Of a stretch of 46,543 nt of DNA, positions 1 to 46,543 are shown piece by piece. Source of the DNA: an uncultured Flavobacteriales bacterium. Lineage in GTDB: Bacteria; Bacteroidota; Bacteroidia; Flavobacteriales; Crocinitomicaceae. The DNA lies in assembly GCA_946479985.1 (NCBI GenBank), contig CAMLIF010000018.1, positions 1 through 46,543 of the forward strand, written 5' to 3'. Under the pieces are notes generated by a model, which did no database searches, was not told the origin of the DNA, and saw only the letters and a list, made by a program, of their open reading frames with translations. The position numbers were made by a program, and so were the translations under genes. How positions within the stretch are numbered: the stretch's first letter is position 1; each line of letters starts with the position of its first letter.

Positions 1-1
1 A

Positions 2-1525
2 ACCGGACAATGTTCAGTAACATTATCTGCTCCAACAACAACCGACAACTGTGCAGGAACAATCACAGGAACTACAACAGATCCTGTGACCTACACAACA
101 GAAGGAATTTATTCGGTAGTCTGGGAATTCAATGATGGAAACGGTAATAGTTCTTTCGCCAACCAATTAATCATTGTAAATGATAATACTGCACCGGTTA
201 CACCTGTATTAGCAGTGCTTACCGGAGAATGTTCGGTTACTGCAACAGCACCAACTACAACAGACAACTGTGCAGGAACCATCACCGGAACTACAACAGA
301 TCCGTTGACGTATACAACACAAGGAACACACGTAATTCACTGGACATTCAATGATGGACATGGAAATGCAATAACTGCAAACCAGACAGTGATTGTTAAC
401 GATAACACTGCTCCACTTACACCGGTATTAGCAACGTTGACTGACGCTTGTTCCGTAACAGTGATTGCACCAACAACTACAGACAACTGTGCAGGTGTTA
501 TTACAGGAACAACAACAGATCCATTGACATATTCGGCACAGGGAACATACATGGTTAACTGGACATTCAGCGATGGAAACGGAAATACTTCAATGGCTGT
601 GCAAACTGTTGTTATAGAAGATACGGACGCTCCAATTGTTCCGGTTCTTGCAACAGTAACAAGCGACTGTTCGGTACAGCTTATTGCTCCAACAACAACA
701 GATAACTGCTCCGGAACAATTACGGGGACAACAACTGATCCGTTAGATTACACTGCTCAGGGAACTTACACGGTAAACTGGAGCTTTGAAGATGCAAACG
801 GAAATATCTCCACAACAACTCAAACAGTTGTCATTGAAGATACAATTGCGCCGGCTGCACCAACATTAGCAGCAGTTAGCGGAACATGTGAATTGAATGC
901 AGTGATCCCAACAGCAGGTGATAACTGTTCAGGAATGGTAACTGGAACAACAACTACACTATTCCCGATTACCAATCCTGGTACAACATCTGTAACATGG
1001 ACATTCGAAGATGCAAACGGAAATATCTCCACAGCAATTCAGGATTACATTCTTGAAACTTTGGATATAACCACTACAGTATTTGGTGACAGTGCAATCA
1101 CAGCAAACAATTCGAACGCAACTTCATACCAGTGGTTCAATTGTTCAACCAGCACAATTATCGCAGGTGAAACAAGCCAGTCATTCGCTGCAGCTGAAGA
1201 CGGAACATACGCGGTAATCATTACCGAGAATGGATGTACGGATACTTCAGATTGCGTGGTTATTTCACACATCGGAATTAATGAAGCAGGAATGGTGGAA
1301 ATTACGGTTTACCCGAATCCAACTTCGAACGGAGTGTTTACGATCCAATACAACGGCGAGATTACTTCAGTTACACTTTACGATATGAGCGGAAGGATGA
1401 TTGACAGCGAATTTGACACGATGAGCAGCCAGGTAAGAATGGCAACCGTAGAGCGTGGTAAGTACATGATTTATATGACAACCAATACAGGGACAATTAC
1501 AAGATCAATAGAAGTAATGAATTAA
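2..1525 (+). CDS. Repeat-rich T9SS cargo protein with type A sorting domain (5' partial)
   Basis: The reading frame is open to the left edge of the window, so the N-terminus and any signal peptide lie outside. What is visible is a string of HYR/Ig-like modules with a period of exactly 73 residues, each carrying a core of the form APTTTDNC(A/S)G followed by TGTTTDPL and W(T/S)F.D.NGN. A Ser/Thr/Cys-rich linker follows (SYQWFNCS), and the protein ends in a type A sorting domain (VYPNPTSNGVFTI, then LYDMSGRMI, then a short basic tail). Family knowledge: such C-terminal domains direct export through the type IX secretion system and attachment to the cell surface. The protein is probably a surface adhesin or matrix protein, but the specific ligand is not identifiable. 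A strong terminator follows at 1548. Confidence 0.9.
   Translation, partial: TGQCSVTLSAPTTTDNCAGTITGTTTDPVTYTTEGIYSVVWEFNDGNGNSSFANQLIIVNDNTAPVTPVLAVLTGECSVTATAPTTTDNCAGTITGTTTDPLTYTTQGTHVIHWTFNDGHGNAITANQTVIVNDNTAPLTPVLATLTDACSVTVIAPTTTDNCAGVITGTTTDPLTYSAQGTYMVNWTFSDGNGNTSMAVQTVVIEDTDAPIVPVLATVTSDCSVQLIAPTTTDNCSGTITGTTTDPLDYTAQGTYTVNWSFEDANGNISTTTQTVVIEDTIAPAAPTLAAVSGTCELNAVIPTAGDNCSGMVTGTTTTLFPITNPGTTSVTWTFEDANGNISTAIQDYILETLDITTTVFGDSAITANNSNATSYQWFNCSTSTIIAGETSQSFAAAEDGTYAVIITENGCTDTSDCVVISHIGINEAGMVEITVYPNPTSNGVFTIQYNGEITSVTLYDMSGRMIDSEFDTMSSQVRMATVERGKYMIYMTTNTGTITRSIEVMN
11..1105 (+). repeat. Tandem 219-base coding repeats (5 units in view)
   Basis: The TGT codon opening each module occurs at 11, 230, 449, 668 and 887, an exact spacing of 219 bases (73 codons) every time. 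The first four units are close copies; the unit starting at 887 is clearly diverged (VIPTAGDNCSG instead of APTTTDNC). Exact phase without indels shows expansion by unequal recombination under coding constraint. The array continues to the left beyond the window. Confidence 0.9.
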
Positions 1526-1547
1526 CAAATTAGTCCTGCTATGAAAG

Positions 1548-1577
1548 AAAAGGAATCCGCAAGGGTTCCTTTTTTCT
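1548..1577 (+). terminator. Rho-independent terminator of the T9SS protein
   Basis: An 11-base stem (AAAGGAATCC side at 1548-1558, complement at 1563-1573) closes on a GCAA loop and runs into a T tract. It lies 23 bases after the stop codon of the upstream gene. Confidence 0.85.
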
Positions 1578-1847
1578 TTAACCGTAAATGAAAGAGGCGC
1601 CTGTCTAATGACAGACACCTCCCGACCGATGATTAGGTGTGGTCTTATATTCATTCTGCCGCCAAAGCAGTAAAGCGCAAAATGCACATGTTCAGCAGCA
1701 ACATTTTTTGATAATTGTCAGAAATCTTAATTGGTACGGTGTAAAAAAATACGTCAGCCGTATAGGGGTTCGGGAATGTTTTTCATAATATAGCGTTTGG
1801 TCCACTGAGAATGCAAATTCGGTTAAAAGTTACAACTCACCGGAAAC
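1578..1847. other. Intergenic stretch without a recognisable gene
   Basis: No supported gene lies between the two convergent transcription units. An imperfect hairpin occurs at about 1592-1622 (GAGGCGCCTGTC against GACAGACACCTC, two mismatches). I see no tRNA, promoter or coding remnant I can defend. Confidence 0.5.
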
Positions 1848-1849
1848 AA

Positions 1850-1881
1850 AAAGAGGAACTCGTCTTTCCGAATCCCTCTTT
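1850..1881 (-). terminator. Terminator of the sigma/GIN operon
   Basis: Read on the minus strand, AAAGAGG pairs with CCTCTTT, and the inner GATTCG/CGAGTT also pairs if G-U wobbles are allowed. A T run follows. It sits just after the stop codon of the DUF2807 gene. Confidence 0.7.
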
Positions 1882-1913
1882 CTGCTCTTTAAACTAACTT
1901 ATGTTACTTTTAC

Positions 1914-3047
1914 CTAACTCTTCTTGTGTTTGATACTCGATCCGCCGGAAATATCCGTACTTATGGAATTCGGGTCGCCCACATATTCAATATCGCTTGC
2001 GCCTGCTGCTTTGATGTTTATATCCTCTGTCGCTTTTACTTTAGCTCTGCTTGCACCGGAAAAATTCAATTTCACGTGTTTTGCAGATAATTCCTCCGAA
2101 AAGAAATCGGTTGCCCCGGATGCAGTTAAAGTCAATTTATCAGCATCACCCAATAAAACCATTTTCGAAGCTCCTGATGCAGTAACTTTCAGATCAGAAA
2201 TCTTTAACTTCAGATAAATGTCTGATGCGCCTGAGCTGGCAATAGTTAAACCGGTTAAATGTAATTCCCCTTCCGATGCCAGAACGGTTGCGCCTGAGCA
2301 CTGAATATTAGTCAGATCTTCAACAGTAATGAAAACTGTTACATGGCCATCGTTACTCGTTTTCTTGTCGTTGTATTCTGTATAAACTTCCAGTGTCTTG
2401 CTCGTGTTTTTAACTACTATTTCTTTTTTTGCATCTTCATCTCCTTCTAAGCGAACTCCACATTCTTCACCCTGTTTCACAACAACTTCTACTCCGCCTG
2501 ATAGTTTCAGCGCATTGAAATAACCGTAATCCTGGTTGTCGTCATTGTCTCTTATTATCACACGAATAGGTGCTACCGGAGCAATAGGCGCTACAGGTCT
2601 AACACCGGCAAATGGTTCCATGCAGAATGAATCGGAGAATGGCATAGGAGAAAACAACGCACCCCAAGTTTTTCCAATCGGGTTCACAGGCTGATTTTCG
2701 GCCCGAATTTCCGGTTTTTTAGTGTCTTCTTCTGCTACCGGAATGGTTTTCTGGCTCAAACCAGCGTGATTTTCCGTCTTCGGAGATTGAAATTCAGTTT
2801 TTGGAGCTTCCTTTGAACTCATCATAACAATGGTTCCTACTCCAAGTCCTACTGCCACAAATGTTGAGCTAATCATAATGAATGGTTTTAATGTTAAAAT
2901 CAATTTTGTTTTTGTGAGCAACCCTGAAAGAATAATTCCAAGAACACCGAGCCCGATCCATTTTTGAATATCACTCGCTTTTGTTTCAGGTGCTTCATTC
3001 CGCGCCTGATCAAACAGCTTATTTAATGTTTCTTCAGTCATCATCAA
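1914..3047 (-). CDS. Membrane-anchored DUF2807 (head GIN domain) protein, putative sigma-factor partner
   Basis: 377 residues. Residues 1-30 are soluble and charged, and two hydrophobic stretches lie at roughly 31-46 and 55-78. A Pro-rich linker (PVAPIAPVAPI) follows, then a C-terminal DUF2807/GIN domain from about residue 180, full of short beta repeats of the type ASGAS and SGAT that suggest a beta-helix outside the membrane. The start codon overlaps the sigma-factor stop by four bases (ATGA), so the two are translationally coupled. Inference: the N-terminal segment may hold the sigma factor at the membrane while the GIN domain senses the envelope, giving an anti-sigma-like role. I see no canonical zinc-finger anti-sigma motif, so that role is unproven. 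Confidence 0.8.
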   Translation of the reverse strand: MMMTEETLNKLFDQARNEAPETKASDIQKWIGLGVLGIILSGLLTKTKLILTLKPFIMISSTFVAVGLGVGTIVMMSSKEAPKTEFQSPKTENHAGLSQKTIPVAEEDTKKPEIRAENQPVNPIGKTWGALFSPMPFSDSFCMEPFAGVRPVAPIAPVAPIRVIIRDNDDNQDYGYFNALKLSGGVEVVVKQGEECGVRLEGDEDAKKEIVVKNTSKTLEVYTEYNDKKTSNDGHVTVFITVEDLTNIQCSGATVLASEGELHLTGLTIASSGASDIYLKLKISDLKVTASGASKMVLLGDADKLTLTASGATDFFSEELSAKHVKLNFSGASRAKVKATEDINIKAAGASDIEYVGDPNSISTDISGGSSIKHKKS

Positions 3048-3547
3048 ACAGTTAGTATTTTTGCCGGTTCCGATAAAAGTTCCACCAATTGTTGTCTACC
3101 TCGTGCAAGCCGCTGTTTAACTGCCGATTCACCGGCCGCCTGTAATTCTGCAATTTCCTTAATTGAAAATCCGGATATTTCAAATAAGATCACGGCTTCC
3201 TGTTGTTCTTTCGGCAACTGACTTAAGGCTTTATATAAATCTTCTTTTTGAAGATTGCTCTCGGCCTCGTTTTCAGCATACCGGAAATCTACGTGTTCTG
3301 CAGTCATTCGTTCCTCAGAGATCTTTCGATTTGAGTTTGCAAGAATTCGAATACTTATTCCGAATAAAAAATGCAAAAAGGCTTTTTTATCCTTCAGGGT
3401 GTCGAATTTCTCATAAGCAATAACTACAGATTCCTGCATCAAATCCCTGAAATTCATTTCCCCGTACGATCGTGCCTTGCAAAAGCGTTCGAATCGCCCA
3501 TGTACAGGCTGAAACAAATTCATGAATTCTCTCTTCTTGTTACTCAT
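3044..3547 (-). CDS. ECF-type RNA polymerase sigma factor
   Basis: 167 residues, the usual size of an ECF sigma factor. Region 2 covers about residues 10-75 (FRDLMQESVVIAYEKFDTL). Region 4 covers about 105-160, with the helix-turn-helix LPKEQQEAVILFEISGFSIK then EIAELQAAGESAVKQRLARG. It is the first gene of a two-gene unit with the DUF2807 membrane protein, overlapping it by four bases. Its target promoters cannot be deduced; autoregulation is common in such pairs. The upstream region contains TACCTTTA, a weak match to the housekeeping -7 element. Confidence 0.9.
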   Translation of the reverse strand: MSNKKREFMNLFQPVHGRFERFCKARSYGEMNFRDLMQESVVIAYEKFDTLKDKKAFLHFLFGISIRILANSNRKISEERMTAEHVDFRYAENEAESNLQKEDLYKALSQLPKEQQEAVILFEISGFSIKEIAELQAAGESAVKQRLARGRQQLVELLSEPAKILTV

Positions 3548-3712
3548 AAGTGTGGGCTCACATAAAGGTAGGTGTAATGAGATTGAGAAAAGTTACATTG
3601 GAATTGAAAATAAGAGAGGAAGAGAGGAAAGGACCAAAAGCTGAATTAGTAACTCAGAATCTGTTCATCCAGCTTTTCCTCTTTTTCTCCTTAAGTCTTT
3701 TCCTCTTAGTTT

Positions 3713-4234
3713 TCAATTAAGTAACGGGTAGTACCGTTCTTCCAAAACGCCAAAATGCCAGCGCTGATGACCGGCAATCATAAAGCCCAATGAGAGCGGA
3801 CAATATTCTCCGTAGAAGCCCTTGCCAACCTGGTGCAGCATTTCCGGGGTAAATGATTTGAACATCAAAATAGTTGCTTTACGAATCAGGATGAATTCTT
3901 CCAGCAGATCATCAACTGACCGCCGGTTAGCCAGTGCGTTCTTTGCAAATTCATCTTCATCGAACGAAAGCATTTTTTGTTTGTCGCCACGCGCAAATGA
4001 CGTGATCCGATAAACAAACACGCGTTCCGTATCAATACAGTGCTGAAGCAGGTCTTTCACAGTCCATTTTCCCGGAGCATATACTTTTTCTCCAAGTGCT
4101 TTCCATTTTTCGACCGGAGCATTTTCCAATTCACTCAAACTGATGTCCAGAACTTCCAAAAGCGTTACATCTTCAGTTAGGTTAATATAGCGATCAAAAT
4201 ATTCCGGCATTTTTCGGATGTCTGCTTTTTTCAT
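3713..4234 (-). CDS. DinB-like (four-helix, putative metal-binding) protein
   Basis: 173 residues from the ATG at 4234. The longer frame starting at 4282 adds 16 residues that do not look conserved, so I prefer the MKKADIRK start. The protein matches the DinB/DinB_2 superfamily pattern: WTVKDLLQHCIDTERVF in helix 2 and AGHQRWHFGVLEERY near the C-terminus, which would supply the histidine ligands of a metal site. Family members include thiol transferases and stress proteins, but the substrate here is unknown. It is a single-gene unit between the sigma factor and a membrane-protein gene. Confidence 0.8.
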   Translation of the reverse strand: MKKADIRKMPEYFDRYINLTEDVTLLEVLDISLSELENAPVEKWKALGEKVYAPGKWTVKDLLQHCIDTERVFVYRITSFARGDKQKMLSFDEDEFAKNALANRRSVDDLLEEFILIRKATILMFKSFTPEMLHQVGKGFYGEYCPLSLGFMIAGHQRWHFGVLEERYYPLLN

Positions 4235-4382
4235 AAGCTTATTCTTTAACGATTGATAAATATAACGGGGCGTGAACAGCAAATTTAAAGCATTAGCCAG
4301 ATTATTCGTCGTTATTTTCTATCCAATTTAGTTCCCTTGACCAACTCCATACTATTTCAAAACAATTGCCGTTTAAGCCTCT

Positions 4383-4859
4383 ATGAACTACCGAATTCTC
4401 GTTGCGCTTTCCGGGATTCTTGCGATCATTTGCCTTTTCACTCCGTTTATATGGATGGAAGTTGGTCCGCTGGGACACAAATTCTACGGCCCTACAGTTC
4501 CTGACGTTTACATCTACGGAGGCGACATTACAGGAAAAGACAAATCGTTTTGGGTAATTGGTGCAATGGCAGCATTTCAACTTATTTTTATGGTGCTATT
4601 CTGTGTTTTAGCATTTGTTTCCTGTGTTATCACGAACCGACAAGCAATAATTGTGCTCCTGATTCTTCAATCGGTTTTACTCGCCCTTTTTACTGTTTGG
4701 CTGGAATTGTATGTTGTCCACGTAAAGCATAACAGCGATGGCGCTGACCTAACTATTCGTTATCAGTTCGGAATGGTACTTTACCTGGCTTTAGTAGTAC
4801 TGAATGTTTTAGGATTGATTCTGGCGGTTTTCTCGAAACGGTTTAAGAAGCCGGATTAA
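4383..4859 (+). CDS. Four-helix integral membrane protein of unknown function
   Basis: 158 residues, with hydrophobic segments at about 5-25, 57-80, 85-108 and 127-150 and a polar loop between the first two (GPLGHKFYGPTVPDVYIYGG). The C-terminus is basic (SKRFKKPD), which suggests a cytoplasmic end. I recognise no family. The stop codon overlaps that of the convergent gene on the other strand by three bases, so the two genes share their 3' ends with no room for a terminator between them. Confidence 0.7.
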   Translation: MNYRILVALSGILAIICLFTPFIWMEVGPLGHKFYGPTVPDVYIYGGDITGKDKSFWVIGAMAAFQLIFMVLFCVLAFVSCVITNRQAIIVLLILQSVLLALFTVWLELYVVHVKHNSDGADLTIRYQFGMVLYLALVVLNVLGLILAVFSKRFKKPD

Positions 4860-5395
4860 TACCTTTCAGTTATATACAACACCTGCCCTTGATAATAATC
4901 TACAGATTTGTAATTTTTACCCTTTTCATCGTAATATTCCCAAATATCGTGTTTCAAATAATCCACGTCACTATATCCATTGTATGGTGTGTCTTCCATA
5001 ATATATGGTATGGTTATTCCTTTATATTCATGCACAGATTCCGAATACTTTCCAATTTCTTTCAATTGACCACTTGGATAATAATACTTCCATACACCTA
5101 TTGGTAGTTCTCTTATATAAGAATAAGCAATCCCCACAACATTACCATCGTACTGTCGCTCATAGCAGTTCAGACAGTTTGTAGAATCGATGACTTTAAA
5201 AGTGCCTTCACTTACTTTCTTTCCTAACGTGTCGAAATCAGCAAAATATCCGCAGCGTGCCATTTTCTCTTCATTAAAATCATAGATCTCCCGGATAACC
5301 CCGCTTTTATAGAACAATGTATCTCTCCTTATCAAAGAATTGTCTTGTGCTAAGCATTTGCTGAAAAATAACAGGAATAAAAGTAGGTGTTTCAT
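4856..5395 (-). CDS. Exported MORN/YwqK-like repeat protein
   Basis: 179 residues with a signal peptide (MKHLLLFLLFFSKCLAQ). The mature part shows the repeats typical of YwqK/MORN_2 proteins: KSGVIREIYDF, GVWKYYYPSGQLKEIGKY and DIWEYYDEKGKNYKSVDYY. Such proteins are abundant in Bacteroidota and often annotated as toxin-antitoxin YwqK family, but no toxin lies nearby and the signal peptide argues for the periplasm or outer membrane. Function is unknown. Single-gene unit, convergent with the membrane-protein gene. Confidence 0.75.
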   Translation of the reverse strand: MKHLLLFLLFFSKCLAQDNSLIRRDTLFYKSGVIREIYDFNEEKMARCGYFADFDTLGKKVSEGTFKVIDSTNCLNCYERQYDGNVVGIAYSYIRELPIGVWKYYYPSGQLKEIGKYSESVHEYKGITIPYIMEDTPYNGYSDVDYLKHDIWEYYDEKGKNYKSVDYYQGQVLYITERY

Positions 5396-5485
5396 AACGT
5401 TTGGTTTGTATTGGCAAAGACTAAAATAAGGAAAATGTTACAGGAAGATGCGTAAAGAATTCGACAAGCTAAAGTTTAGACAATA

Positions 5486-5515
5486 AAAAAAGGAACTCAT
5501 TTCTGAATTCCTTTT
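5486..5515 (-). terminator. Terminator-like hairpin after the tRNA remnant
   Basis: On the minus strand AAAAAGGAATTC pairs with GAGTTCCTTTTT, the one non-Watson-Crick pair being a G-U wobble that exists only in the minus-strand RNA. A T tract follows. It mirrors the terminator behind the intact tRNA-fMet, so this whole block looks like a second tRNA-plus-terminator unit. Confidence 0.6.
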
Positions 5516-5534
5516 TCCTGTGTAGCGGGGACAG

Positions 5535-5554
5535 GTCCCGATAGCTATCGGGAC
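5535..5554. repeat. Perfect 20-bp palindrome
   Basis: GTCCCGATAGCTATCGGGAC equals its own reverse complement. It replaces part of the T-loop/T-stem in the degenerate tRNA-fMet copy. I suspect a dispersed element, but only one copy is in this window. Confidence 0.85.
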
Positions 5555-5563
5555 GAACGTGCG

Positions 5564-5579
5564 TCCGTCAGCTGACGGA
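5564..5579. repeat. Perfect 16-bp palindrome
   Basis: TCCGTCAGCTGACGGA equals its own reverse complement. It replaces the 3' anticodon stem and variable region in the degenerate tRNA-fMet copy, nine bases from the 20-bp palindrome. Confidence 0.85.
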
Positions 5580-5594
5580 TATGAGCCCGACGAG

Positions 5595-5840
5595 CTATTG
5601 TAAAATCTTATTTCTTATAAAATCCCTTCCTCTTGATGATTTCAATTCTTTTTCACGCTTCATAGTCTCTTGCTTTGAGTCAAAGAATTCAATATGGATA
5701 ACTTCCCAAGGACGGAATTTAATCGTGTAGCCTCAGGTTGCGAACTCATTATGGGAATGGAATCTGTCAATTAAATCGGAGGTATATCCGATATAGATTT
5801 TGTCGTAAACTCTGGAATATCAAACGTAGGTAACGAACAT
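5595..5840 (-). pseudogene. GIY-YIG nuclease family gene inactivated by two stop codons
   Basis: Minus-strand translation from the ATG at 5840 reads MFVTYV, stop, YSRVYDKIYIGYTSDLIDRF, HSHNEFAT, stop, GYTIKFRPWEVIHIEFFDSK and so on to RGRDFIRNKILQ, stop. This is the complete layout of a small (about 81-residue) GIY-YIG domain protein: the YIGYT core, the conserved R.H..G-like segment, EFFDSKQETMKREKELK and the C-terminal lysine/arginine tail. Two TGA codons, at 5820-5822 and 5733-5735, break it. The frame stays intact between and after the stops, so decay is recent. The gene lies between tRNA-fMet and a scrambled copy of that tRNA, the arrangement expected of a tRNA-associated homing-type element. 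Confidence 0.85.
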
Positions 5841-5861
5841 GAATAGCAATTTCTCTAAAAC

Positions 5862-5896
5862 AAAAAAAGTTGCCAAAACTTGACAACCTTTTTTTA
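5862..5896 (-). terminator. Terminator of tRNA-fMet
   Basis: On the minus strand AAGGTTGTCAAG pairs with TTGGCAACTTT through two G-U wobbles, followed by seven T residues. It begins immediately after the tRNA discriminator base. The wobbles would be A-C mismatches on the plus strand, so it works only for the tRNA transcript. Confidence 0.75.
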
Positions 5897-5897
5897 G

Positions 5898-5970
<73 letters not shown>

Positions 5971-6099
5971 ATATATCTTTGATGATTCTTGCTATTTCAA
6001 ATTCTCAAGCGCCACTGCGTTTAAGAGGTGACAAAGATACGCACTTATTTCAATTTGTCAAGGCTTTTTTTGAAAAAAGAACGCTCATCAACAGAAATG

Positions 6100-6131
6100 T
6101 TTGGATTCGCAGGCAACAAATATTATCTTTG
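6100..6131 (+). promoter_or_regulatory. Housekeeping promoter of the marR-MFS operon
   Basis: TTTG at 6100-6103, a 20-base spacer and TATCTTTG at 6124-6131 match the Bacteroidota -33/-7 consensus. Transcription would start near 6138. An interrupted palindrome CTAA-N5-TTAG at 6135-6147 overlaps the predicted start and could be the MarR operator, although its half-sites are only four bases. Confidence 0.7.
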
Positions 6132-6161
6132 TAACTAAGATATTTAGCAAACAAGATATAA

Positions 6162-6617
6162 ATGAGCGAAGAATCAATCAAAAAGATCAGGCATCTGAGT
6201 CAGCAATATGCATACGACTCAATCAAGATGCACGAATCAATTTCACAGCGGGCCGGACTTTCAGGAACAGATCATAAATACCTGGGATTCTTGTTGGTAA
6301 ACGGAAAAATGACAGCGGGTGAACTTGCAGCACTTTCGGGTCTTACCACCGGTGCCGTAACTGGCTTGATAGACCGCTTCGAAAAGAAGAAACTAGTAAA
6401 AAGGCAACTCGACAAAGATGACAGACGAAAAGTGATGATTGAACCGAATGTCAAAAATATCATGACGCTACTTGAACCGTTCTTCACAGAATTCGGACAA
6501 AAAACAGAAGAACTGATCGGTTCCTTCTCAAGCGAAGAAATGAATACCATTGAAACTTTTCTTTCCAAATCAATTGAAATTATGAAATCAAACACCGTTT
6601 CCAAACCAATAAAATAG
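6162..6617 (+). CDS. MarR family transcriptional regulator
   Basis: 151 residues, standard MarR length. The winged helix-turn-helix covers about residues 45-100: MTAGELAALSGLTTGAVTGL is the DNA-recognition unit, and KRQLDKDDRRKVMIEP is the wing with its DDRR motif. Flanking N- and C-terminal helices would form the dimer interface. The gene ends three bases before the start of an MFS exporter gene, so the pair resembles a classical MarR-efflux operon in which a ligand lifts self-repression. The ligand is unknown. Confidence 0.92.
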   Translation: MSEESIKKIRHLSQQYAYDSIKMHESISQRAGLSGTDHKYLGFLLVNGKMTAGELAALSGLTTGAVTGLIDRFEKKKLVKRQLDKDDRRKVMIEPNVKNIMTLLEPFFTEFGQKTEELIGSFSSEEMNTIETFLSKSIEIMKSNTVSKPIK

Positions 6618-6620
6618 ATC

Positions 6621-7853
6621 ATGAACACCATTCCTTCAAAGCCCGAAAAATTTACTTCTTATCAGAAAATCGTATTGGCGGTTCTTGCGCTGTTACAATT
6701 CACAATTATCCTGGATTTCATGATCATCTCCCCTATCGGACATATTCTCACGAAAGAACTGAACATTACCACCAGCCAATTCGGATTAGTGGTTTCTTCC
6801 TACATCTTCAGTGCAGCAGCATTCGGAATTATCTCAGCAGGATTCATCGATCGCTACGACCGAAAAAAAATACTGCTCTTTTTCTTTACCGGGTTTATTA
6901 TCGGAACGGTGTTTTGTGCCTTGTCATATTCATTTAATACTTTACTGACTGCGAGAATCATTACCGGGATTTTCGGTGGAGTTACAAGTTCCATCACTAT
7001 GACCATTATTTCCGATCTGTTTGCACCAAATCAACGTGGAAGAGCCATGAGTACGGTACAACTGGCGTTTGCGGCGAGTCAAATCCTTGGAATTCCCTTA
7101 GGATTATTCATTGCCGATCACTTAGGCTGGCACTACACTTTTTTCCTGATCGTAATTCTTTCCATTCTTATTCTATTCGTAATTCTCCTGAAAGTAAAAC
7201 CGCTTACCGAGCATTTGAAAGTTAGGTCCGACAAAAATCCGCTGGTGCATTTGTGGCACACAGTAACCAACAAGCAACACCGGATCGGGTTTACAGCCAC
7301 CGTGTTTTTGGGAATGGGAATGATGCTTCAACCATTTGTAAGTATCTTCCTGATCAATAACATTCATCTAACAAACGACGATATACCCATCATATTTATG
7401 GTAACAGGTGCTTCGGCATTCTTTGTAATGCCTTTGGTAGGAAGATTATCAGACAAATTCGACAAGTTCCGGATTTTCGTAATCGGTTCGTTAGCTGCAA
7501 TCGTCATTATTCCCGTTTATACTCAGTTGCCCGTTGTACCGCTTTGGGTTGTGCTGATCATCAATGTAATCATGTTTGCCGCAATCATGAGCCGAATGGG
7601 CCCATTTCAGGCGCTTAATTCTATGATCCCGAAACCGGAAAACAGAGGTGCGTACATGAGTGTTTCGTCTTCAATACAGCAAATGGCAGGTGGACTGGGA
7701 ATTGTTATTGCCAGTACTATCGCTTTTCAAACAACTCCAAAAAGTCCGCTTCAGAATTTCGACGTGTTGGGATACGTCGTTATTGGTCTTTCTATTCTTT
7801 CAATTTATTTGGTTTACAGAGTGAGTAAACTGGTGAAAAACGCCGTACATTGA
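6621..7853 (+). CDS. MFS transporter, DHA1-like drug/metabolite exporter
   Basis: 410 residues with about 12 predicted membrane segments. MFS motif A is present between helices 2 and 3 (GFIDRYDRKK, residues 74-83). Helix 1 has the LDFMIISP signature with a membrane-embedded acid seen in proton-coupled DHA1 exporters, and helix 5 has GRAMSTVQLAFAASQILGIP, resembling motif C. A second motif-A-like loop (GRLSDKFDKFR) opens the second half. Co-transcription with a MarR repressor points to efflux of a toxic or signalling compound, but the substrate cannot be read from sequence. Confidence 0.9.
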   Translation: MNTIPSKPEKFTSYQKIVLAVLALLQFTIILDFMIISPIGHILTKELNITTSQFGLVVSSYIFSAAAFGIISAGFIDRYDRKKILLFFFTGFIIGTVFCALSYSFNTLLTARIITGIFGGVTSSITMTIISDLFAPNQRGRAMSTVQLAFAASQILGIPLGLFIADHLGWHYTFFLIVILSILILFVILLKVKPLTEHLKVRSDKNPLVHLWHTVTNKQHRIGFTATVFLGMGMMLQPFVSIFLINNIHLTNDDIPIIFMVTGASAFFVMPLVGRLSDKFDKFRIFVIGSLAAIVIIPVYTQLPVVPLWVVLIINVIMFAAIMSRMGPFQALNSMIPKPENRGAYMSVSSSIQQMAGGLGIVIASTIAFQTTPKSPLQNFDVLGYVVIGLSILSIYLVYRVSKLVKNAVH

Positions 7854-7870
7854 CAACCAATCTGAGGTAA

Positions 7871-8410
7871 ATGAGCAGCAAGTTTTCACATAAGGAGTTT
7901 TACAACGAACTGGAATCTTCTCTCGCAGCCAGCAGCGGAGAAAGCCGGAATGTTTGGGTAAAAATCATTCTTGAAAACAATCTGAACCTGAAAGATTTGT
8001 CCGGATTGTTACTTTGTGATGGCAAAATTGCCACTCGGTTTCTCTGGCTTCTAAGTGAAGTTGGTTTAGCGAATCCGGACAAATTATTCGTTGAACTCCC
8101 TTACTTTCTTGATTTCAGCGAACCCCTCAATCCGGAATACAAAAAGTCGTTTGCTTCTTATTGGCTTATTGCTGGCGTTCCACATGAAAACGAAAGCAAA
8201 GCAATCGATTTACTGTTTCATTGGCTTTTGTCGAATGATACGAATGTTACTATTAAGTCGCGGTCGTTCCTGGTTTTGTATAACCTCACGAAAAAATATC
8301 CGGAGCTGAAAAACGAACTGAAACTTTGCCTGATCGACCAAATGGACAAATACTCCAAAGATTTTCAAAAGAGAGCAGCCAAAGTACTTACTGCTCTTGA
8401 ACAAAGTTGA
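7871..8410 (+). CDS. Helical repeat (HEAT-like) cytoplasmic protein, unknown function
   Basis: 179 residues, no signal peptide or membrane segment. Composition and periodicity suggest a stack of paired helices (SRNVWVKIILENNLNL, KIATRFLWLLSEVGLA, KAIDLLFHWLLSNDT, KSRSFLVLYNLTKKYPELKN), as in HEAT/ARM-like scaffolds. It starts 17 bases after the MFS gene, so it may be the third gene of the marR operon. No catalytic motif is recognisable. Confidence 0.75.
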   Translation: MSSKFSHKEFYNELESSLAASSGESRNVWVKIILENNLNLKDLSGLLLCDGKIATRFLWLLSEVGLANPDKLFVELPYFLDFSEPLNPEYKKSFASYWLIAGVPHENESKAIDLLFHWLLSNDTNVTIKSRSFLVLYNLTKKYPELKNELKLCLIDQMDKYSKDFQKRAAKVLTALEQS

Positions 8411-8437
8411 ACTTGCAACGCTTTTCTTCTTAACAAT

Positions 8438-8596
8438 TTATTTCCCAGGCAGCTGAAAACGCAGCAGCAAGCTTTGGTTTGTAACACGGTAACTACTGCT
8501 GGTCAAGCTATACTCGTACTTGCTTGCACTAATGGAATAACCCAAACTCCATTTATCATTTAAGTTTATACCAAGTAATAATCCTTTCAAATACAA
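8438..8596 (-). pseudogene. Remnant: C-terminus of an outer-membrane beta-barrel protein
   Basis: The intergenic stretch reads on the minus strand as KGLLLGINLNDKWSLGYSIS, then ASKYEYSLTSSSYRVTNQSL, then LLRFQLPGK and a TAA at 8438-8440. Alternating polar and hydrophobic residues and a final strand ending in LRFQLPGK are typical of the last strands of a Bacteroidota outer-membrane barrel. There is no start codon, and upstream the frame enters the rimP promoter, so only about 50 codons survive. Most likely a deletion relic; which barrel family is unknown. Confidence 0.55.
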
Positions 8597-8600
8597 AAAC

Positions 8601-8630
8601 TTGCAAATCCATAAAAACGTTGTATATTTG
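8601..8630 (+). promoter_or_regulatory. Promoter of the rimP-nusA operon
   Basis: TTG at 8601-8603, 19-base spacer, TATATTTG at 8623-8630: a near-perfect Bacteroidota housekeeping promoter. Transcription should start around 8637, giving a leader of about 53 bases that contains the hairpin at 8658-8682. Confidence 0.8.
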
Positions 8631-8657
8631 CACCAGTATTATTAAAAACACAAGAAC

Positions 8658-8682
8658 GAGGGGACGCAAGTCCCCTCTTTTT
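8658..8682 (+). terminator. Terminator-like leader hairpin (possible attenuator) before rimP
   Basis: GAGGGGAC (8658-8665) and GTCCCCTC (8670-8677) form a perfect 8-bp stem with a GCAA tetraloop followed by TTTTT. It lies between the operon promoter and the rimP start codon at 8690, so it is in the leader RNA and not behind an upstream gene. NusA, encoded in this operon, modulates pausing and intrinsic termination, so autogenous attenuation is a reasonable hypothesis. Confidence 0.65.
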
Positions 8683-8689
8683 ATCTCAC

Positions 8690-9166
8690 ATGATTACAAA
8701 AGAATTAGTTAGACAGTTGGCCGAAGAGCGCATTAAAGACCGCGATGAGCGAATCTTCATCGTTAGTCTTACGATCAGTTCGAGCAATGTAATTCGTTTA
8801 GAAATCGACAAAACCGAAGGCAACGTCAGTATTGAAGATTGTATGTCGGTTTCGAGAAATGTTGAACACAACTTAGACCGCGAAGAAGTAGATTTTGAAT
8901 TACACGTTTCTTCAGCCGGTTTAGATAAGCCACTGCGCGTTCACGCACAATATGTGAAGAATGTTGGTCGCGGATTGGATGTGATATTGAAAAACAAAGA
9001 AAAAACCTCCGGAACATTGGTTGAAGTAACAGATACGCACATTGTATTAGAGCGCGAAGAGAAACAACAGATCGAAGGAAAGAAAAAGAAAGAGTTAGTG
9101 GTGATTCGTGAAACAATCACTTTTAACGATATTAACGAAGCAAGAATTATCATTTCATTTAAGTAG
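8690..9166 (+). CDS. rimP: Ribosome maturation factor RimP
   Basis: 158 residues, the normal size for RimP, which is needed for maturation of the 30S subunit. The N-terminal alpha/beta domain holds the characteristic IEDCMSVSRNVEHNLDREEV and FELHVSSAGLDKPL segments (the SS(A/P)GLD.PL motif is diagnostic). The C-terminal domain is an Sm-like barrel (GRGLDVILKNKEKTSGTLVE). First gene of the rimP-nusA unit, six bases before nusA. This order is conserved across bacteria. Confidence 0.95.
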   Translation: MITKELVRQLAEERIKDRDERIFIVSLTISSSNVIRLEIDKTEGNVSIEDCMSVSRNVEHNLDREEVDFELHVSSAGLDKPLRVHAQYVKNVGRGLDVILKNKEKTSGTLVEVTDTHIVLEREEKQQIEGKKKKELVVIRETITFNDINEARIIISFK

Positions 9167-9172
9167 AACGCT

Positions 9173-10408
9173 ATGAATAGCTTGGAACTAGTAGACTCGT
9201 TTTCGGAGTTTAAAGAACTCAAGAGCATCGACAAACAAACGATGCAGCACGTCCTTGAAGACGTATTCCGCGCAATGTTGAAGAAGAAATTCAACACAGA
9301 CGAACACATTGATATTATCGTAAACATCGATAAAGGTGACGTTCAGATTTTCGTGAATAAGGAAATAGTTGCTGATGGAGAAGTTGAAGACTCGAACACT
9401 GAAATCGCATACTCGGACGCAATTAAAATTGAGCCCGATTTCGAAATCGGTGAAGAAGTTTCCGAAGAATTCCGTTTCGCGGATTTTGGACGCAGAAATA
9501 TCCTTTCACTTCGTCAGAACCTGATCTCTCGTATTTTAGAATTAGAGAAAGATCATTTGTACAAAAAATACAAAGAGCGTATCGGTGAAATTATTACCGG
9601 TGAGGTTTACCAGGTTTGGAAGAAAGAGATCATGGTTTTGGATGATGAGAACAATGAGTTGATTCTTCCGAAATCAGAGCAAATTCCTTCAGATTACTTC
9701 AAGAAAGGTGAAGCTGTTCGCGCAGTTGTATCTAAAGTAGATATGCGTAACAGTTCTCCGGTAATTATCCTTTCTCGTATCGCACCGGAATTTTTGGAGC
9801 GTTTATTCGAATTGGAAGTTCCTGAGGTATTCGACGGATTGATCACTATCAAACGTATCGTTCGTGAACCGGGAGAAAGAGCTAAAGTTGCAGTAGAATC
9901 TTACGATGACCGTATTGATCCTGTTGGAGCTTGTGTTGGTATGAAAGGTTCTCGTATCCACGGAATTGTTCGTGAGTTACGTAATGAGAACATCGACGTT
10001 ATCAACTACACAAACAACCCGCAATTATTGATTCAACGTGCATTATCTCCGGCAAAAATCTCAAGTATCGAGATCTTTGAAGAAGAGAAACGTGCATCTG
10101 TATTCTTAAAACCAGACCAGGTTTCACTGGCAATTGGTAAAGGAGGATACAATATTCGTTTAGCAGGAAAATTAACAGGATATGAAATCGATGTCTTCCG
10201 TGATGGAGAAGCAGATTCAGAAGACGTTGATTTAGAAGAATTCGCAGATGAAATCGATAGCTGGATCTTAGATGAGTTGAAAGCTGTTGGTTGTGATACT
10301 GCAAAATCAGTTCTTGAATTAAGCGTAGAAGACTTAGTACAACGTACAGATTTGGAAGAGGAAACAATTCAGGAAGTATTCAAAATTCTTCGTTCAGAAT
10401 TCGAGTAA
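9173..10408 (+). CDS. nusA: Transcription termination/antitermination factor NusA
   Basis: 411 residues. Domain order: N-terminal RNA polymerase-binding domain (about 1-125), S1 domain (about 130-200, GEIITGEVYQVWKKEIMVLD), KH1 (about 225-300, with VGACVGMKGSRIHGIVREL) and KH2 (about 305-370, with VSLAIGKGGYNIRLAGKLTG). A short C-terminal acidic helical tail (LEEFADEIDSWILDELKAVG) follows. NusA binds RNA polymerase and nascent RNA and governs pausing, intrinsic termination and antitermination. A terminator follows at 10421. Confidence 0.97.
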   Translation: MNSLELVDSFSEFKELKSIDKQTMQHVLEDVFRAMLKKKFNTDEHIDIIVNIDKGDVQIFVNKEIVADGEVEDSNTEIAYSDAIKIEPDFEIGEEVSEEFRFADFGRRNILSLRQNLISRILELEKDHLYKKYKERIGEIITGEVYQVWKKEIMVLDDENNELILPKSEQIPSDYFKKGEAVRAVVSKVDMRNSSPVIILSRIAPEFLERLFELEVPEVFDGLITIKRIVREPGERAKVAVESYDDRIDPVGACVGMKGSRIHGIVRELRNENIDVINYTNNPQLLIQRALSPAKISSIEIFEEEKRASVFLKPDQVSLAIGKGGYNIRLAGKLTGYEIDVFRDGEADSEDVDLEEFADEIDSWILDELKAVGCDTAKSVLELSVEDLVQRTDLEEETIQEVFKILRSEFE

Positions 10409-10420
10409 AAATTATTAGTT

Positions 10421-10464
10421 GAAACCGGCAGATATGAAAATATCCTGCTGGTTTCTCTTTTTTT
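10421..10464 (+). terminator. Terminator between nusA and infB
   Basis: GAAACCGGCAGATAT pairs with ATATCCTGCTGGTTTC (one bulged base and one wobble) around a GAAA loop and runs into a T-rich tail. It splits nusA from infB, which are co-transcribed in many bacteria. A possible -7 element for infB, TATCTTTA, follows at 10479-10486. Confidence 0.75.
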
Positions 10465-10538
10465 AGCGCTACTCTAACTATCTTTACACCCAAAAATTGG
10501 CTTTTTATGAAGCCGCAACAAAAAAGGAGCAAAAAAAT

Positions 10539-13421
10539 ATGGCCGGTAAAACACAACGTTTAGGCAAAGCAGCTGGTGAATTGAATGTAGGAATTTCTAC
10601 AATCGTTGACTTTTTGTCATCGAAAGGAATTGCTATTGATTCAAATCCAAACAGTAAGATTGAACCTGAACAGTTCGAAATGTTGCGTACTCAGTTCGCA
10701 GCAGATTTGAATCTGAAGGAACAATCTAAGATGACGCAAGTTAAACAACGCGAAAAACGTGAAACTATTACTTTGCGTGATGTAAAAGGAGACACCGCCG
10801 AGGCGGATGCAGAAACACCTGCAGCAGAACCAACTCCCGAACCGGCTGCGCCTGTAAAAGAAGAAGTGAAAGCAGAACCTGTTGCTCCAAAACCAGAGCC
10901 GGTTGAAGAAAAACCTGCTCCTGCACCGGAACCAGCTCCTGCTCCTGAGCCGGTTGCAAAAGAAGAACCAGCTCCACCAGCACCAAAAAAAGAAGAAGCA
11001 GAAGCTCCATCTGCCGACAACAATTCCGGTGTACAGGTAATTGGTAAAATTGACTTAGACGCGTTGAATACTCGTACGCGCCCTGATAAACGTAAAAAGG
11101 AAGACGGTCCTATCGATAAATCGAATTACCCGAAACCAGCTCCCCAGGAACAAAAACCTGAGCCGAAAGCAGAAGAGCCGAAAAAAGCTCCCGATGCTCC
11201 GGCTGAAATTGAAACCATTCGCGTTGACCGTACAAAATTAACGGGGCCAACCGTTTTGGGTAAAATTGAATTACCGGTTGAAAGACCGAAACCTGTGGGT
11301 TCTTCCCGTCCGGGTGACGATCGCAAGAAACGCAAACGCATCAATAAAGATGTGAAACCGGGAACTCCTGGTGCCGGAACTCCCGGACAAGGACAACAAG
11401 GTCAAGGCGGAAATCGCCCTCCGTATGGTCAAAACAGACCAGGTGGCGGACCAGGCGGACAAAATCGTCCTGGCGGCGGTGGTGGATTCAACAAAGGAAA
11501 ATTCGAGAAAACTGCTCCGTCTGAACAAGACATTCAAAAAGAGATCAAGGATACTTTAGCACGTTTATCTTCCAAAGGAGGTAAATCTAAAGCATCTAAA
11601 AATAGAAGAACGAAACGTGACGACCGTGCACAACGTCGTGAAATAGAACATTTGGAAGCAGAATTACAAGAGAAAGTGATTCAGCTTACGGAGTTCGTAA
11701 CCGTTTCAGAATTAGCGGCCATGATGAACGTATCAGCTACTCAGGTAATTTCTGCCTGTATGTCGCTTGGTATTTTCGCCTCTATCAACCAGCGTCTGGA
11801 TGCTGAAACTATCCAGATCGTTGCTGATGAATTCGGATATGAAACAGAATTCGTTTCTGCAGATATCCAGGAAGCTATCCCGGAAATAGAAGATAAAGAT
11901 GAAGACCTGATCGATCGTCCGCCAATCATTACGGTAATGGGACACGTTGACCACGGTAAGACTTCCTTGTTGGATAAAATCCGTAACGCTAACGTAACTG
12001 AAGGTGAAGCGGGTGGAATTACCCAGCACATCGGTGCTTACTCAGTAACTTTGAAAGATGGTCGTAAGATGACTTTCTTAGATACTCCGGGTCACGAAGC
12101 CTTTACAGCGATGCGTGCACGTGGTGCTCAGGTAACTGACGTTGCAATTATCATTGTAGCAGCGGATGATGACGTGATGCCTCAGACAAAAGAAGCAATC
12201 TCTCACGCCCAGGCCGCAAACGTACCAATGGTATTTGCGATCAACAAAATTGATAAACCGGGTGCAAACCCAGACAAGATCCGCGAACAGCTTTCTGCTA
12301 TGAATATCCTGGTAGAAGAATGGGGTGGAAAATACCAGTGTCAGGAAATTTCTGCGAAACAGAACTTAAACATCGACGCATTATTGGATAAAGTATTATT
12401 GGAAGCTGAATTGCTTCACTTACGTGCGAATCCGAACAAAAATGCAGTTGGAACAGTAATCGAATCTTCTTTGGATAAAGGAAAAGGTTATGTTACAAAC
12501 ATGTTGGTTCATGCAGGAACAATGCGTGTTGGAGATGTGATCCTTGTTGGACGTAACTTCGGACGTGTACGTGCAATGCATGATGAACACGGAGTAAATC
12601 TGAAAGAAGCAGGGCCGTCTCAACCGGTTTCAGTATTAGGAATCAACGGTGCACCAAGTGCGGGAGATAGCTTCCACATTATGGATGACGCGGATGAAGC
12701 AAAATCTATTGCTACCAAACGTGAGCAGCTGTACCGTGAACAAGGTTTACGTACTACGAAACACATTACGCTGGATGAGATCGGTCGTCGTTTGGCAATC
12801 GGAGATTTCAAGGAATTGAACCTCATCGTTAAAGGTGACGTGGATGGATCTATCGAAGCACTTTCCGATTCATTATTACGCTTATCTACTGAAGAAATTC
12901 AGATCAATATCGTTCACAAAGGAGTTGGAGCCATCTCCGAAGCCGACATCAACTTAGCAGCAGCATCTGAGGCTATCGTTATCGGATTCCAGGTTCGTCC
13001 TTCGTTAGCAGCGCGTAAATTGGCAGAGACAGAACAAATCGATGTTCGCTTGTACTCTGTAATCTACAAAGCAATCGACGAATTGAAAGCAGCAATGGAA
13101 GGAATGCTTTCTCCGGATATTGAAGAGAAAATTGTTGGTACAGCAGAAATCCGCGAAACATTCGACATTACGAAAGTTGGAACAATTGCCGGATGTTACG
13201 TGATGGACGGAACGATCAAACGTACTTCGAAAATCCGTGTAATCCGCGATGGAATTGTAATTCACACAGGAACACTTGGTTCATTGAAACGTTTCAAAGA
13301 CGATGTTCGTGAAGTGAAAAACAATTACGAATGTGGTTTGAACATCGACAAATTCAACGATATCAAAATCGGCGATTTAGTTGAAGCTTATGAAGAAGTA
13401 GAAGTTGCAAGAAAATTGTAA
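10539..13421 (+). CDS. infB: Translation initiation factor IF-2
   Basis: 960 residues from the ATG at 10539 ([20 protein letters not shown]). A TTG 42 bases upstream is in frame but adds a lysine-rich stretch not expected in the family. The IF2_N domain is at 1-60. A long linker follows that is first Pro/Glu/Ala-rich ([11 protein letters not shown]) and then Gly-rich ([13 protein letters not shown]). The GTPase core has G1 GHVDHGKT at 468-475, [17 protein letters not shown] and NKID. Domains II-IV at the C-terminus bind the ribosome and fMet-tRNA. It brings initiator tRNA to the 30S subunit. Confidence 0.97.
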
Positions 13422-13445
13422 TTAGAACATTATCAAAATAATAAG

Positions 13446-13476
13446 AAGGCTCATTTTAAAAATGGGCCTTTTTTAT
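13446..13476 (+). terminator. Terminator of infB
   Basis: AAGGCTCATTT and AAATGGGCCTT pair around a short loop (one G-T wobble), followed by a T6 run. Confidence 0.85.
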
Positions 13477-13524
13477 TTGAATCCGAATTCCTAACTTACT
13501 CCTTCATTTAAACCATTATTCATT

Positions 13525-14031
13525 ATGAAACGATCAATTAAACAACTCGTGGGAGTTGCTTGTGTAGCAACTTCGCTTTTCTTTTTATCAGGATGTGAAA
13601 AGCTTGAACCGTCCATTTCGCCCACACCGGTCAAACAAACTGAAAATACCAAAACAATTCACTGCGACCCATGGAGAAACGTAACAGGATGGAGTGCGTT
13701 AATTTCCGAAATGAACAGTCTGGCATTGTGTGATGTACGTGCCTGCAGGGGAAATTCTGTAACTCAAAACGCTACCAACTGGCTATTAACAAACTCGAGT
13801 ACAGGTAGTTTGTACCTTTTCACAAGTTCGCAGGTAATAACACCGGCTGAACAAAACAGCGTAATGAACGATGCTATTGCATGGGCCATTGCCAATACAC
13901 CAAGTGGTTATTTCGTGAGCTCAGTCATGTATGCTGCAAATGTCATTGTTGGACCCGGATCTACTTCGGCTATCACAGTGAATGTTGTATATAGAAAATG
14001 TACCGGCGGTGGCGGCGGTGAAGAAAGCTAA
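13525..14031 (+). CDS. Lipoprotein of unknown function
   Basis: 168 residues. A type II signal peptide ends in the lipobox LSGC at residues 22-25, so the mature protein begins with lipidated CEKLEPSISP. The mature part has three further cysteines near its start (IHCDPW, LALCDVRACRG), one more near the end and a glycine-rich tail (TGGGGGEES). No family is recognised. It is a single-gene unit with its own terminator at 14053. Confidence 0.75.
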   Translation: MKRSIKQLVGVACVATSLFFLSGCEKLEPSISPTPVKQTENTKTIHCDPWRNVTGWSALISEMNSLALCDVRACRGNSVTQNATNWLLTNSSTGSLYLFTSSQVITPAEQNSVMNDAIAWAIANTPSGYFVSSVMYAANVIVGPGSTSAITVNVVYRKCTGGGGGEES

Positions 14032-14052
14032 AACGAATTCAATAGTATAAAA

Positions 14053-14086
14053 TAAGGGACTCTTCCTATTTGGTTGAGTCCTTTCT
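14053..14086 (+). terminator. Terminator of the lipoprotein gene
   Basis: AAGGGACTC pairs with GAGTCCTTT (one G-T wobble) around a 13-base loop, 22 bases after the stop codon. The T run is short. Confidence 0.6.
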
Positions 14087-14178
14087 ACTATCACAGCGTT
14101 TGAGATCTTCATTACCCGAGCTCAAAAATTACTTTTGCATAAATCACGTTTGAATCGATTGTTTCCTAACTTTATATC

Positions 14179-15429
14179 ATGCTTTCACCCGGTGCCAAAG
14201 GATGGATATCCAAATATTTTCAACTTATCAGTTCGGGAGAACTCAAGATAGATCTTCCGGCGCATCCGCGTATTTCAGACGAAGCTTTCCTGCATCATTA
14301 CCTTACAAGAACAGGAATTGTTTACGGACATCCAACCGAGTTGTTATTTGCAACAGCCGTAGATCAATCGAAATGGACAAGCGATGAAAGACTGACCATT
14401 TTACTTTTCGAAGCCTTGTTGTTTACATACATTCAGAATAATCCTAAGGATAAACTGGACGAAAACGCATTTCTCGACTCAATTGAATTGTTTTACAAAA
14501 AGCATCGTGTTCAGTCACTCGGGGCATTTTTGGGATATCTTTTTAAAGAAAGCAAAGCAGAAAAACTGGAACGGGTCCTTCACAAACGAACCGATGTTCA
14601 GCGACAGATCTCAAGCACAAAATCGTGGTTAAACTATTTCAACAATGCATTTATTTATCTCGACATCCTGTTGTACGAGGATTTCCTGAAGCATAAATCG
14701 AAAAACACGCTCGATTACCAGCATTTAGCACTTCTTGCCCTGGCAATTATTACACTTTCTGCCTATTCCGACGGAACAGTAGAAGAAAGCGAGAAAGCCC
14801 TTTTCGATACCTATCTGGTTTCTGCTGATCTCGACAATGAAGAACGGGAAATTGCCAAATTGCGTTTTAAAAACGGAGTTTCGCTCAACGAACTTAACTC
14901 AGAATTACCGAATAACTGGAGTGTCAAACGTTTTTTACTCGATATTTCTGCCCTTACTGTTTATTGCAACCATGAAACAGTAGATGATGAACGGAATTTC
15001 CTGACAGAATTGGGAGATTGGTTGAAACTATCGGATTCAGATGTAGAGCAGGCCATCATGCTCGCACAACAATTTGTACTGGAAAATCATAAAAGCATTG
15101 CCTATTTAAAAGACTCTAACTCCGTAGAAAATATACTCAACAGCGTTTCAAAGCGCTGGATAAAAATTCTTGGCCGTAATAAGGATAAACTAGCCGTTGA
15201 GTTGAAGCAAAGTAAAGAATTGGTTTCTCTCATCCGAAAATCAACCACCTCAGAACTCACAAAAGAGGAAAAGGAAAGGGTGAAAACGCAATTCATGGAT
15301 ATTGCCAGGTCAATGCCTGCACTGGCCATTTTCCTGCTTCCTGGTGGTGCAATTCTACTGCCAGTTGTATTAAAAGTTATTCCGAACCTGGTTCCTTCTG
15401 CATTCCGCGAGAATGAACTGGACGAATAA
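14179..15429 (+). CDS. LETM1-related biofilm-associated protein with TerB-like domain
   Basis: 416 residues. A central helical region (about 190-310: ALLALAIITLSAYSDGTVEE, then SEKALFDTYLVSADLDNEER) looks like a TerB/tellurite-resistance-type fold with acidic residues. The C-terminus (about 375-416) carries the LETM1-like signature MPALAIFLLPGGAILLPVVL followed by PNLVPSAFRENE, a hydrophobic hairpin probably in the inner membrane. Proteins of this architecture in Flavobacteriales are named LETM1-related biofilm-associated proteins; the mechanism is unknown. Twelve bases separate it from the next lipoprotein gene, suggesting co-transcription. Confidence 0.8.
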   Translation: MLSPGAKGWISKYFQLISSGELKIDLPAHPRISDEAFLHHYLTRTGIVYGHPTELLFATAVDQSKWTSDERLTILLFEALLFTYIQNNPKDKLDENAFLDSIELFYKKHRVQSLGAFLGYLFKESKAEKLERVLHKRTDVQRQISSTKSWLNYFNNAFIYLDILLYEDFLKHKSKNTLDYQHLALLALAIITLSAYSDGTVEESEKALFDTYLVSADLDNEEREIAKLRFKNGVSLNELNSELPNNWSVKRFLLDISALTVYCNHETVDDERNFLTELGDWLKLSDSDVEQAIMLAQQFVLENHKSIAYLKDSNSVENILNSVSKRWIKILGRNKDKLAVELKQSKELVSLIRKSTTSELTKEEKERVKTQFMDIARSMPALAIFLLPGGAILLPVVLKVIPNLVPSAFRENELDE

Positions 15430-15441
15430 ACAAATTTTATT

Positions 15442-16005
15442 ATGAAACCTCTCCCCGCCATTATATTCATCCTATTCTTAAATATTCTCACCTCTTGTTC
15501 TGTAGAGAAACGCTTATACAACAAGGGATATTCGATTTCGCAGCACAAAAAATTCAGATCTTCTTCAGCTGATGAAACAGCTAATCACCCTGAACCAAGA
15601 CTCGCTTGCCAATACGCTAACAAACATATAAGTTCAATCGAACAGAGCGTTTTACTGCTTGAAGACAGCTTGAACACATTAGAAACGCCTCTTATTCCAA
15701 AGAAAGAGGTATTAAATCAGGTTTCAACAGTCAGGCATCAAATTATTAGTGAGGTTATTAAGGCAAAAACACTTATTTCCAAATCAGAAAAAGGAACTAA
15801 AAATCCATTAAAATACAAACGATCCAGAGAAGCCGCAGCTTTACGTCTGTTTGTAGGAGCGGGACTTTGTATTCTTCTGGGATTCTGTCTCGTATACAAT
15901 CCGGGATATAACAATTTGGGGCTCCTGGTTGGAATCATTTTGCTAAGTATAGGAACTCTCATGTTAATCGGGGCAATTGTTTCTGTTACGTTTCAGAGAT
16001 ATTAA
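15442..16005 (+). CDS. Lipoprotein with C-terminal membrane hairpin (paralog 1)
   Basis: 187 residues. Signal peptide with lipobox LTSC (C19), then the motif CSVEKRLYNKGYSIS..KKFR. A variable middle segment follows, and two hydrophobic segments close the protein (about 134-151 and 155-180). The N-terminal motif and C-terminal hairpin are shared with the next gene; the middle is not. Having both a lipid anchor and two membrane helices is unusual: the lipidated N-terminus would stay next to the membrane that holds the helices. Function unknown. Confidence 0.75.
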   Translation: MKPLPAIIFILFLNILTSCSVEKRLYNKGYSISQHKKFRSSSADETANHPEPRLACQYANKHISSIEQSVLLLEDSLNTLETPLIPKKEVLNQVSTVRHQIISEVIKAKTLISKSEKGTKNPLKYKRSREAAALRLFVGAGLCILLGFCLVYNPGYNNLGLLVGIILLSIGTLMLIGAIVSVTFQRY

Positions 16006-16087
16006 ATACGCACTATCTATGTCCGCATAGTGATATATTTGTTTGTCTGCAGAGATAAATCTTACTTTGCCGGAAACAAACCCGATT

Positions 16088-16639
16088 ATGAAACTTCACT
16101 ACGCGATTATTGGATTCGTTCTTCTATGCATTCTAGGCTCCTGTTCTATTGAAAAACGATTATATAACAAAGGATATTCCGTTTCCCGGAACAAGAAATT
16201 CAGGGCTGCTTCAAACAACCAAACCGTTTCGGCTGCAACGGCTGAAAGAGAACCACATATTCCGGATAACTCTGTCAAACCGGCAGAATTCGTTTTTCTC
16301 CCGGAAACAGAAAATCATCAGGTGAATACATCTGCTCCAGCTACAATAGGCAGTACCCTGTCAAGACCTTCTCCAAAAAAAACCATAACGCTTAACAAGA
16401 ACCCCGAGACCAAAACACTGGTTTTCAAGGCGAAAAAAAATATAAAAAAGCAACTCGTCCGCAAGGAGCGTACAAATACAGCCAAAGGGGTCATCCTTTT
16501 GATCTATGCATTGATCTTCGCACTTCTGGGGTTAGTCTTTGTAACCAATTTCGGAGCATTCGGGATTGTATTCGGAATTATTTTTTACACCGGAGCGGCT
16601 ATCATGCTTATTGCCAGTATTGTCTATTTCATTCTATGA
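16088..16639 (+). CDS. Lipoprotein with C-terminal membrane hairpin (paralog 2)
   Basis: 183 residues from the ATG at 16088; the in-frame start at 16043 would bury the signal peptide and is rejected. Lipobox LGSC, then CSIEKRLYNKGYSVS..KKFRAAS, nearly identical to the corresponding segment of the upstream paralog. The middle is a different Pro/Lys-rich linker. The last 50 residues form two hydrophobic segments (VILLIYALIFALLGLVFV and FGIIFYTGAAIMLIASIVYF). Clearly a tandem duplicate whose linker diverged. Function unknown. Confidence 0.75.
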   Translation: MKLHYAIIGFVLLCILGSCSIEKRLYNKGYSVSRNKKFRAASNNQTVSAATAEREPHIPDNSVKPAEFVFLPETENHQVNTSAPATIGSTLSRPSPKKTITLNKNPETKTLVFKAKKNIKKQLVRKERTNTAKGVILLIYALIFALLGLVFVTNFGAFGIVFGIIFYTGAAIMLIASIVYFIL

Positions 16640-16870
16640 TAGAAACGATTCCAGTTTAACATTAAAAGGTTAAATTAAGTTATCAAGCGATCAAAAATGG
16701 ATTTATACAGGAAAAATCGACGATTTCATTATCGATTGGTTTTGAGCTAGTTATCTGGATTATGTTTTTAAATTACAATAATTATGTAACGGAATCCAAA
16801 ACTTATGTAAGACTTCTGATCCGCAACTTTCCCATCTTCACCCAAAAGGTATGAACCTAAATATTGAATT

Positions 16871-17662
16871 TTGAGAAAGTCTCCACGTAAATATGTTTTC
16901 ACCAAAGGTATCGACCAATACTTTCTCGATATTCACAAGGCCTGGCTTTTTGTCGGGCGCTTTTTCAAAGAAGCTTTCCGTGCACCGTTTCACTGGCGGG
17001 AGATCATTAATCAATGTTTTGAACTCGGTTTGAAATCATTACCTCTCATTACACTAACGGGTTTTGTTACCGGAATAGTGTTCACGAAACAATCTCGTCC
17101 TTCATTAGCAGAATTCGGAGCTACTTCCTGGCTTCCTTCGCTTATTTCCATTGCAATTGTCCGTGCGTTGGCTTCACTTGTTACGGCTTTGATATGTGCG
17201 GGTAAAGTTGGTTCGAGCATTGGCGCCGAATTGGGTTCTATGCGCGTAACTGAGCAAATTGACGCCATGGAAGTATCAGCCATTAATCCTTTCAAATACC
17301 TTGTAACAACGCGGGTTATTGCCTGTACTGTAATGGTCCCGATTCTAGGATTATACTGTGGATTTGTAGCACTCCTTGGCTCCTATTTCAGTGTTCACGC
17401 CAACGAAGCTGTAAGTGTGGTGACATTCATAAATAATGGATTTTCAACTATTACGTTTCTGGATATTTTCTCTTCCGTTTTCAAATCAACCGTTTTTGGG
17501 TTCACCATCGGAATGATTGGTTGTTACAAAGGCTATAACGCTGTTCAGGGTACTTACGGAGTCGGTCGTGCAGCGAATCAGGCTGTGGTCCTGGCAATGT
17601 TCCTCGTGTTTATTGAAGAAGTAGTAATTGTACAAATGGCGAACTGGATTCGCTACTATTAA
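16871..17662 (+). CDS. mlaE: MlaE-family lipid ABC transporter permease
   Basis: 263 residues, normal for MlaE, with five or six membrane segments. The diagnostic motif GAELGSMRVTEQIDAMEVSA is present at about residues 118-137. A TGA six bases upstream in frame leaves TTG at 16871 as the most likely start (MRKSPRKYVF); no suitable ATG exists. The TTG overlaps the TGA of a seven-codon upstream ORF (16851-16874). With mlaF and mlaD it forms the inner-membrane complex that moves phospholipids between inner and outer membranes. mlaB and mlaC homologues are not in the cluster. Confidence 0.92.
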   Translation: MRKSPRKYVFTKGIDQYFLDIHKAWLFVGRFFKEAFRAPFHWREIINQCFELGLKSLPLITLTGFVTGIVFTKQSRPSLAEFGATSWLPSLISIAIVRALASLVTALICAGKVGSSIGAELGSMRVTEQIDAMEVSAINPFKYLVTTRVIACTVMVPILGLYCGFVALLGSYFSVHANEAVSVVTFINNGFSTITFLDIFSSVFKSTVFGFTIGMIGCYKGYNAVQGTYGVGRAANQAVVLAMFLVFIEEVVIVQMANWIRYY

Positions 17663-17669
17663 CCGGACC

Positions 17670-18452
17670 ATGAAAAAGCAGCAGGAAATACAGCATATCG
17701 ACGGGACACCGGTTATCAATATCAAACATTTGTACAAATCTTTTGGTGAATTGCATATTCTGAAAAACGTCAGTTTGGAAGTTATGAAAGGAGAAAACAT
17801 GGTTATTCTTGGCAGGTCCGGAAGCGGAAAATCTGTTCTCATTAAAATCATTGCCGGGTTACTTTTTCCCGACAAAGGACATGTAGAAGTTCTTGGACAA
17901 AATGTCGACCAGTTGAAAGGGAAAGAGCTGGATGCGCTTCGTTTAAGAATCGGGTTCTCATTCCAGAACAGCGCCCTTTATGATAGTATGAGCGTTCGCA
18001 AGAACCTGGAATTTCCCTTGAAAATGAACCGGAAACACCTTAGACAAAGTGAGGTAAATGAAGCCGTTGAAGAAGTGCTTAATGCAGTTGGATTAATTGA
18101 TAAACTGGAAAACATGCCGGGCGACCTTTCCGGAGGACAGCGGAAACGAATAGGAATTGCACGTACATTAATACTGAAACCGGAAATTATGCTTTACGAT
18201 GAGCCAACTTCCGGGCTAGATCCTATCACAAGCGACGAGATCAATCAGTTGATCCTTGATGTACGCGAAAAGTACAATACGAGTTCAATTATCATTACCC
18301 ATGACCTCACTTGCGCAAAAACCGTCGGCGACAGAGTAGCCATGCTTCTAGACGGGAATTTTGAACAGGTTGGAACATTCGACGAAGTTTTCGGAAGTGG
18401 CAATGCTCAAATCAAACAGTTTTACGATTACAATTTTATCCAGGAATCATGA
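17670..18452 (+). CDS. mlaF: MlaF-family ABC transporter ATP-binding protein
   Basis: 260 residues from the ATG at 17670, seven bases after mlaE. It has all ABC motifs: Walker A GRSGSGKS, Q-loop region FSFQNSALYDSM, signature LSGGQRKRIGIAR, Walker B IMLYDEPTSGLDP and the H-loop ITHD. The LYDSMSV segment after the Q-loop is typical of MlaF/Ttg2A-type lipid transporters. It energises the MlaE permease. The stop codon overlaps the start of mlaD by four bases. Confidence 0.95.
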   Translation: MKKQQEIQHIDGTPVINIKHLYKSFGELHILKNVSLEVMKGENMVILGRSGSGKSVLIKIIAGLLFPDKGHVEVLGQNVDQLKGKELDALRLRIGFSFQNSALYDSMSVRKNLEFPLKMNRKHLRQSEVNEAVEEVLNAVGLIDKLENMPGDLSGGQRKRIGIARTLILKPEIMLYDEPTSGLDPITSDEINQLILDVREKYNTSSIIITHDLTCAKTVGDRVAMLLDGNFEQVGTFDEVFGSGNAQIKQFYDYNFIQES

Positions 18453-19414
18453 AGAAGAAAGAACCATCAAATAATAAACGCGCAGTAGCAGTAGGTGTTT
18501 TTATTCTTATAGGACTATTATTTTTAGCCGGAGGTGTATTGTCCGTAGGAAATCTGCATTCTACTTTCCAAAAGAAGATGACTATTTCAACTGTGTTTTC
18601 TGACGTAAACGGATTACAGGAGGGGAACAATATCTGGTTTTCGGGAGTCAAGATAGGAACCGTAAAAAGGCTGCAGCTAATGGATGAACACAAAGTTCTC
18701 GTAGTAATGAACATCAACCTGGAGTCTCAGCAATTCATTCGAAAAGATGCCATGGTGAAACTCAGCAGCGACGGTTTGATCGGTAACAAGATTCTCGTCA
18801 TTTACGGCGGATCCCAAGAAGCCGGTGCTGTGAAAGAGGGAGATCGTCTGAAAAACGAAATGGCACTTTCAACTGAAGAAATGATGGTTACCCTGCAGAA
18901 AAACAACATCAATATCCTGGCTTTAACTGAAAGGCTCGCTAACGGAGAAGGAACGCTTGGCCGTTTGTTAACTAATGACGATATTTACAATAACCTGGCG
19001 GCAACATCGGCAACATTGCAATCGGCTACCGCCAACGCACAGGTCTTTATTGCTTCTTTGAATAATTATGCTGAAAATCTAAACAAAGAAGGTACTTTGG
19101 CAAACGATCTGGTAACAGATACAACCGTGTTCAATTCGCTGCAGGCATCCATGAAACAATTAGAACAAATGGCCGGCAACGCCGATGCAGCAGTAAAAAA
19201 TCTGAAGGAAGCAGCCGAGAATCCGAACAGTCCGATGGGCGTTCTGATGCGGGATGAAAAAGCCGGCGCTGATATAAAACGCACCATTGCGAATCTGGAA
19301 GCGAGTTCTGCCACATTAAACAAGGATCTGGAAGCGCTTCAGCATAGCTTTTTACTTCGAAAAGCCTTTAAAAAACAGGAAAAAGCAAAAGAGAAAGCCG
19401 ACACAATCAAATAA
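18449..19414 (+). CDS. mlaD: MlaD/MCE-family substrate-binding protein
   Basis: 321 residues. A short cytoplasmic N-terminus is followed by one membrane helix (about 14-33, VAVGVFILIGLLFLAGGVLS). The MCE domain follows (about 40-120: VFSDVNGLQEGNNIWFSGVK, then KLSSDGLIGNKILVIYGG). A long helical C-terminal part (about 140-310) with heptad character resembles the tail of single-MCE proteins and may form a hexameric channel or dock with an outer-membrane partner. The last residues are basic (KAFKKQEKAKEKAD). It is coupled to mlaF by an ATGA overlap. Confidence 0.92.
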   Translation: MKKKEPSNNKRAVAVGVFILIGLLFLAGGVLSVGNLHSTFQKKMTISTVFSDVNGLQEGNNIWFSGVKIGTVKRLQLMDEHKVLVVMNINLESQQFIRKDAMVKLSSDGLIGNKILVIYGGSQEAGAVKEGDRLKNEMALSTEEMMVTLQKNNINILALTERLANGEGTLGRLLTNDDIYNNLAATSATLQSATANAQVFIASLNNYAENLNKEGTLANDLVTDTTVFNSLQASMKQLEQMAGNADAAVKNLKEAAENPNSPMGVLMRDEKAGADIKRTIANLEASSATLNKDLEALQHSFLLRKAFKKQEKAKEKADTIK

Positions 19415-19556
19415 CAGCGTGCCACTTATCCCGAAGTGGCTGGTAATCAGAATTTCACTTGTGGAAAACTATTTTTCATTTTGAAAAAAAGCAAGGAACT
19501 TCCTGAAAACAAAAAATTACAAATTATTGAAATACAGTGTTTTACAATCATATATA

Positions 19557-19576
19557 GCAAGTGGCATACCACTTGC
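19557..19576 (+). other. Leader stem-loop upstream of the small ORF
   Basis: GCAAGTGG (19557-19564) and CCACTTGC (19569-19576) form a perfect 8-bp stem with a CATA loop. The same CCACTT/AAGTGG words form a shorter hairpin just after mlaD (about 19425-19444). No T run follows, so it is not a terminator. It would lie in the leader of the small ORF at 19620. Confidence 0.5.
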
Positions 19577-19619
19577 CATTAACAGAAGAATAACAGCGAA
19601 AGCACTAAAACAAAGCGTC

Positions 19620-19685
19620 ATGTCATTATTTCATATCATAGTAATCGCAGCAATCGTAGTCGTTGCACTTATCATACTTGTATAA
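19620..19685 (+). CDS. Possible 21-residue single-span membrane peptide
   Basis: An ATG-TAA frame of 21 codons encodes MSLFHIIVIAAIVV followed by VALIILV, hydrophobic throughout apart from the first few residues, so one membrane helix. It is the only ORF in a 513-base gap and is followed after 25 bases by a strong terminator (19711-19740), so something is transcribed here. A stem-loop lies 43 bases upstream. I see no clear TAnnTTTG promoter. Alternatives: a small regulatory RNA in which the ORF is fortuitous. Toxic or regulatory membrane peptides of this size are known in other bacteria. Confidence 0.45.
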   Translation: MSLFHIIVIAAIVVVALIILV

Positions 19686-19710
19686 GAGCAAAAATGGCAA
19701 CACGATATTC

Positions 19711-19740
19711 AAAGAGGATTTTTAGGGTCCTCTTTTTTTT
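19711..19740 (+). terminator. Terminator of the small transcription unit
   Basis: AAAGAGGA and TCCTCTTT form a perfect 8-bp stem followed by a T8 run. It belongs to the small ORF/RNA at about 19557-19700 and not to mlaD, which ends 300 bases upstream. Confidence 0.8.
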
Positions 19741-19927
19741 GTTCACGAAATTCAAAAAACATATATTGTATAGGATTAAAAGGCAACATAAACTTTAAGA
19801 TTTAGCTTCACGGCCTATGTTCACTATGCCTCTTCGCTGTAGCTTTAGTGCAAGCGTTGTACCTATCTGGTTTATACATGAATTTTATTTCCCATAATTT
19901 GAAGAAGCTGGTTAATTTTACCACCGG
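19741..19927. other. Intergenic stretch before the acyltransferase
   Basis: No gene seen. The part at about 19805-19862 is richer in G+C than its surroundings and contains short internal repeats (CTATG twice; AGCTT and GTAGCTT). It resembles a dispersed intergenic repeat, but no second copy exists in this window. Confidence 0.3.
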
Positions 19928-21088
19928 ATGATTCAGGACTATAAATCTATTTCCCATTTCAAAGGATTGAACACTTTACGGTTCTTTGCCGCGTTTTTGG
20001 TGGTTTTGCATCATGCAGAATCATTGCGGCACGATCATGAACTCGGTCACTTCAAAGATTTCGGACTTTTCCAGAATGGGGCAAATGCGGTAAGTTTTTT
20101 CTTTGTTCTAAGTGGATTTCTAATTACCTATTTGCTTTTGCGGGAAAAACAATCGAGTGATACTGTTTCAATCAAACGGTTTTATATCAAACGTGTTTTC
20201 AGGATCTGGCCTTTGTATTTCTTGATGGTCATTGTCGGCGCAATTATTCAGCCCTTCTTTATCAAATGGTTTCATATTCCGTATGAAATGCCTTATACGT
20301 TTGGGGAAACCTGGTATTATTTCATCTTCTTCGTTCCCGGAATGGTGAATTTTTTCTTTGGAAGCAATTTATTGGAACCGCTTTGGTCGATTGGAGTTGA
20401 AGAGGTTTTTTACCTCATCTGGGCTCCTTTGTTCAAATGGTTTAAGAAGCATATTCTGGCCTTATTGCTAAGTGTGATTGCAATCAAGTTTATCCTGATC
20501 GGGATCAGCAATTATTACCATTTCACAAGCAATATCAAGATCAATTATCTGGTAAATTATATCGTTCGCATCCATCAATTCGAATCAATGGCAATTGGCG
20601 GTTTGGGAGCTTATCTCGTTTTCCATTACGGAGCGAAGATCAATGCTTCTATTTTCTATAAAATTCCCGTTCAAATTATACTGTATTCGCTGCTGCTGAT
20701 TTTCATTGTTTTCGGGGCGAATATCAAAAATGAAATCTGGCATTTCTTCTTTGAGCAGCCCATTATTTCGTCGATTGTAACAAACGGATTGTTCCTTTAT
20801 ATCATTATAGGTGTTTCTATTGTTGAACGAAACCTGTTCACACTGGAATATAAGTTCCTATCATACATGGGGGAAATCTCCTACGGAATTTACATGTTTC
20901 ATCTATTGATTCTTTCTCAGATCATTGAATTGCTGAAAGGATTCGTGGCCGGAAAAGGAATGTTCCTGGAAACGCTGTTCTATTATGGAATTTCAATACC
21001 GGTAATTATCGGGATCTGTATTTTATCTAAGAAAACCCTGGAAGCCTTTTTTGAGAAGCGGAAGCAGAAAGTTTTGGGGAAGATTTAG
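19928..21088 (+). CDS. Acyltransferase family 3 (OafA/YrhL-like) membrane protein
   Basis: 386 residues, about ten membrane segments. Acyltransferase_3 signatures: LRFFAAFLVVLHHAESLRH with the paired histidines at 28-29 (putative catalytic base), SGFLITYLLLREK, and IKRVFRIWPLYF with the conserved R. The later segment LWSIGVEEVFYLIWAPLF (S.EE.FY motif) is also typical. Such enzymes O-acylate surface polysaccharides or peptidoglycan using acyl-CoA from the cytoplasm. There is no C-terminal SGNH domain. The stop codon directly abuts the stop of the convergent GH114-like gene. The acceptor is probably the polysaccharide made by the neighbouring genes (inference). Confidence 0.9.
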   Translation: MIQDYKSISHFKGLNTLRFFAAFLVVLHHAESLRHDHELGHFKDFGLFQNGANAVSFFFVLSGFLITYLLLREKQSSDTVSIKRFYIKRVFRIWPLYFLMVIVGAIIQPFFIKWFHIPYEMPYTFGETWYYFIFFVPGMVNFFFGSNLLEPLWSIGVEEVFYLIWAPLFKWFKKHILALLLSVIAIKFILIGISNYYHFTSNIKINYLVNYIVRIHQFESMAIGGLGAYLVFHYGAKINASIFYKIPVQIILYSLLLIFIVFGANIKNEIWHFFFEQPIISSIVTNGLFLYIIIGVSIVERNLFTLEYKFLSYMGEISYGIYMFHLLILSQIIELLKGFVAGKGMFLETLFYYGISIPVIIGICILSKKTLEAFFEKRKQKVLGKI

Positions 21089-22027
21089 TCAATCCTTATG
21101 ATAAAGCGCGTAAAAAGCCTCCACATTATCTAAATAAGCGCCGTCAAATCCGCAGTCGAGTAATTTTTTAGTGTAAGAATCATCGTTCCCATAGATGATT
21201 TCTTTCCAGTCCTTTTTCCAGAATTTCACCCAGATTTCGTCTTTGTAACCGTCATACTTCTTTTTCAGCCAAAGCGGATGATGCGGCCCCCAGCCTTTCT
21301 TCCAGTAATAACGGTAATTCTCCGCAGACCCAATACTCATGTAAGAAACGACCAATCGCTGACCACCGTTTTGTTTTACTTTCAAGCCGGCAACATCTGC
21401 CGAACTCAGTAAATCATCACCAAAAAACGCGTCAATGATTACCACATCAAAATTGGTTTGCTGAATGGCTTGTAAGAAACTTTCTTTGTTAGAATAATTG
21501 TCGGAACTAATCAAATACAAATAGTTTTGAGCTTCAGCCAGTTTTGTAATATCATTCGCATTTTCATTGTGAACCGCTGACGGGATGTATTTGTAATCGT
21601 AATTGTTACTCGCCCGCGGAAATGCAATGAATTGCTCAGCATCTGCATATTGAAAAGCAGTGGGAATATTGGCATCGTCGGTAAGATAATCTGCGGTCAT
21701 TACTTTCAGCGAAGAATTCACTTTACGTAGCATTTCCAAACGATAATCGTCGGGAGAATATGTTTCGTTGTAAAACAATTCTTCGTTGCCAAAACCATCA
21801 ATTGCATCGATAAAACGCGTATTCAATTCGTTTTCGGCATCTACTTCATTGAATAGCAGTTCGCAGCCGTTTTGAGGAATGAGAATGAAATCCGGATCGT
21901 GGGAACGGGCATAATCACTGATTTCCACGATGAAATCCTGCATGCGCTCACCTGCCTTCCTGGTTTTTCTTTCCTTGCATGAAAACAGAAAAAGAACTGT
22001 GAACGAAATAAAAATCAGTTTATTCAT
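21089..22027 (-). CDS. GH114-like (endo-alpha-1,4-polygalactosaminidase/TM1410-type) lipoprotein
   Basis: 312 residues from the ATG at 22027, which gives a proper signal peptide with lipobox FSC (MNKLIFISFTVLFLFSCKE). The start at 22045 adds six residues before it. The fold signatures are those of the TM1410/GH114 TIM barrel: early FILIPQNG, middle VVIIDAFFGDDLL, then QRLVVSYMSIGSAENYRYYW and the final CGFDGAYLDNVEAFY with acidic residues at the barrel end. Family members hydrolyse galactosamine-containing polysaccharides. Translation start overlaps the end of the upstream glycosyltransferase gene by eight bases, so both belong to one polysaccharide unit. Confidence 0.82.
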   Translation of the reverse strand: MNKLIFISFTVLFLFSCKERKTRKAGERMQDFIVEISDYARSHDPDFILIPQNGCELLFNEVDAENELNTRFIDAIDGFGNEELFYNETYSPDDYRLEMLRKVNSSLKVMTADYLTDDANIPTAFQYADAEQFIAFPRASNNYDYKYIPSAVHNENANDITKLAEAQNYLYLISSDNYSNKESFLQAIQQTNFDVVIIDAFFGDDLLSSADVAGLKVKQNGGQRLVVSYMSIGSAENYRYYWKKGWGPHHPLWLKKKYDGYKDEIWVKFWKKDWKEIIYGNDDSYTKKLLDCGFDGAYLDNVEAFYALYHKD

Positions 22028-23156
22028 GCGGTTTCTTATTGGCAACGCTTATAATAACGTTCCAAACTGCTTTTGCGGTATGGTCCCATGAAAATAATTC
22101 GGCCCTTTTTAAGCTTTGCTGAGATAATTTTATTCTTAATGACTCATCATCACTCAATTTCAGCATGGTATCCGAAATTTCGTCTACGTTGAACGGATCC
22201 ACATAAATTGCGGCATCTTCTGCTACTTCAGGCAAACAAGTCAGATTCCCGGAAAGAATGGGCAATCCACAGCGCATAGCTTCTACAAGCGGGATTCCAA
22301 ATCCCTCAAAATAAGGAACGTATGTTAAAGCAAGTGCAGCTCCCATCAGTTCATTTAATTCGCTTAAAGGAATATGTCCGGTGAAAATAATGCGTTGTTT
22401 GATCTCATCTGCTACTTCCGGAATGAGTGTATTCTCGGAATTCCAGATGCTTTCACCAACAATCAGCAGATCTACCTGGTTATTCTTCCATGCGAATTTG
22501 GAAAAAGCGTTCACCAATCGACCCACATTTTTACGTGCGTGAATTGCTCCTACATAAATGAAATACGGCCTGCCGGAAGTGTATTTTGCCCGAACGGTAT
22601 CAATTTTCTCTTTGTCCAAAGGAACAAAAGTCGGAGAAGCACCATTCCATGCAACAGTTATTTTATCACTTTCAATTCCATAAGTTGAAACAATATCAGC
22701 TTTGGAATAATTAGAAACCGTGATTATCTGGGCTGCCTTTTCCGCAAATTTCGGAAAATAAGTGCGGTAATAATTCCGGTGTTTTGTGGGTAGATCTTCC
22801 GGATAATGTTCAAAATTCAAATCGTGAATAACCGGAATCTGAGGAATCATCGTTTTCAAAGAAAGATACCCGTCAGGCGAAAAGAAAACATCTATTTTGT
22901 ATTTCTTCAATGCTTTCGTAATGGATCTGTTGAACCACCAGCGAAAAAGTACCGGGTGTCGTGCCGGAGGAAATAATACTACCGGTTCTACATTTTTTCC
23001 AAATACAAACTTCGGGTCGAACGGGCGGTCAAAGAAGAAAACAAATTCATGTTCGGGGTGATTTTCAACCAGTCTTTTCACAACTTCATAAGTGTACCAG
23101 CCGAAACCTTCCATTTTAGAAGACAATAAAAATCGCGTGTTTACCCCTATTCGCAT
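22020..23156 (-). CDS. Glycosyltransferase family 4 protein
   Basis: 378 residues with the GT-B fold of GT4. N-terminal MRIGVNTRFLLSSKMEGFGW forms the acceptor-binding start. The C-terminal donor site includes YFIYVGAIHARKNVGRLVNA and the E-x7-E motif EGFGIPLVEAMRCGLPIL. It is cytoplasmic, adding one sugar to a lipid-linked glycan from a nucleotide sugar. It is first in the minus-strand unit with the GH114-like lipoprotein and divergent from the flippase gene. Donor and linkage cannot be deduced. Confidence 0.92.
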   Translation of the reverse strand: MRIGVNTRFLLSSKMEGFGWYTYEVVKRLVENHPEHEFVFFFDRPFDPKFVFGKNVEPVVLFPPARHPVLFRWWFNRSITKALKKYKIDVFFSPDGYLSLKTMIPQIPVIHDLNFEHYPEDLPTKHRNYYRTYFPKFAEKAAQIITVSNYSKADIVSTYGIESDKITVAWNGASPTFVPLDKEKIDTVRAKYTSGRPYFIYVGAIHARKNVGRLVNAFSKFAWKNNQVDLLIVGESIWNSENTLIPEVADEIKQRIIFTGHIPLSELNELMGAALALTYVPYFEGFGIPLVEAMRCGLPILSGNLTCLPEVAEDAAIYVDPFNVDEISDTMLKLSDDESLRIKLSQQSLKRAELFSWDHTAKAVWNVIISVANKKPHE

Positions 23157-23160
23157 GAGA

Positions 23161-23193
23161 CGAAGTTACTATTTTGATACAAAAAGTCGCAAA
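23161..23193 (-). promoter_or_regulatory. Candidate promoter of the glycosyltransferase unit
   Basis: On the minus strand TTTG (23190-23193), 21-base spacer, TAACTTCG (23161-23168), one base off the TAnnTTTG consensus. The -7 element lies only four bases before the ATG, which would give a nearly leaderless transcript. A similar TAACTTCG (23272-23279) faces the other way for the flippase unit. Confidence 0.4.
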
Positions 23194-23295
23194 AGTGATG
23201 CATGAATGTCGCATTTACATCCGATTTGAAACATAAATCCCTTTTTGAACCGCCAATTTTACAACTTTTCCTAACTTCGCAACTCTTTAAAAGAA

Positions 23296-23400
23296 ATGAG
23301 TTTGAATCCAACAAATAGCGCTACGTATTATTTTCAATCTTCACAGGCTGCTTGGGTATTTGGATCAACTACCATTTTGCAGTTAAATCGGCTATTCTAA
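23296..23400 (+). CDS. Possible 34-residue leader ORF before the flippase gene
   Basis: An ATG-TAA frame of 34 codons (MSLNPTNSATYYFQSSQ, then AAWVFGSTTILQLNRLF) ends one base before the flippase ATG at 23402. A candidate -7 element (TAACTTCG at 23272-23279) would place the transcript start about ten bases before this ATG, so it would be the first ORF on the mRNA. It has no signal peptide or known motif. It may be a small protein, or a leader whose translation delivers ribosomes to the flippase start. Confidence 0.35.
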   Translation: MSLNPTNSATYYFQSSQAAWVFGSTTILQLNRLF

Positions 23401-23401
23401 C

Positions 23402-24883
23402 ATGCAAAAACTCTTTCTTAAAGGTCTTGGAATCACATTGCTGTTAAACCTGTTGGTGAAACCGGCAACCATCTTCATGGTCGATATCCGAATGCAAAAC
23501 CTCATCGGGTCTGAGGTTTACGGAAGTTTTGTCACAACACTCGACTTTACCTTCCTGTTTTCAATGTTCCTGGATATGGGAATTACGAATTACATGACCA
23601 AAACGATTGCTCAATATCCGCATCTTTTGAAAAAGTATTCCAATCGCTTGTTCACGTTGCGTTTACTGCTTGTTTTGGTGTATGTTGTATGGACCTTTAT
23701 TCTCTATTTTTCCATTCAGATGCCAACTGAATGGCTCTGGATTCTCGTTTGTTTGCTCGCACACCAAATTTCTACTATCACCGTGAATTACGTTCGGGCT
23801 TATACCGGCGGATTGCTGAAATTCGGTTTGGATGCAGTTCTTTCCGTTGCAGAGCGATCGGTTTATTTCGTTTTAGGTCTGTGTTTGCTCTACGGATTTT
23901 TCATTCCGGTTAATGAAATTACCCTGCAGTGGTTTGTGGCGTTCTTTATTGGTTCTTCCGGAATTTCATGCGCAATTGCAATCGCAATCTATATCAAACT
24001 GGTTTCCATGCCAAAGCTGCACTGGGACAAAGCATATTTTGCGGCCATTTTTAAAAAATCATATCCATACGCCATTCTGGTGATTGTAATGATGCTTTGT
24101 TTCAGAATGGGTGGCGTTCTTTTGAAAAAAATTCATCCTGAAGGAACTTTGCAAGTTGGTTATTATTTCCAAAGTTTCCGTTTACTAGACGCATGCTGGA
24201 TGTTCGGAGTTCTTTTCGGAAGCATTTTACTTCCTGTTTTCTCACGGCTCTTAAAACAAAAAGCAAGTACCACAGGAATTATGACAACCTCTTTGAATAT
24301 TCTTACAGCGGGTGGCCTTATAATGGTTGGAATAACAGTTGGTACTCTAGAAGAGATTTTTACAGCTTTGTATAAAGAAGTAAACAATTACTCCAATCTT
24401 TCCTGGATCTTTCTTTCCATAGCATTCATTCCGATGTGTTTTACAATTGTTTTCGGGACCTTGCTCACGGCAGAGGGTTCAATGAGAAGACTAAACCAGA
24501 TTGCATTTCTCGGACTCATCACCATGATTGTTCTAAATGTAATCCTGATTCCGTTTTTGGGAGCACCGGGAACCGCCATTGCTACATTGGTATCACAAAG
24601 TGTGATAGGATGGCTCCAGTATTTCGAGGTAAAATACCGAATGAAACATGATGTTGCAAAACACACCTGGTTGAAATTGTTCATTCTGACACTCGTTATT
24701 GTAAGTGCTATTCTGATTCAGCGCGAATGGCTGCATTTATCGTTTTTAATGTACTCTGCCATTCTGATCGTGATTTGGGCAGTTGTGGTCTTCGGGCTCA
24801 AGATTATCAACTTAAGACAGGTACTTGAATTACTTACCAAAAAATCAGACGATCCGGTTTTAGACCTGACGATTGAAGACTAA
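23402..24883 (+). CDS. Oligosaccharide flippase (Wzx-like, MOP superfamily)
   Basis: 493 residues with about 14 hydrophobic segments, the usual layout of polysaccharide biosynthesis flippases. Family-like features are the early LVKPATIFMVDIRMQNLIGS, then EVYGSFVTTLDFTFLFSMFL, the mid-protein FRLLDACWMFGVLFGSILLP followed by VFSRLLKQK, and FGTLLTAEGSMRRLNQIAFL. It would move lipid-linked glycan units across the inner membrane for the surface polysaccharide to which the nearby glycosyltransferase and galE contribute. A short acidic cytoplasmic tail (DDPVLDLTIED) ends it. Confidence 0.88.
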   Translation: MQKLFLKGLGITLLLNLLVKPATIFMVDIRMQNLIGSEVYGSFVTTLDFTFLFSMFLDMGITNYMTKTIAQYPHLLKKYSNRLFTLRLLLVLVYVVWTFILYFSIQMPTEWLWILVCLLAHQISTITVNYVRAYTGGLLKFGLDAVLSVAERSVYFVLGLCLLYGFFIPVNEITLQWFVAFFIGSSGISCAIAIAIYIKLVSMPKLHWDKAYFAAIFKKSYPYAILVIVMMLCFRMGGVLLKKIHPEGTLQVGYYFQSFRLLDACWMFGVLFGSILLPVFSRLLKQKASTTGIMTTSLNILTAGGLIMVGITVGTLEEIFTALYKEVNNYSNLSWIFLSIAFIPMCFTIVFGTLLTAEGSMRRLNQIAFLGLITMIVLNVILIPFLGAPGTAIATLVSQSVIGWLQYFEVKYRMKHDVAKHTWLKLFILTLVIVSAILIQREWLHLSFLMYSAILIVIWAVVVFGLKIINLRQVLELLTKKSDDPVLDLTIED

Positions 24884-24919
24884 CTTTCTCATCCAACAAA
24901 ATTCCGTAAACTTGTGAAT

Positions 24920-25942
24920 ATGAAGCATATTTTGGTCACTGGAGGAACAGGCTATATTGGTTCACACACTGTTGTTGAGCTTTTCGATGCCGGATATGAG
25001 CCAGTTCTAATTGACGATTTCTCGAATTCAACTCCCGAGTTTTTATCCTGGCTGGAAAATGTTTGCGGGCGACCGATTATATTCAGACAAGGATCCTGCT
25101 GTGACAAATCCTTTTTACAGGGAGTTTTCAAAGAATTTGAAATTAGTAGTGTTATTCATTTTGCAGCATACAAAGCAGTTGGAGAATCAGTAGATAATCC
25201 CGGAAAATATTACCACAACAACATAACGGGCCTCCTGAATGTAATGGACGTAATGGAAGAATTTCATGTTGAACAGCTTATATTCTCTTCTTCCTGTACA
25301 ATCTATGGAGAACCGGAAGGAAGTTCAACAGTCTTTGAAAACTCACCACTTGGCACACCAAGTTCTCCTTATGGCTGGACCAAATGGATGAACGAACAAA
25401 TTATCCGCGATTATGTTGTTAAAGGAAAACTGAAAGCAATTCTGCTTCGTTATTTCAACCCGGTTGGAGCTCACAAAAGTGGCTTGATAGGAGAATTACC
25501 CGTTGGCCGTCCCAATAATATTGTTCCTTTCATAACACAAACTGCCATTGGTTTACGTGAAGAGCTGGTAGTTTTCGGAAACGATTACAACACAGCAGAC
25601 GGAACGTGTATCCGCGATTATGTGCATGTTACAGATATAGCCAAAGCACATATTGCAGCTCTCGGCTATGCCGGAAACGAAAATCCCGCAGCTTTTAATC
25701 TCGGAACCGGCAACGGGACTTCCGTATTGGAATTGATTACGCTGTTTGAAGAGATCAGCGGAGAGAAGCTGAATTGGTCCTTCGGACCGAGAAGGGCCGG
25801 CGATATTCCGGAAATATATGCAAACACCGACAAAGCAAAAAACGAACTTCACTGGCAAACTACCTTAACCGTTAAAGATGCTTTGAAAGATTCCTGGCGT
25901 TGGGAACAAAACCGAAAACAAGATGAAAGCAGTACTTTGTAG
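24920..25942 (+). CDS. galE: UDP-glucose 4-epimerase
   Basis: 340 residues from the ATG at 24920 (MKHILVTGG); an in-frame GTG two codons upstream is less likely. Short-chain dehydrogenase fold: NAD site GGTGYIGSHT, active-site region FSSSCTIYGEPEG and SPYGWTK with catalytic Tyr151 and Lys155. The C-terminal RDYVHVTDIAKAHIAAL and the FGPRRAGDIPEIYANTDKA signature are diagnostic of GalE. It interconverts UDP-glucose and UDP-galactose (possibly also the N-acetyl forms), supplying precursors for the surface glycan. Its 3' end overlaps the next gene by 20 bases. Confidence 0.95.
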   Translation: MKHILVTGGTGYIGSHTVVELFDAGYEPVLIDDFSNSTPEFLSWLENVCGRPIIFRQGSCCDKSFLQGVFKEFEISSVIHFAAYKAVGESVDNPGKYYHNNITGLLNVMDVMEEFHVEQLIFSSSCTIYGEPEGSSTVFENSPLGTPSSPYGWTKWMNEQIIRDYVVKGKLKAILLRYFNPVGAHKSGLIGELPVGRPNNIVPFITQTAIGLREELVVFGNDYNTADGTCIRDYVHVTDIAKAHIAALGYAGNENPAAFNLGTGNGTSVLELITLFEEISGEKLNWSFGPRRAGDIPEIYANTDKAKNELHWQTTLTVKDALKDSWRWEQNRKQDESSTL

Positions 25943-26657
25943 TTTAATTCTTCTGATGTCATTCAACGTATCTGCCCAGTACGGATATAAGGATGAAAAG
26001 ATCGCCTCGCGTTTCAAACCCGGTTTCATGTGGTTTTCAACCGGAATGAGACCCGGAAAAGACGATAAATCAAGAAAATACGACCGCCTGATATTTGACT
26101 TCTTTTACACTCAGGCAAACGGAGAACTTCCTGCACAAACAACCCGTGGTTCTTTTGGCTGGAATGCAAATACTATGTGGGATGTTCCGGTTACCAAAGG
26201 AAATACTTTTTCTATTGGCTGGGGATTTAGCTATCGTCACGCACGAACAGGATATAATCATATTTTAGTTCAGAATACGGAAAAGCAGCAAACTACAGTC
26301 AGTGATTATGGTGCTTTATTCACTCCTGACAAACAAGTTCTTGGAAGTCACAGTGTTGCTGTCCCATTGGAACTACGCTTCCGTGCCGAGAAGTGGAAAC
26401 ATTTAAAACTCCATCTGGGCGGCTATGCGGGGTACCAGTTTCAAACCTACAACAAGATCTGGACGAAGCACAACCAACAGATTTTTAAGGATAAAAACCT
26501 CATAAATTCCAATCCTCTGATCTACGGTGTTCATGCCCGTTTAGGTTTCAGAAACCTGGCTTTATTTGCTGATTACCGTCTGTCAAACTTCTTCGAATCA
26601 AAGGAAAGTGTGCAAGTGAATTTACTGTCATTCGGCCTGTCTGTTTCTCTATTTTAA
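25923..26657 (+). CDS. Outer-membrane beta-barrel protein of unknown function
   Basis: 244 residues with a signal peptide (MKAVLCSLILLMSFNVSAQ). The mature protein is rich in aromatic residues and alternating strands (TFSIGWGFSYRHARTGYN, HLKLHLGGYAGYQFQTYN, SVQVNLLSFGLSVSLF), ending in the Phe expected for an outer-membrane barrel; PorT/OMP_b-brl-like. The start codon lies inside the end of galE, so the two are translationally linked although no functional tie is obvious. Confidence 0.75.
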   Translation: MKAVLCSLILLMSFNVSAQYGYKDEKIASRFKPGFMWFSTGMRPGKDDKSRKYDRLIFDFFYTQANGELPAQTTRGSFGWNANTMWDVPVTKGNTFSIGWGFSYRHARTGYNHILVQNTEKQQTTVSDYGALFTPDKQVLGSHSVAVPLELRFRAEKWKHLKLHLGGYAGYQFQTYNKIWTKHNQQIFKDKNLINSNPLIYGVHARLGFRNLALFADYRLSNFFESKESVQVNLLSFGLSVSLF

Positions 26658-26763
26658 AGTGCTATCCGACTGTATTTTCAGATCAAATTCACGTTAATTA
26701 AAAAAAAGAACGTTTATTTTCTATAAATCAGTTTAGAAAAGCTCAAAATAGTTCACTTCTAAC

Positions 26764-26771
26764 TATTTTTG
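26764..26771 (+). promoter_or_regulatory. Candidate -7 promoter element of the mreC operon
   Basis: TATTTTTG fits TAnnTTTG and ends four bases before the mreC ATG at 26776, implying a leaderless or very short-leadered mRNA unless a downstream start is used. A good -33 TTTG at the expected distance is not visible. Confidence 0.4.
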
Positions 26772-26775
26772 TGTC

Positions 26776-27627
26776 ATGCGCAATTTGATTGCTTTTCTAC
26801 GGCGATTTCGTTTATTCCTGGTATTCACTGTCTTGCAGATTATTGCACTGGCATTGCTATTCAATATGAATGAATTTGCAAGCATTCAATTTATGTCAAC
26901 AACATCTTCTGTGAATGCTACCGTTTTTACATGGCGCAATAATGTCGACAAACATTTCTACCTGGAAACCAATAACGAGAAATTAGCAAAAGAGAATGCC
27001 TTTCTCCGAGCCCGGTTGAAAGAATCCAACTACCAGGTAAAAAGGAACAAGATCATAATTGAAGATACTACTTACAAAAATCAATACACTTACATTCCCG
27101 GAAACGTTATTCAATCTACTTACGATAAGCGAAATAATTACATGACCGTAGATGTAGGCACCATTCACGGTGTAAAACGCGGCGACGGAGTAATTTCGGC
27201 CGACGGAGTAGTTGGAATCGTGCATTTGGTTCAGGAGCACTATTGCCTGGTTAAAACGGTGCTTTCCAAAAACATTAATCTGGATGTGACCCTGGATAAA
27301 GTAGGTGCTTTCGGGTTATTGAAGTGGGATCAAAAAAGTTCGCGCATTGTTCAGGTTGAAGGTGTTTCCTCAGATATTTATTTCAAAAAATGGTCGAAAG
27401 TAGTTACCCGCGGGAATTCCGGGATTTTTCCAAAAGGAATTCCGGTTGGGACGGTGATTAAACGTAAAACGGTCCAGAACGGTGAACCCCAATGGGATAT
27501 CAGTTTGGCCTTGGCAACGGATTTCAGGACTATTCAAAAAATATACATCGTTCACAACGACCATCTCAAAGAAATTCAGGACCTGCAAGGCAAAATTCCG
27601 GCAGATAAATCAGAAGACAACGAATAA
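26776..27627 (+). CDS. mreC: Rod shape-determining protein MreC
   Basis: 283 residues. One membrane helix (about 13-32, RLFLVFTVLQIIALALLF), a coiled-coil (about 64-90, NEKLAKENAFLRARLKESN) and the periplasmic beta-barrel domains. These include VIQSTYDKRNNYMTVDVGTI, then HGVKRGDGVISADGVVGIVH and the C-terminal VVTRGNSGIFPKGIPVGTVI, all standard MreC landmarks. It scaffolds the elongasome and activates PBP2. First gene of mreC-mreD-mrdA-rodA. No mreB is within the window. Confidence 0.95.
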   Translation: MRNLIAFLRRFRLFLVFTVLQIIALALLFNMNEFASIQFMSTTSSVNATVFTWRNNVDKHFYLETNNEKLAKENAFLRARLKESNYQVKRNKIIIEDTTYKNQYTYIPGNVIQSTYDKRNNYMTVDVGTIHGVKRGDGVISADGVVGIVHLVQEHYCLVKTVLSKNINLDVTLDKVGAFGLLKWDQKSSRIVQVEGVSSDIYFKKWSKVVTRGNSGIFPKGIPVGTVIKRKTVQNGEPQWDISLALATDFRTIQKIYIVHNDHLKEIQDLQGKIPADKSEDNE

Positions 27628-27629
27628 AC

Positions 27630-28142
27630 ATGAATCAGATCATTCCAATATCGCTTCGTTTTCTTTTACTCGTTTTTCTGCAGGTAATTGTTTTAAACAA
27701 CCTGGAGATAGGTTTAGGTGCCTATCCGATGATTTATCCCTTATTCATTTTACTGCTGCCATTTGAATTAGGGCCATTAAGTCTTATGCTCCTTTCGTTT
27801 TTGATCGGAATATCAGTTGATGCTCTGTCAAATACCTTTGGAATGCACACATCTGCCGCTGTTCTGATCGGGTATTTACGTCCTGCCATTTTTAAAGCAT
27901 TTGCCCCGCGTGATGGTTACGACAGTGTTGAAGCAGCCGGAATCAGATCACTAGGAACCCAATGGTTTATCGGAGCATACGGCTCATTGCTGGTTATTCA
28001 CCATACCTGGTTTTTCCTGTTGGAATCACTTCAACTTAATGAAATCCTCCTGATCCTGCGTAAGATTGCGTTAAGCGTGCCTTTGTCATTCTTAATCAGT
28101 ATATTAGTTCAGTTCATTTTTATGCGTAAACGAGGAGAATAA
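27630..28142 (+). CDS. mreD: Rod shape-determining protein MreD
   Basis: 170 residues, about five membrane segments, starting two bases after mreC. Typical elements are the N-terminal LLVFLQVIVLNNLEIGLGAY, the middle LLSFLIGISVDALSNTFGMH (G...D....G.H motif of MreD) and a basic C-terminus (FMRKRGE). It partners MreC in the membrane part of the elongasome. The stop codon abuts the mrdA start. Confidence 0.9.
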   Translation: MNQIIPISLRFLLLVFLQVIVLNNLEIGLGAYPMIYPLFILLLPFELGPLSLMLLSFLIGISVDALSNTFGMHTSAAVLIGYLRPAIFKAFAPRDGYDSVEAAGIRSLGTQWFIGAYGSLLVIHHTWFFLLESLQLNEILLILRKIALSVPLSFLISILVQFIFMRKRGE

Positions 28143-30020
28143 ATGAATCTGGAAAGTCGCAAATACGTCATCATTGTCTTTTTTACCCTAATCGGTGTTA
28201 TTTATCTTGCACGATTATTTTTCATGCAGGTTGTAGATGATACCTGGAAATTGCGTGCTCAGGAAATTGCTGAAAAACGAATAGAAATTACGCCCCCCCG
28301 TGGGATTATGTACGATCGTTACGGTAAAAAAGTGGTTTCTAACCGCAGCTACTATAACCTGATGATGCGAGAGGAAGATATTCATGATCTGGATACTGTG
28401 GCTTTCGCAAAACTGATAGGATGGACTCCTCAAATGGTGAAGGACCGCTTTTATCAAATTAAAAAAAGAGAGGGTAAATACCGGAACCCGAATACAAATA
28501 AGCTTCAGGACAATTATCAGCCCCAGCGCTGGTACCCCTTCATTAAGGAATTATCCAACGACGAGATTACGCGGATTGCTCCGCATCTTGAGAAATTTCC
28601 CGGGTTTAAAGAAGATTTAACGTCCATGCGGTCTTACCCTTACAATGGCGGTGCAAATATCTTTGGTTATTTGAACGAGGTTTCTCAGGAGGAGATAGAC
28701 GAAGACGGATTCTACCGCGGGGGAGATTTAGTGGGAAGAGCCGGATTAGAACGTTTTTACGAAAAAGAACTACGCGGACAAAAAGGAATTCAATACGTGG
28801 TAACCTCAGCTACCAACGATGCCATTGAATCATACGCTGACGGCAAATACGATACTATTTCCAAAATTGGCCCTGCACTTCATCTCGGTTTAGACATTGA
28901 TTTACAAGTTTATGGCGAAAAACTGATGCAGAACAAACGCGGATGCATTGTAGCCATTGATCCGTCAACCGGAGAAATTTTAGCAATGGTTTCCGCTCCG
29001 AGCTTCGACCCGAATATGCTTGTAGGTCGAAAGAACATTGGAGACAATTATCCTCTATTGCTGAAAGATTTAGGAAAACCACTGTATCCAAGGCCATTGG
29101 CAGCAGAATATCCTCCGGGATCTATTTTTAAGTTATTACAATCCCTGATCGGTTTACAGGAAGGTGTTATCACGCCGGAGTCTGGTTTTCCATGTACAAA
29201 AAGCATGGTTGGTTGTCACAACCATCCGAATGCTACAAATCTTCCGGATGGAATTAAACACTCATGTAATCCGTACTTCTACTACGTCATGCGTCGTGCA
29301 ATCCAGCAAGGCAAGAAACGAAGCGTTTTTCAGGATGCTGAACTCGGTTTGAACGTTTGGTATGATTACATGCTAAGCTTTGGTTTAAATAAAACACCTG
29401 CAACTGACATTACGGGTTGTCGCCCGGGATTAATTCCGAATTCGGCTTATTACGATAAATGGTACGGACATAATACATGGGCCTTTTCAACCATTCGCTC
29501 CATTGCAATTGGTCAGGGCGAGGTCAAAGTCACTCCGCTGCAAATGGCAAATATTGCTGCTATCATTGCAAACAGAGGTTGGTTCATTACCCCGCACTTT
29601 GTTCGGAAAATTGGAAATGGAGGCCCGTTGCCGGAATTCTTGGTGAAGAACAAAACCAAAGTTAACCCAATACATTTTGAACCCGTTGTAGAAGGAATGC
29701 GCCGGGTTGTCCACGAAGGAGGTGGAACGGGTCATCGCGCAGCTGTACCGAACATCCTGGTTTGCGGAAAAACCGGTACTGCGCAGAATCCGCACGGAGA
29801 AGACCACTCTGTATTTATTGCTTTTGCTCCAATGGACAAACCGAAAATTGCTATATCAGTATTTATAGAAAATGCCGGATTCGGTGGAGTTTGGGCTGCT
29901 CCAATTGCCGGATTAATGATGGACAAATACATAAATAAGAAAGTGACAGACAAGGCAAAAGAGAAAATGATCATTGAAGCTAATTTGCTGAATGTGAAGG
30001 CCAGACCTAAAAAAAAGTAA
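28143..30020 (+). CDS. mrdA: Penicillin-binding protein 2 (elongation transpeptidase)
   Basis: 625 residues, the usual PBP2 length. N-terminal membrane anchor (about 8-26), PBP dimer/pedestal domain (PPRGIMYDRYGKKVVSNRSY; GGDLVGRAGLERFYEKELRG) and C-terminal transpeptidase. The active-site motifs are intact: SxxK at Ser327 (PPGSIFK), SxN as SCN (KHSCNPYFY) and KTG at 543-545 (CGKTGTAQ). It cross-links peptidoglycan during cell elongation together with RodA, encoded next. Beta-lactams acylate Ser327 in this family. Confidence 0.96.
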   Translation: MNLESRKYVIIVFFTLIGVIYLARLFFMQVVDDTWKLRAQEIAEKRIEITPPRGIMYDRYGKKVVSNRSYYNLMMREEDIHDLDTVAFAKLIGWTPQMVKDRFYQIKKREGKYRNPNTNKLQDNYQPQRWYPFIKELSNDEITRIAPHLEKFPGFKEDLTSMRSYPYNGGANIFGYLNEVSQEEIDEDGFYRGGDLVGRAGLERFYEKELRGQKGIQYVVTSATNDAIESYADGKYDTISKIGPALHLGLDIDLQVYGEKLMQNKRGCIVAIDPSTGEILAMVSAPSFDPNMLVGRKNIGDNYPLLLKDLGKPLYPRPLAAEYPPGSIFKLLQSLIGLQEGVITPESGFPCTKSMVGCHNHPNATNLPDGIKHSCNPYFYYVMRRAIQQGKKRSVFQDAELGLNVWYDYMLSFGLNKTPATDITGCRPGLIPNSAYYDKWYGHNTWAFSTIRSIAIGQGEVKVTPLQMANIAAIIANRGWFITPHFVRKIGNGGPLPEFLVKNKTKVNPIHFEPVVEGMRRVVHEGGGTGHRAAVPNILVCGKTGTAQNPHGEDHSVFIAFAPMDKPKIAISVFIENAGFGGVWAAPIAGLMMDKYINKKVTDKAKEKMIIEANLLNVKARPKKK

Positions 30021-30023
30021 GTC

Positions 30024-31418
30024 GTGCGGAGAGAAGAAACACTTACACAACACGTAGATTGGTGGCTTTTTGCAACCGTGATTGCCATGATGATTTTCGG
30101 GGCCTCAACGGTGTACTCTGTTTCTTATGTTCCGGATCACCCGAACCCATTCGACCTCAGTCAAACCTACGGGAAACAAATGATGTGGATTGGAATCTCT
30201 TTATTTCTCGGATTTCTTGTCTTCCTGATCGATTCCGATGTTTATCGGAAATTTGCCGTCCCCATTTACATTTTTTGCTTCATATTACTGATCGTGGTGC
30301 TTTTTATGCCTGCGAAAAATGGTGCTCATGCCTGGCTGGGAATTGGAGGATTCGGGATTCAGCCGGCTGAGTTCATGAAGATTGGAGCGGCCATTTTACT
30401 TTCGAAATACTTAGCAACCATCAACGTAAAACAGCAAAATATCAGTTCGGTATTTTCTTCCCTGGGAATTTTGCTGGTTCCCATGGTTTTGATCCTGCTT
30501 CAGCCCGATGCCGGAACTTTTGTGGTCTTTACCTCTTTTTTCTTCGTGCTCTACCGTGAAGGAATAACCTTCGACCCGCTGGTGCTTCGCTTTGTTGGAC
30601 TCTTCGGGATCAGGATGAAAGAAACCTGGGTTGGAAGTCACTTTATACCAATTCTGTTCTACGCCGTTTTTCTTTCGGTCATTACTTTACTAATGTCGAA
30701 AAATCAGTACGAATTCACTTTTTTACCAGGAGTGTTAATTGACGGTTATATCGGGGTTTTGATTGTGATTACCCTACTTGGAATCTTAGCATATCTGTTT
30801 CTTCGCTGGATTTCAGCTAAACGAGAAAGACGTAGAATACTTATCGTCATAGTCATTGGATGGGCGCTTTCCTGTGGGCTTTCTACTGCTGTTAATTTCT
30901 CTTTTGAAAGTCTTGCAACACACCAAAAAGATCGTATAGAATTGGTTTTAGGGCTGAAAGAAGATCCCGACGGTGATGATTATAACCGGAACCGGGCAAT
31001 GGCAGCCGTTGGTTCAGGCGGATTAATGGGAAAAGGGTTCCGCGAAGCTAGTGTTTCAAGTGTTCGCGCAAATCACGTTCCTGAAAGTGAAACAGATTTC
31101 ATTTTCTGTCACCTCGCGGAAGAATGGGGATTCATGGGAACATCTGTTGTGGTGATTTTATACCTTTTCATGCTCTTTCGAATCCTGAAAATTGCCGAAC
31201 GACAGCGTTCAACCTTTAATCGCGTGTATGCCTATTGTGTGGGAATGGTAGTTTTTTATCACTTCGCCGTGAATTTGGGAATGAACATTGGCCTGGCCCC
31301 TGTCATCGGAATTCCATTGCCATTTTTCAGTTATGGAGGATCTTCCATGATGGCATTCTCCATGATGTTCTTTATCCTGTTGAAACTGGATAGCCAACGG
31401 CGGGATGCTTTGTTCTAA
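30024..31418 (+). CDS. rodA: Rod shape-determining protein RodA (SEDS glycosyltransferase)
   Basis: 464 residues, somewhat longer than the 370-420 typical of RodA because of an extra segment around residues 175-330 (GIRMKETWVGSHFIPILFYA to about LVLGLKEDPDGDDYNRNRAM) seen in Bacteroidota members. About ten membrane segments. SEDS signatures: GIGGFGIQPAEFMKIG, LQPDAGTFVVF with the catalytic-type acid, PESETDFIFCHLAEEWG and PLPFFSYGGSSMM. The start is a GTG, three bases after mrdA. It polymerises lipid II glycan strands for PBP2. Confidence 0.95.
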   Translation: MRREETLTQHVDWWLFATVIAMMIFGASTVYSVSYVPDHPNPFDLSQTYGKQMMWIGISLFLGFLVFLIDSDVYRKFAVPIYIFCFILLIVVLFMPAKNGAHAWLGIGGFGIQPAEFMKIGAAILLSKYLATINVKQQNISSVFSSLGILLVPMVLILLQPDAGTFVVFTSFFFVLYREGITFDPLVLRFVGLFGIRMKETWVGSHFIPILFYAVFLSVITLLMSKNQYEFTFLPGVLIDGYIGVLIVITLLGILAYLFLRWISAKRERRRILIVIVIGWALSCGLSTAVNFSFESLATHQKDRIELVLGLKEDPDGDDYNRNRAMAAVGSGGLMGKGFREASVSSVRANHVPESETDFIFCHLAEEWGFMGTSVVVILYLFMLFRILKIAERQRSTFNRVYAYCVGMVVFYHFAVNLGMNIGLAPVIGIPLPFFSYGGSSMMAFSMMFFILLKLDSQRRDALF

Positions 31419-31431
31419 ATAGATTTTCAAT

Positions 31432-31473
31432 AAAACAAGTCGGGGCGAATCAAGATTCGCCCCGACTTGTTTT
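31432..31473. terminator. Long perfect hairpin, bidirectional terminator (rodA and DUF2490 gene)
   Basis: Arms at 31432-31451 and 31454-31473 are perfectly complementary over 20 bases around AA. The outer A4/T4 provides a U tract in both directions, so it can end the convergent rodA and DUF2490 transcripts. The inner arm AGTCGGGGCGAAT recurs in the asnS terminator at 38970. Confidence 0.9.
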
Positions 31474-31486
31474 AATTTGAAGAAAA

Positions 31487-32179
31487 TTACTCCGTAACAT
31501 CTTTTTTCTTTTTCGGTTTCTTCCACTCGAAACTATATTCCAATGAAAGAATGTGTTCAGTGTATGGCTTTCCGGTATTGAATTTACGTCCATAGTAATA
31601 GGTAATTCCAAAATCGTTAGGGCCTTTAGCATCAATATTCATCGTCAAACCGTAACGCATTCTGTTGAATCGGGTTCCAACCGGTCCGGGAATCGGATTA
31701 TAGAAATATTCCGCCGAAATCTCAGGAGTATAACGCGATTTATTCTTCCATTCTGCATACGGTTTGAAGCGATACGCCGGATCTAAATCTGAACCGTTTC
31801 CAATTCCTCCGCCCAGGTATCCCTGATAACGAAAACGCATTCCGAGTTTAAAGTCATTCACTTTTGTTCTGAAATCCAGGTTCACGTTCAGACGGTGCGC
31901 ATTGGAGTAATTGCGGAGATCATCATATGATGTGACAATGCGATATTCAACAGACGGACGAAGCCAATCAAGATGTTCGCTTTTAATGCAGACTTCCTGG
32001 TAAAGCGTTTTAATTCTTCCATCATTGAACCAGCGCACATTCGTTCCTGCACTAAGGACAAAATCCTTGTGAATCTCTCTTTTGATACCTGCACCGAGCC
32101 AGATCTGACCCCTGGATTGAACCTGGGTGTATGAAATCAGAGAAACAAAAACGAAAGCCGCTACAATCAGCCCTCTCAT
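31487..32179 (-). CDS. DUF2490 family outer-membrane beta-barrel protein
   Basis: 230 residues with a signal peptide (MRGLIVAAFVFVSLISYTQ). The mature protein matches the DUF2490 pattern: QIWLGAGIKREIHKDFVLSA, then RPSVEYRIVTSYDD, and AHRLNVNLDFRTKVNDFKLG followed by MRFRYQGYL. The last strand is EHILSLEYSFEW, followed by a basic tail KPKKKKDVTE. Predicted 10-12 strand barrel in the outer membrane. The start codon overlaps the end of the upstream lipoprotein gene by four bases (ATGA), so they are co-translated. Confidence 0.8.
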   Translation of the reverse strand: MRGLIVAAFVFVSLISYTQVQSRGQIWLGAGIKREIHKDFVLSAGTNVRWFNDGRIKTLYQEVCIKSEHLDWLRPSVEYRIVTSYDDLRNYSNAHRLNVNLDFRTKVNDFKLGMRFRYQGYLGGGIGNGSDLDPAYRFKPYAEWKNKSRYTPEISAEYFYNPIPGPVGTRFNRMRYGLTMNIDAKGPNDFGITYYYGRKFNTGKPYTEHILSLEYSFEWKKPKKKKDVTE

Positions 32180-32598
32180 TTAATAATGTTTATAGTTCCG
32201 AGATCTTTACTTTCCTTCTTCTCAATCGTAACTGATTGACTCACAACTTCAAGAGTATAATAATCATCATCGTTATTCGGTACATTGTTTCCGGTATGGA
32301 AAATCTTGCTATACGTAAAGATGGTATAATTTCCGGGTTGCAAATAGTCAAACTTAAAGGTTCCGTCGTAAGAGCATTCAACTTTGTCATTGTACATTGT
32401 CTCACCATCACCATAAATGATGTAAACATCTTCTGTAGCACCGTCGTAATAAGCAGTGTCTGTCCATGTTGAACCGGTATAGAGCTTTTCCATAACCGAC
32501 ACTTTTCCGGAAATGGAAGCCCTGCCTCCTTCGCCTTCAAATTTTTTGCAAGCGACAAGGGAGAGGCACGCAATTGCAAGGAATAATAGTTTTTTCAT
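32176..32598 (-). CDS. Lipoprotein with carboxypeptidase-regulatory-like fold
   Basis: 140 residues. Lipobox VAC at residues 15-17 (MKKLLFLAIACLSLVACKKF). The mature part looks like one beta-sandwich of the CarboxypepD_reg/SdrD-B type: GRASISGKVSVMEK, then YDGTFKFDYLQPGNYTIFTY and KKESKDLGTINIIK at the end. It is coupled to the DUF2490 barrel gene, so the two may form a surface-exposed lipoprotein-barrel pair. No enzymatic motif. Confidence 0.75.
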   Translation of the reverse strand: MKKLLFLAIACLSLVACKKFEGEGGRASISGKVSVMEKLYTGSTWTDTAYYDGATEDVYIIYGDGETMYNDKVECSYDGTFKFDYLQPGNYTIFTYSKIFHTGNNVPNNDDDYYTLEVVSQSVTIEKKESKDLGTINIIK

Positions 32599-32757
32599 AT
32601 GTTTATTTATTACTACAATATTAAGAGAATTTTAAGGCTGGGTTTCAGGAAGGCTAAAAAAAGTGGTTAATAATTTCACAAATCTGAGGAATTAACACAA
32701 CCTTCCTACAGATAACCCGTTTTATTTTCATATCATTACAGATTAAAACTACTCTCC

Positions 32758-35700
32758 ATGAATAGACTTTATTCACTTTTAACATTACCCATTTTCCTTC
32801 TTGCCGGCTCTTTAAATGCCCAGGTTGTAATCAATGAATTTTCCTGTTCCAATATTGCCGGCCCAACAGATGCCTACGGAGAACGAGAAGATTGGGTTGA
32901 ACTATTCAATCCGACCGGGGCCGCTATCGACCTTACCGGTTATTATCTTTCGGATAACGACGCAAACCCACTGAAATGGCAAATTCCTTCAGGCAGCATT
33001 CCAGCCAACGGATACAAAATGGTTTTTTGCAGCGGAAGAGGCCTGGTAAACGGCACACAATATCATCCAAATTTCAACTTAAAACAAACGGAAGGTGATT
33101 TCATAATCCTTACCAGTCCGGGTGGAGTTACTGTAGATTTCATTGAAATTACTGTAATGACTAAAGAAAATCACTCATACGGAAGAACTACCAACGGGGC
33201 CGCAACCTGGAGTCTTTTTACAACTCCAACACCAAATGCAGCCAATGCTGGAGCGGTAGCATCTTATTACCCGACTCCGGTAATGGATATTCCTCAGGGA
33301 TTCTACCCCGGCGCACAAAGTGTTACAATCACTTGCTCAGAACCAACGGCAACTATTCGCTATACAACAAACGGATCTGAGCCAACAACCGCTTCAACAG
33401 CTTATACAGGCCCAATCAATATTACCGCAACTACTGTTCTTAGAGCAAAAGCCTTCGGGACGGGTCTTTCCAGTTTCTGTGCTTCCAATACTTACTTTAT
33501 CAATGTTGATCACAGTATGCCGGTAATTTCGGTTGCCGGTCAGCAGGTTTTCGATTTAATTGCAAACGGAAACGGCTGGTCTACTAACTACAAAGGCTTT
33601 TTTGAGTTCTTCGAAGAAGATAACTCTTTTGTTAGTGAAGGTGAAGGCGATTTTAATAAACACGGAAATGACTCATGGGCTTACGATCAGCGTGGTTTCG
33701 ACTTTATCATGCGCGATCAGTTCGGTTATAATGATGACATAGAGCACCAGATCTTCCCTGAGAAATCACGCGATGAATTTCAGCGTCTGATCTTTAAGGC
33801 TGCTGCCAACGATAACGTTTCTTTTGAAGATGGCGCTCATATTCGCGATTCATACGTGCACACCTTATCACAAAAAGCACACCTCGCAATGGATGAACGT
33901 ACATGGAAGCCATGTATCATTTATTTAAACGGGGAGTACTGGGGTGTATACGACATGCGCGAAAAAGTAGATGATGGGGATTTCACAAAATACTACGCTG
34001 ATCAGGATAAATATCATTTACAATACCTAAAAACATGGGGGTCGACTTGGTCAGAATATGGTGGCGCTCAAGCTCAGACAGACTGGAATACACTTCGCAA
34101 TTTTATCAACTCCAACAACATGGGGAATGCTGCAAATTTCGAAAACGTTGATACAACTTTAAACTGGGAGTCGCTTGTTGATTACTTCGTATTGAATTCA
34201 TACGTGGTAACAATGGACTGGTTAAACTGGAACACCGCCTGGTGGAGAGGAACTGATCCCGCAGGAGATAAGAAAAGATGGCGTTATACCCTTTGGGATA
34301 TGGACGCAACTTTCGGACACTATATCAATTACACAGGAGTTCCGGATCCAACAGCAAATGCAGATCCTTGTAACGTAGAGAATCTCCCAAATCCGGGTGG
34401 ACAGGGACATACAGATATTCTTGAAAAACTCATCGATGAAAATCCGATGGTTGAACAATACTATATTTCCAGGTATGCCGATTTAGTGAACACCTATTTG
34501 GGTTGTGATTACATGACTTTCCTTTTGGATAGTATGATCAACGAAATTGAACCGGAAATGAACGGTCAATTAGCCAAATGGGGGGGGAACTCTTACGCCG
34601 GCTGGCAGCAAAACGTAACAACACTTGAAAACTTTATCACTCAGCGTTGTACGGCAATCGAACAGGGAATGATCGATTGTTACCAGCTTTCCGGTCCTTA
34701 CCAGTTAATTGTTGACGTTACACCTGTTGGTGGCGGTGAAGCAAAAGTAAACTCCATTTGGCCGGCTTCTTACGCATGGACAGGTGATTATTACGGAGGT
34801 GTACAAACAAATTTTGTTGCAAAAGCAAGTCCGGGTTACGTATTTGATCATTGGGATTTTACTGCCAACACTATGACCGCGGCAGCTACTGAAGACACCA
34901 ATTCTATGGACATTTTGGCACCTGTGACTGTTACTGCCGTATTTATTCTCGACACTCCCGACTGGGATGGTGACGGAGTTTTAAATGATGACGAAGTAAC
35001 AAACGGAACTGATCCGAACGACACAGATACTGATGATGACGGTGTTACAGACGGTGAAGAGACTAATGGTGTTGACGATCCCAGCACAACTTTTGTTGCT
35101 ACAGGAACTTCAGATCCGCTTGATCCTTGTGATCCGAACCCAATGAATCCGTTATGTGATGAAGACGGTGACGGAATCTCGAATCCGGATGAAGCAACAA
35201 TCGGAACAGATCCTACAAATCCGGATACAGATGGTGACGGAATCAACGACGGTGTTGAAGTTACGAACGGTTCAAATCCATTAGATCCATGTGATCCGAA
35301 TGCCACTTTGCCAGGATGTTTCACAGATACAGACGGTGATGGTTTGTCTGATTCTTACGAAGGTAGTATTGGAACAGATCCGAACGATCCCGATTCAGAT
35401 GATGACGGTTTAACAGATGGAACTGAAGACGGTACTTCTGATCCGCTTGATCCGTGTGATCCGAATCCGAACAACACAGCTTGTGATGCTGACCTAGACG
35501 GTCTGCCTGATGATATTGAAGCAGGTTTAGGAACTGATCCGAATAATCCTGATACAGATGGTGATGGAATTTCTGACGGAATGGAAATCGCGAACGGTAG
35601 TGATCCTTTAGATGATTGTGATCCGAATTCAACAGGCGATGATTGTTTCCCCGGGTTCTTCATGCCAACAGGATTTAGTCCTGACGGAAATGATCTGAAT

Positions 35701-35925
35701 GAGACATTCGGTCCGCGAGTTGGAAAAGATGTTCAATCGTTTACTTACTATATCTATGATCGTTGGGGTAACCGTGTATTCATGTCGTCTGACGTAAAAG
35801 AACGTTGGGATGGTAAGGTAAACGGAACACCTGCAAACACCGGAGTTTTTGCTTTCATGGCAGAAGTGAAATACAAAGATGGCAGAACAGAACAGCTGAA
35901 TGGTAACCTTACTTTAATGCGTTAA
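32758..35925 (+). CDS. CotH/lamin-tail T9SS surface protein with thrombospondin-3 repeats
   Basis: 1055 residues. Signal peptide 1-21; lamin-tail domain about 22-125 ([10 protein letters not shown], then [20 protein letters not shown]); a chitobiase C-terminal-like domain about 170-245 ([20 protein letters not shown]). A CotH domain covers about 338-625, with [18 protein letters not shown] and [12 protein letters not shown] bacterial-repeat domain (about 650-720) is followed by thrombospondin type 3 repeats rich in DxDxDG calcium loops (about 737-960). A type B sorting domain closes it (about 963-1055, [17 protein letters not shown] and YDRWGNRVF). CotH proteins are atypical kinases in spore coats; kinase activity here is inference. 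The porP gene follows after two bases. Confidence 0.92.
34966..35640 (+). repeat. Thrombospondin type 3-like repeat region
   Basis: Recurrent codon blocks for D.DGDG(V/I).D..E...GTDP(N/T)(D/N)PD(T/S)D.DG and [10 protein letters not shown], with paired cysteines ([14 protein letters not shown]). About five imperfect modules with calcium-binding acidic loops. The Asp-rich composition also produces long antisense open frames that I regard as artefacts. Confidence 0.85.
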
Positions 35926-35927
35926 CG

Positions 35928-36971
35928 ATGAAACGGTTTATAGCTTTTGTTGGAATTATTTCGACATTCGGAATGGTTTCAGCCCAGGATTTACACTTCT
36001 CACAGATTCTGCAATCGCCGAACTTGCTGAATCCGGGTGCGGTGGGAGTTTACGACGGCTGGGAACGCGTTGCGTTGCATCAGCGGAATCAATGGCTTGG
36101 CGGAAGTACTTCGTTCATGTCTTCGGGAATAAACGTAGATGCCTGTTTGTTTAAAGACGTTATGCGTCCGCAACCACATTTGGCAATCGGACTTCAATTC
36201 TACAATGATATTGGCGGGTTGTCAAAATTCGGAACCCAAACAGGTGCTATGACCCTTTCGGGCATTTTGCCGATGGGATCTGGTCACCAGCTTTCTGCCG
36301 GAATTCAGGCTGGAATAGGAAGCAGAAAAGGCGATTTGTCGAAACTAATCTTCGATTCTCAGTGGAACGGAACTATGTACGACCAAAATATCGTGAGTGG
36401 TGAATCGGGTTTGAATTCGTTTAACTATTTTGATGCTTCGGCCGGTTTGTTTTACCAGTTTGATGGTGACAACTCAAACTTTGCCCGTAACAATGATACC
36501 AAATTCCAATTCGGATTGGCTGCATACCATGCAAATGCTCCAACATTAAAATACAGAACAGGTTCAACCGAAAAACTTGAACGCAAATACGTGGCAATGG
36601 TGAACTATGCGATGGATATTCCAAACACACGCTTTTCATTTGACGCACAGGCTGTTCAATTTGTTCAGGGCGGACATTACGAAACCATTTTCGGTGGAGT
36701 AATTAAACGTCGTTTTACCGAATCTTCGAAACAAACAGGAATAAACAGAGATGCATCTCTTGGTATTGGCTGTTATGCACGTATGAAAGATGCCATTATT
36801 CCTACCATGCAGCTTGAATACAAAGGCTTCAAATTCGGAGTTTCTTATGATGGAACGCTTTCAGCCTTACGCAGAGCTCCCGGAATCGGAAGTTTGGAAT
36901 TCTCCTTAAGTTATATAAATCAATATCATGCTTTGTTCAAATCACGACGAGGCGGAGGACTTAGAAGATAA
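35928..36971 (+). CDS. PorP/SprF family T9SS outer-membrane protein
   Basis: 347 residues with signal peptide (MKRFIAFVGIISTFGMVSAQ). PorP/SprF landmarks: DLHFSQILQSPNLLNPGAVG at the start, FNYFDASAGLFYQF and FQFGLAAYHANAPTLKY in the middle, and FGVSYDGTLSALRRAPGIGS then LEFSLSYINQ near the end. Members form a barrel that accepts a specific type B sorting-domain protein from the T9SS and holds it on the surface. Its position two bases after the CotH-like type B protein makes that protein its probable client. Confidence 0.95.
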   Translation: MKRFIAFVGIISTFGMVSAQDLHFSQILQSPNLLNPGAVGVYDGWERVALHQRNQWLGGSTSFMSSGINVDACLFKDVMRPQPHLAIGLQFYNDIGGLSKFGTQTGAMTLSGILPMGSGHQLSAGIQAGIGSRKGDLSKLIFDSQWNGTMYDQNIVSGESGLNSFNYFDASAGLFYQFDGDNSNFARNNDTKFQFGLAAYHANAPTLKYRTGSTEKLERKYVAMVNYAMDIPNTRFSFDAQAVQFVQGGHYETIFGGVIKRRFTESSKQTGINRDASLGIGCYARMKDAIIPTMQLEYKGFKFGVSYDGTLSALRRAPGIGSLEFSLSYINQYHALFKSRRGGGLRR

Positions 36972-36978
36972 TAATACG

Positions 36979-37016
36979 AACCCGGCACTTCGACTCAGCT
37001 CAGTGACCGGGTTTTT
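36979..37016 (+). terminator. Terminator of the cotH-like/porP operon
   Basis: AACCCGG...CCGGGTT with an inner CACT/AGTG pairing, then a T6 run. The inner CACTTCGACTCAGCTCAGTG is itself an imperfect palindrome of a type I believe is dispersed in Bacteroidota genomes (from memory, to be checked). Confidence 0.8.
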
Positions 37017-37026
37017 TCAATTTAAA

Positions 37027-37428
37027 ATGAAGCAACTCATCCTACCTATCAGCTTAATTTTTATTATTTGCTCTTGCGAGCCTAATGGTCGGTTTGAACG
37101 GATTATCGTAAACCAATCTTCTCACGATATCTGGATTAAAACAGACACGGAAATTTATCACACCTTTATTCAGGACAGCATTGTAATTGAAAAAAACTCT
37201 TATGCAGTTGTTGCCAAAACTTCAGAACGCCATGGAGTATCTGGTTTTTCAGAGTGCGGTTTTCCGGAGGGGGCACTTACTTACGGTGTTCTAACAAGTG
37301 ATACATTACACATTCAAAAGAACCTGAACGCAAGCGCAAACTGGACTTTTTCAATTATCGAAGAACATTTTAAAGGCAGCGGCACATGTGAATGCCGTCT
37401 CCTAATTACTGATTCTGATATTAAATAG
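37027..37428 (+). CDS. Small lipoprotein of unknown function
   Basis: 133 residues from the ATG at 37027; the longer in-frame ORF from 36928 runs through the upstream gene and its terminator and is rejected. Lipobox CSC (MKQLILPISLIFIICSCEPN). The mature part is a small beta-rich domain with three more cysteines (SECGFPEG, TCECRLL). No family recognised. The stop codon (37426-37428) lies inside the 38-bp palindrome that follows. Confidence 0.7.
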   Translation: MKQLILPISLIFIICSCEPNGRFERIIVNQSSHDIWIKTDTEIYHTFIQDSIVIEKNSYAVVAKTSERHGVSGFSECGFPEGALTYGVLTSDTLHIQKNLNASANWTFSIIEEHFKGSGTCECRLLITDSDIK

Positions 37429-37460
37429 TAGTGACGGGTCGCGACCCGTCACTACTATTT
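37423..37460. repeat. Perfect 38-bp palindrome, probable terminator
   Basis: The left arm AAATAGTAGTGACGGGTCG (37423-37441) is exactly complementary to 37442-37460 with no spacer. In RNA it would form a hairpin of at least 17 bp and run into TTTTTCTATTTTT. It starts with the stop codon of the lipoprotein gene and ends four bases before the asnS -7 element. Confidence 0.9.
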
Positions 37461-37463
37461 TTC

Positions 37464-37471
37464 TATTTTTG
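37464..37471 (+). promoter_or_regulatory. Candidate -7 promoter element of asnS
   Basis: TATTTTTG matches TAnnTTTG, 18 bases before the asnS ATG. The -33 region would lie inside the 38-bp palindrome and has no clear TTTG. Confidence 0.45.
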
Positions 37472-37489
37472 TGAGACATAATAAAAAAC

Positions 37490-38941
37490 ATGAAAAGAAC
37501 TAAAATTGTTGATGTCCTGGGTTCACCTAAAGTTGGTGAAACGTATGTTGTTAAAGGTTGGGTAAGAGCGTTTCGTAATGACCGCTTTATCCAGTTAAAT
37601 GACGGCTCAACAATTAATAATATCCAGGCAGTTATTGAAGCTGATAATTTCGATGCGGAAACATTGAAGAAAATCACAACAGCTGCTTCTGTGGGTTTAA
37701 CCGGAACTTTGATCGAATCACAAGGAAGCGGTCAGGCAGTTGAATTGCAGGTTTCAGAAATTGAAATTATCGGTGAAGCACATCCTGACGATGTTCAGAA
37801 AACGGTCATGCAGCCTAAGAAACACAGTTTGGAATTCTTGCGTGAACAAGCGCACTTACGTTTCAGAACAAACCTGTTCGGAGCCGTTTTCAGAGTGCGT
37901 CACGCCGTAAGTTTTGCCATTCACAATTTCTTTAATAAACAAGGATTCTATTACATTCATACGCCGATCATTACAGGTTCGGACGCTGAAGGAGCCGGGG
38001 AAATGTTCCGGGTTTCGAATCTTGATCCTAAAAACCCGCCATTAAACGAAGACGGAAGTGTAAACTATTCGGAAGACTTCTTTGGTAAACAAGTAAACTT
38101 AACAGTTTCAGGTCAGTTGGAAGGCGAATTAGCGGCTACGGCACTTGGACAGATTTATACTTTCGGACCAACATTCCGTGCAGAGAATTCCAACACTTCC
38201 CGTCACTTAGCCGAATTCTGGATGGTTGAACCGGAAGTTGCGTTTAATGACATTCACGACAACATGGATTTAGCTGAAAGCATGCTGAAATACATTTGTA
38301 GTTACGTGATGGAGAATTGTGCCGACGATTTGAAATTCCTGAACGAAAGAGAAGCCCAGGAACAACAATCGAAACCGCAAAACGAACGTGCCGAGCTAGG
38401 ATTGTTAGAGCGTTTGCAGTTTGTAATGGAAAATGATTTCAAACGAATCACTTACACAGAAGCAATTGACGTGTTGATGAATTCGAACCATTACAAGAAA
38501 AAGAAATTCAAATACGAGGTTACATGGGGAACCGATCTTCAGTCGGAACACGAACGATATTTAGTGGAGAAAGAATTCAAACGCCCTGTAATTATTACTG
38601 ATTATCCGGCTTCTTTCAAAGCATTCTATATGCGCGCAAACGATGGCTGCGAACCAGGAAAAGAAACCGTTGCTGCCATGGACATTTTATTTCCCGGAAT
38701 TGGTGAAATGGTTGGCGGATCGCAGCGTGAAGAACGTTTGGATGTTTTGAAAAAGAAATGTGCTGCTTTCGGAATCCACGAAGAAGATTTGTGGTGGTAT
38801 TTAGATACACGCCGTTTCGGATCAGTTCCGCATGCCGGATTCGGTTTAGGATTCGAACGTATGGTGATGTTCGTTACCGGAATGTCGAATATCCGCGATG
38901 TAATTCCGTTCCCAAGAACACCGCAGAACGCAGAGTTTTAA
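37490..38941 (+). CDS. asnS: Asparaginyl-tRNA synthetase
   Basis: 483 residues, class IIb synthetase. N-terminal OB-fold anticodon-binding domain (about 1-110: [20 protein letters not shown]). The catalytic core has motif 2 [20 protein letters not shown] and motif 3 [14 protein letters not shown]. The SQREERLD segment and [10 protein letters not shown]-terminus are typical of AsnRS and distinguish it from AspRS, which has a GAD insertion. It charges tRNA-Asn with asparagine in the cytoplasm. Single-gene unit with its own promoter and palindromic terminator. Confidence 0.97.
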
Positions 38942-38969
38942 AAAAGAAAATCAGGATAAAAATAAAACC

Positions 38970-39004
38970 AGTCGGGGCGAATAATTATTCGCCCCGACTT
39001 TTTT
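38970..39004. terminator. Palindromic terminator of asnS (second copy of a dispersed palindrome)
   Basis: AGTCGGGGCGAATAA (38970-38984) is exactly complementary to 38985-38999 (30-bp perfect palindrome) and runs into a T6 tract. Its 13-base outer arm is identical to that of the rodA terminator at 31432-31473; only the centres differ. Confidence 0.85.
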
Positions 39005-39010
39005 CACAAG

Positions 39011-39262
39011 CCAATCACCGGTTTTCACCATCCAATCGTCACTTTCCGGGTTCCAATCACGACTTTGCGGAAGCCAACCATCACTTTGCGCGAGTCGATG
39101 ATCACTTTTCGCAAGCCGATGACCACTTTTTGAAATCCGATCATTACTTTTCATGAGCCGATCATCACTTTTCACAGACCGATCACCACTTTTCAAGAAC
39201 CTATGACCACTTTTCGCAATCCACTCATGACTTTTCATGTGCCGATCGTCCTTTTGGAGCAG
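39011..39262. repeat. Tandem array of twelve 21-bp units
   Basis: Twelve consecutive units of exactly 21 bases start at 39011, 39032, 39053, 39074, 39095, 39116, 39137, 39158, 39179, 39200, 39221 and 39242, with no indel. The consensus is CCGATCATCACTTTTC plus five variable bases; the core (A/G)(T/C)CACTTTTC is best conserved. A partial unit (ACTTTTTTCACAAG) precedes the array. The array fills the gap between the asnS terminator palindrome and the stop codon of the FkbM-like gene, which is transcribed toward it. On the minus strand it is open and would encode heptads of the type KS(D/G)DRL. There are no unique spacers, so it is not a CRISPR. Confidence 0.95.
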
Positions 39263-39266
39263 CCAA

Positions 39267-40124
39267 TTATCCTTCCAAATATTCCCAATCCTTAATTTCC
39301 TGAAACGATTTGAATCCGTCTTTTGCCAGCGGATGCCACAATGTTGATTCCGGAGTAACTGTAGGAACCTCATCTACCAGCAAATCCTTACGGATATAAA
39401 CCTGGTTGATTCCAAGATCCGAAGCACCGATCAATCGATAGCCTTTTTTCTCAGCCAGTTTATTCATAGCAATAACACTTGCTCCGTGATAAACCGGATG
39501 TTTTCCGGGAAACATATAATCGGGATCGTAAGGAACTACAATATTCTCTGTTCCGAATTCAGTATGCGTTTCAATAACCACAACTTTCGGCTGAACAACG
39601 GTAAGTGCATCCCAAACCCAATAATCGTTGCCGTCAATGTCGATGGAAAGCAATTCAATTTCGCCTGATAAACCGGCTTTTGTTATGAGTTCGTTGATGT
39701 TTTCGCGCTTGATAATAGCCTGAATGTAGGTTGGTTTCGGATGATAAGGTGTCGGTATCCTGGAATAGAATTTCCGTCCGCGCTTGATCAGTTTCTCATC
39801 GCCTTCAAAAAACAATCCCGACCAGCCAAAATGAACTGCCAGGTTACTGCAATTGCTGTTTATTCCATCGTTAGCTCCAATCTCAATGAACGTCTTGCTG
39901 CTTTCTCCCAAAAGCGAGAACAGAAATAACAACAATCCATCTTCCTCAAACTGGGAAAACACTTTAAAGCCGGTTGAATTGAACGCCGGAACCTGCTTGT
40001 TCTTTTGTGCTGTTTGGTATTGCAGCATGAGTGCTCGCTGCTGAATCCCAACCGAAGGATGCAATTTGTCCTTATGAATTCGCTTACTGAAATAATATTT
40101 GATCAAATTTTTGAGCCACGCCAT
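39267..40124 (-). CDS. FkbM-like SAM-dependent methyltransferase
   Basis: 285 residues. The segment STGFKVFSQFEEDGLLLFLF followed by SKTFIEIGANDGINSNCSN is the SAM-binding start typical of FkbM-type methyltransferases. ELLSIDIDGNDYWVWDAL and PKVVVIETHTEF form the later core strands. Such enzymes O-methylate sugars or other small molecules, and a role in surface glycan decoration is plausible given the nearby polysaccharide genes. Soluble, no signal peptide. Its mRNA would run into the 21-bp repeat array before meeting the palindrome at 38970. Confidence 0.82.
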   Translation of the reverse strand: MAWLKNLIKYYFSKRIHKDKLHPSVGIQQRALMLQYQTAQKNKQVPAFNSTGFKVFSQFEEDGLLLFLFSLLGESSKTFIEIGANDGINSNCSNLAVHFGWSGLFFEGDEKLIKRGRKFYSRIPTPYHPKPTYIQAIIKRENINELITKAGLSGEIELLSIDIDGNDYWVWDALTVVQPKVVVIETHTEFGTENIVVPYDPDYMFPGKHPVYHGASVIAMNKLAEKKGYRLIGASDLGINQVYIRKDLLVDEVPTVTPESTLWHPLAKDGFKSFQEIKDWEYLEG

Positions 40125-40174
40125 AGCACGAATTTAGAAGAAATTTTGGCTAACTTAGTTCCAACTGTGATTAA

Positions 40175-40816
40175 ATGAAGTACACCCGTTACAAACTCAT
40201 CTTTAATTTTCTGATTGCCGCCGCGGTAACTTTCGGTTTTTTCAAGTTTGAAAGAACCATAGAAGAAAGTATTATGTTCGGCTGGCTGACATTTGGCCTG
40301 CTCTACATTCTGGAAGGCTGCTATATACTTTTCACGGTAAATTCCAAGGCTATTACACAGCGTTCAGGAGATGAAGATCTGGGGATCTGGGTGCAATTCT
40401 TTCTGCTTACCCTTGTCTGCTCAACAGCTTTAGTTACCATTATTTTTTGGCGGAACGATTCAAGCCAGCTGGGGAAATCGAATTTACTGCACGAATTGAT
40501 GTTCATTACATCCGTGGCTTTTGCGTGGATCATTCTTCATCTTTCCTTCACTTTTCGCTACGCCCACTTGTATTACGGCGATGAAAACGAAAACTACAAG
40601 AAACACGCCCGCGGTTTGGATTTCCCGGGCGATGAACATCCCGATTATATTGATTTTGCCTATTATTCCTTTACAATCGGAATGACTTTCCAGGTTTCAG
40701 ACGTAACGATCAGAACGAAAGGCCTACGCAGGTTAACACTCGTACATTCCCTGTTTTCATTTTTGTTCAACACCATTTTAGTGGCTCTCACGATCAACGA
40801 GATCATTAATTTGTAA
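40175..40816 (+). CDS. DUF1345 family membrane protein
   Basis: 213 residues, five or six hydrophobic segments. The C-terminal signature YIDFAYYSFTIGMTFQVSDV followed by RLTLVHSLFSFLFNTILVAL is diagnostic of DUF1345, whose function is unknown; the pattern resembles the pore region of ion channels (inference only). It is divergent from the FkbM-like gene across 50 bases and 11 bases upstream of the next gene, with which it may be co-transcribed. Confidence 0.85.
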   Translation: MKYTRYKLIFNFLIAAAVTFGFFKFERTIEESIMFGWLTFGLLYILEGCYILFTVNSKAITQRSGDEDLGIWVQFFLLTLVCSTALVTIIFWRNDSSQLGKSNLLHELMFITSVAFAWIILHLSFTFRYAHLYYGDENENYKKHARGLDFPGDEHPDYIDFAYYSFTIGMTFQVSDVTIRTKGLRRLTLVHSLFSFLFNTILVALTINEIINL

Positions 40817-40827
40817 ATCGTTTATTC

Positions 40828-42591
40828 ATGAAGTTTGCACTACTGTTTCTGTTTATCATTTCCGGTAGATTTGCATTTACACAGGAATCGAATTCGATAG
40901 AAATTGAGGGTAAAGTGCTCAGTGAAAAAACACATGAGCCGCTGCCCTATCTCCGGATTTACAACAAAACGACGAAAAAGGGAACTATCTCCAACGACGA
41001 TGGTTATTTCCGGATTTCGATCTCAAAACTTTCAGATACCGTAGAGATTACTGAATTGGGTTACACGAAACAAATTGTAGCGCTAAAATCCAATATCACA
41101 TACTACGTGGTCTATTTGGAGCTGGCCGAAATCGCTTTGGAAGAAGTGCTGATTACTCCAAAAGACGATTCGTATTTGTTTGAAATGATACGGAAATGCA
41201 AGAAAAATGAATCGTCCGGAAGCAACATTGCAAAAGCATATTACGAACTGAAAAGTTATCAGGATACGTCACAAATTGAACTGGTAGAAGGGTTTTACAA
41301 TGCTGAATTAAATGGTTTCGACCTAATAGCTCTGAATCTGAAGGCTGGTCGTTTGGCCCTTCAACCGTATGAAAACAGATTATTTACTTCTCAGGCAAGT
41401 TCGCGCGCAATCACTCAGCTGAAACTGGCCGAAGAAAACGAGTATTTCCCGAAAACACCTATTTCGGCCGGAAAACGGGAAGCCGAAAAGAAATTCTATC
41501 TGATACTCGATTATGCTTATCTCGATGAGAAAAAAGATTCCGTTTATGTCATTCATTACGGACCAAAGAAAGGTTCCGAAGATTGTTTTTCGGGCGATTT
41601 GTGGATGAACATAACAGACTTCCAGCTAGAGAAAATCACCATGAACTGCACCAACTGTTCGGTTCATCCTTTTCTACCGCTCTTTCCCTACGATAGTATT
41701 TCAAACGTAGATCTCTCAATCTCCAAATCATTTGTTTCGGTCGATGGAAAAATGCTCTTCAACAATGTTCACTTTTCCTACAGCGTTGATTACAAAAGTC
41801 GGACGGGAAAAGCCGAGGAACTGAGTTATTCCATAAAGACGAATGCGATTCTCTACGCTTATGATTTCAAAAATGCGTTCACACTTCCCAAATTTACATT
41901 CTCAGCAAACATCGACGATTACCATAAAATAAATGCGTTTCCCTACAACGATTTCTTCTGGAAATACAACGGCGAATACCGTATGAATGATTCCGAAAAC
42001 CGGAATGAACTTTTCTTCTCAAATCCGGAATCGGTCACAAATGTCACTTTCTTCAAGCCTCAGGACGCAGAGAAATTCACCGGAAACAAAAAGCGCGGAT
42101 TCTTTGAGCATCCTTATGTTCATTGGTCGACTAACCGAATAGTACTGAGAGAAATGATCGCCGATAGTACAACCCTGAAAGCCGTCAATGGCATAAAAGC
42201 CGAAATGTATAAACTGGATGTGAAAGTTTTCGCCGATCTGGATTCTTACGTTGATTCAACAGTCCTTCTGACAGAAACCATCATTGATCCATACACTACC
42301 TATTACTATTTACCAATGGACAATGCGGCAAATTGTTTCATTAACATGTATTTCGATTTGTGTGAAATAGAGCGCAGAAAATGGGTAGCCACCCTGAAAC
42401 AAAATGAATTGAGTACTTCACAATACGAAGACAAGTACTTAGAATTCAAAACCCGATTAGAAAAACAGCAGCAGCTTTTCCTTAAAGAAACCGAACGCGG
42501 AACCAATAGAAAACAATTTGAAAAATGGAATGAACTGATCAAAGCAGAACTTCAGATAGATAATATGGATTTGTTTGGGTTGGTAGAATAG
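40828..42591 (+). CDS. Carboxypeptidase-like regulatory domain protein (exported)
   Basis: 587 residues with signal peptide (MKFALLFLFIISGRFAFTQ). Residues about 25-105 form a CarboxypepD_reg-like domain (IEGKVLSEKTHEPLPYLRIY, GTISNDDGYFRI). The next segment LEEVLITPKDDSYLFEMIRK is common in Bacteroidota proteins with this N-terminus. The remaining 450 residues look beta-rich without a membrane helix or a T9SS sorting domain and may be periplasmic or outer-membrane associated. No TonB-dependent receptor barrel is present. Specific function unknown. Confidence 0.75.
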   Translation: MKFALLFLFIISGRFAFTQESNSIEIEGKVLSEKTHEPLPYLRIYNKTTKKGTISNDDGYFRISISKLSDTVEITELGYTKQIVALKSNITYYVVYLELAEIALEEVLITPKDDSYLFEMIRKCKKNESSGSNIAKAYYELKSYQDTSQIELVEGFYNAELNGFDLIALNLKAGRLALQPYENRLFTSQASSRAITQLKLAEENEYFPKTPISAGKREAEKKFYLILDYAYLDEKKDSVYVIHYGPKKGSEDCFSGDLWMNITDFQLEKITMNCTNCSVHPFLPLFPYDSISNVDLSISKSFVSVDGKMLFNNVHFSYSVDYKSRTGKAEELSYSIKTNAILYAYDFKNAFTLPKFTFSANIDDYHKINAFPYNDFFWKYNGEYRMNDSENRNELFFSNPESVTNVTFFKPQDAEKFTGNKKRGFFEHPYVHWSTNRIVLREMIADSTTLKAVNGIKAEMYKLDVKVFADLDSYVDSTVLLTETIIDPYTTYYYLPMDNAANCFINMYFDLCEIERRKWVATLKQNELSTSQYEDKYLEFKTRLEKQQQLFLKETERGTNRKQFEKWNELIKAELQIDNMDLFGLVE

Positions 42592-42620
42592 TATATTTTT
42601 TACAGAACGACTATCTATTT

Positions 42621-42770
42621 CCCCCTTTGGAGGGGGATTAAGGGGGAGGGCTGAGAATCTTTATGAGAAATTATTTACCAATCAAAAAGTAAAATTGAAT
42701 GTGTATAGAAAAGCAGATAATCCATATAAAAACCAGAACGCCCTCCCCCTCGGTCCCCCTCCGAAGGGGG
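42621..42770. repeat. Element bounded by 30-bp inverted repeats
   Basis: The left arm 42621-42650 (CCCCCTTTGGAGGGGG, then ATTAAGGGGGAGGG) and the reverse complement of the right arm 42741-42770 agree at 25 of 30 positions. Each arm also folds on itself (CCCCCTTTGGAGGGGG). The 90 bases between are AT-rich and carry no ORF. The layout fits a non-autonomous, MITE-like dispersed repeat or a large RNA stem. Confidence 0.65.
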
Positions 42771-42878
42771 AAGCGTAAAAATCCTCTTTCAAAGAAAAGC
42801 CTAGAGACTAAACAAGAGAAAAAAAATCGAAAATCCTGTTTACTTTTCCAACCAATTGGCACAACCTGAAAAACAAGC

Positions 42879-43421
42879 ATGAAAAACACATCAAACGACA
42901 CTTCCAGCGCACAAAAAGAAGTGAATGCTTTATACAAGCATTTCCGAGAAGTGAAAGGGCTTCTGCGTACGTTGGGCTGTGATTCCGTAACCGCCGAAGA
43001 CATTTTTCAGGAAGCGCTCATTATTTATCTGCGCAGAAAAGAAGATCCAAATTTTACGTTCGACCTCGAACCAATCCATTATATCAAAACTACCTGCAAG
43101 TTTTTGTGGTACAGTGCTGCCCGGAAAGAGCAGAAACAAGCTACATATTCTTTGGAAGCAGATGTGGAAGAAATTCACGATTCGTGGATGGAAAAAGAAC
43201 TCCAATACAAACAATTGGAAGCGGCTTTGGAACGAATCGGCGCGCAATGCAAAGAACTCCTGCATTTGTTTTATGGACTTGGATGGAATATGGTCGACAT
43301 TGCCAAAAAGATCGGTTTGCGCAACGACAAAGTTGCCAAAGCGCAGAAATACCGCTGTATTCAGAAAGCGAAGGAATTAGTGCAGGACGCACAATTGTCT
43401 GTTGAACCAATTCAATTCTAA
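42879..43421 (+). CDS. ECF-like RNA polymerase sigma factor
   Basis: 180 residues. Region 2 is at about 15-80 (VNALYKHFREVKGLLRTLGC, then VTAEDIFQEALIIYLRRKED). Region 4 is at about 115-170 (LEAALERIGAQCKELLHLFY, then GLGWNMVDIAKKIGLRNDKV, then AKAQKYRCIQKAKELV). It is the first gene of a pair with the anti-sigma/TonB fusion, which starts three bases after its stop. Target promoters unknown. The upstream region contains the inverted-repeat element at 42621-42770. Confidence 0.88.
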   Translation: MKNTSNDTSSAQKEVNALYKHFREVKGLLRTLGCDSVTAEDIFQEALIIYLRRKEDPNFTFDLEPIHYIKTTCKFLWYSAARKEQKQATYSLEADVEEIHDSWMEKELQYKQLEAALERIGAQCKELLHLFYGLGWNMVDIAKKIGLRNDKVAKAQKYRCIQKAKELVQDAQLSVEPIQF

Positions 43422-43424
43422 ACT

Positions 43425-46400
43425 ATGGAGACAAATTGGAATCAATTGATAGAACGCTATTTGAATGGCGAGCTTTCAGCAGAAGGAAAAGCGGGTTTTG
43501 AAACAGAATTGGCGAAGAATCCGGAACTAAAACAGGAATTCGAATTGCACAAATTAACTCAAGAGGTAATCAAACGCTCTTCGACCAGGAATATGGTTCA
43601 GCAATCGGCAAAGAGTTATCATTTCAAAAAAACCCTTACGAATACAGGAATTGTTCTGTTGATAGCGGCAGTCATTACAACCGCGATTGTACTCTTTACT
43701 AACTCGCGTTCAAATTCAGAAAAACCAAACCCGGAAGCAGAAGAACTAATCGAACAGTCTTTGCTGGAGGAGATGAACAAAGATTTGCAATTCGAGAACA
43801 TTGATCCGCAATACTTTAAGTTCACAGGCGAGAACGATGTTTTCCTTTCCGAAAGCGGAGTTCTACTGAGTATCACAAACGAATCGTTTTTACTCAACGG
43901 TAAACCGTACAAAGGCGAAGCAGTTGTTCAGTGGCAGGAAGCGCAAAAAGCATCGGAAATCATCAAAGCCGGATTGAGTACCCTAAGCGGTAATAAACTG
44001 CTCGAAACGCAGGGAATGTTCAGCCTGAACGCTTTTACGCCCGATGGAAAACAACTCGATCTTTCCAAAAAAGGAATTTACGTCCAGGTCCCGGTTGACG
44101 AACTGAAAAAAGACATGATGCTCTTCAACGGAGTAAAAGGAAAAAGCGGGAATATCGACTGGCAGAATCCAGTTGAATTGGAACGCTTACCAAAGCCAAA
44201 AAGCATGGCGAAGATGGATTTATTCCCACCGAAATACGAACCGAAACTGAATGAACTGAAATGGTTTACCAATAAAGCGAAAAGAGATAGTTTGTATTTG
44301 AGTTTTGAGGAGAGTTTGGTTAAAGACACTATTTCAAGTATAGAACAAATAGATTTATTCAATGATATTCCACAGCCTCTGAAACAACCCGGAATTTCAA
44401 ATGGCAAAAGCGTGGATTTGGGCGGACTATCCCAGATTTCACTGGTAGTATTTCCGAAAATTCAGGACTCTATCTTTCGAGCGGGATTAATCGGAACTGC
44501 ACAAACTGAACGCGCGAAAGACAAAGTAAAATGGGATATTCGGCTTGAAAAAATAACTGGTACAAACGAAGCGTGGATTACCGCACGGGTTTCGATACTA
44601 AAAGACTGGAGTATTAACGCAATCGCTATGCCGAAAGAGAGCTTCGGAGTGCCTACAGCAATCACATTCGCGAAATCAGCGAATTATGAACTTATTGGTA
44701 AAATAATTGAACCAGCACCTAAAAACAGATATGATGAAGAAGCAGATGAACATTTAACTTATCATGAAGGAAATGTCGTTTTCAGACAGAAAATTGGAAT
44801 AAAATCAAATACTCCTTCAAATATATCTGTCAGCTATACATACCAGACCTCTAAAACCAATTCCCATTGTTTACCACCTGAAGTAGGTTACTCTCTAATC
44901 TATTTGAACGGTGGAGAATCCAAAACTCATATCCCTCCATCAAAAGTATTAGCAATCTGGAACAAGAAATTTGACAACACCATTCTGGCAACACAGGATT
45001 TTGAAGACCGAATGAAAGCCATACATAACACCTGTGACGAGCGCATATTTGATGTTTATGCAAACAACCTGAACGAACCGCTTTGGAAATTAGATGAACG
45101 CGTGGTAAAAATGGGATATCCCGAATTTCGGAAATTCGCAGATCAAAAAGTGGGTTCGGTGAAAATTACCGACAAACATCAGCAGAATCTTCAGCGTTTC
45201 TACGATGAAACTGTAAAAACCATTCAGTCGAAAGGAAAAGATGCCCTCATGAAAGCTTTGAAAAAAGACGAAGATTGGGATAGAACCATGCAAAACGAAC
45301 GAAACAACGAAGCATACAGAAAAGGCTCACGGGAAGTTTTGAATAAAAGCGAAGAATCAGATTTCAACCTGAAACACCTTTCGAAACAATTGGGAACTAC
45401 ACTTGGATTTAACCTCTCAAGTGCTACATTTTCCGCAACAAATTCAGTAAGCGGGCAGAAACCCAATTCCGGTTCTGCTTCAGGTTTCACTTCCAGTCGC
45501 CAGAAGAAATACAACTTACCAATAGTCGTAAATATTGATCGGTTAACGCCGGAACTGCTTTCGGCCAAAGAATCAATGACGGTGAATATGATGGACAAAA
45601 GCAAATCGGCGCAATTGGTTTATACTCCATTCAATGTGCACGTTGCTTCTTCAAAGAACTACGATCGTTTGTATTTCTACTTAATGCCGACTGAACAGAA
45701 CAGTTTTGAGCGTTTGGATTTCACTTCTGGAATTCTGAACACGAAATTGAATGAGGAAATGAATTACAAAGGCGCAATAGTTGGCATGAACGAAAAAGGT
45801 TACTTCCTCTACCCGATCAATGCGGTAAAACCGGGAAATCTAGGAACCATTCAACTCGTGGAAGTTTCAGAAAAAGAATTCAATAAGCAGGTAGATGCGT
45901 TGAACGCAGGCAGGAATTCGAATCCAATGGATATTCAGTCGGAATTAAACTGGTTGTTTAAGGAAAAAGCGAACTACAAAGTACAGAAACAACGAAAAAA
46001 GGATGCTGAGTTTAGAGCAGTTGTTCGTACTACTATTTATTCGTGCGGATCTCAGGATATCGCGGTCAGGGAAATTCCTCAACCGGCCCAGGCAGACACA
46101 AAGAATGTCTCAGCCTCTGCTCCGTTTTCTGCTATTACGGATGTTGTTGGAGACCCTGCGTCTTATCCGGGAGGAAGAACAGCACTATTAGAATTCCTGA
46201 AATTAAACATCAAATATCCACAGCGCGCGATGGAAGAAGGGTTTTCCGGTAAAGTCTACCTGAAATTTATTGTTTCTGAAACCGGAAAAATCAGCAACGT
46301 AATTGTAAACAAGAAACTCCCGGGCTGTCCGGAATGTGATGCAGAAGCAAAACGCGTTGTAGAAATGATGCCGGATTGGGTTCCAGCGAAAAACAATAAC

Positions 46401-46451
46401 ACGAATGTGAGTTCCTATTTCAATTTGCCAATTAGTTTTAGTTTGAAGTAG
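43425..46451 (+). CDS. Anti-sigma-like membrane protein fused to a TonB C-terminal domain
   Basis: 1008 residues. Residues 1-70 are cytoplasmic and resemble the helical start of anti-sigma factors (METNWNQLIERYLNGELSAE, then GKAGFETELAKNPELKQEFE). One membrane helix follows (about 72-92, NTGIVLLIAAVITTAIVLF). Next comes a periplasmic region of about 800 residues with beta-sandwich-like parts (GMFSLNAFTPDGKQLDLSKK) and no family I know. The last 100 residues are a TonB_C domain: PGGRTALLEFLKLNIKYPQR, GFSGKVYLKFIVSETGKISN, CPECDAEAKRVVEMMPDW. Its position directly after an ECF-like sigma gene supports the anti-sigma role; what the TonB domain contacts is unknown. Confidence 0.85.
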   Translation: METNWNQLIERYLNGELSAEGKAGFETELAKNPELKQEFELHKLTQEVIKRSSTRNMVQQSAKSYHFKKTLTNTGIVLLIAAVITTAIVLFTNSRSNSEKPNPEAEELIEQSLLEEMNKDLQFENIDPQYFKFTGENDVFLSESGVLLSITNESFLLNGKPYKGEAVVQWQEAQKASEIIKAGLSTLSGNKLLETQGMFSLNAFTPDGKQLDLSKKGIYVQVPVDELKKDMMLFNGVKGKSGNIDWQNPVELERLPKPKSMAKMDLFPPKYEPKLNELKWFTNKAKRDSLYLSFEESLVKDTISSIEQIDLFNDIPQPLKQPGISNGKSVDLGGLSQISLVVFPKIQDSIFRAGLIGTAQTERAKDKVKWDIRLEKITGTNEAWITARVSILKDWSINAIAMPKESFGVPTAITFAKSANYELIGKIIEPAPKNRYDEEADEHLTYHEGNVVFRQKIGIKSNTPSNISVSYTYQTSKTNSHCLPPEVGYSLIYLNGGESKTHIPPSKVLAIWNKKFDNTILATQDFEDRMKAIHNTCDERIFDVYANNLNEPLWKLDERVVKMGYPEFRKFADQKVGSVKITDKHQQNLQRFYDETVKTIQSKGKDALMKALKKDEDWDRTMQNERNNEAYRKGSREVLNKSEESDFNLKHLSKQLGTTLGFNLSSATFSATNSVSGQKPNSGSASGFTSSRQKKYNLPIVVNIDRLTPELLSAKESMTVNMMDKSKSAQLVYTPFNVHVASSKNYDRLYFYLMPTEQNSFERLDFTSGILNTKLNEEMNYKGAIVGMNEKGYFLYPINAVKPGNLGTIQLVEVSEKEFNKQVDALNAGRNSNPMDIQSELNWLFKEKANYKVQKQRKKDAEFRAVVRTTIYSCGSQDIAVREIPQPAQADTKNVSASAPFSAITDVVGDPASYPGGRTALLEFLKLNIKYPQRAMEEGFSGKVYLKFIVSETGKISNVIVNKKLPGCPECDAEAKRVVEMMPDWVPAKNNNTNVSSYFNLPISFSLK

Positions 46452-46543
46452 TTCAAGAAAATGCTTTTGTTAGAGAACAATCATCCAACTCCCCCTTTAT
46501 TTCTATGATACTTGCAAGTATTGATAAGCAGATTTTCGGTTGA

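Follow-up and report, generated by a model that had tools for sequence, protein, structure and literature searches.

An intergenic array with a strict 21-bp step between asnS and an FkbM-like gene in a Bacteroidota bacterium, and arrays of the same period in two acidobacterial genomes

Introduction

Variable-number tandem repeats and minisatellites are imperfect repeats arranged head to tail in intergenic DNA. The acidobacterial arrays described in this study are unlike these in that their period is fixed at 21 across unrelated sequences, with very few changes of spacing. Among the nearest systems is BrickBuilt, a minisatellite or MITE of Porphyromonas gingivalis, which is reported to consist of 23-nt tandem units without spacers that are always intergenic, with one sequence occurring 19 times in a genome between flanking leader and tail inverted repeats (PMC4596501). 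The array that we describe here resembles BrickBuilt in its Bacteroidota host and in its short, spacerless, intergenic tandem units. It differs from BrickBuilt in its period of 21 and in being a single array in the window (the whole 46.5-kb stretch of DNA that was analysed), and the acidobacterial arrays differ in mostly each having a sequence of their own (PMC4596501).

A further system is that of the TAACTGA-type heptamer direct repeats of Beggiatoaceae, Cyanobacteria and some Bacteroidetes, which are reported to be intergenic, have one fixed 7-bp sequence, and in one genome lie mostly just upstream of starts (PMC4679880). The 21-bp arrays share with these an intergenic position, a fixed unit length (21 being three times seven) and a patchy distribution across phyla, and the array-rich genomes have many 7-bp arrays as well. 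Unlike the heptamer repeats, the 21-bp arrays vary in sequence and have on average little 7-bp sub-period (PMC4679880). A survey of repeats across the tree of life covers units of 1-9 bp, and as such would have missed a 21-bp class (PMC12699852). Among the matches listed in a literature search, no title concerned intergenic arrays of 21-bp period in bacteria.

Results

The array occupies the gap between two convergent genes, after a palindromic terminator (Table 1). Strict 21-base spacing had been predicted from the letters of the window and is confirmed, as the twelve units are in phase and every interval is 21, with zero indels among approximately 30 distinct base changes. Substitutions usually outnumber indels, and so for this array alone the lack of indels is only mildly surprising. 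Identity of the array with itself is 0.67, 0.64 and 0.65 at lags of 21, 42 and 63, and about 0.23 at most other lags, with small bumps of 0.29-0.35 at multiples of 7 and at a few other lags. The units match their consensus at a mean of about 0.76 and score 16.0-26.6 bits each against a profile built from the units themselves. Conservation is uneven between columns, with the second C and TTT invariant in 12/12 units. Tandem Repeats Finder detected the array within 39056-39246, with periods of 21, 42 and 63, and at the threshold of our census the window has no other array with a period of 5-80. The single further strong match to the array profile in the window, at 6422-6442 on the minus strand (22.1 bits), lies in an ORF (6162-6617) that appears MarR-like as read from its sequence, and we judge this match to be probably due to chance. 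No Rfam match reached its gathering score; three matches had E values of 0.42-0.82, all far below gathering scores.

Table 1. Features in and around the 21-bp array, with positions in the window
Feature	Position	Strand	Evidence or remark
asnS, asparagine--tRNA ligase, convergent left neighbour	37490..38941	+	PF00152, 7.7e-68
ORF over array, KSDDRL-type heptads, 140 aa	38951..39373	-	judged not a gene
Palindromic intrinsic terminator, 13-pair stem	38970..38999	.	terminator pattern matched on both strands
In-phase edge unit over terminator right arm and T-tract (ACTTTTTTCACAAG)	38990..39010	.	12/21 consensus matches
Array of twelve 21-bp units	39011..39262	.	+ strand consensus CCGATCATCACTTTTCACGAG; no indels
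Weak in-phase continuation across FkbM stop codon	39263..39274	.	8/12 matches
FkbM-like methyltransferase gene, convergent right neighbour	39267..40124	-	PF05050, 2.1e-5

The identity of asnS is supported by the annotation of its best plasmid-borne matches, which also carry the name asnS, and the best relative of the FkbM-like protein that bears an organism name, among the matches listed, is from Fluviicola sp. (81% identity). Four bases separate the FkbM stop codon from unit twelve. On the plus strand the terminator has a T-tract that would serve asnS; the T-rich tail that would serve FkbM, on the minus strand, is weaker. The original prediction that the array lies in the inferred 3' UTR of the FkbM-like gene ahead of a palindromic terminator is supported. 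The edges of the array as seen are this palindrome on the left and the FkbM stop codon on the right. When the left edge unit ACTTTTTTCACAAG is compared with the consensus ACTTTTCACGAG, the register of the array enters the T-tract of the terminator weakly. On the right, the edge unit at 39263 has 9/21 consensus matches over its full length, and the 8/12 matches of its first 12 bases are reached at 139 of 46,000 window positions.

Elsewhere in the window, a T9SS type B sorting domain is present in one protein, which together with the Fluviicola match of the FkbM-like protein places the organism in the Bacteroidota, where it is probably Fluviicola-like. At the left end of the window, a tandem repeat with a 219-bp period (2-587; 2.7 copies, 74% matches) overlaps an ORF at 86-1525 and may encode a domain repeated within a large surface protein. 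A tRNA-Met is called at 5897-5970 on the minus strand. Some 300 bases to its left, at 5520-5610, is a sequence that resembles part of this tRNA but is broken and interrupted and is not called by ARAGORN, followed by an apparent remnant of a GIY-YIG-type gene.

A reading of the array as minus-strand coding sequence for heptads had been raised from the letters, and was not supported. Synonymous differences between units in the minus frame were below chance, at 14 of 61 differences against 20.3 expected when the same substitutions are placed at random (p = 0.978 for at least this many). Of 24 tests, which covered all six frames of each of four arrays, one gave p<0.05 (the window array in plus frame 2, p = 0.048), and this frame meets a stop codon within the array (39154-39156). 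A word-based search of the heptad peptide against 5.8 billion proteins, which requires shared 5-residue words, returned two candidates with shared words and none at E<=10. The minus ORF had no Pfam match and a codon score near zero, and it was not called by a codon-usage gene caller, in which called genes cover 0.00 of the window array. All 19 aligned orthologues of the FkbM-like protein (58-96% identity; taken from the best 120 of 4368 relatives) end at most one residue from the same place. Coding on either strand was rejected on the synonymous deficit together with the lack of a protein relative, of a Pfam match and of any codon signal, and it is very unlikely that the window array is a gene.

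The original prediction looked to other genomes for arrays of 21-base periodicity, and these are present in two acidobacterial genomes, here G001 and its relative G220. Our census ignores sequence, using fixed-lag identity over 105 bases with a cut-off of >=0.60. In 1.18 Mb sampled from these two genomes, 26 of 41 arrays with a period of at least 10 are multiples of 21 (14/22 in 579 kb of G001 and 12/19 in 600 kb of G220); both genomes were noticed through patterns derived from the window, so the frequency of array-rich genomes is not inferable from them. Mononucleotide shuffles in the first-pass census gave no such arrays. No multiple-of-21 array reached the census threshold in five related acidobacterial genomes (377 kb), in 18 other genomes (328 kb, in pieces of 5-20 kb) or in 250 kb of Bacteroidota plasmids, and none was present in a further 766 kb made up of the 57 viral contigs with an FkbM alignment (see below) and three additional stretches of Bacteroidota plasmids. 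The total for Bacteroidota DNA besides the window was zero in 400 kb (plasmids and other orders), and for all DNA besides the window, G001 and G220 it was likewise zero at this threshold in about 1.7 Mb. The distribution of the class is patchy. Outside the census, with a lower threshold, a period of 21 or 42 was found in three further genomes (G200, G218 and G087); the signal in G218 (L174) lies in a low-complexity purine stretch, and that in G087 (L177) is a 42-bp array. Direct-repeat arrays of 7 bp (CTTTTCG, CACTTTT, TTTCGGA and others) are common in the array-rich acidobacterial genomes (L083, L084, L112, L183), and at L112 and L183 they adjoin a 21-bp array.

We compared 30 arrays with 305 units, of which one is that of the window, 17 are from G001 and 12 from G220. 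This set consists of 24 of the 26 multiple-of-21 census rows, L248, the arrays found by pattern in G001 (L050-L052) and G220 (L080), and the window array; left out were a 42-bp array without 21-bp units (L117:19784, G001) and a weak 63-bp array (L105, G220). Intervals are exactly 21 in 252 of 275 cases, against 1129 differences from consensus, in a choice of arrays by fixed-lag identity that favours regular ones. The remaining intervals are 20 (eleven), 42 (six), 22 (three), and 63, 84 and 32 (one each). All eleven intervals of 20 are in L248:7749-8067 of G001, which has a 20-bp period, and as such the step of the class is not always 21. A count over 21 arrays gave at least 339 distinct base changes, with an interval other than a multiple of 21 in three cases. 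Another acidobacterial genome, G204, has an irregular array (L194:428-839) with intervals of 23 to 37 bp and the core AAAAGCCGCAGAGCGG; it is irregular by the same method, which therefore does show irregularity where it exists.

The unit sequences of these arrays are mostly unrelated, so that the period is shared and the sequence is not. Only six of 435 pairs of unit consensus reach 15/21 or more by best rotation, where 3000 shuffled pairs have a 99th percentile of 13/21 and a maximum of 15. Three of these pairs are between three G001 relatives (17, 17 and 21), one joins L080 and L096 of G220 (17), and two are between the window consensus and two of the three G001 relatives (15 each). Units common to several arrays, three arrays in G001 and two in G220, indicate that a few sequences do spread. 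The G+C content of units ranges from 0.24 to 0.67 and fold stability Z from -6.7 to +2.9 against unit-permuted controls, so that neither structure nor composition is shared; no common property was found across arrays in helical-phase features or fold. Derivation of the 21-mer from 7-mers was considered and rejected, as there is no clear general excess at lag 7, with a slight one in the window and a few arrays. The proposal made from the window that constraint acts on length rather than sequence, and that 21 bp corresponds to two turns of B-DNA, is in agreement with these data.

Called genes cover less than half of each of the 30 arrays (highest cover 0.39), in DNA with a called coding share of 81-87%. 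Arrays lie in convergent gaps in 10 of 29 cases, compared with 96 of 558 background gaps, and in divergent gaps in 3 of 29, compared with 120 of 558; G001 and G220 alone supply the background, the genes were called with our own codon-usage caller, and the neighbour analysis omits ORFs that cover more than half of an array. For 22/30 arrays, the end of a gene that lies closest is a 3' end. The notion that such arrays always sit 3' of a gene therefore holds as a bias and fails as a rule. A class of same-period intergenic arrays, mostly with unrelated units, exists in the two acidobacterial genomes. The window array is intergenic, with strict 21-bp intervals between drifted units, and we infer from its period, its place and its lack of indels that it is a member of this class.

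An exact pattern of two adjacent window units was scanned against 84,980 genomes and found at two loci, a true 21-bp array in the acidobacterial MAG G001 (L001) and an isolated pair (L002). G001 contains three arrays of this family, which share a ACTTTTCCGAAG-like core. A similar pattern with one mismatch allowed found nothing in 198 further genomes of the same phylum. A looser pattern matched in 22 of 60 relatives, mostly at single chance-like places, and among the loci fetched, 21-bp arrays other than multiples of a 7-bp repeat were present only in G001 and G220. Chance or T-tract seeds can account for the ACTTTTC core common to the window array and one acidobacterial family, and this likeness was selected by the search pattern used. 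The pattern inside an array amounts to an estimated 11 or so independent letters, such that a chance match would be expected if 21-bp arrays are numerous. We do not claim homology between the window array and the ACTTTTCCG family of G001. Mobile elements were also searched. The pattern matched six loci in viral contigs, none with a 21-bp array at the match, and two of these have repeats of other periods elsewhere. By blastn, the array had zero matches in plasmids, and the stretch 38000-39600 matched five phage records in its asnS part only. No asnS was found in viral contigs; FkbM aligned at 57 viral loci, at most 50% identical.

Possible array turnover was seen at one locus. One array of G001, a member of the GGAAAAGTG family, which is T-rich when read on the opposite strand, follows a histidine kinase gene. 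The corresponding site in G200 (kinase 83% identical) has a weak, short 21-bp array with a lag identity of 0.63 and a different sequence, and behind five other orthologues of the kinase (59-80%) no 21-bp array was found. In G217 (L187) a further low-identity signal (0.49) lies on the other side of the examined gene. The gene flanking L050 had a match in only one of six relatives, at best 36%. Outside its longer arrays, G001 has five two-copy duplications of 21 bp and zero or one for each length of 17-20 and 22-24, an excess that gives weak support to a duplicating ruler; G220 has zero two-copy duplications of 21 bp, and the idea of a mutational ruler is weakened for that genome. The L050 array of G001, like that of the window, begins at the T-tract of a terminator. 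Seeding by terminators as a general rule was rejected, since 4 of 60 array edges, compared with 21 of 400 random stretches, have a terminator that reads into them.

Discussion

The explanation that we favour, and to which we give about an even chance of being correct, is that the window array is a non-coding intergenic array that is defined by its 21-bp step and has grown in place by tandem duplications of two helical turns. Tandem duplication in such steps would have been repeated within the gap between asnS and the FkbM-like gene, starting perhaps from the asnS terminator tail (ACTTTTTTCACAAGCC) and continuing until the gap was filled as far as the FkbM stop codon. We infer that the unit was copied from this tail because the left register of the array enters the T-tract and the L050 array also starts at one; two T-tract seeds would in addition explain the likeness between the window array and the G001 family. 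Either the process would duplicate 21-bp steps irrespective of sequence, or selection would keep a 21-bp step irrespective of sequence, and the duplicating enzyme or structure would presumably be a general one. We expect no locus-specific function for the window array, although it may act as a spacer, or buffer, that separates the two convergent transcription units. Our broader proposal is a tentative one, put forward as a conjecture: that some bacteria, of at least two phyla, build arrays of exactly 21 bp from any intergenic sequence, with a preference for the 3' ends of genes, and that the window array is a Bacteroidota example seeded by a terminator tail.

The most serious alternative is that this is an ordinary neutral minisatellite, in which a chance duplication of 21 bp grew by slippage, unrelated to the acidobacterial arrays, with the lack of indels due to luck or to recent expansion. 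This is unlikely, but it agrees with the drift of the unit sequences, with the presence of a single array in the window, with the absence of multiple-of-21 arrays from 400 kb of other Bacteroidota plasmid DNA, and with the mild surprise that some 30 changes without an indel represent when this array is taken alone. Against it, the period of 21 is exactly the one that dominates both array-rich genomes, and irregular arrays both exist and are detectable, as in G204. A sequence-specific array, in which a putative protein would bind a ATCACTTTTC core on the same face of the helix every two turns, would account for the uneven columns of the window array and for the related core of three G001 arrays. 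That common core was picked by the search pattern, however, and arrays of this class share their period and mostly not their sequence, which makes such binding improbable. The original prediction that a CACTTTTC core defines either a repeat RNA or an array of protein-binding sites is weakened by the mostly unrelated units of same-period arrays, and again by the weak array of different sequence at one orthologous site (G200). An RNA element in the FkbM 3' UTR or in asnS read-through, acting through repeated structure, is in our view very improbable. Protein-coding KSDDRL heptads on the minus strand have a 140-aa open frame in their favour and are scarcely credible beside fewer synonymous differences than chance, no homologous protein in the word search or Pfam, a codon score near zero and no gene call.

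The usual explanations of tandem repeats are slippage, which is not known to prefer a length of 21, and selection on a sequence motif. A genome-wide class with one fixed length and without a fixed sequence would instead indicate that two helical turns are being measured, either by an activity that duplicates DNA or by a DNA geometry under selection. If our broader proposal is true, these bacteria would possess a ruler that sets the length of the repeats it writes and takes no account of their sequence.
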